Part shown: positions 1 to 47,574 of the stretch, in pieces | Layout of the letters: each line of letters starts with the position of its first letter | Position numbering within the stretch: position 1 is the first letter of the stretch | Source: Holophagales bacterium | GTDB taxonomy: Bacteria; Acidobacteriota; Thermoanaerobaculia; Multivoradales; Multivoraceae | Reading direction: 5' to 3' | Length of the DNA: 47,574 nt | Assembly: GCA_009837085.1 (NCBI GenBank) | Contig: VXUF01000093.1 | Span: 1-47,574, forward strand | The notes under the pieces: generated by a model | The model's database searches: none | Seen by the model: only the letters and a program-made list of their open reading frames with translations | What the model was told of the DNA's origin: nothing | Made by a program: the position numbers and the translations under genes

Positions 1-1118
1 GGTACGTACTCCGTCGCATCGCTCCAGTCGATCTCGATCATGTTGCGGATCATCACGCTGGCGACGAAAAGGAGGGCGGCCGCCGTCGCGAACGGCGGAA
101 TCGTCGCGGCCAGCGGCGACAGGAAGAGGGTCAGCAGAAACAACGCCGCGACCGTGACGGAGGTCAGGCCGGTGCGCCCTCCCGCCTTCACGCCGGCAGC
201 GCTCTCGATGTAGCTCGTGACCGAGGAAGTCCCCAGAACCGACCCGAGCACGGAAGCGCCGGAATCGACGATGACAGCCTGCCTCAGCCGCGGCAGGTTG
301 CCGTCCCCGTCGAGCAGGTTTCCCTGCTTCGAAACCGCGATCAGAGTCCCCGAGGTGTCGAACAGATCCGTGAACAGGAAGGCGAAGATGATCCCGACAA
401 AAGCCGCGTCGAAGGCGGCAAGGATGTCCAGCTGCCGAAACGTGGGGGCCAGCGACGGAACGGCCGATACCGCTCCCTGCCAGCTCGCCTCACCGACGAC
501 GATGCCGATCAGTGTCACGGCGAGGATCCCGATCAGCACGGCCCCTGCCTTCTTCTGGGCGTCGAGCGCCGCGATCAGCACCAGGCCCACGATGGCCAGG
601 ACGACGCTCCAGGACGTCAAGTCGCCCAGTCCGACCAGCGTCTCCTCGTTGGTGACGACCATGCCGGCGTTTCGCATCGCGATGAGGGCGAGGAAGAAGC
701 CGATGCCCGCGGCCGTCGCCATCTTGAGGGAGCGTGGGAAGGCGTTCACGATCCAGGCCCGGACCGGAAACACCGAGATGAGAACGAAGCAGACGCCGGA
801 GATGAACAGCGCGCCGAGCGCGACCTGCCAGGGATGCCCCATCCCCAGCACGACCCCGTACGTGAAGTAGGCGTTGATCCCCATTCCCGGAGCCAGCGCG
901 ATCGGGTAGTTCGCGTACAGGCCCATCGCGGCGCAGGCAATCGCCGCGGCGAGACAGGTCGCGGCGAAGACCGCCCCGCGGTCCATCCCCGCCTCGCTGA
1001 GGATCTGCGGGTTGATGACCGCGACGTAGGCCATCGTCAGGTAGGTCGTAACGCCGGCGCCAATCTCCCTCCTGGCCGTCGTCCCGTGGTGGTCGAGACG
1101 GAAGAGGCGATTCAGCAC
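1..1118 (-). CDS. NCS2-family purine permease (AzgA-like), 3' end outside window
   Basis: Integral inner-membrane transporter, probably importing guanine, hypoxanthine or adenine by proton symport as in the AzgA/GhxP branch of NCS2; substrate is inferred from family only. The open frame runs from a GTG at 1118 off the left edge, giving 372 codons; the family is usually about 430-450 residues, so the last 60 or so are missing. Visible family signatures are the N-terminal TTYLTMAYVAVINPQIL, the APGMGIN segment, and GTSSVTSYIESAAGVKAGG near the end. Hydrophobic membrane segments alternate throughout. GGGAGG stands a few bases before the GTG and decides the start. It lies 58 bases downstream of the carboxylase gene on the same strand, so co-transcription is possible. 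Confidence 0.85.
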   Translation of the reverse strand, partial: MLNRLFRLDHHGTTARREIGAGVTTYLTMAYVAVINPQILSEAGMDRGAVFAATCLAAAIACAAMGLYANYPIALAPGMGINAYFTYGVVLGMGHPWQVALGALFISGVCFVLISVFPVRAWIVNAFPRSLKMATAAGIGFFLALIAMRNAGMVVTNEETLVGLGDLTSWSVVLAIVGLVLIAALDAQKKAGAVLIGILAVTLIGIVVGEASWQGAVSAVPSLAPTFRQLDILAAFDAAFVGIIFAFLFTDLFDTSGTLIAVSKQGNLLDGDGNLPRLRQAVIVDSGASVLGSVLGTSSVTSYIESAAGVKAGGRTGLTSVTVAALFLLTLFLSPLAATIPPFATAAALLFVASVMIRNMIEIDWSDATEYV

Positions 1119-1176
1119 CCCGACCTCCCGGTCCGTAGCGCTCCCGGTATGTGGCCCGCTCGCCGCAAGCCGCCGG

Positions 1177-4100
1177 TCAGCCTTCCGCCGGCCTCACGAC
1201 GAAGAGCAGGTCGCCCTGGTTCACGACCTGGCCGTTCGCGGCGTTGACTCGCATCACCTCGTAGCGGGGGTGGCCGACGAACAGCTCGGCGCCGGCGTCC
1301 AGGGACGCGAGCGACACCGGCCTGAACAGCTTCATCGCCTCGATCAGGCACAGGGTTTTCTCACGGCTCACGATATCGCCGGCGCGGACGAAGGGCGGAT
1401 CGTTCGGGGAGGCGGCGGCGTAGAAGAGCCCGCCGGACGGCGCCTTGACCTTGAGCTCGTCGCTGCCCTCGATCTCGATTTCGGCCCGGTCGACGTTTCG
1501 TCCGACGGCCGCGAACCGCTCGACCTCGTCCACCAGCTCAACGCCGGAGATGCGGTCGAGAAAGCCGGTGAGGAAGCGCGTGTCGTAGTCGCCCGACCGG
1601 AACTGCTCGTCGGCCAGGACGCGACGAAGCAACGGCAGGTTCGTGCACACGCCCTCGATGGCGACATCTTCCAGGTAAGAGATGAGGCGATCGATCGTGT
1701 CCGGGCGATCCCTGCCGTGGCACACGACCTGCGCCACCAGACTGTCGTAGTAGGGCGACACGACGGCGCCCGTGTCGATCGTCGCCAGCACGTCGATGTC
1801 CGCACGCTCCGGGAAGTCGCAGCGGGTCACCGTCCCGGGCGCGGGCAGGAGGTCGATCCCGTCCGCCGAGACGGACGCACGCTCCGCGTTGATCCGAACC
1901 TCCATGGCGTAACCGTCTTCAGCGAAGGGCGCGTCGGCGATCCTCGCCCCGCCGGCGATCTCGAACTGGGCCTTGACGATGTCCGTGCCGCTGACCGACT
2001 CGGTCACCGGGTGCTCGACCTGAAGCCGCGTGTTCATCTCCATGAAGTAGAGCTTCTGGTCCTCGAGGTCGAAGATGAACTCCACGGTTCCCGCTCCGAC
2101 ATAGCCGATCTCCGCGGCGATCGCAGCGGCGTAGCGGAAGCTCTCGTCGCGCAACGCCTCCGGCAAGGCCGTCGACCCCGACTCCTCGATCAGCTTCTGG
2201 TTGTTCCGCTGCACGCTGCAGTCGCGCAGGCCCAGCACGCGCACCGTGCCGTGCTGATCGCAGAGCACCTGCACCTCGACATGGCGCAGCGACACGACGC
2301 ACTTCTCGAGATAGCAGTCCGCGTTGCCGAAGGCGCTCTCCGCTTCGACGCGAATCTGGGCGAACGCTTCCCGGAAGTCCTCGGCCCGGTCCACCCGCCG
2401 GATTCCCTTGCCGCCGCCGCCATGGACCGCCTTGAGCATGACGGGGAAGCCGATCGACTCGGCGACGGCAAGCGCCGTGTCCGCGTCGGTGAGAATGCCC
2501 TCGCTGCCCGGTACCACGGGTACGCCCACCTGGACCGCGGTCTGGATCGCGTTCGACTTGTTGCCCATCCGCCGCATCGCATCGCCGGTCGGGCCGATGA
2601 AGTTCAGCCCGTGACCCCGGCAAAGGTCAGCGAAGGACGCGCTCTCGGACAGGAATCCGATTCCGGGATGGAGCGCGTCGGCCCCTTCCCGCTCGGCGAT
2701 GCGGATCACCGAGTGGGCGTTCAGGTAGCTCTCGTCCGGCGTGCTGCCGCCGATGCAGACCAGCGTGTCGCGCTCGCGCAGCATCGTCGCCGCCGGCGAG
2801 TCGACATCCGGGTCGGACTGCACCAGGACCACTTCAACGCCGGCCCTCTGCGCTACGCGCACAAGCTTCACGGCCGTGCAACCCCGCGCGTGGATCAGAG
2901 CCCGCTGCACCTGGCGCGGAGCGACCGGCGGCGCGGGCTCGTGGAGCTCCGCCTCTTCCTGCCGACGCCGGCGGGCGGTCAGAAACTCGACGCGTCGTTC
3001 CTCCTGGAGCAGTCGCCGCAGAACGGCGTCAACCGTGTCCTCCGGCACCGGGACCTGCGAATCGACCTGGCGCAAGTGCTCATCGAGTTCCTCACCGAAG
3101 GGATGCTCGACGAGCCCGTGCATCGAACCCTCGACCTCGCTCAGATAGTTCGAGAGAGTCGAAGCCATCGGCAGGTGTGAGGGAACGACGATCTGCCCGG
3201 CGAACGGCATGTTCGTGCCGGAGAAGTAGTAGGTCTGGACCAGGGGATGGGTAACCAGACTGGCCTGGGCGCCGCCGGTGCAGTCGCCGTAGCCGAAGCA
3301 GATCACAGGCAGGTCGTTGTCCCGGACGAAGCGGGTGATCCGATCGTTGACGATCGACATCGAGAACAACGCGCCGGCGCCTTCCTTGGTCAGCATGCCG
3401 CCCGAGGAGATGAAACAGACGACCGGCAGGCGTTCCTCCGCGCAGCGGAGCAGGAGCTTGCAGAACTTCTCAGCGCTCGCCATGTCGAACGAACCGGCCT
3501 GGAAGGCAAGGTTGGACACGAGAACCCCGACCCGGTTCCCCGCAGCGCCACCGTCCTCGCCGTCGGCCTGGGCGCCGGTCCGGATCCGGGCCAGAGCCGC
3601 CACCGTCCCGCAAGGCGTGACACCCTGCTCCAGCGCTCGCTCGATCGACACCCGCAGTCCCGGGAAGCTCACCGGATCGGCCGTCATCCGATCCGTTTCG
3701 ATCTCCCGGACATCGTAGAAGAAGCGATCGAGAATCGCCTGAGGCCTGCGCGGCGTGTTGCGCTTCTGCTCGGCCAGCACGTCCTCGAGCAGCAGGTCGC
3801 GGTAGGCCGCATCGAGACGGTTCCAGAAGTCCTTGATTCCAATGTTGCGCGGCGAGATGCGGCCGTCGTAGCCGCGGATCCCCTGCTCGTCCTCGTAGAA
3901 ATTGGGGAGCAGGCGTTCGAACAGAAACGTCACCAGGCCGAAGAGCGGCTCCGAGATCCGCGGCATCTGAAGCCGCTTCCATTCGGCCACTGCCTTCAGC
4001 AGCCGGCCGCGCCGCGGATGCCTGGAGAAGTGTCGCAACCAGGAGCGGAACTGCCGGCGCAGACGGGCCTCGGCCTCTTCCGCAGCGTCACCCTCAAGTC

Positions 4101-5838
4101 CCGCCGTCAGCTCTCCCATCGCCGCGTTCAGGGAGTGGCGCAACAGCAGGTGAACCGACTCGCGCGCGATCACGTTCTCCTCGCGCGCCTCGCTGGCGAT
4201 CTCGCGCAGGTGCAGGAAGATGTGGTCGTAGAGCCGATCGAAGCAGATGAAGTTCTCGCACTCGCGCCGGAACAGCCGAAGGAGCTGCGGCTGGAGGATC
4301 ACGTCGAGCACCGTGAGGTCGGCGGCCTGGGAACCGTCGCCTGGCTCGGAGGCCGGGTTCCCTCCCTCGAGGCCCTCCTCCTCGACCGTCCGCATGACCG
4401 TGAGCAGACGCCCGAAGTTGTCTTCCGACCCGTCCTTCCACTGGTTGTACAGGTGGAAGCCGTACTCCAGGAGCAGTTCGGCCCGGGCACGGTTGAAGTG
4501 GTACTCGCGGCTGCCGAGCAGGAACGACGCGAGTCGGCCCCGTCCTTCGTGCAGGGAGTCGCGCGCGGCCGCGTAGCGTTTGTAGGTCCGGCTCAGGACG
4601 TCGTCGTAGCGAACCGCCAGTGGATTGTCGAGCCAGCGCTCGAACGAAAGCCGGCGCTGCCGCTCGCGGCGCGCCCTGGCCGCTCCGGCCGGTACCTCGG
4701 CCGCGGCCAGCCGGCCGTAGCCCGAGACGGTCGTCGAGCTCAGGCGGCGTCGCAGACCCAGGTAGCGCAGGTACCGGAACGCGACGCCGAACACGTTCGC
4801 CTGCTCCGCCGGGCTGTGCAGGCGCGACAGGCGGGCGAACTCCTCGAGCACGGAGAGGCTGCGGGAGGGGTCGACGTACCGTCGCGTGTTCCGGCGGTAG
4901 TGCTCGAACACAGCCGGTTCGTCGCGCACGAAGAGCTTTGCTCGCTGCTCCACGAGGGCGATGGACGAGGCTACGGCGGCCTCGAAGCAGGCCAACCGGT
5001 CGCCACCCTCACCCGGAACGAAGTCGATCACGCCGTCGAGATAGCCCTGCTCGTAGAGTTCGTACGCCGAGACGCCGACCGCCTTCGCGCACTCTTCCCA
5101 GGACAGGTCGTAGCGGCGGACGATGTTCGCCAGTCCGCGCGGCTGGATCGTGTTGAACACGCCGTCGCGCACCGATAGCAGGACGTTCGTCGTTGCCAGC
5201 GGAATCGCGCCGCCCGAGTAACCGTTGCCGAGCACGATTCCGACCGTCGGCACATGGAGCTGCGCCATCTCGGCGATCAGCCGCGAGATGGAGTGGGCTT
5301 GGTTGCCGCGGTTCGCCTCCTCGCCCGCGTCCGCCCCGGGCGTATCCATCAGGGCTACCACCGGCAGAGCCCGGCGGGCGAAGGAGCGAATCACATCGAC
5401 GGCAAGCTCATGGTGCTCCGGCATCCATACGCCGTTCTGCACCGAGCGTTCCTGCGCGAGCACGCCGAACCGCCGTCTGTGGCCCTCGACCCCGGCCTCG
5501 AACACGGCAGCGTAGAGCGGGCCATGGTTACGCTCTTCAACCAGCTCCCAACTCGTCGCGGCCAGCACCGCGCCGGTGCCGACGCGACCCGGATCCTCGG
5601 CCGGCGCCACCGTCCGGTGGATGTACTCGTCGACCTCCAGACTGGCGAGTCGCTTGAGCGTCTGGCGGATGCGCCGCTCGGAGATCAACCCCCCGATGCG
5701 CGCCCCACCGTCGCCGACCTGCCTGTCACCCGCCTCCGGAAACAGCGAGAACGCGCGAGCACGCTGCTCCGCCTCCCGGAACAGCGGGTCGACGTCGCCC
5801 CGAGAAGGCTCCGCCTGGCTCTGGAGCAGAATCGTCAT
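1177..5838 (-). CDS. Single-chain acyl-CoA (acetyl/propionyl-CoA) carboxylase: CT-alpha, CT-beta, BC and BCCP domains fused
   Basis: Biotin-dependent carboxylase of 1553 residues that appears to hold every catalytic part in one polypeptide. Residues about 75-290 resemble the AccA carboxyltransferase (MDTPGAD, then GNGYSGGAIPLA near 203). A long helical linker of unknown role follows (about 300-750). An AccD-like carboxyltransferase comes next (FISSGGMLTKEGAG near 809, TGGAQAS), without an obvious zinc ribbon. The biotin carboxylase domain has the ATP-grasp loop HGGGGKGI near 1136 and MEMNTRLQVEHP near 1265. A biotinyl domain with EAMKL puts the biotin lysine at 1503. Family knowledge supports ATP- and bicarbonate-dependent carboxylation of an acyl-CoA; acetyl- versus propionyl-CoA cannot be told. 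The order alpha-beta-BC-BCCP is unlike eukaryotic ACC (BC-BCCP-CT). The ATG start has only a weak ribosome site. Confidence 0.85.
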   Translation of the reverse strand: MTILLQSQAEPSRGDVDPLFREAEQRARAFSLFPEAGDRQVGDGGARIGGLISERRIRQTLKRLASLEVDEYIHRTVAPAEDPGRVGTGAVLAATSWELVEERNHGPLYAAVFEAGVEGHRRRFGVLAQERSVQNGVWMPEHHELAVDVIRSFARRALPVVALMDTPGADAGEEANRGNQAHSISRLIAEMAQLHVPTVGIVLGNGYSGGAIPLATTNVLLSVRDGVFNTIQPRGLANIVRRYDLSWEECAKAVGVSAYELYEQGYLDGVIDFVPGEGGDRLACFEAAVASSIALVEQRAKLFVRDEPAVFEHYRRNTRRYVDPSRSLSVLEEFARLSRLHSPAEQANVFGVAFRYLRYLGLRRRLSSTTVSGYGRLAAAEVPAGAARARRERQRRLSFERWLDNPLAVRYDDVLSRTYKRYAAARDSLHEGRGRLASFLLGSREYHFNRARAELLLEYGFHLYNQWKDGSEDNFGRLLTVMRTVEEEGLEGGNPASEPGDGSQAADLTVLDVILQPQLLRLFRRECENFICFDRLYDHIFLHLREIASEAREENVIARESVHLLLRHSLNAAMGELTAGLEGDAAEEAEARLRRQFRSWLRHFSRHPRRGRLLKAVAEWKRLQMPRISEPLFGLVTFLFERLLPNFYEDEQGIRGYDGRISPRNIGIKDFWNRLDAAYRDLLLEDVLAEQKRNTPRRPQAILDRFFYDVREIETDRMTADPVSFPGLRVSIERALEQGVTPCGTVAALARIRTGAQADGEDGGAAGNRVGVLVSNLAFQAGSFDMASAEKFCKLLLRCAEERLPVVCFISSGGMLTKEGAGALFSMSIVNDRITRFVRDNDLPVICFGYGDCTGGAQASLVTHPLVQTYYFSGTNMPFAGQIVVPSHLPMASTLSNYLSEVEGSMHGLVEHPFGEELDEHLRQVDSQVPVPEDTVDAVLRRLLQEERRVEFLTARRRRQEEAELHEPAPPVAPRQVQRALIHARGCTAVKLVRVAQRAGVEVVLVQSDPDVDSPAATMLRERDTLVCIGGSTPDESYLNAHSVIRIAEREGADALHPGIGFLSESASFADLCRGHGLNFIGPTGDAMRRMGNKSNAIQTAVQVGVPVVPGSEGILTDADTALAVAESIGFPVMLKAVHGGGGKGIRRVDRAEDFREAFAQIRVEAESAFGNADCYLEKCVVSLRHVEVQVLCDQHGTVRVLGLRDCSVQRNNQKLIEESGSTALPEALRDESFRYAAAIAAEIGYVGAGTVEFIFDLEDQKLYFMEMNTRLQVEHPVTESVSGTDIVKAQFEIAGGARIADAPFAEDGYAMEVRINAERASVSADGIDLLPAPGTVTRCDFPERADIDVLATIDTGAVVSPYYDSLVAQVVCHGRDRPDTIDRLISYLEDVAIEGVCTNLPLLRRVLADEQFRSGDYDTRFLTGFLDRISGVELVDEVERFAAVGRNVDRAEIEIEGSDELKVKAPSGGLFYAAASPNDPPFVRAGDIVSREKTLCLIEAMKLFRPVSLASLDAGAELFVGHPRYEVMRVNAANGQVVNQGDLLFVVRPAEG

Positions 5839-5918
5839 GCGAACCGCCTACTCTACCCGGTCAACGGGCGGTAAAGGACAGGCAACGTGTAACTTGGCCC
5901 ATTCCGGACGCTATTCCC

Positions 5919-5995
5919 GCGCGGCAGAAACTGGGTGCGCCGGCGTCCCCGCCGGCATCCGGCGCAAAGCGCCGGCTTCTGGTCTTCTGCCGCGC
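5919..5995. repeat. Nested-hairpin repeat, copy 1
   Basis: An outer perfect 11-bp inverted repeat (GCGCGGCAGAA at 5919-5929 with TTCTGCCGCGC at 5985-5995) encloses two inner hairpins: GCCGGCG...CGCCGGC around 5940-5955 and CCGGCGC-AAA-GCGCCGG at 5959-5975. The right arm runs into the TAG stop of the lipoprotein gene (5995-5997). The segment CTGGGTGCGCCGGCG (from 5931) recurs at 31697 in a second, larger element. It could act as a terminator for the lipoprotein gene, as a REP-like mobile palindrome, or both. Confidence 0.7.
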
Positions 5996-6936
5996 TAGTT
6001 TCCCCGTTCCTCAGCCCGGGTCGGACCGATCTCCCGCAGTGTCGCCAGGCTGGGAGCGACCATCACACGGGCCGCCGTTTCTTCGTACGCCGCGTACAAT
6101 TCGGGCAGCTTCTCCCGCAGCTCATCCTGGTCGCGGATCGTCCATTCCTCCTCCCACACGGGACCGTAGGGCGCCTGGAGATTCCAGGCCGTCGTGATGA
6201 ACCAATAGGCGAACTCCTGCATCTGGACGCGAAAGCGGATCTCCGCGTCTTCGATGTCGAGGTACTGGTCGGCCTGGTAGTAGCCCTCGTCCACGGCTTT
6301 CGCCATCGCCCGGGCAAGTTCCGAGTCCTCAGCGATTCCCCACACTTCCGGGAACGTGTAGTGCAGGCCGATATCCGTCACGTAGTGGAGGATGTGCTCA
6401 ACCACCTCCATCACCTGGCCCTGGGGTACGTCCTGCATGATCACGTCGCACACGGAGTTGTCGCGCTCGATCGCCGCCCACCGCTCGTCGGCCTCGTCCA
6501 TGAAGCTGTAGTCGTATCCCAGGGGCACCGGAATCAGGGCGTTGTAGCGGTAGTGGTTCGCGAGCAGTTCGCGCTGGAAATCGGCGTCCAGGCCGGCGTC
6601 CCGCGGAAACGACTCGGCAATCGTCCTCGCGACCAGGCGCATGTAGTCGTCCGAGATGTCGTCGCGGGCGGCGAGCTTGAGACCGTAAACCTGCAGTTCC
6701 TTGGTGAAGGGCGCCAGAGCATTCGTGGCAACGACGTCGCCATGCTGGTACACGTCCTCGGGGACATCTCCCTTCGGGTCGAGCAGGATGCAGCCGCCGA
6801 GGTGGGTCGGTGCGGAATCGGCCGCTTCAGCCACGGCCCCCTCCGCAAGCTTGTCGTCGCCGGAATCGGCTGCCTCGCGGCCGCCACAGCCGGCCAACAT
6901 CAGGATCAGAAGTGCGAGTGCGAAGCGTCTGGCCAT
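5995..6936 (-). CDS. Lipoprotein of unknown function
   Basis: Predicted secreted lipoprotein of 313 residues. It begins MARRFALALLILMLAGCGG: a short basic N-terminus, a hydrophobic core and a lipobox LAGC, so signal peptidase II should cleave before the cysteine and anchor it to a membrane. The mature part starts with an acidic, alanine-rich linker and then a mostly helical domain rich in Trp, Tyr, Asp and Glu, with a segment VVEHILHYVTDIGLHY. I recognise no family. An in-frame ATG lies ten codons upstream, but GGGGGAGGG sits just before the chosen ATG at 6936 and the signal peptide begins there. The gene is divergent from aroE and ends inside the nested-hairpin repeat. Confidence 0.75.
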   Translation of the reverse strand: MARRFALALLILMLAGCGGREAADSGDDKLAEGAVAEAADSAPTHLGGCILLDPKGDVPEDVYQHGDVVATNALAPFTKELQVYGLKLAARDDISDDYMRLVARTIAESFPRDAGLDADFQRELLANHYRYNALIPVPLGYDYSFMDEADERWAAIERDNSVCDVIMQDVPQGQVMEVVEHILHYVTDIGLHYTFPEVWGIAEDSELARAMAKAVDEGYYQADQYLDIEDAEIRFRVQMQEFAYWFITTAWNLQAPYGPVWEEEWTIRDQDELREKLPELYAAYEETAARVMVAPSLATLREIGPTRAEERGN

Positions 6937-6999
6937 AGCTGCCCTCCCCCGTTGATTGATCCGCAACGCCCTACACTATGCCCTCGACCCAAGCTCCAC

Positions 7000-7845
7000 A
7001 TGAACTTCCTCCCCCAGATCGTCGGCTCCTTCGCCGACCCGGCGGCCGAGAACCCGACCGTCGAAATGGTCGAGGCAGCGTTTCGTCACCACGGCCTGCA
7101 CTGGCGGTACCTGAACTGCGAAGTGCCCGCGGACCGGTTGGCGGAGGCCGTGGCCGGCGCCCGCGCGATGGGCTGGGCCGGATTCAACTGTTCGTTGCCG
7201 CACAAGGTCACGGTGATCGAGCACCTCGACGGACTGGGCGAGTCGGCCCGCCTGATCGGCGCTGTGAACTGCGTCGTCCGCGACGGCGACGGCCGTTTCA
7301 TCGGCGAGAACACGGACGGCAAGGGCTTCCTCTGCTCACTCGAGGAAGCGACACCGGCGGCCGGCAAGCGAGTCGCGATCTTCGGCGCCGGCGGCGCCGC
7401 CCGGGCGATCGCGGTCGAACTCGGGTTGGCGGGAGCAGCCGAGATCACCCTCGTCAATCGCACCCGCGAGCGGGGTGAAGAACTGACACGGCACATCGCC
7501 AGCCACACGGCGACACAGACCCGGTTCGAGCACTGGCGCGGCACCTACCGGCTGGCCGCGGAGGTCGACGTGGCGATCAACGCCACCTCGATCGGCCTGT
7601 TCCCGGATGTGAACGCCGAACTGCCGCTCGACCTCGACTCTCTCCGACCCGCGATGGTGATCGCCGACGTGATTCCGAACCCCCCCAGGACCCGCCTGCT
7701 CGAGGCGGCCGCAGCACGCGGCTGCACCGTGCTCGACGGGCTCGGCATGCTTGTCAACCAGGGAGTGAACGGGATCCGCTACTGGACCGGAGTCGACGTC
7801 GATCCCCGGGTCATGCGCGCCCGCCTGGAGGCGATCTTCGGCTGA
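7000..7845 (+). CDS. aroE: Shikimate dehydrogenase
   Basis: Cytoplasmic NADP(H)-dependent enzyme of the shikimate pathway that reduces 3-dehydroshikimate to shikimate for aromatic amino acid synthesis. The 281-residue length matches AroE. The substrate-binding lysine lies in FNCSLPHK (usually NVTxPHK), followed by GAVNCVV and ENTDGKGF. The Rossmann loop GAGGAARAI and NRTRERGEEL match the NADP-binding half, and GLGMLVNQGVNG the C-terminus. The chosen ATG gives the usual N-terminus MNFLPQIVGSFADP; no clear ribosome site precedes it. The Cys-Ser-Leu variant of the lysine motif suggests a quinate/shikimate DH subgroup. It is the last chromosomal gene before the integrated element. Confidence 0.9.
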   Translation: MNFLPQIVGSFADPAAENPTVEMVEAAFRHHGLHWRYLNCEVPADRLAEAVAGARAMGWAGFNCSLPHKVTVIEHLDGLGESARLIGAVNCVVRDGDGRFIGENTDGKGFLCSLEEATPAAGKRVAIFGAGGAARAIAVELGLAGAAEITLVNRTRERGEELTRHIASHTATQTRFEHWRGTYRLAAEVDVAINATSIGLFPDVNAELPLDLDSLRPAMVIADVIPNPPRTRLLEAAAARGCTVLDGLGMLVNQGVNGIRYWTGVDVDPRVMRARLEAIFG

Positions 7846-7908
7846 AGTCGGTCCGATGTTTCCGTCGGGTGCTGCATCCGCTCAGGTGATGTCCATAGAG
7901 TGTAGATT

Positions 7909-7917
7909 CTACAAGGG
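7909..7917. other. attL core candidate
   Basis: CTACAAGGG, followed after one mismatch by TTA, repeats the right boundary at 24350. The bases TGTAGATTCTACA (7901-7913) around its left edge form an almost perfect palindrome, as expected for core arms bound by a tyrosine recombinase. Read on the minus strand the site still encodes Lys-Pro-Leu-stop (AAACCCTTGTAG), as does attR. Confidence 0.6.
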
Positions 7918-8043
7918 TTTATCGCCATTCCTGGTCTGCCTGACCCTCAACAGGGGTCATGGGGTTTCAGGAGGTTTCGCGGGTAGAGTGGGGGGTCGTT
8001 TGGGGGGTTCTGATAGCATCCCTGCCGAACGAGGAGGCGACAC

Positions 8044-9204
8044 TTGACTGCCAAGCGATTCACTGTGGGCTGGGTTCGGAAGGCTCCTCCAGGCAAGCAC
8101 TACGACTCCGGCGGATTCGGTCTGATCCTCAGAGTCCGGTCTTCCGGGCGGGCGCGATGGGCGTGGCGCGGCACCGTTCGAGGGAAGCGGGTCGAGTTGG
8201 GCCTGGGACGGCGCGCCTTTATGAGTCTCAGAAGGGCGCGGGAGACGGCGTTCGAGTACGCCCGAATCGCGGCAGATGGTGACGATCCTCGGACGCAGCG
8301 ATCCAACGCCCCGACCTTCCGTGACGCCACGGAGTCTGTGATCCGTCTACAGCGTCGCAGTTGGAAGGCTGGAGCCGCGTCTCGGCGACAGGAGCAGCAG
8401 TGGCGGCAGACACTCGCAACCTATGCGTTCCCCGTGCTCGGTGACATGACCGTCGATCAAGTCACGGCAGCTGACGTGCTGCGAGTCCTAACGCCGCTGT
8501 GGACGGCGAAACCGGCCGCGGCCAAGACGGTCAAGCAGCGGATCGGGATCGTGCTGCGGTGGGCGATCGCGCAAGGCTTCCGTCAGGAGGATCCGATGGG
8601 CGCCGTGGGGAGCGTTCTGCCTCGGCAACCCCACGGCGGGCATCATCGCTTCCTGCCGCCGAAGGACATCGAGGCGGCGATGGCGAAGATCCGGAGCGCC
8701 GACTGCTGGCTCGGGACTCGGTTGGCGGTTCGTTTCCTGGCCTTGACAGCGACGCGCACGGCGGAAGTCCGGGGTGCTACCTGGGCGGAAGTCGATACTG
8801 AAGCGGCAGTCTGGACGATCCCGGCGAACAGAGTGAAGACGAAGCGTGAGCACCGGATCCCGTTGTCCTCACAGGCGCTCGAAGTGCTCGCGAGGGCTCG
8901 GCAACTGAGAGGCGGCGGGAGTAGTTTGATCTTCCCTGCCAGTCGTGGAAACGGGCCGCTCGGCTCGGGGACCATGGGCAAACTGCTCCGAGAGTTGAGA
9001 ATCGAGACCAGTCCCCATGGGGTCCGAGCGAGTTTCCGGTCTTGGTGTGCCGATCAGGGCGAGGATCGGGCACTCGCAGATGCGGCGCTCGGGCACGAGG
9101 TTGGTTCGGCCACGGAGCGGGCCTATCAGCGAAGCGATCTGTTCGAGCGGCGGCGCGGCCTGATGGAACGCTGGGGCGAGTTCATCGCTGGCTACGCCAC
9201 GTGA
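8044..9204 (+). CDS. int: Tyrosine recombinase / P4-type integrase
   Basis: Site-specific recombinase of 386 residues that should integrate and excise the island. The N-terminal 90 residues resemble the arm-binding DUF4102 domain of P4-like integrases (DSGGFGLILRV, then RRAFMSLRRAR). A SAM-like core-binding domain follows at about 100-190. The catalytic domain shows the first Arg in ATRTAEVRGATW (near 238), HGVRASFRSW (His and second Arg), GHE, and the nucleophile Tyr361 in AYQRSDLFERR. The start is TTG, chosen because GAGGAGG lies 6-7 bases upstream and the protein then begins at the family N-terminus. It sits about 130 bases inside the left boundary and is convergent with the relaxase gene. 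Confidence 0.92.
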   Translation: MTAKRFTVGWVRKAPPGKHYDSGGFGLILRVRSSGRARWAWRGTVRGKRVELGLGRRAFMSLRRARETAFEYARIAADGDDPRTQRSNAPTFRDATESVIRLQRRSWKAGAASRRQEQQWRQTLATYAFPVLGDMTVDQVTAADVLRVLTPLWTAKPAAAKTVKQRIGIVLRWAIAQGFRQEDPMGAVGSVLPRQPHGGHHRFLPPKDIEAAMAKIRSADCWLGTRLAVRFLALTATRTAEVRGATWAEVDTEAAVWTIPANRVKTKREHRIPLSSQALEVLARARQLRGGGSSLIFPASRGNGPLGSGTMGKLLRELRIETSPHGVRASFRSWCADQGEDRALADAALGHEVGSATERAYQRSDLFERRRGLMERWGEFIAGYAT

Positions 9205-9414
9205 GCGGAGAACTGGACTGCCCGTCGGTGTCCAGCACACCACGTCCGAAGCACTTCCTCACCCGCCCCCCGACCGGCCATAGTCGCGTCTGCGCTGTCT
9301 TCGTAGTATCCTCTGCGCACACTTGCTCCCCGCTCGACACACCGAAAGGTCTCGGGCGGGGTTACTTGTGCCATTGAGTGATGAGTAACGGGCCTGCAGA
9401 ACAGGGGCAGGTCT

Positions 9415-10845
9415 TCAGCGGCTCCGATCGAACCCGTCTCGGTCCCGGTCATCCCTAGCGTTCCACCGGAGCTGGTTCACCGTCCTCTCGACGCCTGCAC
9501 GATTGCGTTCATGTCGGCTTCGAGCCGCGTGTACGCGGTCGCCAGCCTCTCGTACTCGCCCACGAGTCGCTGATAGTCGGTCAGCAAAGCGTCGACCCGA
9601 CCGTTCAACTGCGAGACGGACCCGTTCAACTGCCTGACGGAGGCCGTGTGCTCGGCGTCGAGCCTCTTCAAGGATGCGGCGAGCAAGCGCTCCAGTTCGG
9701 TCATCGTCTACTCCCCCTCCTCGCTCAGTTCGCCGAGCGTCCGTCTCCGCTCTTCGATCTGCTCGTCGAGGTAGAGCATCAACTCGATGTCCTCCGCGAT
9801 CTGGCTCCTGTTCTCCGCGATCTGGTTCTGCTGCCACCGCCCCATCGCCCAGAGCCCGGACCAGATGGCCATGAAGACTCCGAACCCGATCAGTGCGGTC
9901 CGGAGCCATAGCATTCCGAGCATCCGGGCCGTGCTCCGGTGATCCGCTCGGATAGCGCTCGCGGTTCGCTTCAGCTCGTCTGCGGCATATCGCGTCGAGG
10001 TCTCGCCAAGCTCGCGCGCTAGCTTGCGCATCTCCTCCTTCGCCGTGTCCGCGATCTGCTGCCGGTACTCTCGAAGCGCCTCCTGGTCCTGCGCCGTCTT
10101 CTCGCTCAAGTCGACCGCGATACTCGGCGGCCTGGAAGTCTTGCTCATAGAGGGTTCCTTTCAGCCGTAGCCGCTGCCCCGTCTCCGGGTGGGCCACGGT
10201 CAGGTAGTGCTTGCCCTGGCGCGGCACCTCGTAGCCGGCCTCCTCGAACGCGGCGACCACGCCGGCGCGGTCGTGGACGAGACCGGCGGCGACCCGCTGG
10301 CGGAGGTAGTCGTCGATGGCGTCTCGGTCGGCGGCGTCGGCCGGGAACCGGCCCGGCCGGGTGCTGCGGGCGCGGTCCGGGTCATCCGGCCGCGCCCAGC
10401 CGTGTTCGTGGTTCATCGCCCGCTCCAGCAGACCGTAGGTCCTCTCCCAGCCCGGAGGGGCGATGTTGTGGCTCTTGCCCGTCTCAAGCTCCACGCGGGC
10501 GGCAAGGACGTGCACGTGCGCGCCGCCGTCGTCGTCGCGGTGAAGCACCGCCGACCAGGCGTAGCGGTCCGGCTCGAGACCGGACCAGGACACGTACTCG
10601 AACTGGTCGAGCGTCTCCTCGATCTCCCGGTCCGTCGGGTCATCCTCGGGCGCCCAGGCGATCACGGCGCTGCGGTAGCGGTGCTCGAAGTCCAGAGAGT
10701 CGGCGACCTGGGCGACCTGGTGCGGATCGCCGCGCAGCACCGTGACCTCGGCCCGCTCCTTGCCGACGTGATCGCGGTCGGCGAGGAGATAGTCCGCCGC
10801 GGCCGACGCGCTGCCCTGGCCGTGCTTCGCGAACGTGATCAGCAC
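9415..10845 (-). CDS. ColE1 MbeA-like relaxase (MOBP type)
   Basis: Nicking-transesterase of 476 residues that would cut oriT and pilot the strand during mobilization. Tyr19 in SAAADYLLADRD sits exactly where ColE1 MbeA has its catalytic Tyr19. The metal site is HRDDDGGAHVHV, with His102, His110 and His112. This is a classical three-His arrangement where ColE1 MbeA itself has an HEN variant. ELETGKSHN and RLKGTLYEQDF also parallel MbeA. Start is GTG at 10845, preceded by GAGGAGGAAGG and overlapping the mobC stop. The C-terminal 240 residues are low-complexity, Arg-rich and charged because the same DNA encodes mobB and mobD in another frame. Without the nested genes this region would look non-functional. 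Confidence 0.85.
   Translation of the reverse strand: MLITFAKHGQGSASAAADYLLADRDHVGKERAEVTVLRGDPHQVAQVADSLDFEHRYRSAVIAWAPEDDPTDREIEETLDQFEYVSWSGLEPDRYAWSAVLHRDDDGGAHVHVLAARVELETGKSHNIAPPGWERTYGLLERAMNHEHGWARPDDPDRARSTRPGRFPADAADRDAIDDYLRQRVAAGLVHDRAGVVAAFEEAGYEVPRQGKHYLTVAHPETGQRLRLKGTLYEQDFQAAEYRGRLEREDGAGPGGASRVPAADRGHGEGGDAQASARAWRDLDAICRRRAEANRERYPSGSPEHGPDARNAMAPDRTDRVRSLHGHLVRALGDGAVAAEPDRGEQEPDRGGHRVDALPRRADRRAETDARRTERGGGVDDDRTGALARRILEEARRRAHGLRQAVERVRLAVERSGRRFADRLSATRGRVREAGDRVHAARSRHERNRAGVERTVNQLRWNARDDRDRDGFDRSR
9477..9704 (-). CDS. MbeD/MobD-like mobilization protein, nested in the relaxase gene
   Basis: A 75-residue, highly helical coiled-coil protein starting MTELERLLAASLKRLD, which matches the N-terminal pattern of MbeD/MobD of ColE1-type plasmids (MTELE, then heptads). 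In ColE1 the equivalent helps mobilization and entry exclusion; that role is inferred. It lies completely inside the relaxase gene in a different frame, three bases after the mobB stop, with GGAGGGGGAG before its ATG. That strong ribosome site and the heptad pattern argue for a real gene. Confidence 0.7.
   Translation of the reverse strand: MTELERLLAASLKRLDAEHTASVRQLNGSVSQLNGRVDALLTDYQRLVGEYERLATAYTRLEADMNAIVQASRGR
9708..10148 (-). CDS. MbeB/MobB-like mobilization protein, nested in the relaxase gene
   Basis: A 146-residue protein: a helical, charged N-terminal half (MSKTSRPPSIAVDLSEKTAQ, then KEEMRKLARELGET), one membrane segment LRTALIGFGVFMAIWSGLWAMG at about residues 86-106, and a C-terminal coiled coil. 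MobB/MbeB proteins of ColE1-like plasmids have this design (N-terminal MbeB domain, membrane anchor) and stabilise the relaxosome at the coupling protein. AAAGGA precedes the ATG. It lies entirely within the relaxase gene in the same alternative frame as the mobD-like gene. Part of its 5' half (9931-10064) is duplicated at 23779-23912. Confidence 0.72.
   Translation of the reverse strand: MSKTSRPPSIAVDLSEKTAQDQEALREYRQQIADTAKEEMRKLARELGETSTRYAADELKRTASAIRADHRSTARMLGMLWLRTALIGFGVFMAIWSGLWAMGRWQQNQIAENRSQIAEDIELMLYLDEQIEERRRTLGELSEEGE
9931..10064. repeat. 134-bp duplicated segment, copy A (in mobB/relaxase overlap)
   Basis: Matches 23779-23912 in the same orientation with about three substitutions. 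This copy lies in the intact mobB-like and relaxase genes, so it is the likely source. Confidence 0.9.
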
Positions 10846-11198
10846 GGGCCTTCCTCCTCGCGCGGTGCAAGGTCTGGATCGCGGGTCAGCGTCAGTTCGC
10901 GGACCTCCCGATCCAGCGCGACCAGGTGGGCGATCACCTGCGCCGCGTCGGCGGCGCCGCGGTAGCGGTTCGCCCAGCGGGCAATCTGGTTCAGGTTGTT
11001 CCCGATGCGGGCAACCTGACGGGTGCGCTCGCGCACCGCCGCGGAGTCCTCCGCGGTCCATGTGCGGGTGCGGCGCATCGCCGCCCGCATCAGCTCCGAG
11101 AGCGTCGTGCCGGCGCTCTCGGCCTTGGCCCGCCACTCCTGCAGCTCGGCCGCGGTGACGCGGCAGTGCGCGATCGCTGTGCGGTGCGGCGTGGCCAT
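10839..11198 (-). CDS. MobC/MbeC-like relaxosome accessory protein
   Basis: A 119-residue basic protein, probably an oriT-binding accessory factor with a ribbon-helix-helix-like N-terminal half (TAIAHCRVTAAELQEWRAKA, then LSELMRAAMRR). The MobC hallmark RIGNNLNQIARWANRY follows. It should help melt oriT and recruit the relaxase. The open frame extends 43 codons further upstream, but that part is low-complexity Arg/Pro/Gly; the ATG at 11198 gives the family-like start. Its TGA stop overlaps the GTG start of the relaxase gene, which is typical translational coupling. Confidence 0.8.
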   Translation of the reverse strand: MATPHRTAIAHCRVTAAELQEWRAKAESAGTTLSELMRAAMRRTRTWTAEDSAAVRERTRQVARIGNNLNQIARWANRYRGAADAAQVIAHLVALDREVRELTLTRDPDLAPREEEGPC

Positions 11199-11506
11199 GT
11201 CTGGGCGGGGGGTTCGAAGGGGGGGCGGAGGCCCTCCCTCGCTAGCCCCTCGGGCGGAGTGAGCGAAGCGAGCGTAGCACGTGGGGTCTGCTAGCTTCTG
11301 GCTCCAACACCGCCTCCTACTGACCACAGAAGGAGACGAGAAACCCCCTCCCGGGGGCCTGCGGCTCGGCGGCAGGCCGTGAGTCAGCTTACCAGCGATG
11401 GTTCACCTTCCCCGTGTACACTGAGCACACGAGCTGGGCTCGGACAAGCCAGTCGAAGCCGCTCGTTGCCGTCTCGCCGTAGATCCAAAGCGCAAGCGCC
11501 GAGCAA
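11199..11506. other. Intergenic region with candidate oriT
   Basis: No gene was recognised in these 308 bases between the divergent mobC and restriction genes. ColE1-type modules keep oriT just upstream of mobC, so this is the expected place. A hairpin GGCCTGC...GCAGGCC lies at 11356-11378, followed by GTGAGTCAGCTTACCAGCG, which reads CGCTGGTAAGC on the other strand; the exact nick site cannot be set. A short CCCCC/GGGGG stem lies just before the hairpin. Confidence 0.35.
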
Positions 11507-14500
11507 GTGACGACACCGCAGGATCTCCCGGTGCAGACCGCCATTGATCTGGGCGCGCCGCCCCCGGATCAGGACCTCGACTGGGGTGATCTCACGGCCG
11601 GCGAACTGCTTCGACGCATTCGCAACACCAGCCGCACAGAGGCCGAGAAGGGCCAGTGGTTCGAGAACCTCTTCCTACAGCTTGCCCGGAACGAGCCTGA
11701 GTTCGAACTGGAAGAGGTCTGGCGCTGGGCGCAATGGCCACAACGCAAGCGTCTAACGGGCCTTTCCGGCCAGGACATCGGCGTAGACCTGGTGGCCCTC
11801 CACCGGGACGGAACCTGGATCGCTATCCAGTGCAAGTGCTACGCATCCCACCACCGCGTGACGAAGGCGGACGTGCAGAGTTTCTTGGCTGGCTCGCAGC
11901 AAGAGATCTTCGGCCTGCGGTGGATCGTCACCACGTCCCGTTGGGGCCGGACGGCAGAGAGTCTCATCCAGGACACGAACATCCGCCGGATCGACTTCCG
12001 CGGCTACCAAGACCGGCGGATCACCGCCGAGGAGATCAAGCGCCCGGTCCGGCAGCCCTGGCCGCTGCAACAGGAGGCGATTGACGATGTCCTGCAGGGC
12101 CTGAAGCACCACGATCGCGGCCGGCTGATCATGGCCTGCGGCACTGGCAAGACGTTTACCGCGCTGCGCATCGCCGAGCGATTCGTCCCGGCCGGCGAAG
12201 GCATGCTGTTCCTCGCCCCGACTATCGCGCTCGTCTCCCAGGCGCGCCGCGAGTGGCTTACCCACACGACTCGGCCCCTAAGCTCCCTGGTCGTCTGTTC
12301 CGATCCGTACGCGGGCGGCAGAAACGAGCAGGAGGACATCAGCATCTCGGAACTCGAATGCCCGGTCGTCTCGAATCCGGAGGAGATCGCGGCCAAGCTG
12401 ATGGGCGCCCCGCACACGAAGGTCGTGTTTTGCACCTACCAGTCCCTCCTGCGCGTCACCGAGGCCCAGGAGCGCCACGACATCGAGCCCTTCGCGTTGG
12501 TGATCGCCGACGAAGCGCACCGGACAACCGGTGTGTTGAACCGTCCGCGCGAGAAAGTGGACTTCCAGCTCGTCCACGACGGAGAGCGCCTGCTGGCCTC
12601 CAAACGTCTGTACATGACCGCAACGCCGCGCATCTACACGGAGCGGTCCAAGAGTCGCCTGGCGAAGAGAGAGATTGACGTCGTCGACATGAGCAACGAA
12701 GCGTGGTACGGCCCACAGTTTCACCGTCTCCGCTTCAAGACCGCCGTAGACGACGGGAAGCTCTCGGACTACCGGGTCGTCGTGCTTGGCGTGGACCAAT
12801 CCCGCATCACACCGGGACTGCGCACGCGGTTGGAGGATCTCGCCGGGAACGACCCTAAGCGACCGCCGACGCTGAACGACATCACCCGCGTGCTCGGCGT
12901 GTCTCTGGCGATCAACGGACTCAGTGAAGGGAAAGGAGTCGAGCGGCCGGGCCGCCTCGCTCGGACCATGGCCTACGCGAACAGCATCAAGCGCTCGAAG
13001 TGGTTCGCCGCAGCGTTGATGGACGCTCAGGTGAAGGGTGCGACGACGAGACGCCTCCGGGGTGACGAGAGGGCCTGGTCGGTGGAAGCGGAGCATCTTG
13101 ACGCTTCCGCCAGCGCTCTGGATCGAAACCACGCGCTGCGAAGGCTCAGCTCGGCGGGCAAGGACGGGACTCTCCGCGTTCTCTGCAACGTCAAGCTGTT
13201 CACCGAAGGTGTGGACGTTCCCAGTCTCAACGCCGTGGCCTTCCTCGATCCGCGCGACAGCCAGGTGGACGTCGTGCAGGCGGTCGGCCGTGTGATGCGC
13301 AGGGCCGAAGGTAAAGCCTTCGGCTACATCGTGGTGCCGGTCGTCGTTCAGCCCGGCAAGGACGTGGCGGATGCTCTACAGAACAGCCCGGAGGGCTACC
13401 ACACCCTGGGCAAGGTGCTGCGGGCCCTGCAGGCACACGACGAAAGGCTGCACGAGGACATCGCTCGCTTCGTCCAGGTACACGAACCGAAGCCGCCACG
13501 ACCGAATGCTCCGGGCGACCCGCGCGACGACGACCACCCCGACCTGTTCGCCGACCTCGAACTCAAGCCGGCTGACGAGGGGATCTTCGCCCACGTCGCC
13601 GCAGCGTCGGGCCTGGGACAGCCCGGCAAGCTGGTCGCCGACGAGATCGCCCGGGCAGTGCAGCGGGCAGCGGAGATCTTCCGTACCGAGGAAGTTGAGG
13701 AGCCTCTCGCCGACGCCTTGGACCTGCCGTCCGACAACGACCAGGACAAGAAGGCCGTTCGCATCGTCGCTGCACTGCTTCTGTGCAATGCCTGCCTGAT
13801 GCACCGCCGTCTGCGCGACATTCCGAACATGAGGATGCTCCCTGGCCTCGGGCGGGTCGGGGCCACAGACGACCCGTCGAGCGTGCTACGGGCGTCGTGG
13901 GGCACGATCCTAGAGCAAGACTACAGACCGGTGTTTGTGCCTGCGCTCGCCACACTCAAGGCGCTTCCGGCCAGCAAGAGCATTCAAGCCGCACTACGCG
14001 GCCTCTCGGAGTGCGCGGACAATCTCGCGGACAGCCTGAACGATCTCGGCTACGACCACGCCGGCCCGCTCTACCACCGGATTCTGGGTTCAGCGAAGAG
14101 CGACGGCGCCTTCTACACGAACAATCTCTCCGCCCTCATGCTCGCGCGGCTAGCGCTCGACGAGACCTTCGTGGACTGGGCCGACGCGGAGGCTGTGGGA
14201 CGATTGCGGATCATCGACCCGGCCTGCGGTACTGGCACCCTCCTCATGGCGGCGCTGCGCACGATCAAGGCGCGGATGCGGGAAAACGGTGCGCTGGGTG
14301 AGGGAGACGACGAGGCCCTGCACCAAACCCTGGTCGAGGACGTGCTGTGCGGGCTGGACATCAACCGCCACGGCGTTCAGCTCGCCGCTTGCAACCTCAC
14401 TCTCGGTGCCCCGTCAGTCAACTACGAGCAGATGAATCTCCTGACCATGCGGCACGGGCTCCAGGACGACGGTGAGGTGCGAGCCGGGTCACTGGAGATC

Positions 14501-15931
14501 CTACGATCGCCCACGGACGGCCCGACCATGCTCTTCTCCATGGCTTCGAATCTCTCGGGAACCGATGTCCTTGGAGGTGAGTGGGAGGCGGAGCCGGACG
14601 ACGCGGACTTCCCGCGCAGCAACATTGACCTCGTGATCATGAACCCGCCGTTCACCGCCAACGACAAGCGCGGTCGCAAGTTCACCGGAGACGTGAAGAA
14701 GAGGATGCAGGAGCACGAACTCCGCATCCGCAACGAACTCCTCGATCACGACCGGGACGCCGGCGAAGTCATCACCACGAACAGCATAAGAACGTTCTTC
14801 ACCCCACTGGCGGACCAACTGCTGCGCAGGGACCGCGGTGCCGTCGCGAAGGTGCTCCCGGCGACGGCCTGCGTAGGAGCTTCCGGCGAATCTGAGCGAC
14901 GGTTCTTTGCCGAACGCTTCCACGTCGAGCGCATCGTCACGTCACACGACCCGAAGCGGATCAACTTCTCCGAGAACACCGGTATCCACGAGTCTCTTCT
15001 CATCTGCCGTCGGCGAAGCCGCACGACCCAGAACGCACCGACCGAATTCGTGTCGCTCCGTCGTATGCCGGCATCGGCCAAGGAAGCGATCGAGGCGGCG
15101 GACGCCATCGCGGCGGGCAGCGAAACTTGGGGCAGCCGGACCTTCTGGCCAGAAGAGCGGATGCGAGTCGGCGACTGGACGCCCGTTCAGTGGTACGACG
15201 GTTCCTTGGCTGAAGCCGCCAATGCCCTTGAAGGGCATCCCGCGCTCGAACCCTTGGCGACGCGACACGCCGTAGGGCCTGCCGGGCGACGGATTCAAGA
15301 CGCCTTTCGGAGGTGCGACCCGAGTGCCGTCGGCGCAGTCGCGGGTTTCCACTCAGTGAGCAGTCAGCTTCGGCGAACCATGAAGGGTCAGAACGATGTC
15401 TGGTATCAGCCCAAGCCGGACAAGGACCGCCTGGCGAAGAGGTACTTGGGGCAGCGCAGTCAACTACTTCTTCCGATGCGGTTCCGAACCACCAACGGCC
15501 GGCTCACCGCAGTCTGGACACCCTCGCCATCCTTCGGGTGGTGGGTCCCCGTGGCAGTCAGTGACGAGCTTTCCGCACAGGCCCTTGCCGCTTGGTGCAA
15601 CTCCACTCCGGTGCACCTGATGCTGTTGAATCGCCGTGCCCGAACCCTCACCTACCCAGTCTGGCAGCTTGAGCACCTTCGCGAGATTCGAGTTCCCAAG
15701 CCCGACAGTCCGGCATGGGCCGCTTTGGCGGCCGCCTATACTCAGGCCTGCGAACTGGAGTTGCTGCCCATGCGCCAAGCGGAAGAGTGCACGGCGAGGC
15801 GGATCATCGACAGAGCAGCGGCGATGGCGCTGGGTGCTGACGAAGCCCAGTTCGCGGAGTGGCGCCGAAAGCTCTCCAGAGAGCCCACCGTCAGCAACGA
15901 GCCTGCGAACAGAACGGGAGACGACGTATGA
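11507..15931 (+). CDS. Type ISP-like single-polypeptide restriction-modification enzyme
   Basis: A 1474-residue fusion with the architecture of LlaGI/LlaBIII-type enzymes. An Mrr-like PD-(D/E)xK nuclease comes first (GQDIGVDLVA and AIQCKCY, about 85-130). An SF2 helicase-translocase follows, with Walker A ACGTGKTF near 210, ADEAH near 335, MTATPR, and QAVGRVMR near 590. A helical coupler leads to an N6-adenine methyltransferase with motif I DPACGTGTLL near 904 and NPPF near 1046, then a C-terminal target-recognition region. It should methylate one strand of an asymmetric site for self-protection and translocate to cleave unmodified DNA; the site is unknown. Start is GTG with a weak ribosome site. 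The last codons overlap hicB (ATGA). Confidence 0.88.
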   Translation: MTTPQDLPVQTAIDLGAPPPDQDLDWGDLTAGELLRRIRNTSRTEAEKGQWFENLFLQLARNEPEFELEEVWRWAQWPQRKRLTGLSGQDIGVDLVALHRDGTWIAIQCKCYASHHRVTKADVQSFLAGSQQEIFGLRWIVTTSRWGRTAESLIQDTNIRRIDFRGYQDRRITAEEIKRPVRQPWPLQQEAIDDVLQGLKHHDRGRLIMACGTGKTFTALRIAERFVPAGEGMLFLAPTIALVSQARREWLTHTTRPLSSLVVCSDPYAGGRNEQEDISISELECPVVSNPEEIAAKLMGAPHTKVVFCTYQSLLRVTEAQERHDIEPFALVIADEAHRTTGVLNRPREKVDFQLVHDGERLLASKRLYMTATPRIYTERSKSRLAKREIDVVDMSNEAWYGPQFHRLRFKTAVDDGKLSDYRVVVLGVDQSRITPGLRTRLEDLAGNDPKRPPTLNDITRVLGVSLAINGLSEGKGVERPGRLARTMAYANSIKRSKWFAAALMDAQVKGATTRRLRGDERAWSVEAEHLDASASALDRNHALRRLSSAGKDGTLRVLCNVKLFTEGVDVPSLNAVAFLDPRDSQVDVVQAVGRVMRRAEGKAFGYIVVPVVVQPGKDVADALQNSPEGYHTLGKVLRALQAHDERLHEDIARFVQVHEPKPPRPNAPGDPRDDDHPDLFADLELKPADEGIFAHVAAASGLGQPGKLVADEIARAVQRAAEIFRTEEVEEPLADALDLPSDNDQDKKAVRIVAALLLCNACLMHRRLRDIPNMRMLPGLGRVGATDDPSSVLRASWGTILEQDYRPVFVPALATLKALPASKSIQAALRGLSECADNLADSLNDLGYDHAGPLYHRILGSAKSDGAFYTNNLSALMLARLALDETFVDWADAEAVGRLRIIDPACGTGTLLMAALRTIKARMRENGALGEGDDEALHQTLVEDVLCGLDINRHGVQLAACNLTLGAPSVNYEQMNLLTMRHGLQDDGEVRAGSLEILRSPTDGPTMLFSMASNLSGTDVLGGEWEAEPDDADFPRSNIDLVIMNPPFTANDKRGRKFTGDVKKRMQEHELRIRNELLDHDRDAGEVITTNSIRTFFTPLADQLLRRDRGAVAKVLPATACVGASGESERRFFAERFHVERIVTSHDPKRINFSENTGIHESLLICRRRSRTTQNAPTEFVSLRRMPASAKEAIEAADAIAAGSETWGSRTFWPEERMRVGDWTPVQWYDGSLAEAANALEGHPALEPLATRHAVGPAGRRIQDAFRRCDPSAVGAVAGFHSVSSQLRRTMKGQNDVWYQPKPDKDRLAKRYLGQRSQLLLPMRFRTTNGRLTAVWTPSPSFGWWVPVAVSDELSAQALAAWCNSTPVHLMLLNRRARTLTYPVWQLEHLREIRVPKPDSPAWAALAAAYTQACELELLPMRQAEECTARRIIDRAAAMALGADEAQFAEWRRKLSREPTVSNEPANRTGDDV

Positions 15932-16140
15932 CCGAGATCATCTTCGAAGTCACGGAAGACGAGGTGGACGGTGGGTATTCAGCCAGCGCACTCGGGCACG
16001 GCATCCACACACAAGGCGACTCCGTCGAGGAGGTCCGCAGGAACGTCAAGGAGGCCGTCGACTGCTACTTCGACGACACCATGCCGAGGCCCAAGCTGAT
16101 CCGTTTGCACTTCGTTAGAGACGAAGTTCTCGTGGCGTGA
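15928..16140 (+). CDS. hicB: HicB-like antitoxin
   Basis: A 70-residue protein with the partial RNase H-like fold of HicB antitoxins: a beta-hairpin start (IIFEVTEDEVDGGYSASALG), then GDSVEEVRRNVKEAVDCYF, the usual helix with hydrophobic spacing. It should bind and neutralise HicA. It ends soon after the core fold, so there is no C-terminal DNA-binding domain and autorepression by HicB itself is unlikely. Its ATG overlaps the TGA of the restriction enzyme and its end overlaps hicA, so all three are probably one translationally coupled operon. Confidence 0.82.
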   Translation: MTEIIFEVTEDEVDGGYSASALGHGIHTQGDSVEEVRRNVKEAVDCYFDDTMPRPKLIRLHFVRDEVLVA

Positions 16141-16379
16141 AGCTGCCCCGCAACGTGAGCGGCGCAGCGCTGCAAGCGGCGCTGCGGCGCTTGGGGTACA
16201 CCGCCGTGCGACAGCGAGGCTCCCATCTGCGGATCACGACTCAGGTCAATGGGGAACATCACGAAGTGATCCCGCAGCACGCGGCGATCAAGGTGAAGAC
16301 GCTCTCGAGCATTCTGAAGAGTGTTGCGCGGCACCACGAGATGGACGTCGAAGAGCTCCTGCGCAAGCTCGACCTGTGA
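16137..16379 (+). CDS. hicA: HicA-like mRNA interferase toxin
   Basis: An 80-residue dsRBD-like toxin. It begins with the HicA pattern LPRNVSGAALQAALRRLGY, then RQRGSHLRI with the catalytic His in GSH, and ends with VIPQHAAIKVKTLSSILK, close to the consensus P.H....G.L..IL. The family cleaves mRNA in cells where HicB is lost. Start is GTG inside the hicB stop (GTGA). The order hicB then hicA is the reverse of many loci. Its place behind the restriction gene suggests a role in keeping the island or the restriction gene from being lost; that is inference. Confidence 0.85.
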   Translation: MKLPRNVSGAALQAALRRLGYTAVRQRGSHLRITTQVNGEHHEVIPQHAAIKVKTLSSILKSVARHHEMDVEELLRKLDL

Positions 16380-16566
16380 GCAACGATGACCTCCTACTTC
16401 CCGGACCGGGACGGTAGAGTTCCTCGCCAACCCGCTCACCAGGTCGCGACGACCGTGTCTGGGACGCGATCGGCGCCGCCATCGTTACTGGCTGAACAAC
16501 AACTCCTTTGCCTAAAGCTACTCTTTGCCCGTCGCAGAGTTCCCGCGCTCGCCGATCACCGGCGCC

Positions 16567-18507
16567 TTAGCGGTACCCTCTGGTCGACCATTCAATTCCT
16601 GACTGCGACCTCGGTGCGGTGGGGCCCAGTTCCCTGATAAACCGGCTGGTCGTGGTCACTCCTGCAGGGGCGTGGGCGTTCATTCTCATTGCGTCCGCGT
16701 ACTCCATACGCCGGAACGAGGACAGCACGAGGACCTTCTTGCAACGAGTGATCGCGACATAGAACAGCCGCCGTTGCTCTTCAAGCTCCTGCTCCCTTGA
16801 CTCGAATCTCAGGAGCTGCAACTCCTTGGACCTAGTCGGAATCAGCCCTTGGCAACAACTCGCAACAACCACGATCTTCCTGGTCAGGCCCTTTGACTTG
16901 TGAAGGCTCATGACCTGCACGACGTCTTCTCGGGGGACCTCCGGGTGCGTGATGTGATCTCTGACATGCGCATACATCTCCTGAGCCGTACTCACTCTTC
17001 CAGCACCCGTCAGCGCGACCTCTCGTAGAGGCCAAAGCTCCCTACTCCCCTCCGGGAAGACCTCATCAATCAGTTGCGCCATCGGAAGACCCCCAAGGGC
17101 CTCCAGTCGCTCCACCAGTGCCTCGTAGATGGGAAGGAGACGGTTGGCGTACGGTATCTCGCATCGACCCCTCGCCAGCTCTTCCAAAGCGCCGCGTGGA
17201 GACTTGTTCGTTGCTTCACAGTACTCTCGAAGTCGAGCGTATCCCCCGCGCAGGCCGGTGCTGCTGTTCCGACCAAGCCACCACCTCAAGGCAGTTCGAT
17301 CATCCTCGTCCGCCAGAAGGGTCAGCAAGCAAAACGCTTCTTGGGCCGAGGTGGAATCAAGAGCCTCTTCATGGAAGAAGCTATGTGCTGGAACATCCCA
17401 ACCCTTCAGCAAGTCCCGTATTCCGTATCCGATCTCCCGCCGCGGGCATAGAACCATGACGTCCTTCGGTCTGATACCGCGCTGCTCCACGAGTTCGCGC
17501 ACGTACGCTGCGAGTCCCTCCGCCTCCTGTGCCATGTCTTCCCACTGAACGATGAAAATTCTACCTTTCCGTCGTTTTGGCAAGGCCTTCAAACGGGTGC
17601 TCTCCGAGTTCGGATTGTAGGTCATCAGGTGGTTCGCCAGCGTAACGACACGTCTGGGGCAGCGGTGACACTCCTCGATCGTCTCATCCTGGGTGGTGCA
17701 GTGTCGCTCGTCAAACTTCGTGATGGCCTCAGGATTCGCGTACCGGAAGCTGTATATCGACTGATTCGGATCTCCCACGACCGTTACGTTGGAGTTCCTC
17801 ACTAGTTCGTCCAAGAGCTCCTGTTCCGCGCGATTAAGGTCCTGGTATTCGTCCACTATGACGTGGTCGAAAGCCGCCAGTTCTGGTGCTACTGGGTTCG
17901 TCTTGAGATAGTCTAGTGTAAGCGGTACTAGCTCCCCGATCAACACGGATCGATGGAACCGAAGCCACGCTTTCAAGCTCCGTTCAAAGTGCTGGTCGAA
18001 CGTGAACGTCGGCCCACCAGGAATATCGTCTTGACGCCTTGCCCAAGCTGCCTCAAATGCCAGAATCTGGTTTGTGCAGTACCTCTTGCCGCCGAACTGA
18101 TGTAGGTCGTGCAGTGTCATTTCGGCTTCGAATCTCAGGCATCCGGATTTCATGTAACTGATCACCGGCCTCGCCACTCTGCCTAGAAGCGGTAGAACCT
18201 GCGCTTGACTCAGCACAGAGAAGCAGAATGAGTGGAGGGTGCCTGCGCGCACCTTTCGGCACCCTTCGATGTTGAGATCCCTTAGCGCGTCGACAAGGTC
18301 CGCCGCCGAGTTTCGCGTGAAGGTCACAGCCAGCACACGTCTTGGATCCTGACCCTCTTCCAGCAGCCGTGCGACGCGTCGCATCATTGCGTAGGTCTTG
18401 CCTGTGCCCGGGCCCGCAAGGACACGCAGCCTGTCATCGTCCGATTCAGCGATTCGGAGGGCAGGTCCTTCGAGGTCCTTCTTCCAACTGTAGGAGTGGT
18501 CATTCAT
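16567..18507 (-). CDS. UvrD/Rep-like superfamily 1 helicase
   Basis: A 646-residue ATP-dependent DNA helicase. Motifs in order: Walker A AGPGTGKTYAMMRR (31-44), Ia AVTFTRNSAADLV, motif II VDEYQDLN near 216, motif III VVGDPNQSIYSFR, motif V VMSLHKSKGLT, and motif VI RRLFYVAITRCKK. It is shorter than UvrD itself and lacks an evident nuclease domain. It lies alone on the minus strand, about 190 bases from the end of hicA and 540 bases from the methyltransferase gene. Helicases of this type occur in defence islands (for example GajB), but no GajA-like partner is next to it. It could be part of the herA-nurA operon upstream or an independent remnant. Confidence 0.85.
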   Translation of the reverse strand: MNDHSYSWKKDLEGPALRIAESDDDRLRVLAGPGTGKTYAMMRRVARLLEEGQDPRRVLAVTFTRNSAADLVDALRDLNIEGCRKVRAGTLHSFCFSVLSQAQVLPLLGRVARPVISYMKSGCLRFEAEMTLHDLHQFGGKRYCTNQILAFEAAWARRQDDIPGGPTFTFDQHFERSLKAWLRFHRSVLIGELVPLTLDYLKTNPVAPELAAFDHVIVDEYQDLNRAEQELLDELVRNSNVTVVGDPNQSIYSFRYANPEAITKFDERHCTTQDETIEECHRCPRRVVTLANHLMTYNPNSESTRLKALPKRRKGRIFIVQWEDMAQEAEGLAAYVRELVEQRGIRPKDVMVLCPRREIGYGIRDLLKGWDVPAHSFFHEEALDSTSAQEAFCLLTLLADEDDRTALRWWLGRNSSTGLRGGYARLREYCEATNKSPRGALEELARGRCEIPYANRLLPIYEALVERLEALGGLPMAQLIDEVFPEGSRELWPLREVALTGAGRVSTAQEMYAHVRDHITHPEVPREDVVQVMSLHKSKGLTRKIVVVASCCQGLIPTRSKELQLLRFESREQELEEQRRLFYVAITRCKKVLVLSSFRRMEYADAMRMNAHAPAGVTTTSRFIRELGPTAPRSQSGIEWSTRGYR

Positions 18508-18603
18508 GCGTGGGGTGTTCGAGATCGATTCTCGAGTCCAGGGCTTTGCGGAGGGATCGGTGTGATTGCTGCCCGGCGCTACATGCGGTCGAGCGCCCCG
18601 GAA

Positions 18604-18942
18604 GAACCGAGAGCTAGTTCGGATCTCGGGGGGTTCTTTCGTGAACTGGTCGCGAGTAAGGCGGGGACTCTAGCCGGCTTTGGGTCGCAGGTCCATACTG
18701 GCTACACGGAGCGGCTGAAGTCCCTATTCCTCAATGGTTTATGGAGATGTAGTGCCCTGGGGTCCCACACTCTGGCCCCCAGAGGCTATGCGCAAGCCCG
18801 GATCCAGGCGGACTTCCGGTGCCAGTAGAAGCGGCTGGCTGAGTTGGGCTGGGACTACCTAGTGCTGTGGGAGTGTGAGGTGAAGGCCAGCGAGGGTCTC
18901 TCTAGCGGCGTTCGGCGAGTCCTAGACCCCTATGATGTGCCA
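18604..18942 (+). pseudogene. Decayed very-short-patch repair endonuclease (vsr)
   Basis: One frame of the plus strand retains Vsr-like blocks: LAGFGSQVHTGY, LFLNGLWRC (normally FVNGCFWHRC), SALGSHTLAP, then ARIQADFRCQ, an in-frame TAG at 18826, and KRLAELGWDYLVLWECEV. The last block matches the GW.vl.vWECE end of Vsr. The stop codon, the lost metal-site residues in the FWH block and the missing piece after HTGY show that the gene is dead. Vsr nicks T:G mismatches made by m5C deamination, so a cytosine methylase may once have been its neighbour. The rest of 18508-19046 holds nothing else I can name. Confidence 0.55.
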
Positions 18943-19046
18943 CGTCCCTTCTCCGTTTCGCCACGTCCACTCGCCTTCCGGCCGTGCTACTCCTCTCAGG
19001 TCGGAAAACCGGTACCGCCTTGCCACGCTGTCTTCGCACCCGCGGT

Positions 19047-20249
19047 CTAAGTGCCAGCGGCGTGTGCATAGCCCGAGTCGAGCTCGCGTCGAGCAAGCAC
19101 CCGAACAAGCCGAAAGCTCCTCAAGAACGTCGGTTCGCGGCGGGAGCGATGCAGATACACGAGATCGACATCGCCCGGCTTCTTACGGTCGTCACCGTAC
19201 AACCTGGTCTGGGTGCGTCGCGGCGAGGGAGAAGGCCGCTCATAGGTCCGGTAGTCCGGTAGCAGGCGGGTCATGACTCGGCGAACGACGTTGAGCGTTC
19301 GCTCTCTAGCATCGACGCGTAGGCACCAGACGGCATCTTCGCGGGATCGACTGTGTGCAACCCGCAGTACAGTGTCCAGCATCGACTCATATCTTTGGGC
19401 GCTACAGAACTTCTGGTCGATTGACCAATTCGGGCGCGCCGGCCCCTCCGCTAGTGCCCATAGGCGCAGCCAGTTGTCCGCTCGATAGTTCGTCACCCCT
19501 ATGTAGGGTGGAGAGGTGAGAACCAAGCCGGCTGAGGCCGGCATGTGGGGCAGCATGTGGGCTGCGTCGCCGAGCGCCACGCTGGCGCAGCCAGCGTATC
19601 TCGGGACTCCCTTCGCGTAGCGCCAGGCCGCCCTAGCTCCGAGGAAGGCGGCTGGATCGACGTCCGGCGGCGTAGTGAGACCACGCTTCCGCCACCAACG
19701 CACGGAGTAGTCGGGACACATCGCTCTCGTGGGGCGCAACTGGTTGGATAGGCCCTGCCCCAGCTTGGCGTGGAGATAGTGGACGAGCAGCGCCGATACT
19801 GTGCGATCTAGACCGCTGGTGCGCCACTGGAGTTCGCGACGTGCCGCGTTGATGAAGCCCAACGCCCGGCGCCCGAAAGCGAGGGTCTGAAACTCGTCTC
19901 TCGGCCGGCAGTCCTTTCTTTGAACAGCCCTGGCGACCTCTTCGATCCGCCCAAGCACCTCGATGAGGGAGGGATGGGGGTCCGTCTTCACGGCTGCGTA
20001 CAACCACGCCACAGGGTTGACGTCGCAACCGGCAGCACCCCGGCCAGACACCATGGCGACGTAGGGGGCGGTACCGCGACCGCAGAACGGGTCTAGAACC
20101 CTGTCGCCAGGTTCGCTGAACGCTGCCACCACCTGCCGCGCGAACTCAACGGGGAACATGGCGTAGTAGGGGCCGAGCCGCGCCCAGCGACTCTCGGCCG
20201 TGCGAAAGCCAGTCAGGGGCGGCACTCCCCGTTGATCGCGCGCGCTCAC
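19047..20249 (-). CDS. DNA methyltransferase of the TSPPY type in a herA-nurA operon
   Basis: A 400-residue S-adenosylmethionine-dependent DNA methylase. Motif I is DPFCGRGTAPYVA near residue 52, followed by GCDVNPVAW. The catalytic motif is LTSPPYIGVTNYRADNW near 243. SPPY is common in N4-cytosine and some N6-adenine enzymes, so the modified base is open. Motif I precedes the catalytic motif. Start is GTG overlapping the nurA-like TGA (GTGA), making it the third gene of a tightly coupled operon. It probably supplies self-protection for a HerA-NurA effector; this is inference from gene order. Confidence 0.82.
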   Translation of the reverse strand: MSARDQRGVPPLTGFRTAESRWARLGPYYAMFPVEFARQVVAAFSEPGDRVLDPFCGRGTAPYVAMVSGRGAAGCDVNPVAWLYAAVKTDPHPSLIEVLGRIEEVARAVQRKDCRPRDEFQTLAFGRRALGFINAARRELQWRTSGLDRTVSALLVHYLHAKLGQGLSNQLRPTRAMCPDYSVRWWRKRGLTTPPDVDPAAFLGARAAWRYAKGVPRYAGCASVALGDAAHMLPHMPASAGLVLTSPPYIGVTNYRADNWLRLWALAEGPARPNWSIDQKFCSAQRYESMLDTVLRVAHSRSREDAVWCLRVDARERTLNVVRRVMTRLLPDYRTYERPSPSPRRTQTRLYGDDRKKPGDVDLVYLHRSRREPTFLRSFRLVRVLARRELDSGYAHAAGT

Positions 20250-21574
20250 CCCTCTTCGAAGAGTTGAGTGAGGATACCGATGCCGGTCCTTAGCGGTATG
20301 GCGGCATGGGCGTGAGCACGCACGAGCGGGGCGAAACCGTCTTCGTAGAGGTAGGTCGAGAACTCGTCCATGATATCGAGCGCTTCTCCGAGCCGCGGGA
20401 ACGCCGCCTCGTCGACGCAGTCCCTGTTGTTCCCTTGTTCGTTCACGATGGGTGTCATCACGACCGAGTGTTGGCCCAGACTGTTCTTGTACATTACGCG
20501 CCGTCCGTAGTCCGTGACGTGGCCATGCGCCCTAGCGTCCGGACCGCGCAAGACGATATGGCGGTGTGTGTACTCGCGATCCGGAGCGAGCGCCGAACCC
20601 GCCGCTATTCCGGCCCGCGGACCGTTAGGATCGCTCTGGTCTAGGGCCCTCAAGTGGTCGAGAAACATGCCGCTCTTCTCGATCCCGAACAGCAACACGC
20701 CTGGCCCGCCGCGCTCCACGACCCGGTCGTGCAAGCGCGTCACTTCAGCTTGAAGATGACTCTTCAGCCATGCGGGCATGCCGTAGACAACCAGGGAACC
20801 GTCCATTACGAAGGCAGTTGTGCGAAACGCGCTCCACCAACCTCGACGTTCGAAGATGCGCATGATGTTGATCATGGCAAGATGTTCGACGACCTGTTGT
20901 GTCGCTGTGTACGCTTGGGCTGAGGAGCCGTGGTCCTCGAACCGCTCATGCAAGCGGAGGCTGTCGGTCTCGAACAGTAACTCTTGTCGCAAACAGGGGC
21001 ATCTAGCCGATCCCTCAACGGCCGGAATGATCTCATTGCAATCCTCGGCGGGGCACCTGAAGCGCCCATGCGCAGGCGTGATTGCACGCATGGTCTCAAC
21101 CAACGTCTCGTGCTCGCTGTCCACTCTCCTTCCGGCCAGCACGTCGTGAATCGTGAACCGAAAGAACTGTCGAGGCGTGTCGTCGGCGACGTCGCGACGA
21201 ACTACGTTCCTGCCCGGAAGTACGGCATCAAGGGTCGTGCAGTCTTCCATCTCGCGCATCACACTTGGACGGGGGATTGAGCCGGCCGGGATCTCCCTCA
21301 ACGCCGTGAGGTCGATTACCACCGCGGCAAGCTGTAGCAGCGCTGCCTCGGCTCCTGGATACCCAGAGCGAACCGCACTACTGACAGTCGACCCGTCGAT
21401 GACGATGATGCGAGTGATTCGGTCGTGCCCCCGTGGGGGAGTCAGCGTTCTCGGCGGCGCTGCTGCTTCTCCAGGCCCACCCCGTCGGATGACGCCCTCA
21501 AAGTCCTTGACGCTTTCGCTGTTGACGAGCCGCCAAAGCGAGTCGCCGCTAGCGTATTCGTTGCGGTAGGGCAT
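20246..21574 (-). CDS. NurA-like nuclease
   Basis: A 442-residue protein resembling NurA nucleases. The signature is IIVIDGSTVSSAVRSG near residue 58, with the acidic DG followed by a long helix (AALLQLAAVVIDLTAL), and a later FVMDGSLVVYG. A Cys-rich insert FRCPAEDCNE...ARCPC looks like a small zinc-binding module not typical of archaeal NurA. NurA is a 5'-3' exonuclease and ssDNA endonuclease that works with the HerA translocase. The neighbouring upstream gene is HerA-like with a TGATG overlap, which fits that partnership. ATG 21574 is chosen; a GTG one codon upstream is equally possible. Confidence 0.7.
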   Translation of the reverse strand: MPYRNEYASGDSLWRLVNSESVKDFEGVIRRGGPGEAAAPPRTLTPPRGHDRITRIIVIDGSTVSSAVRSGYPGAEAALLQLAAVVIDLTALREIPAGSIPRPSVMREMEDCTTLDAVLPGRNVVRRDVADDTPRQFFRFTIHDVLAGRRVDSEHETLVETMRAITPAHGRFRCPAEDCNEIIPAVEGSARCPCLRQELLFETDSLRLHERFEDHGSSAQAYTATQQVVEHLAMINIMRIFERRGWWSAFRTTAFVMDGSLVVYGMPAWLKSHLQAEVTRLHDRVVERGGPGVLLFGIEKSGMFLDHLRALDQSDPNGPRAGIAAGSALAPDREYTHRHIVLRGPDARAHGHVTDYGRRVMYKNSLGQHSVVMTPIVNEQGNNRDCVDEAAFPRLGEALDIMDEFSTYLYEDGFAPLVRAHAHAAIPLRTGIGILTQLFEEG

Positions 21575-23697
21575 CACCCACGCTGCGTCGGTGCGACGAA
21601 GCGATCGATCTTCACCGGCAGAGTGTAGGGACTCGACATCGTTCGCACCTTTAGCAGACCTGCCTCCTTGACCCGCCGGATGCTGGCCGAGAAGTCCGAG
21701 AAGTCGTTGTATTGGTCCAGCTCCCGGGTCTCACCGCTGTTGTTGAGATGGGCGATGAACCAGTTCTCTGTGTTCCGCAGAATGTTGCGCTGAATGGAGG
21801 AAGGCTCTTGAGTTGAGTAGACGAGGCCGATGTTGAACTTACTGCCCTCTTTGGCCGTCCGAGCCCAAATGTTGCGCGTGTCGTCTTCGCTACCGCGAGG
21901 CAGGAGCGTGTGTGCCTCCTCTACGTACACGATCACGGGACTCAGGCCGCCCTCCAGTGACTGCGTGAAGTGCTCTTGTTGCCGCGTGAAGATCGCTCGC
22001 ATAATCCTCTCGGCGGACTGCTCGTTCATCACAGGATCGCCCAATGCCTGGTCGAGGATCACGAGTTTCCCTTGGGCGAGATCTCGGACGATATCGTCGG
22101 TGTAGTCCGTGTTGCGGTCCGGTTGGTGCCACTCACGGCACTCCCGGATCGCCTGACCGCCCCGGGTATTCTCAAAGATCCTCAAGAGCCCGAGAAGCCG
22201 GTCGTCGCTCCAGCTTCGACCGTCATGATCGGCTTGGTACTCCCTGTTGTACGCACTGCCGCCCTCACTCGCCAACCAGACGGACAGGTGACGACAGAAC
22301 TCCGCAGCAACGTCCCACGTAAGCGCGCCGGTCAACTGATCGACGAAGCTCGACAGCCCCTCGTCGTTGCGCATCGCCCGGCGGACTCCTTCGCCGAAGA
22401 GTCCACTTACGCTGACTCGGGGACTAGGCGGTTCAAACCCCGCCGCGGCCAGAACCGCCCGATACACGAAGACCGCACGGGAGTAGCGAACGTACGCGCC
22501 CTGATCAACAACGTCCGCAGGTGCCGTAATGTCCGTTGTCCGGAAGGCACCTATGTACCCTGCACCTTCTGTCTCGAGACGACCGTCGATGATCTGTTTG
22601 CCCATGTAGAGAGACAGCAACGGGCCGTTAAGCTGCTGGGCCGTCCTCGGTGGTATTTTCGGCGACGGCAACTGTGCTCCGAAGAAGTTCATCTTGGTGA
22701 TCCGGCGGTCGGGATCGTTGGGGTGCGATGTCAAGCCGTAGGTCACGACGTCATCCGCGGGGGCACCGTGGAAGGGGCCAACAAATCGGAGGCAGCCCTC
22801 GTCTTGCGGGTTATCGTTCGCGTACTCGCCGTTAGGATCGATGATCAGTTGGGCAACGCGCTCGGAGGTGGACGTCTGGAGGCGTAGTTCGAAGACTGCC
22901 TTGGCCAGGGTCTTCACGGTGTTGGACTTCCCGGTGCGAGTCATGCCGAAGAGAGCCGTACGCTGAGCGATCACGTCGCGCATCGTCATGAGGACCGGCA
23001 CGGACTCTGGGCGGCCACCATCCAGAGCGGCCGCGTACTTGATCTCGCCGATCTTCACCCGGCCCGACTCCGCTTCTTCGTGGTTGCTGAAGTTGACTAT
23101 CCGTTCTAGCGCCGGGCCTACGGGCTTGTAGATCTTCATGCCTCGTCCGGCAAAGAAGTTGTCGATGTCGCTGCCGAACATCAACCTGCTTTCTTCCGAG
23201 TCCACTGAAGAAGACATGCGAAGCGTCCCCAGAATAGAGCATCGCAGCCCCGCGTAGCGCATCTGGTGCAGCGTGAACTGGTCAGTGTTCCGCTCCTCGT
23301 CCCAGTTATGCGGGCTGTCTGAGGCCCGCTGCCCGGCCTGGAAGCGCGCTTGCTGCATCTCGATGTCATTAGGCAGCGTACTGCTACCAAGAACGCGTAG
23401 GAGCAGGAGTGAAGGTGCTATCGCTCCAGAGTCGTCGGTTGACGAGCTCCTGGCCGCTATCAGGAAGCAGCCATGCGGTACGCCGCCGACCTGCAGGCGC
23501 AAGGCGTCATGCACCAGAATGTGCGCCTCGTCGAAGTCCATGCGGATCAAGTCGCCGACTAGGGAATCTCCATCGACTAGCTCCCTGATTGCGGCCGAGG
23601 CCGCCTTTGCACGGCTTACTGATTCCTCTCGCTCGACGTCGGGCGCGAGCCGATCAACGAGACCGGAAGGGTCTTTGGAACTGTATGAAGAAGTCAT
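21574..23697 (-). CDS. HerA-like (DUF87) hexameric translocase ATPase
   Basis: A 707-residue FtsK/HerA-class ATPase. An N-terminal region of about 230 residues could hold the HAS-barrel. Walker A is GMTRTGKSNTVKTLAKAVFE near 250. DPNGEY follows the first strand, as in HerA. Walker B is VIVYVEEAHTLLPRGS near 590, then KEGSKFNIGLVYSTQEPSS, the sensor segment. HerA pumps DNA through a hexamer and activates NurA for end resection, and related pairs occur in anti-phage systems. The open frame runs 92 codons further upstream, but that part is the duplicated mob segment, so ATG 23697 is used. It is the first gene of the herA-nurA-methyltransferase operon. Confidence 0.85.
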   Translation of the reverse strand: MTSSYSSKDPSGLVDRLAPDVEREESVSRAKAASAAIRELVDGDSLVGDLIRMDFDEAHILVHDALRLQVGGVPHGCFLIAARSSSTDDSGAIAPSLLLLRVLGSSTLPNDIEMQQARFQAGQRASDSPHNWDEERNTDQFTLHQMRYAGLRCSILGTLRMSSSVDSEESRLMFGSDIDNFFAGRGMKIYKPVGPALERIVNFSNHEEAESGRVKIGEIKYAAALDGGRPESVPVLMTMRDVIAQRTALFGMTRTGKSNTVKTLAKAVFELRLQTSTSERVAQLIIDPNGEYANDNPQDEGCLRFVGPFHGAPADDVVTYGLTSHPNDPDRRITKMNFFGAQLPSPKIPPRTAQQLNGPLLSLYMGKQIIDGRLETEGAGYIGAFRTTDITAPADVVDQGAYVRYSRAVFVYRAVLAAAGFEPPSPRVSVSGLFGEGVRRAMRNDEGLSSFVDQLTGALTWDVAAEFCRHLSVWLASEGGSAYNREYQADHDGRSWSDDRLLGLLRIFENTRGGQAIRECREWHQPDRNTDYTDDIVRDLAQGKLVILDQALGDPVMNEQSAERIMRAIFTRQQEHFTQSLEGGLSPVIVYVEEAHTLLPRGSEDDTRNIWARTAKEGSKFNIGLVYSTQEPSSIQRNILRNTENWFIAHLNNSGETRELDQYNDFSDFSASIRRVKEAGLLKVRTMSSPYTLPVKIDRFVAPTQRG

Positions 23698-23778
23698 CCT
23701 TGCAATGCTACAGGGAACAAGGAGGAAGCCGCACAGGGATGTCGAGGGAGGCAGACGGAGTCCCGCCGGCCGCGTGCG

Positions 23779-23912
23779 GTGCTCCGGTGATCCGCTCGGA
23801 TCGCGCTCGCGGTTCGCTTCAGCTCGTCTGCGGCATATCGCGTCGAGGTCTCGCCAAGCTCGCGCGCTAGCTTGCGCATCTCCTCCTTCGCCGTGTCCGT
23901 GATCTGCCGCCG
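23779..23912. repeat. 134-bp duplicated mob segment, copy B
   Basis: Near-identical copy of 9931-10064 in the same orientation. Here it encodes only a piece of the mobB-like protein (minus strand, KEEMRKLARELGETSTRYAA) with no start, membrane segment or relaxase around it. It borders the hsdR-like fragment and lies just upstream of the herA-like gene. Confidence 0.9.
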
Positions 23913-23992
23913 TCGTCCAACTTGCCGAGGGCCTTCGCCTCGATGACGAAGGCGACCGTCTGATTCTCGGCAAAGAGGGCGTAGTCGAAGAC
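23912..23992 (-). pseudogene. Fragment of an HsdR N-terminal-like nuclease domain
   Basis: The minus strand encodes VFDYALFAENQTVAFVIEAK followed by ALGKLDD. This is the core of the HSDR_N-type restriction fold (DYALF...IEAK, the D and E-x-K active site). A TGA lies immediately before it and the match stops at the duplicated mob segment, so this is a fragment of a lost gene. Confidence 0.45.
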
Positions 23993-24000
23993 TCAAGCTC

Positions 24001-24349
24001 CCTGGAGTCAGAGAGAGGGCTCGGATCGTGCGAGCAGCCAACATCCGGCGACTGGTGAGAGAAGGCTTGGCGGACGATGCTCTCAGCCGGTGCTGGGTGC
24101 CTCGGGTTCCACCCTAGGACAACCTCTACTCTTGGCCTGTAGGGCCGGCCAGGCGGCTTCGCGTTCGCGAAGATGGTCTACCGCTATTGACGCGCATCCT
24201 GAGGCGTCCAGACCTGTACCTTGCCCCCGGCAGCATCTGTTTCGGCCACCTTTGTTCTCCCGCTCGACCGATTTCGTGGCCGGTGGAGAGCAACAGTGGG
24301 GTTTCTTGGGGGGCTGAACGAGTCATCAAGCTGCCCGTAAACCATTATC
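24001..24349. other. Right island margin without a recognised gene
   Basis: About 350 bases between the hsdR fragment and attR. Short open frames on both strands have no recognisable domain or ribosome site. GGGGTTTC at about 24298 also occurs at 7961 near the integrase and could be an integrase arm site. Confidence 0.4.
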
Positions 24350-24358
24350 CTACAAGGG
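24350..24358. other. attR core candidate, within the permease gene end
   Basis: CTACAAGGG, matching attL at 7909. On the minus strand it gives CCC TTG TAG, the last two codons and stop of the ABC permease gene, so integration left the gene complete. Confidence 0.6.
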
Positions 24359-25720
24359 CTTACGTCGGAACCGGCGAAGTCTCGGCTGAAGCCGGTCGAG
24401 CAGCACCGCGGCAAGGATCAGCGCACCGAACACGACCTTCTGCTCGTAGGACGCGACGCCCGCGATGTTCAGGCCGTTCTGGATGACGGCGATGATCATC
24501 GCGCCGATCAGCGTCCCCGCGATCCGGCCGCGGCCCCCCGCCAGGCTCGCGCCTCCGACGACCACGGCGGCGATCACCTGGAGTTCGTACAGCTCTCCGG
24601 CGTTCGGCCGTCCGCCCTCGAAGCGCGAGGCGTCGACGATCCCCGCCAGTCCGGCGAAGGCCCCGCACAGGCAGTAGACGGCGAGCAGCACCGCGGTCAC
24701 CGGCACGCCCGACAGACGCGCTGCCTCGACGTTGCCGCCGACTGCGTAGACGTAGCGCCCGAACATGGTCCGCGTCATCAGCAGGTGAGCGGCCACGAAC
24801 AGGACGAGCATGAGCACGATGGGGTTCGGCACGCCGAGCACGGAACCGTTGCCGAGCCAGGCGAAGGCCGCCGCATCGACCCGCACCGCCTCGGGCGTCC
24901 CCTCCGCGCCGCCGCCCACCAGGCGCCGCTGATGACCGACGGCGAGGATCAGGGCCAGGCCGCGGGCGAGCATCATCAGGCCCAGCGTGGCGACGAATGG
25001 CGGCACACGAAACGCGGTGACCATCGTCCCGCTGAGGAGACCGCCCAGGGCCGCGGCCGTGACACCCAGCAGCATGGCCGCCAGAAGCCCGGCCGGCGAG
25101 GCCGCGACGCCGCCGAACCACTCCTGCGCCGCCACCGCCGTGATCACGCCGGCCAGCGCCAGCAGGCTGCCGACCGAGAGATCGATTCCCGCGGTCAGGA
25201 TGACCAGGGTCATGCCGAGCGCGATGATCGCGATGTCCGCGTTCTGGTTCACCACGTTGAGCAGGTTGCGGGCCGTCAGGAACGTCGGCCAGTGGTAGCT
25301 CCCCGGCGAGAACACCCGCGCCCTGGCGCTTCGCACCGGCCCCCACTCGGACGCGATCCGGTGGGTGGCGATCGCATCGAGCGAACCGCCGACCATGGCA
25401 AGCCGCTCCAGCTCGAGCCGCACGTCACGCGGCTGGCCGAACACGCGGCCGGCGATTCGGACTCCGGAACCGTCGAGGCCTTCCTCGATCGCCCGCGCGA
25501 ACAGCCGGTCGGCCTCCGTGTCCCGCGCCACGACGAGCACCGCGCACGGCGCCGGGCACGCCTCCAGCACCTGGCGGGCGACCGCGCCGCCTGAACGACT
25601 CGTGATCGGGTTCTGCTCGCGCCAGGTCGCAACGCTCGAGATCAGGCAGAGGAGGGCCAGGACGACGACCGAGAGGTTCCGGCCCAGGAGGTCGAGCAAC
25701 TTGCGCCGCCAGCGGCCCAC
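24350..25720 (-). CDS. Sugar ABC transporter permease (RbsC-like) with periplasmic insert
   Basis: Inner-membrane permease of 456 residues, longer than RbsC (about 320). After a first membrane segment (LSVVVLALLCLISSVATW) comes an extra stretch of about 120 residues that looks like part of a periplasmic sugar-binding fold (CAVLVVARDTEADRLFARAI, then LDAIATHRIASEW). The normal RbsC body follows: LTARNLLNVVNQNADIAIIA, GIDLSVGSLLALAG, and GRYVYAVGGNVEAARLSGV, the EAA-like coupling loop. Start GTG 25720 is taken because it is 16 bases after the ATPase stop and gives a basic N-terminus before the first helix. The gene ends in attR. Confidence 0.85.
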   Translation of the reverse strand: MGRWRRKLLDLLGRNLSVVVLALLCLISSVATWREQNPITSRSGGAVARQVLEACPAPCAVLVVARDTEADRLFARAIEEGLDGSGVRIAGRVFGQPRDVRLELERLAMVGGSLDAIATHRIASEWGPVRSARARVFSPGSYHWPTFLTARNLLNVVNQNADIAIIALGMTLVILTAGIDLSVGSLLALAGVITAVAAQEWFGGVAASPAGLLAAMLLGVTAAALGGLLSGTMVTAFRVPPFVATLGLMMLARGLALILAVGHQRRLVGGGAEGTPEAVRVDAAAFAWLGNGSVLGVPNPIVLMLVLFVAAHLLMTRTMFGRYVYAVGGNVEAARLSGVPVTAVLLAVYCLCGAFAGLAGIVDASRFEGGRPNAGELYELQVIAAVVVGGASLAGGRGRIAGTLIGAMIIAVIQNGLNIAGVASYEQKVVFGALILAAVLLDRLQPRLRRFRRKPL

Positions 25721-25736
25721 GCTCCCACCGGCCCCT

Positions 25737-27275
<1,539 letters not shown>

Positions 27276-27297
27276 GTGACCGCCGCCCGGCCGAGCC

Positions 27298-28272
27298 CTA
27301 GTCGAGTGTCGGATCCCGCTCCGCGTCGGCCTGCCGGTAGAGCTCCGTCGGGATCAGGTGGACACGCTCGAAGTCCTCTCCGTCGAGGTAGCGCACGATG
27401 TTCTGCACCGTCATGATTCCCATCCGATCCGGGTACTGGATCGGATCGGCGTAGATCTTCCCCTCCCGGATCGCCTGCCGGCCCGCGATCTCACCGTCGA
27501 AGCCCACGATTCTCACCTGGTCCGCGCGGCCTGCCTGCTCGAGCGCGGTGCGCGCGCCCAAGGCCGAGGGATCGTTGATCGCGAACACACCGGCGAGGTC
27601 CGGATAGGCCTGGATGCCGTCCGCCATCGCCCGATAGCCCTCGTCGCGCAGGCCACCGCCCTCGAGTTCGGCCACGATCTCGATCCGGCCCTCGGTCCGA
27701 TCGCGGTTGTACTCCCCGATCGCATGACGGAAGCCGTCCACCCGGAGGACGCAGGAGTTGGCCTGCTTGAAGTGCAGCACGAGCACGTCGCCGCCGGCCT
27801 CTCCGAGCGCCTCGATCATCGCTTCGCCGGCGAGCAGCCCGCCCTGGTAGTTGTCGGTGCCGACGTGACCGGCGATCTCGACACCCTCGGCGACGGCCTG
27901 GAGGTCGGACGTGAACACCGGCACGCCGGCTTCGTTGGCCCGCCTCACCGCGGGGCCGATGGCGATGCGGTCGACCGGGTTGAGCACGATCGCGGCGACG
28001 CCGGAAGCGAGGAAGTTGTCGACCTGCTGCGATTGCCGGTTCACGTCGCGCTCGGCGTCGGTGACCACGACCTCGAAGCCGTGCCGCTCGGCCTCGGCGG
28101 TCATCGTGTCCGCGATGATCTTGAAGAAGGGGTTCTTCAGCGTCATCGCCGAGAAACCGATCGTGCCTCGGGCGACGCTGCCGCTGCTGTCGCCCCCGTC
28201 CGTGCCACCGCCGCAGGCGCCAAGCACGGCAAAGGACATTGCCGCCAGCATCCAGGTCAGCGCCCGTTTCAC
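27298..28272 (-). CDS. Sugar ABC transporter substrate-binding lipoprotein (RbsB-like)
   Basis: Periplasmic binding protein of 324 residues anchored by a lipid: MKRALTWMLAAMSFAVLGAC ends in a lipobox. Family features are ARGTIGFSAMTLKNPFFKII, ASGVAAIVLNPVD, GTDNYQGGLLAGE, and VFAINDPSALGARTALEQAG. The sugar is unknown; ribose, xylitol and inositol binders all look like this, and the inositol oxygenase gene 3.5 kb away makes inositol worth testing. The GTG at 28272 is chosen for the signal peptide and the GGGAAGGGATC before it. First gene of a binding protein-ATPase-permease operon, divergent from the peptide-type ABC gene. Confidence 0.9.
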   Translation of the reverse strand: MKRALTWMLAAMSFAVLGACGGGTDGGDSSGSVARGTIGFSAMTLKNPFFKIIADTMTAEAERHGFEVVVTDAERDVNRQSQQVDNFLASGVAAIVLNPVDRIAIGPAVRRANEAGVPVFTSDLQAVAEGVEIAGHVGTDNYQGGLLAGEAMIEALGEAGGDVLVLHFKQANSCVLRVDGFRHAIGEYNRDRTEGRIEIVAELEGGGLRDEGYRAMADGIQAYPDLAGVFAINDPSALGARTALEQAGRADQVRIVGFDGEIAGRQAIREGKIYADPIQYPDRMGIMTVQNIVRYLDGEDFERVHLIPTELYRQADAERDPTLD

Positions 28273-28369
28273 GATCCCTTCCCCATCGGTACGACCTCCC
28301 TCGACATCCTGGCAACCTGAACGCCAGATTGTGACACGCAACCCGGAGGGGCCGGATAGAGTCACGCCG

Positions 28370-30262
28370 ATGACCGAAAGCGGTGTGTCCTCGTCGCCGG
28401 CCGCGACGCCGCCCCTTCTCCAGATTCGGGAGCTCCGCACCTACTTCCACGGCAAGCACGAGACCGTTCGCGCGGTCGACGACATCGACCTGGTGATCAA
28501 GGAGGGCGAGACGCTCGGCCTCGTCGGCGAGTCCGGCTCGGGCAAGTCGGTGACCTCGCTTTCGGTGATGCGGCTGCTGGAGAGCACGGCGAACATCGAG
28601 ACCGGCGAGATCGCCTGGTTCGGTCGCGATCTGGTCCATCTGCCCAACCGCGAAATGCGGGACTTGCGCGGCAAGGACATCGGGATGATCTTCCAGGAGC
28701 CCGGCACGTCGCTGAACCCGGTGTTCCGGGTCGGCGACCAGGTGGGCGAGGCGCTGCGCGTCCATCTCGGCATGAACCGCAAACAGGCCCGCCAGCGAAC
28801 GATCGAACTGTTCGAAGAGGTCGGCATCCCGGAGCCCGAGCGCCGGATCGACACCTATCCTCACGAGATGTCGGGCGGCCAGAAGCAGCGCGTGATGATC
28901 GCCATGGCGCTGTCCTGCAACCCGAAGCTGCTGATCGCCGACGAGCCGTCGACGGCCCTGGACGTCACGATCCAGGCCCAGATCCTCGACCTGATCCGCC
29001 GGCTGCGCGACGAGCGCGGCATGTCCATCCTGTTCATCAGCCACGACCTGGGCGTGATCGCCGAGATCGCCGACCGGATCGCGGTCATGTTCCGGGGCCG
29101 GATCGTCGAGCGCGGCTCGGTGACCGACGTGTTCAGCAACCCCCGGCACCCGTACACCAAGGGGCTCCTCGCGTGCCGGCCGCACCTCGACCGCGACTTC
29201 CGCCGTCTGCCCACGGTCGCCGACTTCATGGACGTGGACGACGAGGGCGACGGAGGCGAGATCCGGATCACCGAGCGCGAACTGACGCCGGAGTCCCTCG
29301 CCGAGCTCGTAGGGCGTGGGCGCGGGCGGCTGCTTCACCCGCAGAGTGCGCTCGAGAACCTGGGCTACGCCCAGAACGCCGGCCCCGGCGACAAGGTCGC
29401 GGGCGGCACCGAACCCCTGCTTCAGGTCCGCGATCTGAAGGTCTACTACCCCATCAAGAGCGGCTTCCTGCGCCGCCAGGTGGGCGACGTCAAAGCCGTC
29501 GACGGCATCTCCTTCGACGTCTATCCGGGGCAGACCCTGGGACTGGTCGGGGAATCCGGCTGCGGCAAGACGACGACGGGGCTGGCGCTGCTGCGACTGA
29601 TCGACATCACCGGCGGAACGGTCCAGTTCGAGGACCAGGACGTGACCACGATCCCGTCGAGCCGCCTCAGGTCCCTGCGCGGGAAGATGCAGATCATCCT
29701 CCAGGACCCCTACTCGTCGCTGAACCCGCGCATGACCGTCGAGGCCATGCTCAGCGAAGCCATGGCGATCCACAAGATCGGCGACAGCCGGAGCGACCGC
29801 CGCGACCGCGCCGCCCGCCTGCTCGAAGAGGTCGGCATGGAGGCCGGCCACCTGCGGCGCTACCCGCACGAGTTCTCCGGCGGCCAGCGCCAGCGGATAT
29901 CGGTGGCCCGCGCGCTCGCGGTCCAGCCGAAGCTGATCATCTGCGACGAATCCGTGTCCGCCCTCGACGTTTCGGTGCAGGCGCAGGTGCTGAACCTGCT
30001 CAAGGACCTGCAGGAGGAGCGCGACCTGACCTACATCTTCATCAGCCACGACCTGTCGGTGGTCAAGTTCATGTCCGACATGATGGCGGTGATGCTCGAC
30101 GGCAAGATCGTGGAACAGGGGCCGTCCGAGGCGATCTACATGACACCCCGCGAAGAGTACACACGCCGCCTGATCGAAGCCGTCCCGGACGACTCGATCG
30201 CCAACATCGAGAGCCGCCAGCAACAACGCCGCGAAGCGCGAAGGCGACGGCAGGCGAACTGA
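28370..30262 (+). CDS. Peptide-type ABC transporter ATPase with fused DppD- and DppF-like halves
   Basis: A 630-residue ATPase built from two oligopeptide-importer ATPases, as in YejF or GsiA. The first half has [40 protein letters not shown] and [13 protein letters not shown]. The second has [42 protein letters not shown] and [13 protein letters not shown], with Ser in place of the usual Pro-Thr after the catalytic Glu. Each ends in the [11 protein letters not shown]-type tail of this family. The matching permeases and binding protein are not in the window. Only 19 bases separate it from the next transporter gene. Confidence 0.9.
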
Positions 30263-30281
30263 CTGCTCCGCTAGCGACCGC

Positions 30282-31667
30282 ATGACCACCGCCAGCGGAA
30301 GCCGGTTTCCGGAAGCCCTGGTGCTGATCTTCGCCATGATCGTGGCGGCGCAGGTCCTCACGTACCTGCTGCCGGCCGGCGAGTACGAACGCGACGGCCG
30401 CCAGGTGCTGGCCGGCACCTACCACGCGGTGGAAGCCGCGCCCCTGCCCTGGCACGCCGCCCTGACCAAGGTGCCGCGCGGGCTCGAAGCCGCCGCCGAG
30501 ATCATCTTCTTCGTCTTCCTGGTCGGCGGCGCGATCGGGGTCATCCGCGCCACCGGCGCGATCGACGCGGCGATCGGAGCCGCGATCAGGGCCCTTGGAG
30601 GCCGGCCGATCCTGCTCGTCGGCGGCATGACGACCCTGTTCGCGGTCGGCTCGTCGACGATCGGCATGGCCGAGGAGTACATGCCCTTCGTTCCGATCCT
30701 GGTCGCCATGTGCATCGCCCTCGGGATGGACGCGGTCGTGGCCCTCGGCATGGTCTACCTCGGTGCCGGGATCGGCTACGGCACCGCGGCGATCAACCCC
30801 TTCACGGTGATGATCGCCAAGGACATCGCCGGCCAGGACCCAAGCACCGGTTTCGGGTTGCGCTGGGCCCTGCTGGCCGTCATGCTGGTGATCGGGATCC
30901 ACCACATCCTGCGTTACGCCCGCCGCATCGAAGGCGACCCGGAACAGAGTCTGGTGCGTGACATCGACTACTCCGGCGGCGCACACGAACTGAGCGCCGC
31001 CGATCTCACGCCAGCCCGGCTTGGCATCCTGGGCTCCTTCGCCGCGATGATCGGCGTCTTCATCTGGGGTGTCAACGTGCACGGCTGGTACCTGGTCGAA
31101 CTCGCGGCGCTCTTCCTGGGCGTGACGATCATCTCCGCCGGCTTGGGCCGGGTGTCGGCGAACCGGACCGCCAGGGCCTTCACCAGTGGCGCCGCCGAAC
31201 TGACAGGGACCGCGCTGCTGATCGGCTTCGCGCGCACGATCGAGGTCGTGCTCTCGGACGCCCGGGTCATCGACACCGTGATCCACGGCATCGCCTCGCT
31301 GCTCGAGCGGGCCGAAGCCCTGGGGTCCGGCGCCGCCGTCGTCGCCGCCTGGGGCATGCTGGCCGTGCAGAGCGTCTGCAACTTCCTGATTCCCTCTGGC
31401 AGCGGCCAGGCCTACGTGACGATGCCGATCATGGCGCCGCTCGCCGACCTCACCGGGGTCGGCCGCGAGACGTCCGTGCTCGCCTATCAGCTCGGCGACG
31501 GGTTGATGAACCTGATCGTCCCCACGAACGCCCTGCTCATGGGCATGCTGCTCCTGGCGCGCATCCCCTACCAGCGCTGGCTGCGGTTCATCCTGCCCGC
31601 GATGGTCAAGCTCTACGTCGTCGCGATGCTCATCCTCGCGGTGGCGGCGCTGATGCGGTTCGAGTAG
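30282..31667 (+). CDS. YfcC/DcuC-family anaerobic-type carrier
   Basis: Integral membrane protein of 461 residues with about 12 hydrophobic segments, related to the YfcC/ArcD/DcuC family (C4-dicarboxylate or basic amino acid carriers). Typical pieces are [15 protein letters not shown] near the N-terminus, [33 protein letters not shown], and [20 protein letters not shown] near the end. The substrate cannot be assigned; amino acids or peptides are plausible given the ATPase gene in front. Convergent with the inositol oxygenase gene, with the second nested-hairpin repeat between them. Confidence 0.82.
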
Positions 31668-31671
31668 CCGC

Positions 31672-31798
31672 CTGCATCGCGGGGAGTCGGCCGCGACTGG
31701 GTGCGCCGGCGCCCCCGCCGGCTGCCGCCGCAGGCGGCCAGAGTGCAGCGCCGGCCGTAGGCCGGCTCCGCGTGGGCGGCCGACTCCCTGCGATGCAG
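31672..31798. repeat. Nested-hairpin repeat, copy 2
   Basis: An outer 23-bp inverted repeat (31672-31694 with 31776-31798, one G/A difference) encloses three inner hairpins: GCCGGCG/CGCCGGC around 31705-31722, GCCGCC-GCA-GGCGGC around 31723-31738, and GCCGGCC-GTA-GGCCGGC around 31750-31766. The first inner hairpin and CTGGGTGCGCCGGCG before it match copy 1. The element fills the space between two convergent genes, and its right arm touches the stop codon of the inositol oxygenase gene, so it probably ends transcription from both sides. Confidence 0.75.
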
Positions 31799-32650
31799 CT
31801 ACAGGTTCAGCTTCGCCGGCAGGTACCGGTCGATCAGCCCCTGGTAGTAGGGCCGCAGTTCTGCGGCATCCGGCGGACGATCGCTCTTGGAGTACAGGTC
31901 GTAGCCGTTGAAGAGCCGAACCCAGGCGAACATCTCGCGGTCACGGTCGTTCATCAACTCCCGGTACGCGCCTTCGCGGTGACACGCGTAGAAGGAGTGG
32001 TAGCGGATCATGTAGAGGGCCGGTTCCGGCAGGTAGTCGCTGAGCACCTGGTAGAGGTACTCGTCGTGCCCCCACGACAGATGAACCTGGCCCAGGCCGC
32101 AGCCCGGTTCGTACACACCGAGAGGTGTCGAGTAGGTCGGATTCGCCGTGTCCGGGTTGCCCTCGAACAGCTCCGGATAGACGATCCGGTCCGAGAACGC
32201 GCAGCCGACAGGGAAGGTGTCGCCGACCACCGCCCACTGCGGCTCGCCCCACAGGCAGAGCACCTTGCCCAGGTCGTGTACGAGTCCGGCCAGCACGAAC
32301 CAGTCCGGGTGGCCGTCGGCCCGGATCGCCTCGGCCGTTTGCAGCAGGTGGTCGAGCTGGGAGAGGTCCAGGTCCGGGTCCGAGTCGTCCACCAGAGTGT
32401 TCAGGAACTCGAGCGCCTCCCAGGCAGGGAGTTCAGCCCGGTCGAGCGTGAGGTACTCCGCCTTCTTGTCCTGGACGAAGTCCCAGGTCTGGTTCCGGTG
32501 GTTCATCCGGTAGAACTCGCGCACCGTGTCGCGGGGGGGCGCCTCGAAGTCCCGGTAGTCCTCCCGGCGCTTGCCGCCCGATTCGACCGGCGTCGGATAG
32601 AGCTCGGCAACGAAGTCGTCCCAGTCGTCGAGTCGCTCAAGCGGCGCCAT
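31799..32650 (-). CDS. myo-Inositol oxygenase
   Basis: Di-iron oxygenase of 283 residues that splits myo-inositol to D-glucuronate with O2. It is alignable by eye to human MIOX almost end to end. All six metal ligands are present: His in [12 protein letters not shown] in GLVHDLGKV, His in [11 protein letters not shown], His in YHSFYACH, and Asp in [25 protein letters not shown] and [12 protein letters not shown] are also conserved. An ATG 12 codons upstream exists; 32650 is preferred because the family match begins after it. MIOX is common in eukaryotes and sporadic in bacteria. Products would feed the uronate pathway, whose other enzymes are not in the window. Confidence 0.93.
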
Positions 32651-32706
32651 TGTCGATACGCTAGCAGGCCGACGCCCCACCAACATGGGGAGGACCCGAC
32701 CCGAGA

Positions 32707-33060
32707 GTGCCCTACATGGTCTACAAGCTCCTGCACGTGCTGGGAGCGGTCATGGTGCTTGCCGCGGCGGGTGGCGTCGCGGTTCACGCCGCGAACGGGG
32801 GGCGCAGGGAGGACAACCAACTGCGCGGCCTGCTCGCCGGCATGCACGGAATCGGCCTGGTCCTGAGCGTCGTCGCAGGTTTCGGCATGCTCGGCGGCAG
32901 CCTGCCCGGTTGGGCCTGGGTGAAGCTGGTCATCTGGTTGTGTTTCGGCGCCGCGCTCACGCTGCCGTATCGCCAGCAGGCCCTGGCCAAGCCCCTGGTC
33001 GTCATCCTGCCGCTGCTGGCGGCGTTTGCTGCCTACCTGTCGCTGTACAAGCCGTTCTGA
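32707..33060 (+). CDS. Small four-helix membrane protein
   Basis: A 117-residue hydrophobic protein with four predicted membrane segments: [54 protein letters not shown], and [17 protein letters not shown]. The H...G pattern in the first and second helices recalls DUF2269/SirB/CopD-like haem or redox membrane proteins, but I cannot assign a family. GTG at 32707 and ATG at 32716 are both possible starts; GGGGAGGA lies further upstream than usual. Divergent from the inositol oxygenase gene. Confidence 0.65.
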
Positions 33061-33189
33061 GGAGCTGACAGAAGCGCCTGGGGGGCGCCGGTCAGATTCC
33101 CGTCAGGCAGAGGTCACGACCCCGGCCTACCCTCAACGGCCAGAATCTGGAATCCAGACCGAACTCCGGCTGTTTCCGTTCGTACATAT

Positions 33190-33300
33190 GAACGGGTCTG
33201 TGCCCTAAAGGGGCAAGGCACGGACCCGTTCGGCGCCGGGTGGTGCGAGCGTGTCGCATCGCCCGGCGCCACCTTCGTTCGGGCGTCGCTACGCGCCCGA
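33190..33300. repeat. Three tandem strong hairpins between convergent genes
   Basis: First: 15-bp stem 33190-33204 with 33217-33231 (GAACGGGTCTGTGCC, one wobble). Second: 17-bp stem 33232-33248 with 33254-33270 and a loop GCGTG, two G-U pairs, starting on the next base. Third: 7-bp stem TCGGGCG (33279-33285) with CGCCCGA (33294-33300). The cluster ends three bases before the selenoprotein stop. Likely bidirectional termination or a repeat element; the rest of 33061-33189 holds nothing recognisable. Confidence 0.65.
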
Positions 33301-33302
33301 CC

Positions 33303-34208
33303 TCACAGAAAGATGCAGGTCGGGCAGTCTCCCGCGGCTGCCGCAAGCGCCCGGTCGGCCTCGCACTGGTACTCCGGGCTGCTCGATCGATGGCTCCGGG
33401 TGTCGCCGTTCAGCATCGCCTCGCGTTTCCAGTCGTCGTCGCGCGACCAGTGGTGCGGCAGCATCTTCACGGCGCCCGGCTGCTCCAGCTCATCCACCGT
33501 CGCGAGCGCGGCGGCGACGATCTCCCGTTGCAGCACCGGGTCCTTCGCCTTCCCCGCCGTGTGACCGAGCGGATAGTCGAGAAACGCGGCGCGCGGAGGA
33601 TTGACCGAGCGCGTGATCGAGAGAGCGGAAGTCAGCGACGTGGTCGGAATCCCGTCCGCCTCGACCCGGCGTGCTATCAGTCCCACGGACTGATGGCAGA
33701 CCGGTCACACGGGGACCAGCAGCGCCAGATCGACCTGGTCCTCCGCGAGACGACGGCTGATCTCCGGGGCCAGCACGTCCCTGACGCGGCGCGCCGAGTA
33801 GATCCCCCCCATGAAGGCGTAGGCGCGTGACGACAGTTCGCCGATCACGCCCTCGGCCGCCAGGGCGTGCAGCGCGTCGAGTGGGAAGACGACGTTCGGG
33901 TCGGTGCGGGCGTCGGTCTGGTCGTAGGCGAAGTGGCTCGTGCGGAGTTCCGACACGGGAACCGATGTATCGATCACACGGAGCGAGCTGTCATCCCGAT
34001 GATGGAAGGCGACCTGGCCCGCCCGGTACACGCCACCGGAGCCCACCAGCCCCACTCGACACTCCCGCAGGGGCTTCACCAGCTCGGTCCACGGCGGCGA
34101 ATCATCGTTGCGCACCCATCGATAGGGATCGTGGCCCAGGCTCGAGTAGAGGTCGCGCGTACGCACGATGTGATCCACCGGCGGTCGTCGTGTCGTCATG
34201 GCGTCCAT
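33303..34208 (-). CDS. GrdB-family selenoprotein (glycine/betaine/sarcosine reductase B-like) with in-frame UGA
   Basis: Read through a TGA at 33705-33707, the frame gives a 301-residue protein with selenocysteine at 168 in LLVPV-U-PVCHQSVGLIARR, a UxxC redox pair. Both halves belong together: before it ECRVGLVGSGGVYR and LAPEISRRLAEDQVDLALL, after it DGIPTTSLTSAL and FLDYPLGHTAGKAKDP, all features of the GrdB-like family found in environmental bacteria. A second pair CPTC ends the protein. Anaerobic GrdB reduces glycine or betaine with partner subunits; none is nearby, so this member is probably an oxidoreductase of unknown substrate. A SECIS-like hairpin follows the UGA. ATG 34208 or 34199 may be the start. 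The msrB gene is divergent, 27 bases away. Confidence 0.82.
33672..33707 (-). promoter_or_regulatory. UGA codon with bacterial SECIS-like hairpin
   Basis: The mRNA can form an 8-bp perfect stem AUCAGUCC-GUG-GGACUGAU (33694-33676) with a 3-base loop starting with G. Beyond a C/A mismatch, UGC pairs with GCA. The loop lies 18 nucleotides after the UGA, inside the usual range for bacterial SECIS elements, which recruit SelB with Sec-tRNA. Confidence 0.7.
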
Positions 34209-34235
34209 TCTGCCCCAAGATAGGATGCCCGCTGC

Positions 34236-34697
34236 ATGACCACCGAGGATCGCCGAGTCAGCAGCCGGGTCGACCTCCCCGAATCCGAATGGCGGACAAG
34301 ACTTGGTAGCGACGAGTTCCGGGTTCTGCGGCGGGAGGCAACCGAACGCCCCTTCACCTCGGCGCTCAACCATGAGCACCGGCGCGGCGTCTTCCTCTGC
34401 GCCGGCTGCGGCGCCGCGTTGTTCCGGTCGGATGCGAAGTTCGACAGCGGCACCGGTTGGCCCAGTTTCTTCGAGCCCATCGCCGGGGCCGTCGACACGA
34501 AGCGGGACTTCAAGCTGATCGTTCCCCGAACCGAGTACCACTGCTCCCGTTGCGGCGGACACCAGGGCCACGTCTTCAGCGACGGGCCGGCGCCAACCGG
34601 CCTGCGCTACTGCAACAACGGCGTCGCCCTGCGCTTCCGGCCGGCGCCGGGAAGCGACCCGGAAACTCGACACAACGCCCCAGGCAGGGAGGACTGA
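34236..34697 (+). CDS. msrB: Peptide-methionine (R)-S-oxide reductase
   Basis: Repairs oxidised methionine in proteins. The 153-residue sequence has the two zinc CxxC pairs (C55/C58 in FLCAGCG, C103/C106 in HCSRCGGHQGHVF), FDSGTGWPSF, and catalytic Cys126 in GLRYCNNGVAL, where the usual sequence is RYCIN. The N-terminus shows the family pattern SEWRTRLGSDEFRVLRREAT. It starts 27 bases from the divergent selenoprotein gene and ends four bases before the esterase gene, so it may form a transcript with the latter. No signal peptide, hence cytoplasmic. Confidence 0.93.
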   Translation: MTTEDRRVSSRVDLPESEWRTRLGSDEFRVLRREATERPFTSALNHEHRRGVFLCAGCGAALFRSDAKFDSGTGWPSFFEPIAGAVDTKRDFKLIVPRTEYHCSRCGGHQGHVFSDGPAPTGLRYCNNGVALRFRPAPGSDPETRHNAPGRED

Positions 34698-34701
34698 AAC
34701 G

Positions 34702-36315
34702 ATGTCGACCAAAGCGACAACCCGCCGCGCCGGCGGAGCGATCCTGGGGGCCGGCCTCGCGATGACCCTGGCCTGCGGCGGCGAGCAGGTCGAACCCTTG
34801 ACCACGACCGTGAACACGCATCTCGGCGCCGTCGAGGGCCTGGCGCTCGACTCCGGAGTGCTCAAGTTCGCCGGCATCCCGTTCGCGGCGCCGCCGGTCG
34901 GCGATCTTCGCTGGCGGCCGCCACAGCCGGCCGGCGCCTGGGAGGGCAGCCGCGACGCCACCCGGTTCTCCGCGAGCTGCTGGCAGCCACTGTCTCCACC
35001 CGGCTCCTTTTACGACTCCGGCGAGATCGAGCGCAGCGAGGACTGTCTCTACCTGAACGTCTGGACCGGCGCCGAACACGCCGAAGCCGCTCTTCCGGTC
35101 ATGGTGTGGATTCACGGGGGCGGCCTCCAGACCGGCTCCGGCAGCACCTTCCTCTACGACGGGGAGAGCCTGGCCAACCGCGGCGTCGTGCTGGTAACGA
35201 TCAACTACCGGCTCGGGCCGATGGGCTTCCTGGCTCACGCGGAACTCTCGGCCGAAGACGAGTCGAGAGCGTCGGGCAACTACGGCATCCTGGACCAGAT
35301 CGCCGCGCTCGAGTGGGTACAGGCGAACATTGCTGCCTTCGGCGGAGACCCGGGTCGAGTCACGATCTTCGGCGAGTCGGCCGGTTCGTGGAGCGTCAAC
35401 TACCTCACCGCGACGCCGCTGGCCGCGGGGCTGTTCCACCGCGCGATCGGGCACAGCGGCGGCATCTTCTGGCCCATGCCCCGGCTTGGAGACGCGGAGT
35501 CCGAGGGCGCTCGCATCGCCGAACGCCTCGGCGCCGGCGACCTCGAGGCCATGCGCGCCGCCACCGTCGAGGAGGTCTACGAAGCGACCAGTGGGTCGGA
35601 AGCGCTTGGCTTCGTCGGCGTCAACGACGGCCACGTCTTCCCTCGGGATGTCTACGATCTGTTCGCCACCGGCGACCAGAATGATGTCGACACGATCGTC
35701 GGCTTCAACAGCGACGAGGGGACCGCCCTGTTCGCCGGCGCCCCCGGAACGACCGTCGCCGCCTACCGCCAGTCGCTCGCGGACACGTATGGCGCGCACG
35801 CTGACGCGATGTTCGCGGTCTACCCCGCCGAGAACGACGAGCAGGCGCACGTCGCCGCCTACGAGAACACGGCCGACAACTTCTTCGCCTGGCAGATGCG
35901 GACCTGGGCCCGCACGCAGAGCAGTACCGGCTCGAAGCCTGTACGCATGTACTACTTCTCCCGCGTCCCGCCCTGGGACCAGGCCGAGACGTACGGTTCG
36001 TACCACGCGGCGGAGATCGTCTACGCCTTCGACAACCTCCACCGCACGGGCGAAGCGGGGGAAGACATCGGACCCTTCAACCACGCCTGGGACGAGACCG
36101 ACAGGGCGCTCGCCGACACGATGGCTGACTACTGGGTGAACTTCGCGGCCACCGGCGACCCCAACGGCGACGGTCTGCCCGACTGGCCCGTCTACGATCC
36201 CGACGCCGACGGCGTCCTTGAACTCGGCGACAAGATCGGCGTCATCCAGGGCCTGCTCAAGGATCGGCTGGACACCTTCGACGCCTACTACGAGGACCTG
36301 CGCGGGAACGGTTAG
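34702..36315 (+). CDS. Type-B carboxylesterase lipoprotein
   Basis: Secreted alpha/beta-hydrolase of 537 residues in the carboxylesterase/para-nitrobenzyl esterase family. A signal sequence ends in a lipobox (AMTLAC). The oxyanion loop is WIHGGGLQTGSGS, the nucleophile Ser is in FGESAGSWS near 226, the acid in GFNSDEGTALF near 339, and the His in YGSYHAAEIVYAF near 435. SEDCLYLNVW is the family signature. Its natural ester is unknown. The C-terminal part carries a DPNGDGLPDWPVYDPDADG stretch common in these esterases. It follows msrB closely on the same strand. Confidence 0.92.
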   Translation: MSTKATTRRAGGAILGAGLAMTLACGGEQVEPLTTTVNTHLGAVEGLALDSGVLKFAGIPFAAPPVGDLRWRPPQPAGAWEGSRDATRFSASCWQPLSPPGSFYDSGEIERSEDCLYLNVWTGAEHAEAALPVMVWIHGGGLQTGSGSTFLYDGESLANRGVVLVTINYRLGPMGFLAHAELSAEDESRASGNYGILDQIAALEWVQANIAAFGGDPGRVTIFGESAGSWSVNYLTATPLAAGLFHRAIGHSGGIFWPMPRLGDAESEGARIAERLGAGDLEAMRAATVEEVYEATSGSEALGFVGVNDGHVFPRDVYDLFATGDQNDVDTIVGFNSDEGTALFAGAPGTTVAAYRQSLADTYGAHADAMFAVYPAENDEQAHVAAYENTADNFFAWQMRTWARTQSSTGSKPVRMYYFSRVPPWDQAETYGSYHAAEIVYAFDNLHRTGEAGEDIGPFNHAWDETDRALADTMADYWVNFAATGDPNGDGLPDWPVYDPDADGVLELGDKIGVIQGLLKDRLDTFDAYYEDLRGNG

Positions 36316-36444
36316 GGGAGCCTTTGTGCTAGCGTCCCGCCATTAGGCAGTGGGTGCAGAGCTCACGCGGCGAACCAGGATGCGCCTGTCGTTCTCGTGC
36401 GTGGATCCACAGTGGAACCCCAAGGCCGAGAACAGGAGCAGCAG

Positions 36445-36708
36445 ATGGCAACGAGAATCTATGTGGGGAACCTCCCCTTCGACACGACGGAAGAGGCGGT
36501 TCGCGCGCTGTTCCAGGCTCATGGCGAAGTGAGCGAAGTTTCGCTGATCAACGACCGCGAGACCGGCCGCCCGCGAGGCTTCGGCTTCGTCGAGATGGCG
36601 TCGGGAGGCCAGGAGGCCATCTCGGCTCTTGACCGGCAACAGTTCGGCGGTCGCACCCTCCGCGTCAACGAAGCCCGCCCGCGCGAGGAACGCCGGCCTC
36701 GCTGGTAG
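36445..36708 (+). CDS. Single-RRM RNA-binding protein
   Basis: An 87-residue protein consisting of one RNA recognition motif: RNP2 IYVGNL at the N-terminus, then FDTTEEAVRALFQAHGEV, RNP1 RGFGFVEM, and a short basic tail RPREERRPRW. Such bacterial RRM proteins resemble the cyanobacterial cold-induced Rbp family and bind single-stranded RNA. AGGAGC precedes the ATG. About 130 bases separate it from the esterase gene, leaving room for its own promoter and leader. It ends eight bases from the convergent secreted-protein gene. Confidence 0.92.
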   Translation: MATRIYVGNLPFDTTEEAVRALFQAHGEVSEVSLINDRETGRPRGFGFVEMASGGQEAISALDRQQFGGRTLRVNEARPREERRPRW

Positions 36709-36716
36709 GTCGTCAA

Positions 36717-37445
36717 CTACATCTGCGGGTAGAAGAACTGGGCCACGACAACGTCGGCCTGCGGCGACGGCTTCAGTTCGATGATGTCGTCGCGAGAGCC
36801 TCCCTTCGTCATCCTGAAGGACGCGTTCACGCGCTCCGGAGCGTCCCAAAGCACGACCGCGAACTCGCCGTTCTTCTCGATCGGACCACTCGCCTGGAAA
36901 GCGCCGTCACCTGACGTGATCGTGACCTCGCCGCCTCCCTTGACTGGCTTGCCGCGGTTGTTCTGAACCCTTCCGGCAAGCACCGTGCGGATGCCCTCCG
37001 GCTCCATCGACTCGCCCTCCCGGAAGAGGATCGGATAGAGCTGCTGGGATCCGTCGCGCTGAACGGCGACGCGCGCTATGACCGAGCGGAAGCCGTTGCG
37101 CTCGAACGTGACCCGAACGGTGATCCCCTCGTAGTCGTCGCGACTGAAGATACGACCCATGTTGCGCAAGAGGTAGGTACCGGTCTTCCTGCCCTTGGCG
37201 CGCAGCCTCGGCGCCGGCATGTTGTCGTTCTGGAACCAGATGTCCACATCCGGCAGCGGGTTCCCGCTGGAGTCGAGAATGGTGCCGAACACGCGTGTGT
37301 TGTCCCGGCCACCGACCGCCCCGGTCACGTCGCCACCGCGCAGGTCGGCACCGACGTTGGCAGGGCCCGGATCCTGGGCCAGAGCGGGGACCGCCAGCAC
37401 GAGCAGCGGGATGAACAGGAGCGGGAAAAGAAGTCTCTTCGTCAT
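36717..37445 (-). CDS. Secreted carboxypeptidase-regulatory-like beta-sandwich protein
   Basis: A 242-residue exported protein. The signal peptide MTKRLLFPLLFIPLLVLAVP ends near ALAQ, a signal peptidase I site. The mature part has a repeat of two similar beta modules: VFGTILDSSGNPLPDVDIWF and VLAGRVQNNRGKPVKGGGEV, each matching the CarboxypepD_reg pattern G.v.d..G.p...v. Such domains occur in cell-surface and TonB-linked proteins and probably bind or scaffold; no catalytic motif is seen. Divergent from the next gene. Confidence 0.78.
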   Translation of the reverse strand: MTKRLLFPLLFIPLLVLAVPALAQDPGPANVGADLRGGDVTGAVGGRDNTRVFGTILDSSGNPLPDVDIWFQNDNMPAPRLRAKGRKTGTYLLRNMGRIFSRDDYEGITVRVTFERNGFRSVIARVAVQRDGSQQLYPILFREGESMEPEGIRTVLAGRVQNNRGKPVKGGGEVTITSGDGAFQASGPIEKNGEFAVVLWDAPERVNASFRMTKGGSRDDIIELKPSPQADVVVAQFFYPQM

Positions 37446-37534
37446 GGTCGCGGGTCTCCGAACGGTCTTCGCGGGCCAAATCGCCGCTCCACGGCGAAAG
37501 GCGAAACGACCTTATCAGCGACTAGGATGGCCGG

Positions 37535-38917
37535 ATGCCGCCAACCGCATCCGCACCGGTCGCGCGGCCGAGGGAGATCCTGGCGGCGGTCGCCGTCGGG
37601 GTCGCGGCAGCTCTGCTGGTCCTGCGTTGGACGGCGCCGTCCAACGCGCCCGTCGCCTCCGACGAGGCCTCCCGCGGCGTCCCGGCTCCCCTGCCATCCC
37701 GCCCGGAGCCCGAGCCGCCACCGCCCCTGCCGCGCGAGCTCAGCGATGCGCTCGACCTGATGGCCCAGGGACGACTCCGTGAAGCGCAACGCCTGATGCT
37801 CGACTTCGATGCCGGTCCAGCCGCCGGAGAACTGCTGCCGGACCATCGCGAGACGATGAATGCGATGCTGGAGCGCCTCGGCAACGACCCGGTCCTGCAG
37901 GCCGCCCTGGAGTTCGAAGGCGGCTTCGAGGATGCCGACCTCGACCGTCTTCGGCGCGCCCTGGGGTCGCTGTCGCGCGAGCGGATGATCGCCCTTCGGC
38001 GGGACCCGCAGGCATCCCGCTACGTCGACGACGCGCGGAGGCTGACCGCGGAGGTCGACGCGATCGAGAGACTACTGGGCAGCGACCGGCTGGCGGCGCT
38101 CCGGCTGGCCCAGGACTTCGCCGGGCGCCACCCGCAGTTCGCGGCCGGCCTCGCCTTCGAGGATCGCGCCGCCGAGGCGATAGAGGACACGGCCGGGCGG
38201 TTGATGGCGGCGAACCGGCTGGAAGAGGCCCGGACGCTGCTGCTGGAACTCAGGTCGCTTCGCGGCGACGCGGCAAGGGAGACCGCTTCCGTCGATGCCA
38301 GGCTGGCTTCCATCGAAGCGGTGTTCCAGCAAAGGAGCGATCTGGACGCCACCATCCGCGAAATCGAGATGCTGGGCTGGGAACGACCACACGAGGCTCT
38401 GGAACTTCTCTCCGCCATGGAGCGGACACCCGAGAGCCGTCGTCGTCTGGCCCAGGTGGAGTCCACGCTCAAGTTGCTGCTGGACGACCTCGACCGGGGG
38501 AGCCCCACCGTCGAGATACTGGCCGCCGACGGTTCGAGCCTGGACCAGGTCGAGTTCGATCGTCGCGAGGACCTTGTGCTGCTGGTCCGCGCCAGGGACG
38601 ACTACGAAGTCGTCTCGGTACGGTTCTTCTGGCGCTGGTTCGACCGGGACGGGGAAGGCGATGTCGTCGAACCGGCACTCGGATCGGTCGATCCTGAAGC
38701 GCTGCCTGCCGCGAACGGTGCGGGCGACGGGAGCACCGCCGAAGTCGCCTTCGAGGTGACGATTGCCCGAGCCGAACACGGGGGGCGGAGCCTTCAGTTC
38801 TGGGCCGAGGCGACCGATCGGGGCGGCCGCATCGCGAGGAGCGCCGACCCCCCGCATCAACTCACACCTGCGCGGCGCGGCTTCCTGCAACGACTCGGCC
38901 TTCGCCGCCGCCAATGA
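37535..38917 (+). CDS. Membrane-anchored helical protein of unknown function
   Basis: A 460-residue protein with one N-terminal membrane segment (EILAAVAVGVAAALLVLRW), a Pro-rich linker with PEPEPPPPLP, then about 270 residues of charged amphipathic helices that look like irregular TPR or coiled-coil repeats (GRLREAQRLM, RLEEARTLLLELRSL). A C-terminal beta-rich domain of about 110 residues (VEILAADGSSLDQVEF, VSVRFFWRWFDRDGEGD) ends in a basic tail. I do not recognise the family. Its stop overlaps the ATG of the DEAD-box helicase gene, so the two are likely co-translated. Confidence 0.7.
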   Translation: MPPTASAPVARPREILAAVAVGVAAALLVLRWTAPSNAPVASDEASRGVPAPLPSRPEPEPPPPLPRELSDALDLMAQGRLREAQRLMLDFDAGPAAGELLPDHRETMNAMLERLGNDPVLQAALEFEGGFEDADLDRLRRALGSLSRERMIALRRDPQASRYVDDARRLTAEVDAIERLLGSDRLAALRLAQDFAGRHPQFAAGLAFEDRAAEAIEDTAGRLMAANRLEEARTLLLELRSLRGDAARETASVDARLASIEAVFQQRSDLDATIREIEMLGWERPHEALELLSAMERTPESRRRLAQVESTLKLLLDDLDRGSPTVEILAADGSSLDQVEFDRREDLVLLVRARDDYEVVSVRFFWRWFDRDGEGDVVEPALGSVDPEALPAANGAGDGSTAEVAFEVTIARAEHGGRSLQFWAEATDRGGRIARSADPPHQLTPARRGFLQRLGLRRRQ

Positions 38918-40242
38918 CCCCTCATGAGCGTGAAACCATTGACCTCCAAACACTTACAGGCGCCGGCCGCACTGGTATGATGACCACCGTGGCGAACGGT
39001 ACAAGCGCCCCGAACAACGCCGGCGAATCACCTGTAGATCCGGCGATACCCCAGCACCACGTCGAGACGACCAACCGGGACTTCCGCAGCCTCGGACTGA
39101 ACCCGGAAATCCTGGACGTCCTCGCCGACATCGGCTTCAAGCATCCGACGCCGATCCAGGCCGACGTGATCCCCGATGCGATCGCGGGCAGGGACCTGAT
39201 CGGTCTGGCCGAAACCGGTTCCGGTAAAACCGCCGCCTTCGTCCTGCCGATCGTCCAGCGGCTGGGCCGTGGCAAGGGCGTGCGCGCGCTCATCGTCTGC
39301 CCCACGCGCGAAATCGCCCTGCAGACCAAGGCCTTCCTCGACGTCTTCCGCAAGAGCCGGCTGCGAGTCACCTCGGCCTGCCTGATCGGGGGCGTGAAGA
39401 TCGGACCGCAGTTCGACGATTTGCGCCGGGATCCCGACGTCCTGGTCGTGACGCCCGGGCGACTCCTGGACCACACCGAGCGCGGCACGGTGAGCCTTCG
39501 CAACGTCGAGGAACTCGTGCTGGACGAAGCCGACCACATGCTCGACCTCGGCTTCATGCCCCAGGTGCAGCGGATCGTGACCCAGGTGCCCAGCAGGCGA
39601 CACACGATGCTGTTCTCGGCCACCATGCCGCCCCCGATCGAACGCCTGGCCCAGCGCTACATGGACGAGCCGCTGCGGATCGACCTGGCGCCCCGGGGCG
39701 CCGCGTCCGGTATCGAACACCGCCTCTACCTGGTCGACGAGAAGGACAAGAAGAGCTGCGCCCTGGCGCTGCTCGACTCGGTCCCCGGATCGACACTGGT
39801 CTTCACCAAGCGCCGCTCGGACGCCGAGTGGCTGTGCCGGGTGCTGGAGCGGGGCCGGCACAGCGTCGCGCGAATCCACTCGGACCGCTCGCAGAAGCAC
39901 CGGGTCGCGGCCCTCGAGGACTTCCGCGCCGGCCGCCATCGCATCCTCGTGGCGACGAACATCGCGGCCCGCGGCATCGACGTCCAGGGCATCGAGCACA
40001 TCCTGAACTACGACCTGCCCGACACCGCCGAGGACTACATCCACCGCGCCGGCCGGACCGCCCGCGGCGCCGCCGAAGGTGTGGTGTCGTCGATCGGTAC
40101 CTGGCTCGACAAGCCCATCGTCCGCCAGATAGAGCTGGCGCTCGGTCACCCGCTGCCTCGTAGCGAAGTCGAGGGAGTGCCCCCCTACCGTGAAATGCGG
40201 TCGCTCAACGAGCGCCGCCGCCGCTCTCCGCTGCGCCGCTAG
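38914..40242 (+). CDS. DEAD-box RNA helicase
   Basis: ATP-dependent RNA helicase of 442 residues. Motifs in order: Q motif with FKHPTPIQADVIP, I AETGSGKTAAF, Ia PTREIALQ, Ib TPGRLLDH, II LDEADHMLDLGF, III SATMP, IV TLVFTKRRSDAEWL, V ATNIAARGIDV, VI HRAGRTARG. It ends with a short basic tail, like small RhlE-type enzymes. Start 38914 (ATGA overlap) is given; ATG 38977 or 38980 would also keep the whole helicase core, and a TATGAT hexamer at 38976 could be a promoter for a shorter form. The MutS-like gene follows after seven bases. Confidence 0.92.
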   Translation: MTPHERETIDLQTLTGAGRTGMMTTVANGTSAPNNAGESPVDPAIPQHHVETTNRDFRSLGLNPEILDVLADIGFKHPTPIQADVIPDAIAGRDLIGLAETGSGKTAAFVLPIVQRLGRGKGVRALIVCPTREIALQTKAFLDVFRKSRLRVTSACLIGGVKIGPQFDDLRRDPDVLVVTPGRLLDHTERGTVSLRNVEELVLDEADHMLDLGFMPQVQRIVTQVPSRRHTMLFSATMPPPIERLAQRYMDEPLRIDLAPRGAASGIEHRLYLVDEKDKKSCALALLDSVPGSTLVFTKRRSDAEWLCRVLERGRHSVARIHSDRSQKHRVAALEDFRAGRHRILVATNIAARGIDVQGIEHILNYDLPDTAEDYIHRAGRTARGAAEGVVSSIGTWLDKPIVRQIELALGHPLPRSEVEGVPPYREMRSLNERRRRSPLRR

Positions 40243-40249
40243 AGCCGCC

Positions 40250-41875
40250 ATGATTCCCATCCCGGATCTGCTGAACCGGGAGCCTTTTCTCGGCATCGAC
40301 CGGGAGGCTCTGTCGGACCTGCTCGGTCTCGCCATTCTCGGCCGGGAGATCGGCACGGAGTTCCATGACCTGATGGCGGAGGCGGACACGCCGCCCACCA
40401 CCTGGCGGCCGGAGTTCTTCGAGCAGGACCTGTTCATCGACCGCCTGATCGCGGAGAGCTTCGAGATCGCGATGGACGGCGTCCAGTACCCGATCAACGA
40501 GCGCTTTCTCCGACGCGCGCTGTCCGCCACCCCGATCGATCTGCGGACGATCGAGTTCCGGCAGTCGATCCTGCGCGAGATGGACGAGAACGAAGAGATC
40601 CTGGCGTCAGCCAAACAGCTCTACCGCGAGCTCTTCGCCCTGCTGTCGCTTCACCGTACGCCCCGTTATCACCGCATCGTCGACACGGCGGCCCACAACC
40701 TGGACATCCTGAAGCAGAGCCGCCTCGTCATCGACCTGATGCACGACGGGTTCGGATCCGCCCGCTCCGGTCTCAAACGCCTCCACGAGGGGGCGGCAGC
40801 GATCCACGAAACGGAGGAGTACAGGACCCTCGCCGCCCTGCTGGACTACGAGGACCAGCTCGCCCAACTGAACCTCGACATCGCCCTGGGCGGAGACGGC
40901 CGGATCCGCCGAGTCGAGGTGCGTTCCCTCGACGAGTGCAGCGACAACCGCTTCTGGACGCGGCCGATCAAGCGCTTCTGGGGCCGGCTGAGGCTGGGGA
41001 TCGGCGGCTACTCGATGACGAACCGGGAACTTCTGAACCGGGTGATCGAACGGGTCTACGTCTCCCTGTCTCCGGCCCTGATCCCGCTGATTCAGATGCT
41101 TGGCCAATTGGAGCTCTACCTGGCGGTTCGCGCGCTGAGGGACCGCGCCGCCGGACGCGGTCTCGCCATGTGCATTCCCGAGATCCTTCCCGACCACGAC
41201 ACCGGTCCGGCGTTTGTCTGCGAGGACCTGTGGAACCCCCTGCTGCTGCATCAGGAGCGGGCGCCCGTCCCCTGCACCGTGAGCACTGCCGGCAGCGTGC
41301 CGATCACGGTCGTGACCGGGCCCAACTCGGGCGGCAAGACGCGGCTGATCCAGGCCATCGCGCTCGCCCAGCTCCTCGCCCAGTCGGGCCTCTACGCACC
41401 GTGTGGCCGGGGCCGCCTGCGGGTGCAGAACGGTCTCTTCGTCTCCCTGATCGAACGCGAGAGCGCGGACCAGGTCGAGGGCCGCCTGGGCCGGGAACTC
41501 GTACGCATCCGCACGCTGTTCGAGGAGATGGAGCACGGTTCGATGGTCATCCTGGACGAACTCTGCTCGGGCACCAACCCGTCGGAGGGCATCGAGGTCT
41601 TCACCCTGGTCCTGCAATTGCTCCGGCGCGTCGATCCGGTGGCCTACGTCACGACCCACTTCCTCGACCACGCCCGCTCCCTGGAGGAGAACCACCACGA
41701 GCTGGGTGGTCTGGAGTTTCTGCAGGTGGAGCTCGACGAAGCCCGCCGGAGCACCTACCAGTTCAACGGCGGCGTCGCCCGGACCTCCCTCGCCGCGCTC
41801 ACCGCGGAACGCCTCGGAGTCACCTTCGAGAACCTCTCGACGGCCGTCGACCGCCGCCGCACCAAGGCGAGCTAG
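40250..41875 (+). CDS. MutS-family ATPase without mismatch-recognition domain
   Basis: A 541-residue protein with the MutS core (helical lever) and ATPase domains only. Walker A is VVTGPNSGGKTRLIQAIALA near 350, then MVILDELCSGTNPSEG as Walker B with D-E, and YVTTHFLDHA, the switch His. The N-terminal 300 residues are helical (FEQDLFIDRLIAESF). The mismatch-binding Phe-x-Glu domain and the Smr domain of MutS2 are both absent. It resembles stand-alone MutS-like ATPases of unknown role, possibly in recombination or membrane-linked DNA processing. ATG 40250 lies seven bases after the helicase stop. Confidence 0.85.
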   Translation: MIPIPDLLNREPFLGIDREALSDLLGLAILGREIGTEFHDLMAEADTPPTTWRPEFFEQDLFIDRLIAESFEIAMDGVQYPINERFLRRALSATPIDLRTIEFRQSILREMDENEEILASAKQLYRELFALLSLHRTPRYHRIVDTAAHNLDILKQSRLVIDLMHDGFGSARSGLKRLHEGAAAIHETEEYRTLAALLDYEDQLAQLNLDIALGGDGRIRRVEVRSLDECSDNRFWTRPIKRFWGRLRLGIGGYSMTNRELLNRVIERVYVSLSPALIPLIQMLGQLELYLAVRALRDRAAGRGLAMCIPEILPDHDTGPAFVCEDLWNPLLLHQERAPVPCTVSTAGSVPITVVTGPNSGGKTRLIQAIALAQLLAQSGLYAPCGRGRLRVQNGLFVSLIERESADQVEGRLGRELVRIRTLFEEMEHGSMVILDELCSGTNPSEGIEVFTLVLQLLRRVDPVAYVTTHFLDHARSLEENHHELGGLEFLQVELDEARRSTYQFNGGVARTSLAALTAERLGVTFENLSTAVDRRRTKAS

Positions 41876-41884
41876 GGCTCAGTC

Positions 41885-42577
41885 TCAGTAGGGCACGCCG
41901 GTCGCCCGGCAGACGAAACGCATCAGGGGCGAGGCGGCGGCGCAGAGTCCCGTGAACTCGTCCAGAAAGCCGGCGCCGAGCAGGCGGGTCTGATTGAGAC
42001 GCGCGACGGCCATGAAGGACTTGCGCTTGATGTCGTCGATTCGGGGATGATCCGCATCGAACCCTCGCGGCGCCCGCTTCAGACTCTCACCGCCCAGTTC
42101 AAGCTCCCCGCCGAGCCCCGGATCCCCGGTGACCTCGGCCCAGCCGTCCGCGTCCCCAACGATCTGCCGCCGGATCGCCCGCAGCGCCTCCGGGTGGGGT
42201 CGCCACATCCCGCCGCCCATGAACACGCTGCCCGGTTCGATGTGGAGGTAGAAGCCCGGCGCATGCGCATCACGATGCTGCTCGTGGCGAAAGTGGATGC
42301 CGAGGTGGGTCTTGTAGGGCCGCTTGTCGCGAGAGAACCGCACGTCCCGGTGGATGCGGAACAGCGAACCGCCGACCTTCTTCGGCACCGCCAGGAAGTG
42401 GCGGGAGACCTCGTCGATCCGGGTCCCGAAGTCGCTGATGAACTGCAGCGCCGGCTCGCGTACGACCTCCTCGTAGCGCTCGCCGTTGGCCTTGAACCAG
42501 TCGCGCTCGTTGTTCTCCGCGAGTTCGCGCAGAAAGGCGAAGGTCTGTCTCGAAAACGGGTTCTTCCATCGGTCCAT
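41885..42577 (-). CDS. DUF2461 (TIGR02453) family protein
   Basis: A 230-residue cytoplasmic protein of a widespread family of unknown biochemical function. Signatures are [21 protein letters not shown] at the N-terminus, [40 protein letters not shown], and [13 protein letters not shown]. The conserved Arg, Lys, His and Asp cluster suggests an active site, but the reaction is not known. Divergent from the glycerol facilitator gene; convergent with the MutS-like gene with a nine-base gap. Confidence 0.88.
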
Positions 42578-42660
42578 CGTCTACTCCTCGGGTCGCCTCG
42601 GGGCCCGGGCTCTCGCCCGCGCGAAGTGTATTCTGGGGCTCTTCGCTAAAGGAGACCCGA

Positions 42661-43407
42661 ATGGACATCTTCGTCGCCGAGCTGGTCGGCACCGCGCTCC
42701 TGATCATCCTGGGCGACGGCGTCGTGGCCAACGTGGTCCTCGCCCGGACCAAGGGGAACGACAGCGGCTGGATCGTCATCGCGACCGGCTGGGGGCTCGC
42801 CGTAGCGCTGGCGGTCTACTGCGTCGGCCGGATCAGCGGCGCGCACATCAACCCGGCCGTCAGCGTCGGCCTGTGGTCGATCGGCGAACTCGAAGCGGCC
42901 CTGCTGCCGACCTACATCGGCGCCCAGTTGCTCGGCGCCTTCGCCGGCGCGGTCGTCGTCTACCTCACATACCGGCCCCACTGGGCGGTCACCACCGATC
43001 AGGCGGCGAAGCTCGGGGTCTTCTGCACCGCTCCGGAGATTCCTCGCCGCCGCGGCGCGAACTTCGTGACCGAGGTCGTCGGCACAGCCGTCCTCGTCTT
43101 CGGCGTGCTGGCCATCGCGGCCAACGCCTCCGAACTCGCCGGCGAGATCGACCTGTCGGCGGTGTTCGCCACGGGCATCAATCCCCTCCTCGTCGGCTTC
43201 CTGGTCTGGGGAATCGGTCTCTCGCTGGGCGGTCCAACGGGCTACGCGATCAACCCGGCGCGCGATCTGGGCCCCCGCATCGCCCACGCGGTCCTGCCGA
43301 TCCCGGGCAAGGGCGGCTCCGACTGGAGCTACGCCTGGGTGCCGGTGCTGGGACCTCTCGCCGGAGGAGTCGTCGGCGCTCTGGCCTTCCGCGGTCTCGG
43401 CTGGTAG
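42661..43407 (+). CDS. glpF: Glycerol facilitator / aquaporin family channel
   Basis: Inner-membrane channel of 248 residues with six membrane helices and the two pore-lining NPA motifs: [12 protein letters not shown] and [13 protein letters not shown]. The Asp after NPAR and the Gly-rich helix pattern mark the glycerol-conducting (GlpF) branch. It lets glycerol diffuse in, and the next gene traps it by phosphorylation. AAAGGAGA precedes the ATG, a strong site. Eleven bases separate it from glpK, so they form an operon. Confidence 0.93.
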
Positions 43408-43418
43408 ACCCGGCAGAC

Positions 43419-44906
43419 ATGAACTACATCCTCGCCCTGGATCAGGGCACCACGTCCAGCCGCTCCATCCTCTTCGAACACCAGGGCACCGCCGCCGCTT
43501 CCGCGCAGCGGGAGTTCCCTCAGCTCTACCCGTCGCCCGGACACGTCGAGCACGATCCAGAAGCGATCTGGAAGACCCAACTCGCCACCGCCCGCGCCAC
43601 CATCCGGGGAGCATCCGCCTCTGCCGCCGACATCGCCGCCATCGGCATCGCGAATCAGCGGGAGACCGTCGTCCTGTGGGAGCGCGACAGCGGCGAACCG
43701 ATCGACAACGCGATCGTCTGGCAGAGCCGGATCACCGCTCCCCTCTGCGAGCGACTGAAGCAGCAGGGGCACGAGGACCTGTTTCGCAAAAGAACCGGCC
43801 TGGTCCTCGATCCGTACTTCTCGGGCACGAAGATCGCGTACCTGCTCGACAAGCACAAGCTCCGCGGCCGCGCCCGCCGCGGCGAGATCCTGGCCGGAAC
43901 GATCGACACGTTCCTGCTCTGGCGCCTGACCGGCGGCGAAGTTCACGCCACGGACGCGAGCAACGCCTCGCGCACGCTGCTGTTCGACATCCACAACCTG
44001 GACTGGGACGACGAACTGCTCGGTATCCTCCGCGTGCCTCGGGCCATGCTGCCCGAGGTGCGGGACTCGAGCGGCGACTTCGGGCGGACCGACCGGCGCC
44101 TGTTCGGCCGGCGAATTCCGATCGCCGGAATCGCCGGCGACCAGCAGGCGGCCACCTTCGGACAGGGCTGCTTCCGGCGCGGAATGGTGAAGAACACCTA
44201 CGGCACCGGCTGCTTCATCCTGATGAACACCGGAAGCCGGGCCGTTCCGTCGAAGAACGGCCTCCTCACCACCGTCGGCTGGATGCGGGGCGGCAAGCCG
44301 ACATACTGCCTCGAGGGGTCCGTGTTCGTCGGCGGCGCCGCCGTCCAGTGGCTGCGCGACGGACTGGGGCTCATCGACCGTTCGGATCAGATCGAGGAAC
44401 TGGCCGCAAGCGAGCCGGACAGCGGCGGCGTCTTCCTGGTTCCGGCCTTCGTCGGCCTTGGCGCTCCATACTGGGATCCCTACGCCCGGGGACTGCTCAT
44501 CGGACTCGAGCGGTCGACCACCGCCGGGCACGTGGCCAGAGCCACGGTCGAGTCGATGGCGTACCAGAGCCTCGACGTCGTCGGCGCCATGGAGGCCGAT
44601 GCCGGTTCACGAATGCGCGAACTGCGAGTCGACGGCGGCGCCGCGGTCAACGACACCCTGATGCAGTTCCAGGCGGACCTGCTCGGCAAGCGCGTGCAGC
44701 GGCCGGTCGTCGCGGAAACCACGGCTCTCGGCGCCGCCTACCTCGCCGGGCTCGCCGTCGGCTTCTGGAGCGACCAGGCCGACGTGACGAGCAACTGGGC
44801 GCTCGATCGCGAGTTCGAGCCGCAATCGACACCCGCGGGGCGACGACGCCTCGCCGCCGGCTGGCGGCGCGCCGTGGAGAGATCGCGAGGCTGGGCCGAG
44901 GCCTAG
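43419..44906 (+). CDS. glpK: Glycerol kinase
   Basis: FGGY-family kinase of 495 residues making sn-glycerol 3-phosphate from glycerol and ATP in the cytoplasm. It shows [26 protein letters not shown] (substrate Arg-Glu), [36 protein letters not shown] with the catalytic Asp, [11 protein letters not shown], and [16 protein letters not shown]. The length matches the family. Second gene of glpF-glpK; a glycerol 3-phosphate dehydrogenase gene is not in the window. Confidence 0.96.
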
Positions 44907-44955
44907 CTGCGGTACGCTCTCGCCCCTTGAATCCACCACGCACCCGGAGATCGCA

Positions 44956-45783
44956 ATGACCGATGTAGCCGCCCGCCCCCGCCTCACCGTCGACATCGAA
45001 GCCGGCGTCGCCGACGTGCGTCTCGACCGCGCCGACAAGCTGAATGCGCTGGACGGCGCGATGTTCGACGCCCTGGGCAGCACCGCCCGCGAGCTGGCCG
45101 AGGATTCGTCCGTGCGCGCAGTCGTGCTCTCCGGCAACGGCCGCGCCTTCTGCGCCGGCCTCGACTTCGGCAGTTTCCGCGCCATGCAGCAGAGCGGCGA
45201 CGGACCATCCTCGCCGCGCGAACTAGTCCGGCGGACCGACGAGAACCCGGCGAACCGCGCCCAGTTCGCGGCCTGGGGTTGGCACGCGATGCCCGTTCCC
45301 GTGATTGCGGCGGTTCATGGCGTGGCCTACGGCGGCGGCTTCCAGATCGCGCTAGGCGCCGATCTTCGGGTCGTCCACCCGGAAGCCAGGCTCTCGGTGC
45401 GAGAGATCGTCTGGGGTCTGATCCCCGACATGGCCGGTCCCCAGTTGCTACGGCACCTGGTGCGCGCCGACATCGCCAAGGAGCTGACCTTCACCGGCCG
45501 CGTGATCAGCGGCGTCGAGGCCGCGGCACAAGGCCTCGTGACCCCCCGGTGCGAGAATCCCCTCGATGACGCCCAAGCCCAGGCGCGCCAGATTGCGGCC
45601 AACTCGCCGCACGCGATTCGCGCCGCCAAGCAGGTGCTCGACACCGCCTCGACGGTCAGCGTTCGCGAAGGGCTCGAAACCGAGGAGCGGCTGCAGGTCG
45701 GCCTGATCGGCTCCCCGAATCAGGTCGAAGCGGTGATGGCGAATATGGAGAAGCGGGCGCCCAGCTTCGCCGACGTCGACTGA
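44956..45783 (+). CDS. Enoyl-CoA hydratase/isomerase (crotonase) family protein
   Basis: A 275-residue crotonase-fold enzyme acting on acyl-CoA thioesters. The oxyanion hole is formed by GRAFCAGLDFGSF and GVAYGGGFQIALG. In the active-site helix, EIVWGLIPDMAGPQLLRHL has Asp in the position where dienoyl-CoA isomerase (ECH1) has its catalytic Asp and hydratases have Gly; the earlier Glu of hydratases is less clear. An isomerase is therefore as likely as a hydratase. GGAG lies before the ATG. Convergent with ppk1, separated by a hairpin. Confidence 0.88.
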   Translation: MTDVAARPRLTVDIEAGVADVRLDRADKLNALDGAMFDALGSTARELAEDSSVRAVVLSGNGRAFCAGLDFGSFRAMQQSGDGPSSPRELVRRTDENPANRAQFAAWGWHAMPVPVIAAVHGVAYGGGFQIALGADLRVVHPEARLSVREIVWGLIPDMAGPQLLRHLVRADIAKELTFTGRVISGVEAAAQGLVTPRCENPLDDAQAQARQIAANSPHAIRAAKQVLDTASTVSVREGLETEERLQVGLIGSPNQVEAVMANMEKRAPSFADVD

Positions 45784-45790
45784 AGCGGGG

Positions 45791-45808
45791 GCGGCCGACG
45801 CCGGCCGC
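45791..45808. terminator. Hairpin between convergent crotonase and ppk genes
   Basis: GCGGCCG (45791-45797), loop ACGC, CGGCCGC (45802-45808): a perfect 7-bp GC stem filling the 24-base gap between two convergent stops. It has no T-run, so it would act as a bidirectional or assisted terminator. Confidence 0.5.
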
Positions 45809-47574
45809 TACTCCAGGTGCCAGCCGTGGCTGCCCTGGAGCAGCGCCCGCTGGGAATCGAAGGGCTCGCTGCCGGCCCCCGGCCCGACCGGCACGTAGCT
45901 GCCGTCGGACTCCAGGCGCCGGCAGTTCGCCGTGTCGGCGAGGTGCGGCGCCAGAATGTCCCGGAGCGCCGCCTGCCGCAGGTCCGGATCCAGGATCGGA
46001 CACAGCAGTTCCACGCGGCCGTTCAGGTTGCGAGGCATCAGGTCGGCGCTACCGGTGAACAACTCCTCGTCGCCGCCGTTCCGGAAGTAGTAGAGCCGCG
46101 AGTGCTCGAGGAACCGGCCGACGATCGAAGTCACCGAGATGTTCTCGGACAGGCCCGGCACGCCCGGACGCAGGCAGCAGATTCCACGCACCTGCAGCAG
46201 CACCTCGACGCCGGCCTGGGAGGCGCGGTACAGCGCGTCGATGCACTCGCGGTCGACCAGCGAGTTCATCTTGAAGATCAGGCGGCCGTCTCCGCGCAGC
46301 CGATGGCCTTCGATCTCCCGTTCGATTCGCCGGATGAGTTCACGGCGCATCTGGTGCGGCGCGACCAGGAGGCGGCTGTAGCGCTCCTCACGGGCGTATC
46401 CGGTGATCGCGTTGAACAGTTTGGCGACGTCCGAAGTGATCTCGGAGTCATCGGTCAGCAGTCCGATGTCCGTGTAGATACGGGCGGTCACCGGGTTGTA
46501 GTTTCCGGTCGCGAGGTGCGCGTAGGAATGCAGCTTGCCCGCCTCCCGACGCACCACGAGGCACATCTTGGCGTGGGTCTTGAGCCCCATCACGCCGTAC
46601 ACGACATGAACGCCTGCGGCTTCCAGCGCCCGCGCCCAGCCGATGTTGTACTCCTCGTCGAAGCGCGCCTTCAACTCGACCAGGACCGAAACCTGTTTTC
46701 CCTTCTCCCGCGCCTCCATCAAGGCCTCGACGACGGGCGAGTTCGCCCCCACACGGTAGAGGGTCTGCTTGATCGCGATCACGTCCGGGTCGGCCGCCGC
46801 CTCATGCAGCAGCCGAACGACCGGGGAGAAGCTGTCGTACGGGTGATAGAGGACGTGATCGCGCCGGCGGATCGCCTCGAACAGGGACTCGTCGCTCCTG
46901 AGCGCCGCATGGCGCACGGGGCGGATCGTGCTGTCGCGGAGTTCGGGCAGGTCGAGGAAGGCGATCTCGCTTAGGTCGGCCAGGCCGAGCGGCGACGGCA
47001 ACGTGTCGACCTGGAACCGCGCCAACCCCATGTTCCGCTCCAGGATCGCCCGGATGCGCTTCGGCATGTCCTCGCGTACCTCCAGGCGCACGACGGAACC
47101 GAAGTGCCTCTGCCCGACGACCTCGACGATCGCCGTCAGAAGATCGCCCGCCTCGTCCTCCTCCACCTCCAGGTCGGCGTCTCGCGTGACCCGGAACGGG
47201 TAGGCGGCCGCGATCTCGAAGCCGGGGAACAGCAGGTCGAGATTGGCCGCGATCAGCTCCTCGATCCACACGAATCTGCCCCGCCCCGACTCGAGGCCGA
47301 GTTCGTCGCGGCTGCTGCCCGGTGCTCGCACCAGCCGCGGCAGTACCTGCGGCACCTTGACGCGGGCGAAGCGCTCACCATGACTGCCGTCGTCGATGAC
47401 CACTGCCAGATTCAGGCTCAGGTTCGAGACGTGAGGAAACGGGTGGCTCGGGTCGAACGCCAGCGGTGTCAGGACGGGAAAGATGTCGCGCTTGAAGTAA
47501 GCCCGCAGCTTGCGTTTCTTCTTGGCCGAAAGGGAGTCGTACGAGACGATCTTGATCCCCGCTTCGTTCAGCTT
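45808..47574 (-). CDS. ppk1: Polyphosphate kinase 1, 5' end outside window
   Basis: Makes polyphosphate from ATP, reversibly, at the inner membrane or cytoplasm. 588 residues are visible; the family is about 690-720, so roughly the first 110-130 are beyond the right edge. The frame is open to the last base (KLNEAGIKIVSYDSLSAKKK). Phospholipase D-like active sites: YGVMGLKTHAKMCLVVRRE with the phosphorylated His, and FLEHSRLYYFRNGGDEELF with the second His. LTPLAFDPSHPFPHVSNLSL, IKQTLYRVGANSPVVEALM and SADLMPRNLNGRVEL are family blocks. The TAG stop touches the intergenic hairpin. Confidence 0.96.
   Translation of the reverse strand, partial: KLNEAGIKIVSYDSLSAKKKRKLRAYFKRDIFPVLTPLAFDPSHPFPHVSNLSLNLAVVIDDGSHGERFARVKVPQVLPRLVRAPGSSRDELGLESGRGRFVWIEELIAANLDLLFPGFEIAAAYPFRVTRDADLEVEEDEAGDLLTAIVEVVGQRHFGSVVRLEVREDMPKRIRAILERNMGLARFQVDTLPSPLGLADLSEIAFLDLPELRDSTIRPVRHAALRSDESLFEAIRRRDHVLYHPYDSFSPVVRLLHEAAADPDVIAIKQTLYRVGANSPVVEALMEAREKGKQVSVLVELKARFDEEYNIGWARALEAAGVHVVYGVMGLKTHAKMCLVVRREAGKLHSYAHLATGNYNPVTARIYTDIGLLTDDSEITSDVAKLFNAITGYAREERYSRLLVAPHQMRRELIRRIEREIEGHRLRGDGRLIFKMNSLVDRECIDALYRASQAGVEVLLQVRGICCLRPGVPGLSENISVTSIVGRFLEHSRLYYFRNGGDEELFTGSADLMPRNLNGRVELLCPILDPDLRQAALRDILAPHLADTANCRRLESDGSYVPVGPGAGSEPFDSQRALLQGSHGWHLE

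What the first reader, a model, noticed from the sequence alone, without database searches (positions are those of the whole stretch)
33303..34208. UGA-split GrdB-like selenoprotein that automatic calling would break into two genes
An in-frame TGA interrupts a frame whose two halves both match the GrdB-like family, and the codon sits in a UxxC pair (LLVPV-U-PVC). Frame, length and conservation continue directly after it.
Basis: partly seen in the sequence, partly recalled or inferred. Interest (0 to 1): 0.75.

Follow-up and report, generated by a model that had tools for sequence, protein, structure and literature searches.

The report
PrdB/GrdB-like selenoprotein with in-frame UGA
A gene in an uncultured Acidobacteriota genome carries a stop codon that is almost certainly read as the rare amino acid selenocysteine; it belongs to a selenoprotein family already known from ocean metagenomes, so the call is right but the kind of thing is ordinary.

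Summary
On the minus strand (34208 to 33303) one 301-residue frame is interrupted by a single TGA at residue 168 (33705-33707), in LLVPV-U-PVCHQS. Of 64 database relatives, 56 have TGA at exactly this codon and 8 have Cys. Both halves are under purifying selection, and a compact bacterial SECIS-like hairpin follows the TGA. The same genome carries tRNA-Sec(TCA), SelA, SelB and SelD. Selenocysteine insertion is therefore about as secure as sequence alone can make it.

The name needs care. The protein is nearest to PrdB (D-proline reductase selenoprotein) within the GRDB superfamily, but scores far below the PrdB equivalog cut-off. No PrdA was found, though that search lacked a working control. 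It looks like a stand-alone oxidoreductase of unknown substrate. UxxC 'PrdB' selenoproteins are already reported as abundant in Sargasso Sea and GOS metagenomes, so this is a new member of a known kind.

One detail I did not find described: this clade ends in a C-terminal CxxC (here CPTC). It occurs in 61 of 207 distinct relatives, all Sec forms, and in none of 25 Cys forms, including one Sec-to-Cys reversal nested inside the clade. A built-in dithiol that recycles the Sec site is plausible but unproven.

The parts
33303..34208 (-). Gene of a 301-aa PrdB/GrdB-like selenoprotein (stop TGA at 33303-33305 included)
   Evidence: Read-through translation; PrdB model spans residues 37-255 across the TGA with 162 bits; 64 relatives
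33705..33707 (-). In-frame TGA, codon 168, read as selenocysteine; with Cys171 forms the UxxC pair
   Evidence: 56 TGA and 8 Cys codons at this column in relatives
33676..33694 (-). Apical hairpin of the predicted bacterial SECIS element, 8 bp with a GUG loop
   Evidence: Folds; pair counts; synonymous-codon null
33315..33326 (-). C-terminal CxxC (Cys295-Pro-Thr-Cys298) near the end of the protein
   Evidence: Alignments; survey of 207 distinct relatives
34236..34697 (+). Divergent neighbour: methionine-R-sulfoxide reductase (SelR/MsrB domain); neighbour conserved only among the close Acidobacteriota relatives; context only, no functional link shown
   Evidence: Pfam SelR 5.9e-45; gene-neighbour clustering

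Best explanation
The gene encodes a real selenoprotein. SelB with Sec-tRNA decodes UGA168 as selenocysteine, directed by the hairpin just downstream (shown by comparison, not by experiment). Sec168 lies just before the N-terminus of a helix after a central strand and forms a selenenylsulfide/dithiol couple with Cys171 (inferred from UxxC and the model). By analogy with PrdB and GrdB, the selenolate would reductively attack a small substrate; here it appears to work without the PrdA partner, as a stand-alone reductase (inferred). In this clade a C-terminal CxxC tail probably reduces the oxidised Sec-Cys pair, or hands electrons to it from a thioredoxin-like donor (hypothesis). The selenoprotein part is about 0.98 likely, the stand-alone reductase part about 0.6, the tail relay about 0.3.
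For: Column conserved as U or C. Of 207 distinct relatives in several phyla, 164 have TGA and 25 Cys at the column. SECIS-like hairpin: 6.5 of 7 apical pairs in Sec genes against 4.9 in synonymous-codon shuffles, and 5.6 against 4.8 in Cys genes; two pairs with compensatory changes. Sec machinery in the same genome. Purifying selection on both halves. Confident model (pLDDT 93.9, tail block 92) with strand 161-165 then helix 169-184. All 61 CxxC-tailed sequences are Sec forms; the one Sec-to-Cys reversal in the clade, L058/L180, also lost the CxxC.
Against: No protein-level proof of Sec. The substrate is unknown and no operon partner is conserved across clades. Many Sec members have no CxxC tail, and several within the tailed clade lost it while keeping Sec, so the tail is not essential. 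The hairpin's outer stem varies, part of its conservation reflects the conserved HQS-GL codons, and Acidimicrobiia members pair less well.
Confidence: 0.85

Rival explanations
1. The TGA is a genuine stop, a pseudogene lesion or an assembly error, and only the N part is made.
For: TGA is a normal stop in this genome, and the same gene also ends in TGA.
Against: The same TGA occurs in 56 other records, the other stop codons never occur there in those relatives, and the downstream 133 codons are under purifying selection (dN/dS 0.12-0.31).
Confidence: 0.01
2. Two separate genes: the C part is translated on its own from GTG 33686.
For: A GTG lies 7 codons after the TGA, and table 11 gives a 127-aa ORF from it.
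Against: That codon is GTC, GTT or ATC in 23 of 57 Sec genes; the first possible start lies anywhere from 2 to 145 codons downstream. Cys homologues are single uninterrupted proteins. The model packs both parts into one fold.
Confidence: 0.01
3. It is a true PrdB, the subunit of D-proline reductase.
For: Best named match is TIGR04483 over residues 37-255. The literature files the marine UxxC relatives as 'proline reductase PrdB' (PMC1088965, PMC2398784).
Against: 162 bits against a cut-off of 300; no PrdA match in the genome, though the control did not ring anywhere; no conserved operon partner; extra C-terminal tail.
Confidence: 0.07

Closest known systems
PrdB, selenoprotein subunit of D-proline reductase (TIGR04483); metagenomic 'PrdB' selenoproteins (PMC1088965, PMC2398784)
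   Same: Homologous across the core on both sides of the Sec; UxxC motif at the same place; Sec with Cys homologues; single gene of similar size
   Different: Scores 162 against a cut-off of 300; no PrdA found; about 45 extra C-terminal residues ending in CxxC
GrdB, selenoprotein B of glycine/sarcosine/betaine reductases (PF07355, TIGR01918)
   Same: Superfamily homology; UxxC Sec motif
   Different: Matches only the last part of the Pfam model (positions 215-345); 301 aa against a model of about 430; no GrdA match in the genome (that control did not ring either)
Cys homologues of Burkholderiales/Oxalobacteraceae (L076, L078-L082)
   Same: Same core and motif with CPVCHQ
   Different: 34-37% identity, Cys in place of Sec, no C-terminal CxxC

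Membership tests
Bacterial selenoprotein | In-frame UGA aligned with Cys (or UGA) in homologues | tested here: met
   56 TGA, 8 Cys of 64 relatives
Bacterial selenoprotein | SECIS hairpin right after the UGA, small apical loop with G | tested here: met
   8-bp hairpin with GUG loop; enriched over synonymous shuffles; the criterion as stated in PMC1088965
Bacterial selenoprotein | selA, selB, selD and tRNA-Sec in the genome | tested here: met
   SelA 441 bits, SelB 329 bits (362 with its neighbour match), SelD 245 bits, tRNA-Sec 73.5 bits with anticodon TCA
Bacterial selenoprotein | Se physically present in the full-length protein | not testable with these tools
   Needs expression with 75Se or mass spectrometry
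GRDB superfamily (PF07355) | Score above Pfam gathering cut-off 22 | tested here: met
   47.5 bits, profile positions 215-345 only
PrdB equivalog (TIGR04483) | Score above the curated cut-off 300 | tested here: not met
   162 bits, alignment over profile positions 17-235 of 238
D-proline reductase PrdAB | PrdA partner (pyruvoyl subunit) in the genome | tested here: inconclusive
   No match in the genome, but no control genome rang
Glycine/betaine/sarcosine reductase selenoprotein B (TIGR01918) | Score above cut-off 65.45 | tested here: not met
   60.1 bits
Glycine/betaine/sarcosine reductase selenoprotein B (TIGR01918) | Selenoprotein A (GrdA) in the genome | tested here: inconclusive
   No match in the genome, but no control genome rang

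The most novel reading that the evidence does not exclude
A clade of PrdB-like selenoproteins found in several phyla (Acidobacteriota, Binatota, Actinomycetota, Proteobacteria and others) is a self-contained reductase, without PrdA, in which a C-terminal CxxC tail acts as a built-in dithiol relay for the UxxC active site, on a substrate other than D-proline.
Probability: 0.3. Interest if true: 0.45.

Novelty: new member of a known kind. Interest (0 to 1): 0.25.

Why it matters
It confirms a selenoprotein gene that a plain table-11 reading splits in two. It also suggests that 'PrdB' is too narrow a name: this branch of the GRDB superfamily occurs in an organism where no PrdA was seen, has several motif variants, and in one clade carries a C-terminal dithiol found only in Sec forms. 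That makes the enzyme's electron path testable.

Tried and rejected
Solved-structure sequence search gave nothing significant. Fold comparison gave no clear relative: Foldseek had no match at E of 0.001 or better, and the second look's best Z was 8.2 amid unrelated Rossmann-like and periplasmic-binding folds, within background. A conserved operon partner was sought and not found outside close Acidobacteriota relatives; the two clusters shared by other phyla looked, from their sequences, like SDR and enoyl-CoA hydratase genes, large families that are common anyway and were not tested further. I considered that CxxC tail and Sec strictly co-evolve: not so, since many Sec members lack the tail and only one Sec-to-Cys change falls inside the tailed clade.

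Full report
Observation. The finding lies on the minus strand. Translating 34208 to 33303 gives MDAMTTRR...LLVPV-U-PVCHQSVGL...CPTCIFL-stop with one internal TGA at codon 168 (33705-33707). Under table 11 the frame falls into a part ending at the TGA and a 127-aa ORF from GTG 33686. The N part matches PF07355 (3.8e-13) and PrdB TIGR04483 (1.5e-29); the C part matches PrdB only (4.3e-11); the read-through protein matches PrdB over residues 37-255 with 162 bits, more than either part alone.

Is the TGA read? A search of bacterial and archaeal genomes gave 64 relatives from Acidobacteriota, Binatota, Proteobacteria, Actinomycetota and Chloroflexota among others. At the codon aligned with residue 168, 56 have TGA and 8 have TGC or TGT; nothing else occurs. 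One of the search patterns was built on Cys at this place, so the Cys share is if anything favoured. The motif LVP-x-(U/C)-P-x-CHQ is nearly invariant. dN/dS against relatives is 0.10-0.39 before and 0.12-0.31 after the TGA, so the downstream part is a selected coding sequence. The possible restart GTG at V175 is not a start codon in 23 of 57 Sec genes. In wider surveys (297 Acidobacteriota genomes, 297 of the phylum of L058, 369 of the class of L041, 296 of the class of L055), 207 distinct sequences gave TGA 164, Cys 25, Ser 13, Glu 3, Asp 2 at the column. The Ser, Glu and Asp forms belong to more distant branches with other motifs.

SECIS. The 64 nt around the TGA fold at -33.6 kcal/mol, z -2.86, with no shuffle as stable. 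The apical hairpin is AUCAGUCC-GUG-GGACUGAU, its loop 18 nt after the UGA. Across 40 Sec genes it keeps 88.8% standard pairs; sliding the partners by 1 to 3 columns drops this to 16-44%. Two pairs show compensatory change: G-C to A-U, and U-A to C-G. Against synonymous-codon shuffles the Sec genes keep 6.5 of 7 apical pairs (null 4.9), the Cys genes 5.6 (null 4.8). The signal is real but moderate, because the protein sequence here is itself conserved; many Acidimicrobiia versions use a 5-nt loop and pair less well.

Machinery. The window's genome (4.32 Mb, 164 contigs, 96.6% complete) has a tRNA-Sec with anticodon TCA (73.5 bits; ARAGORN agrees), SelB (329 bits, 362 with its neighbour match), SelD (245 bits) and SelA (441 bits). 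Only one PrdB-like gene was found in it.

What it is. The protein is in the GRDB superfamily and closest to PrdB, but scores 162 against the PrdB cut-off of 300, and 60.1 against 65.45 for TIGR01918; all 44 members of the alignment match the same five models, PrdB with the best E-value. PrdA and GrdA searches of the genome found nothing, but neither control rang, so absence is not shown. No gene neighbour is conserved across clades; the divergent MsrB gene is conserved only among close relatives. The AlphaFold model is confident (pLDDT 93.9, pTM 0.93), with Sec168 just after strand 161-165 and at the N-terminus of helix 169-184, a usual place for a redox residue (the inference is mine). No solved relative was found by sequence or fold.

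The C-terminal CxxC. In this clade the protein continues about 45 residues past the PrdB match and ends in CPTC, CEVC, CLTC, CLVC and so on: 54 of 57 Sec genes in the first set, 61 of 207 distinct sequences in the wide set, all Sec; none of 25 Cys forms has it. In a tree of 69 dereplicated rows the tailed sequences fall in one broad group of 44 rows (support 88/79). The only Cys member inside it, L058/L180 of a Desulfobacteraceae genome, nests with starred support among tailed Sec members and has lost the CxxC as well. This is one event, and several Sec members also lost the tail, so it suggests but does not show a functional link.

Known or new. UxxC 'proline reductase PrdB' selenoproteins were the third most abundant family in the Sargasso Sea set (42 sequences; PMC1088965) and had 235 Sec and 110 Cys members in GOS (PMC2398784); a 2026 review lists D-proline reductase (TIGR04483, UxxC) and GrdB (PF07355, UxxC) among verified selenoproteins (PMC13188914). 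I did not compare sequences with the metagenome sets, but motif and family agree. Searches of the held library found no paper on this family in Acidobacteriota or sponge symbionts; that library is partial. Verdict: a correct selenoprotein call, a new member of a known kind, with a modest open question about the tail and the substrate.

Noticed in passing
L158-L163 (G126:C7, G089:C1, G135:C23, G108:C1, G160:C3, G117:C33): Same-genus genomes carry a second, distant paralogue (motif CLCPV-U-PNC[ST]RAV) with about 256 residues after the Sec, in effect a C-terminal extra domain; the window's own genome shows only one copy.
   Followed up: partly
L103 (G219:C91:14941-15624): A relative with two in-frame TGA codons in the active-site motif (U-P-I-U-HQS), possibly a UxxU double selenoprotein.
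   Followed up: no
L128, L131, L138, L141, L144 and similar Acidobacteriota loci: A branch with Ser at the Sec column (LIPA-S-RLCHQ) keeping the second Cys; it may have lost the original redox chemistry.
   Followed up: no
L098 (G099:C172): A Sec relative with about 400 residues after the Sec, a long C-terminal extension or fusion.
   Followed up: no
window 31799-32686, minus strand: Myo-inositol oxygenase (MIOX, Pfam 6.5e-110) in a bacterial genome, near the selenoprotein gene; also present in other close Acidobacteriota loci.
   Followed up: no
L077 and L081: Records titled Klebsiella pneumoniae and Bordetella parapertussis, but the genes group with Binatota-like and Burkholderiales-like relatives; the MAG labels look wrong.
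   Followed up: no
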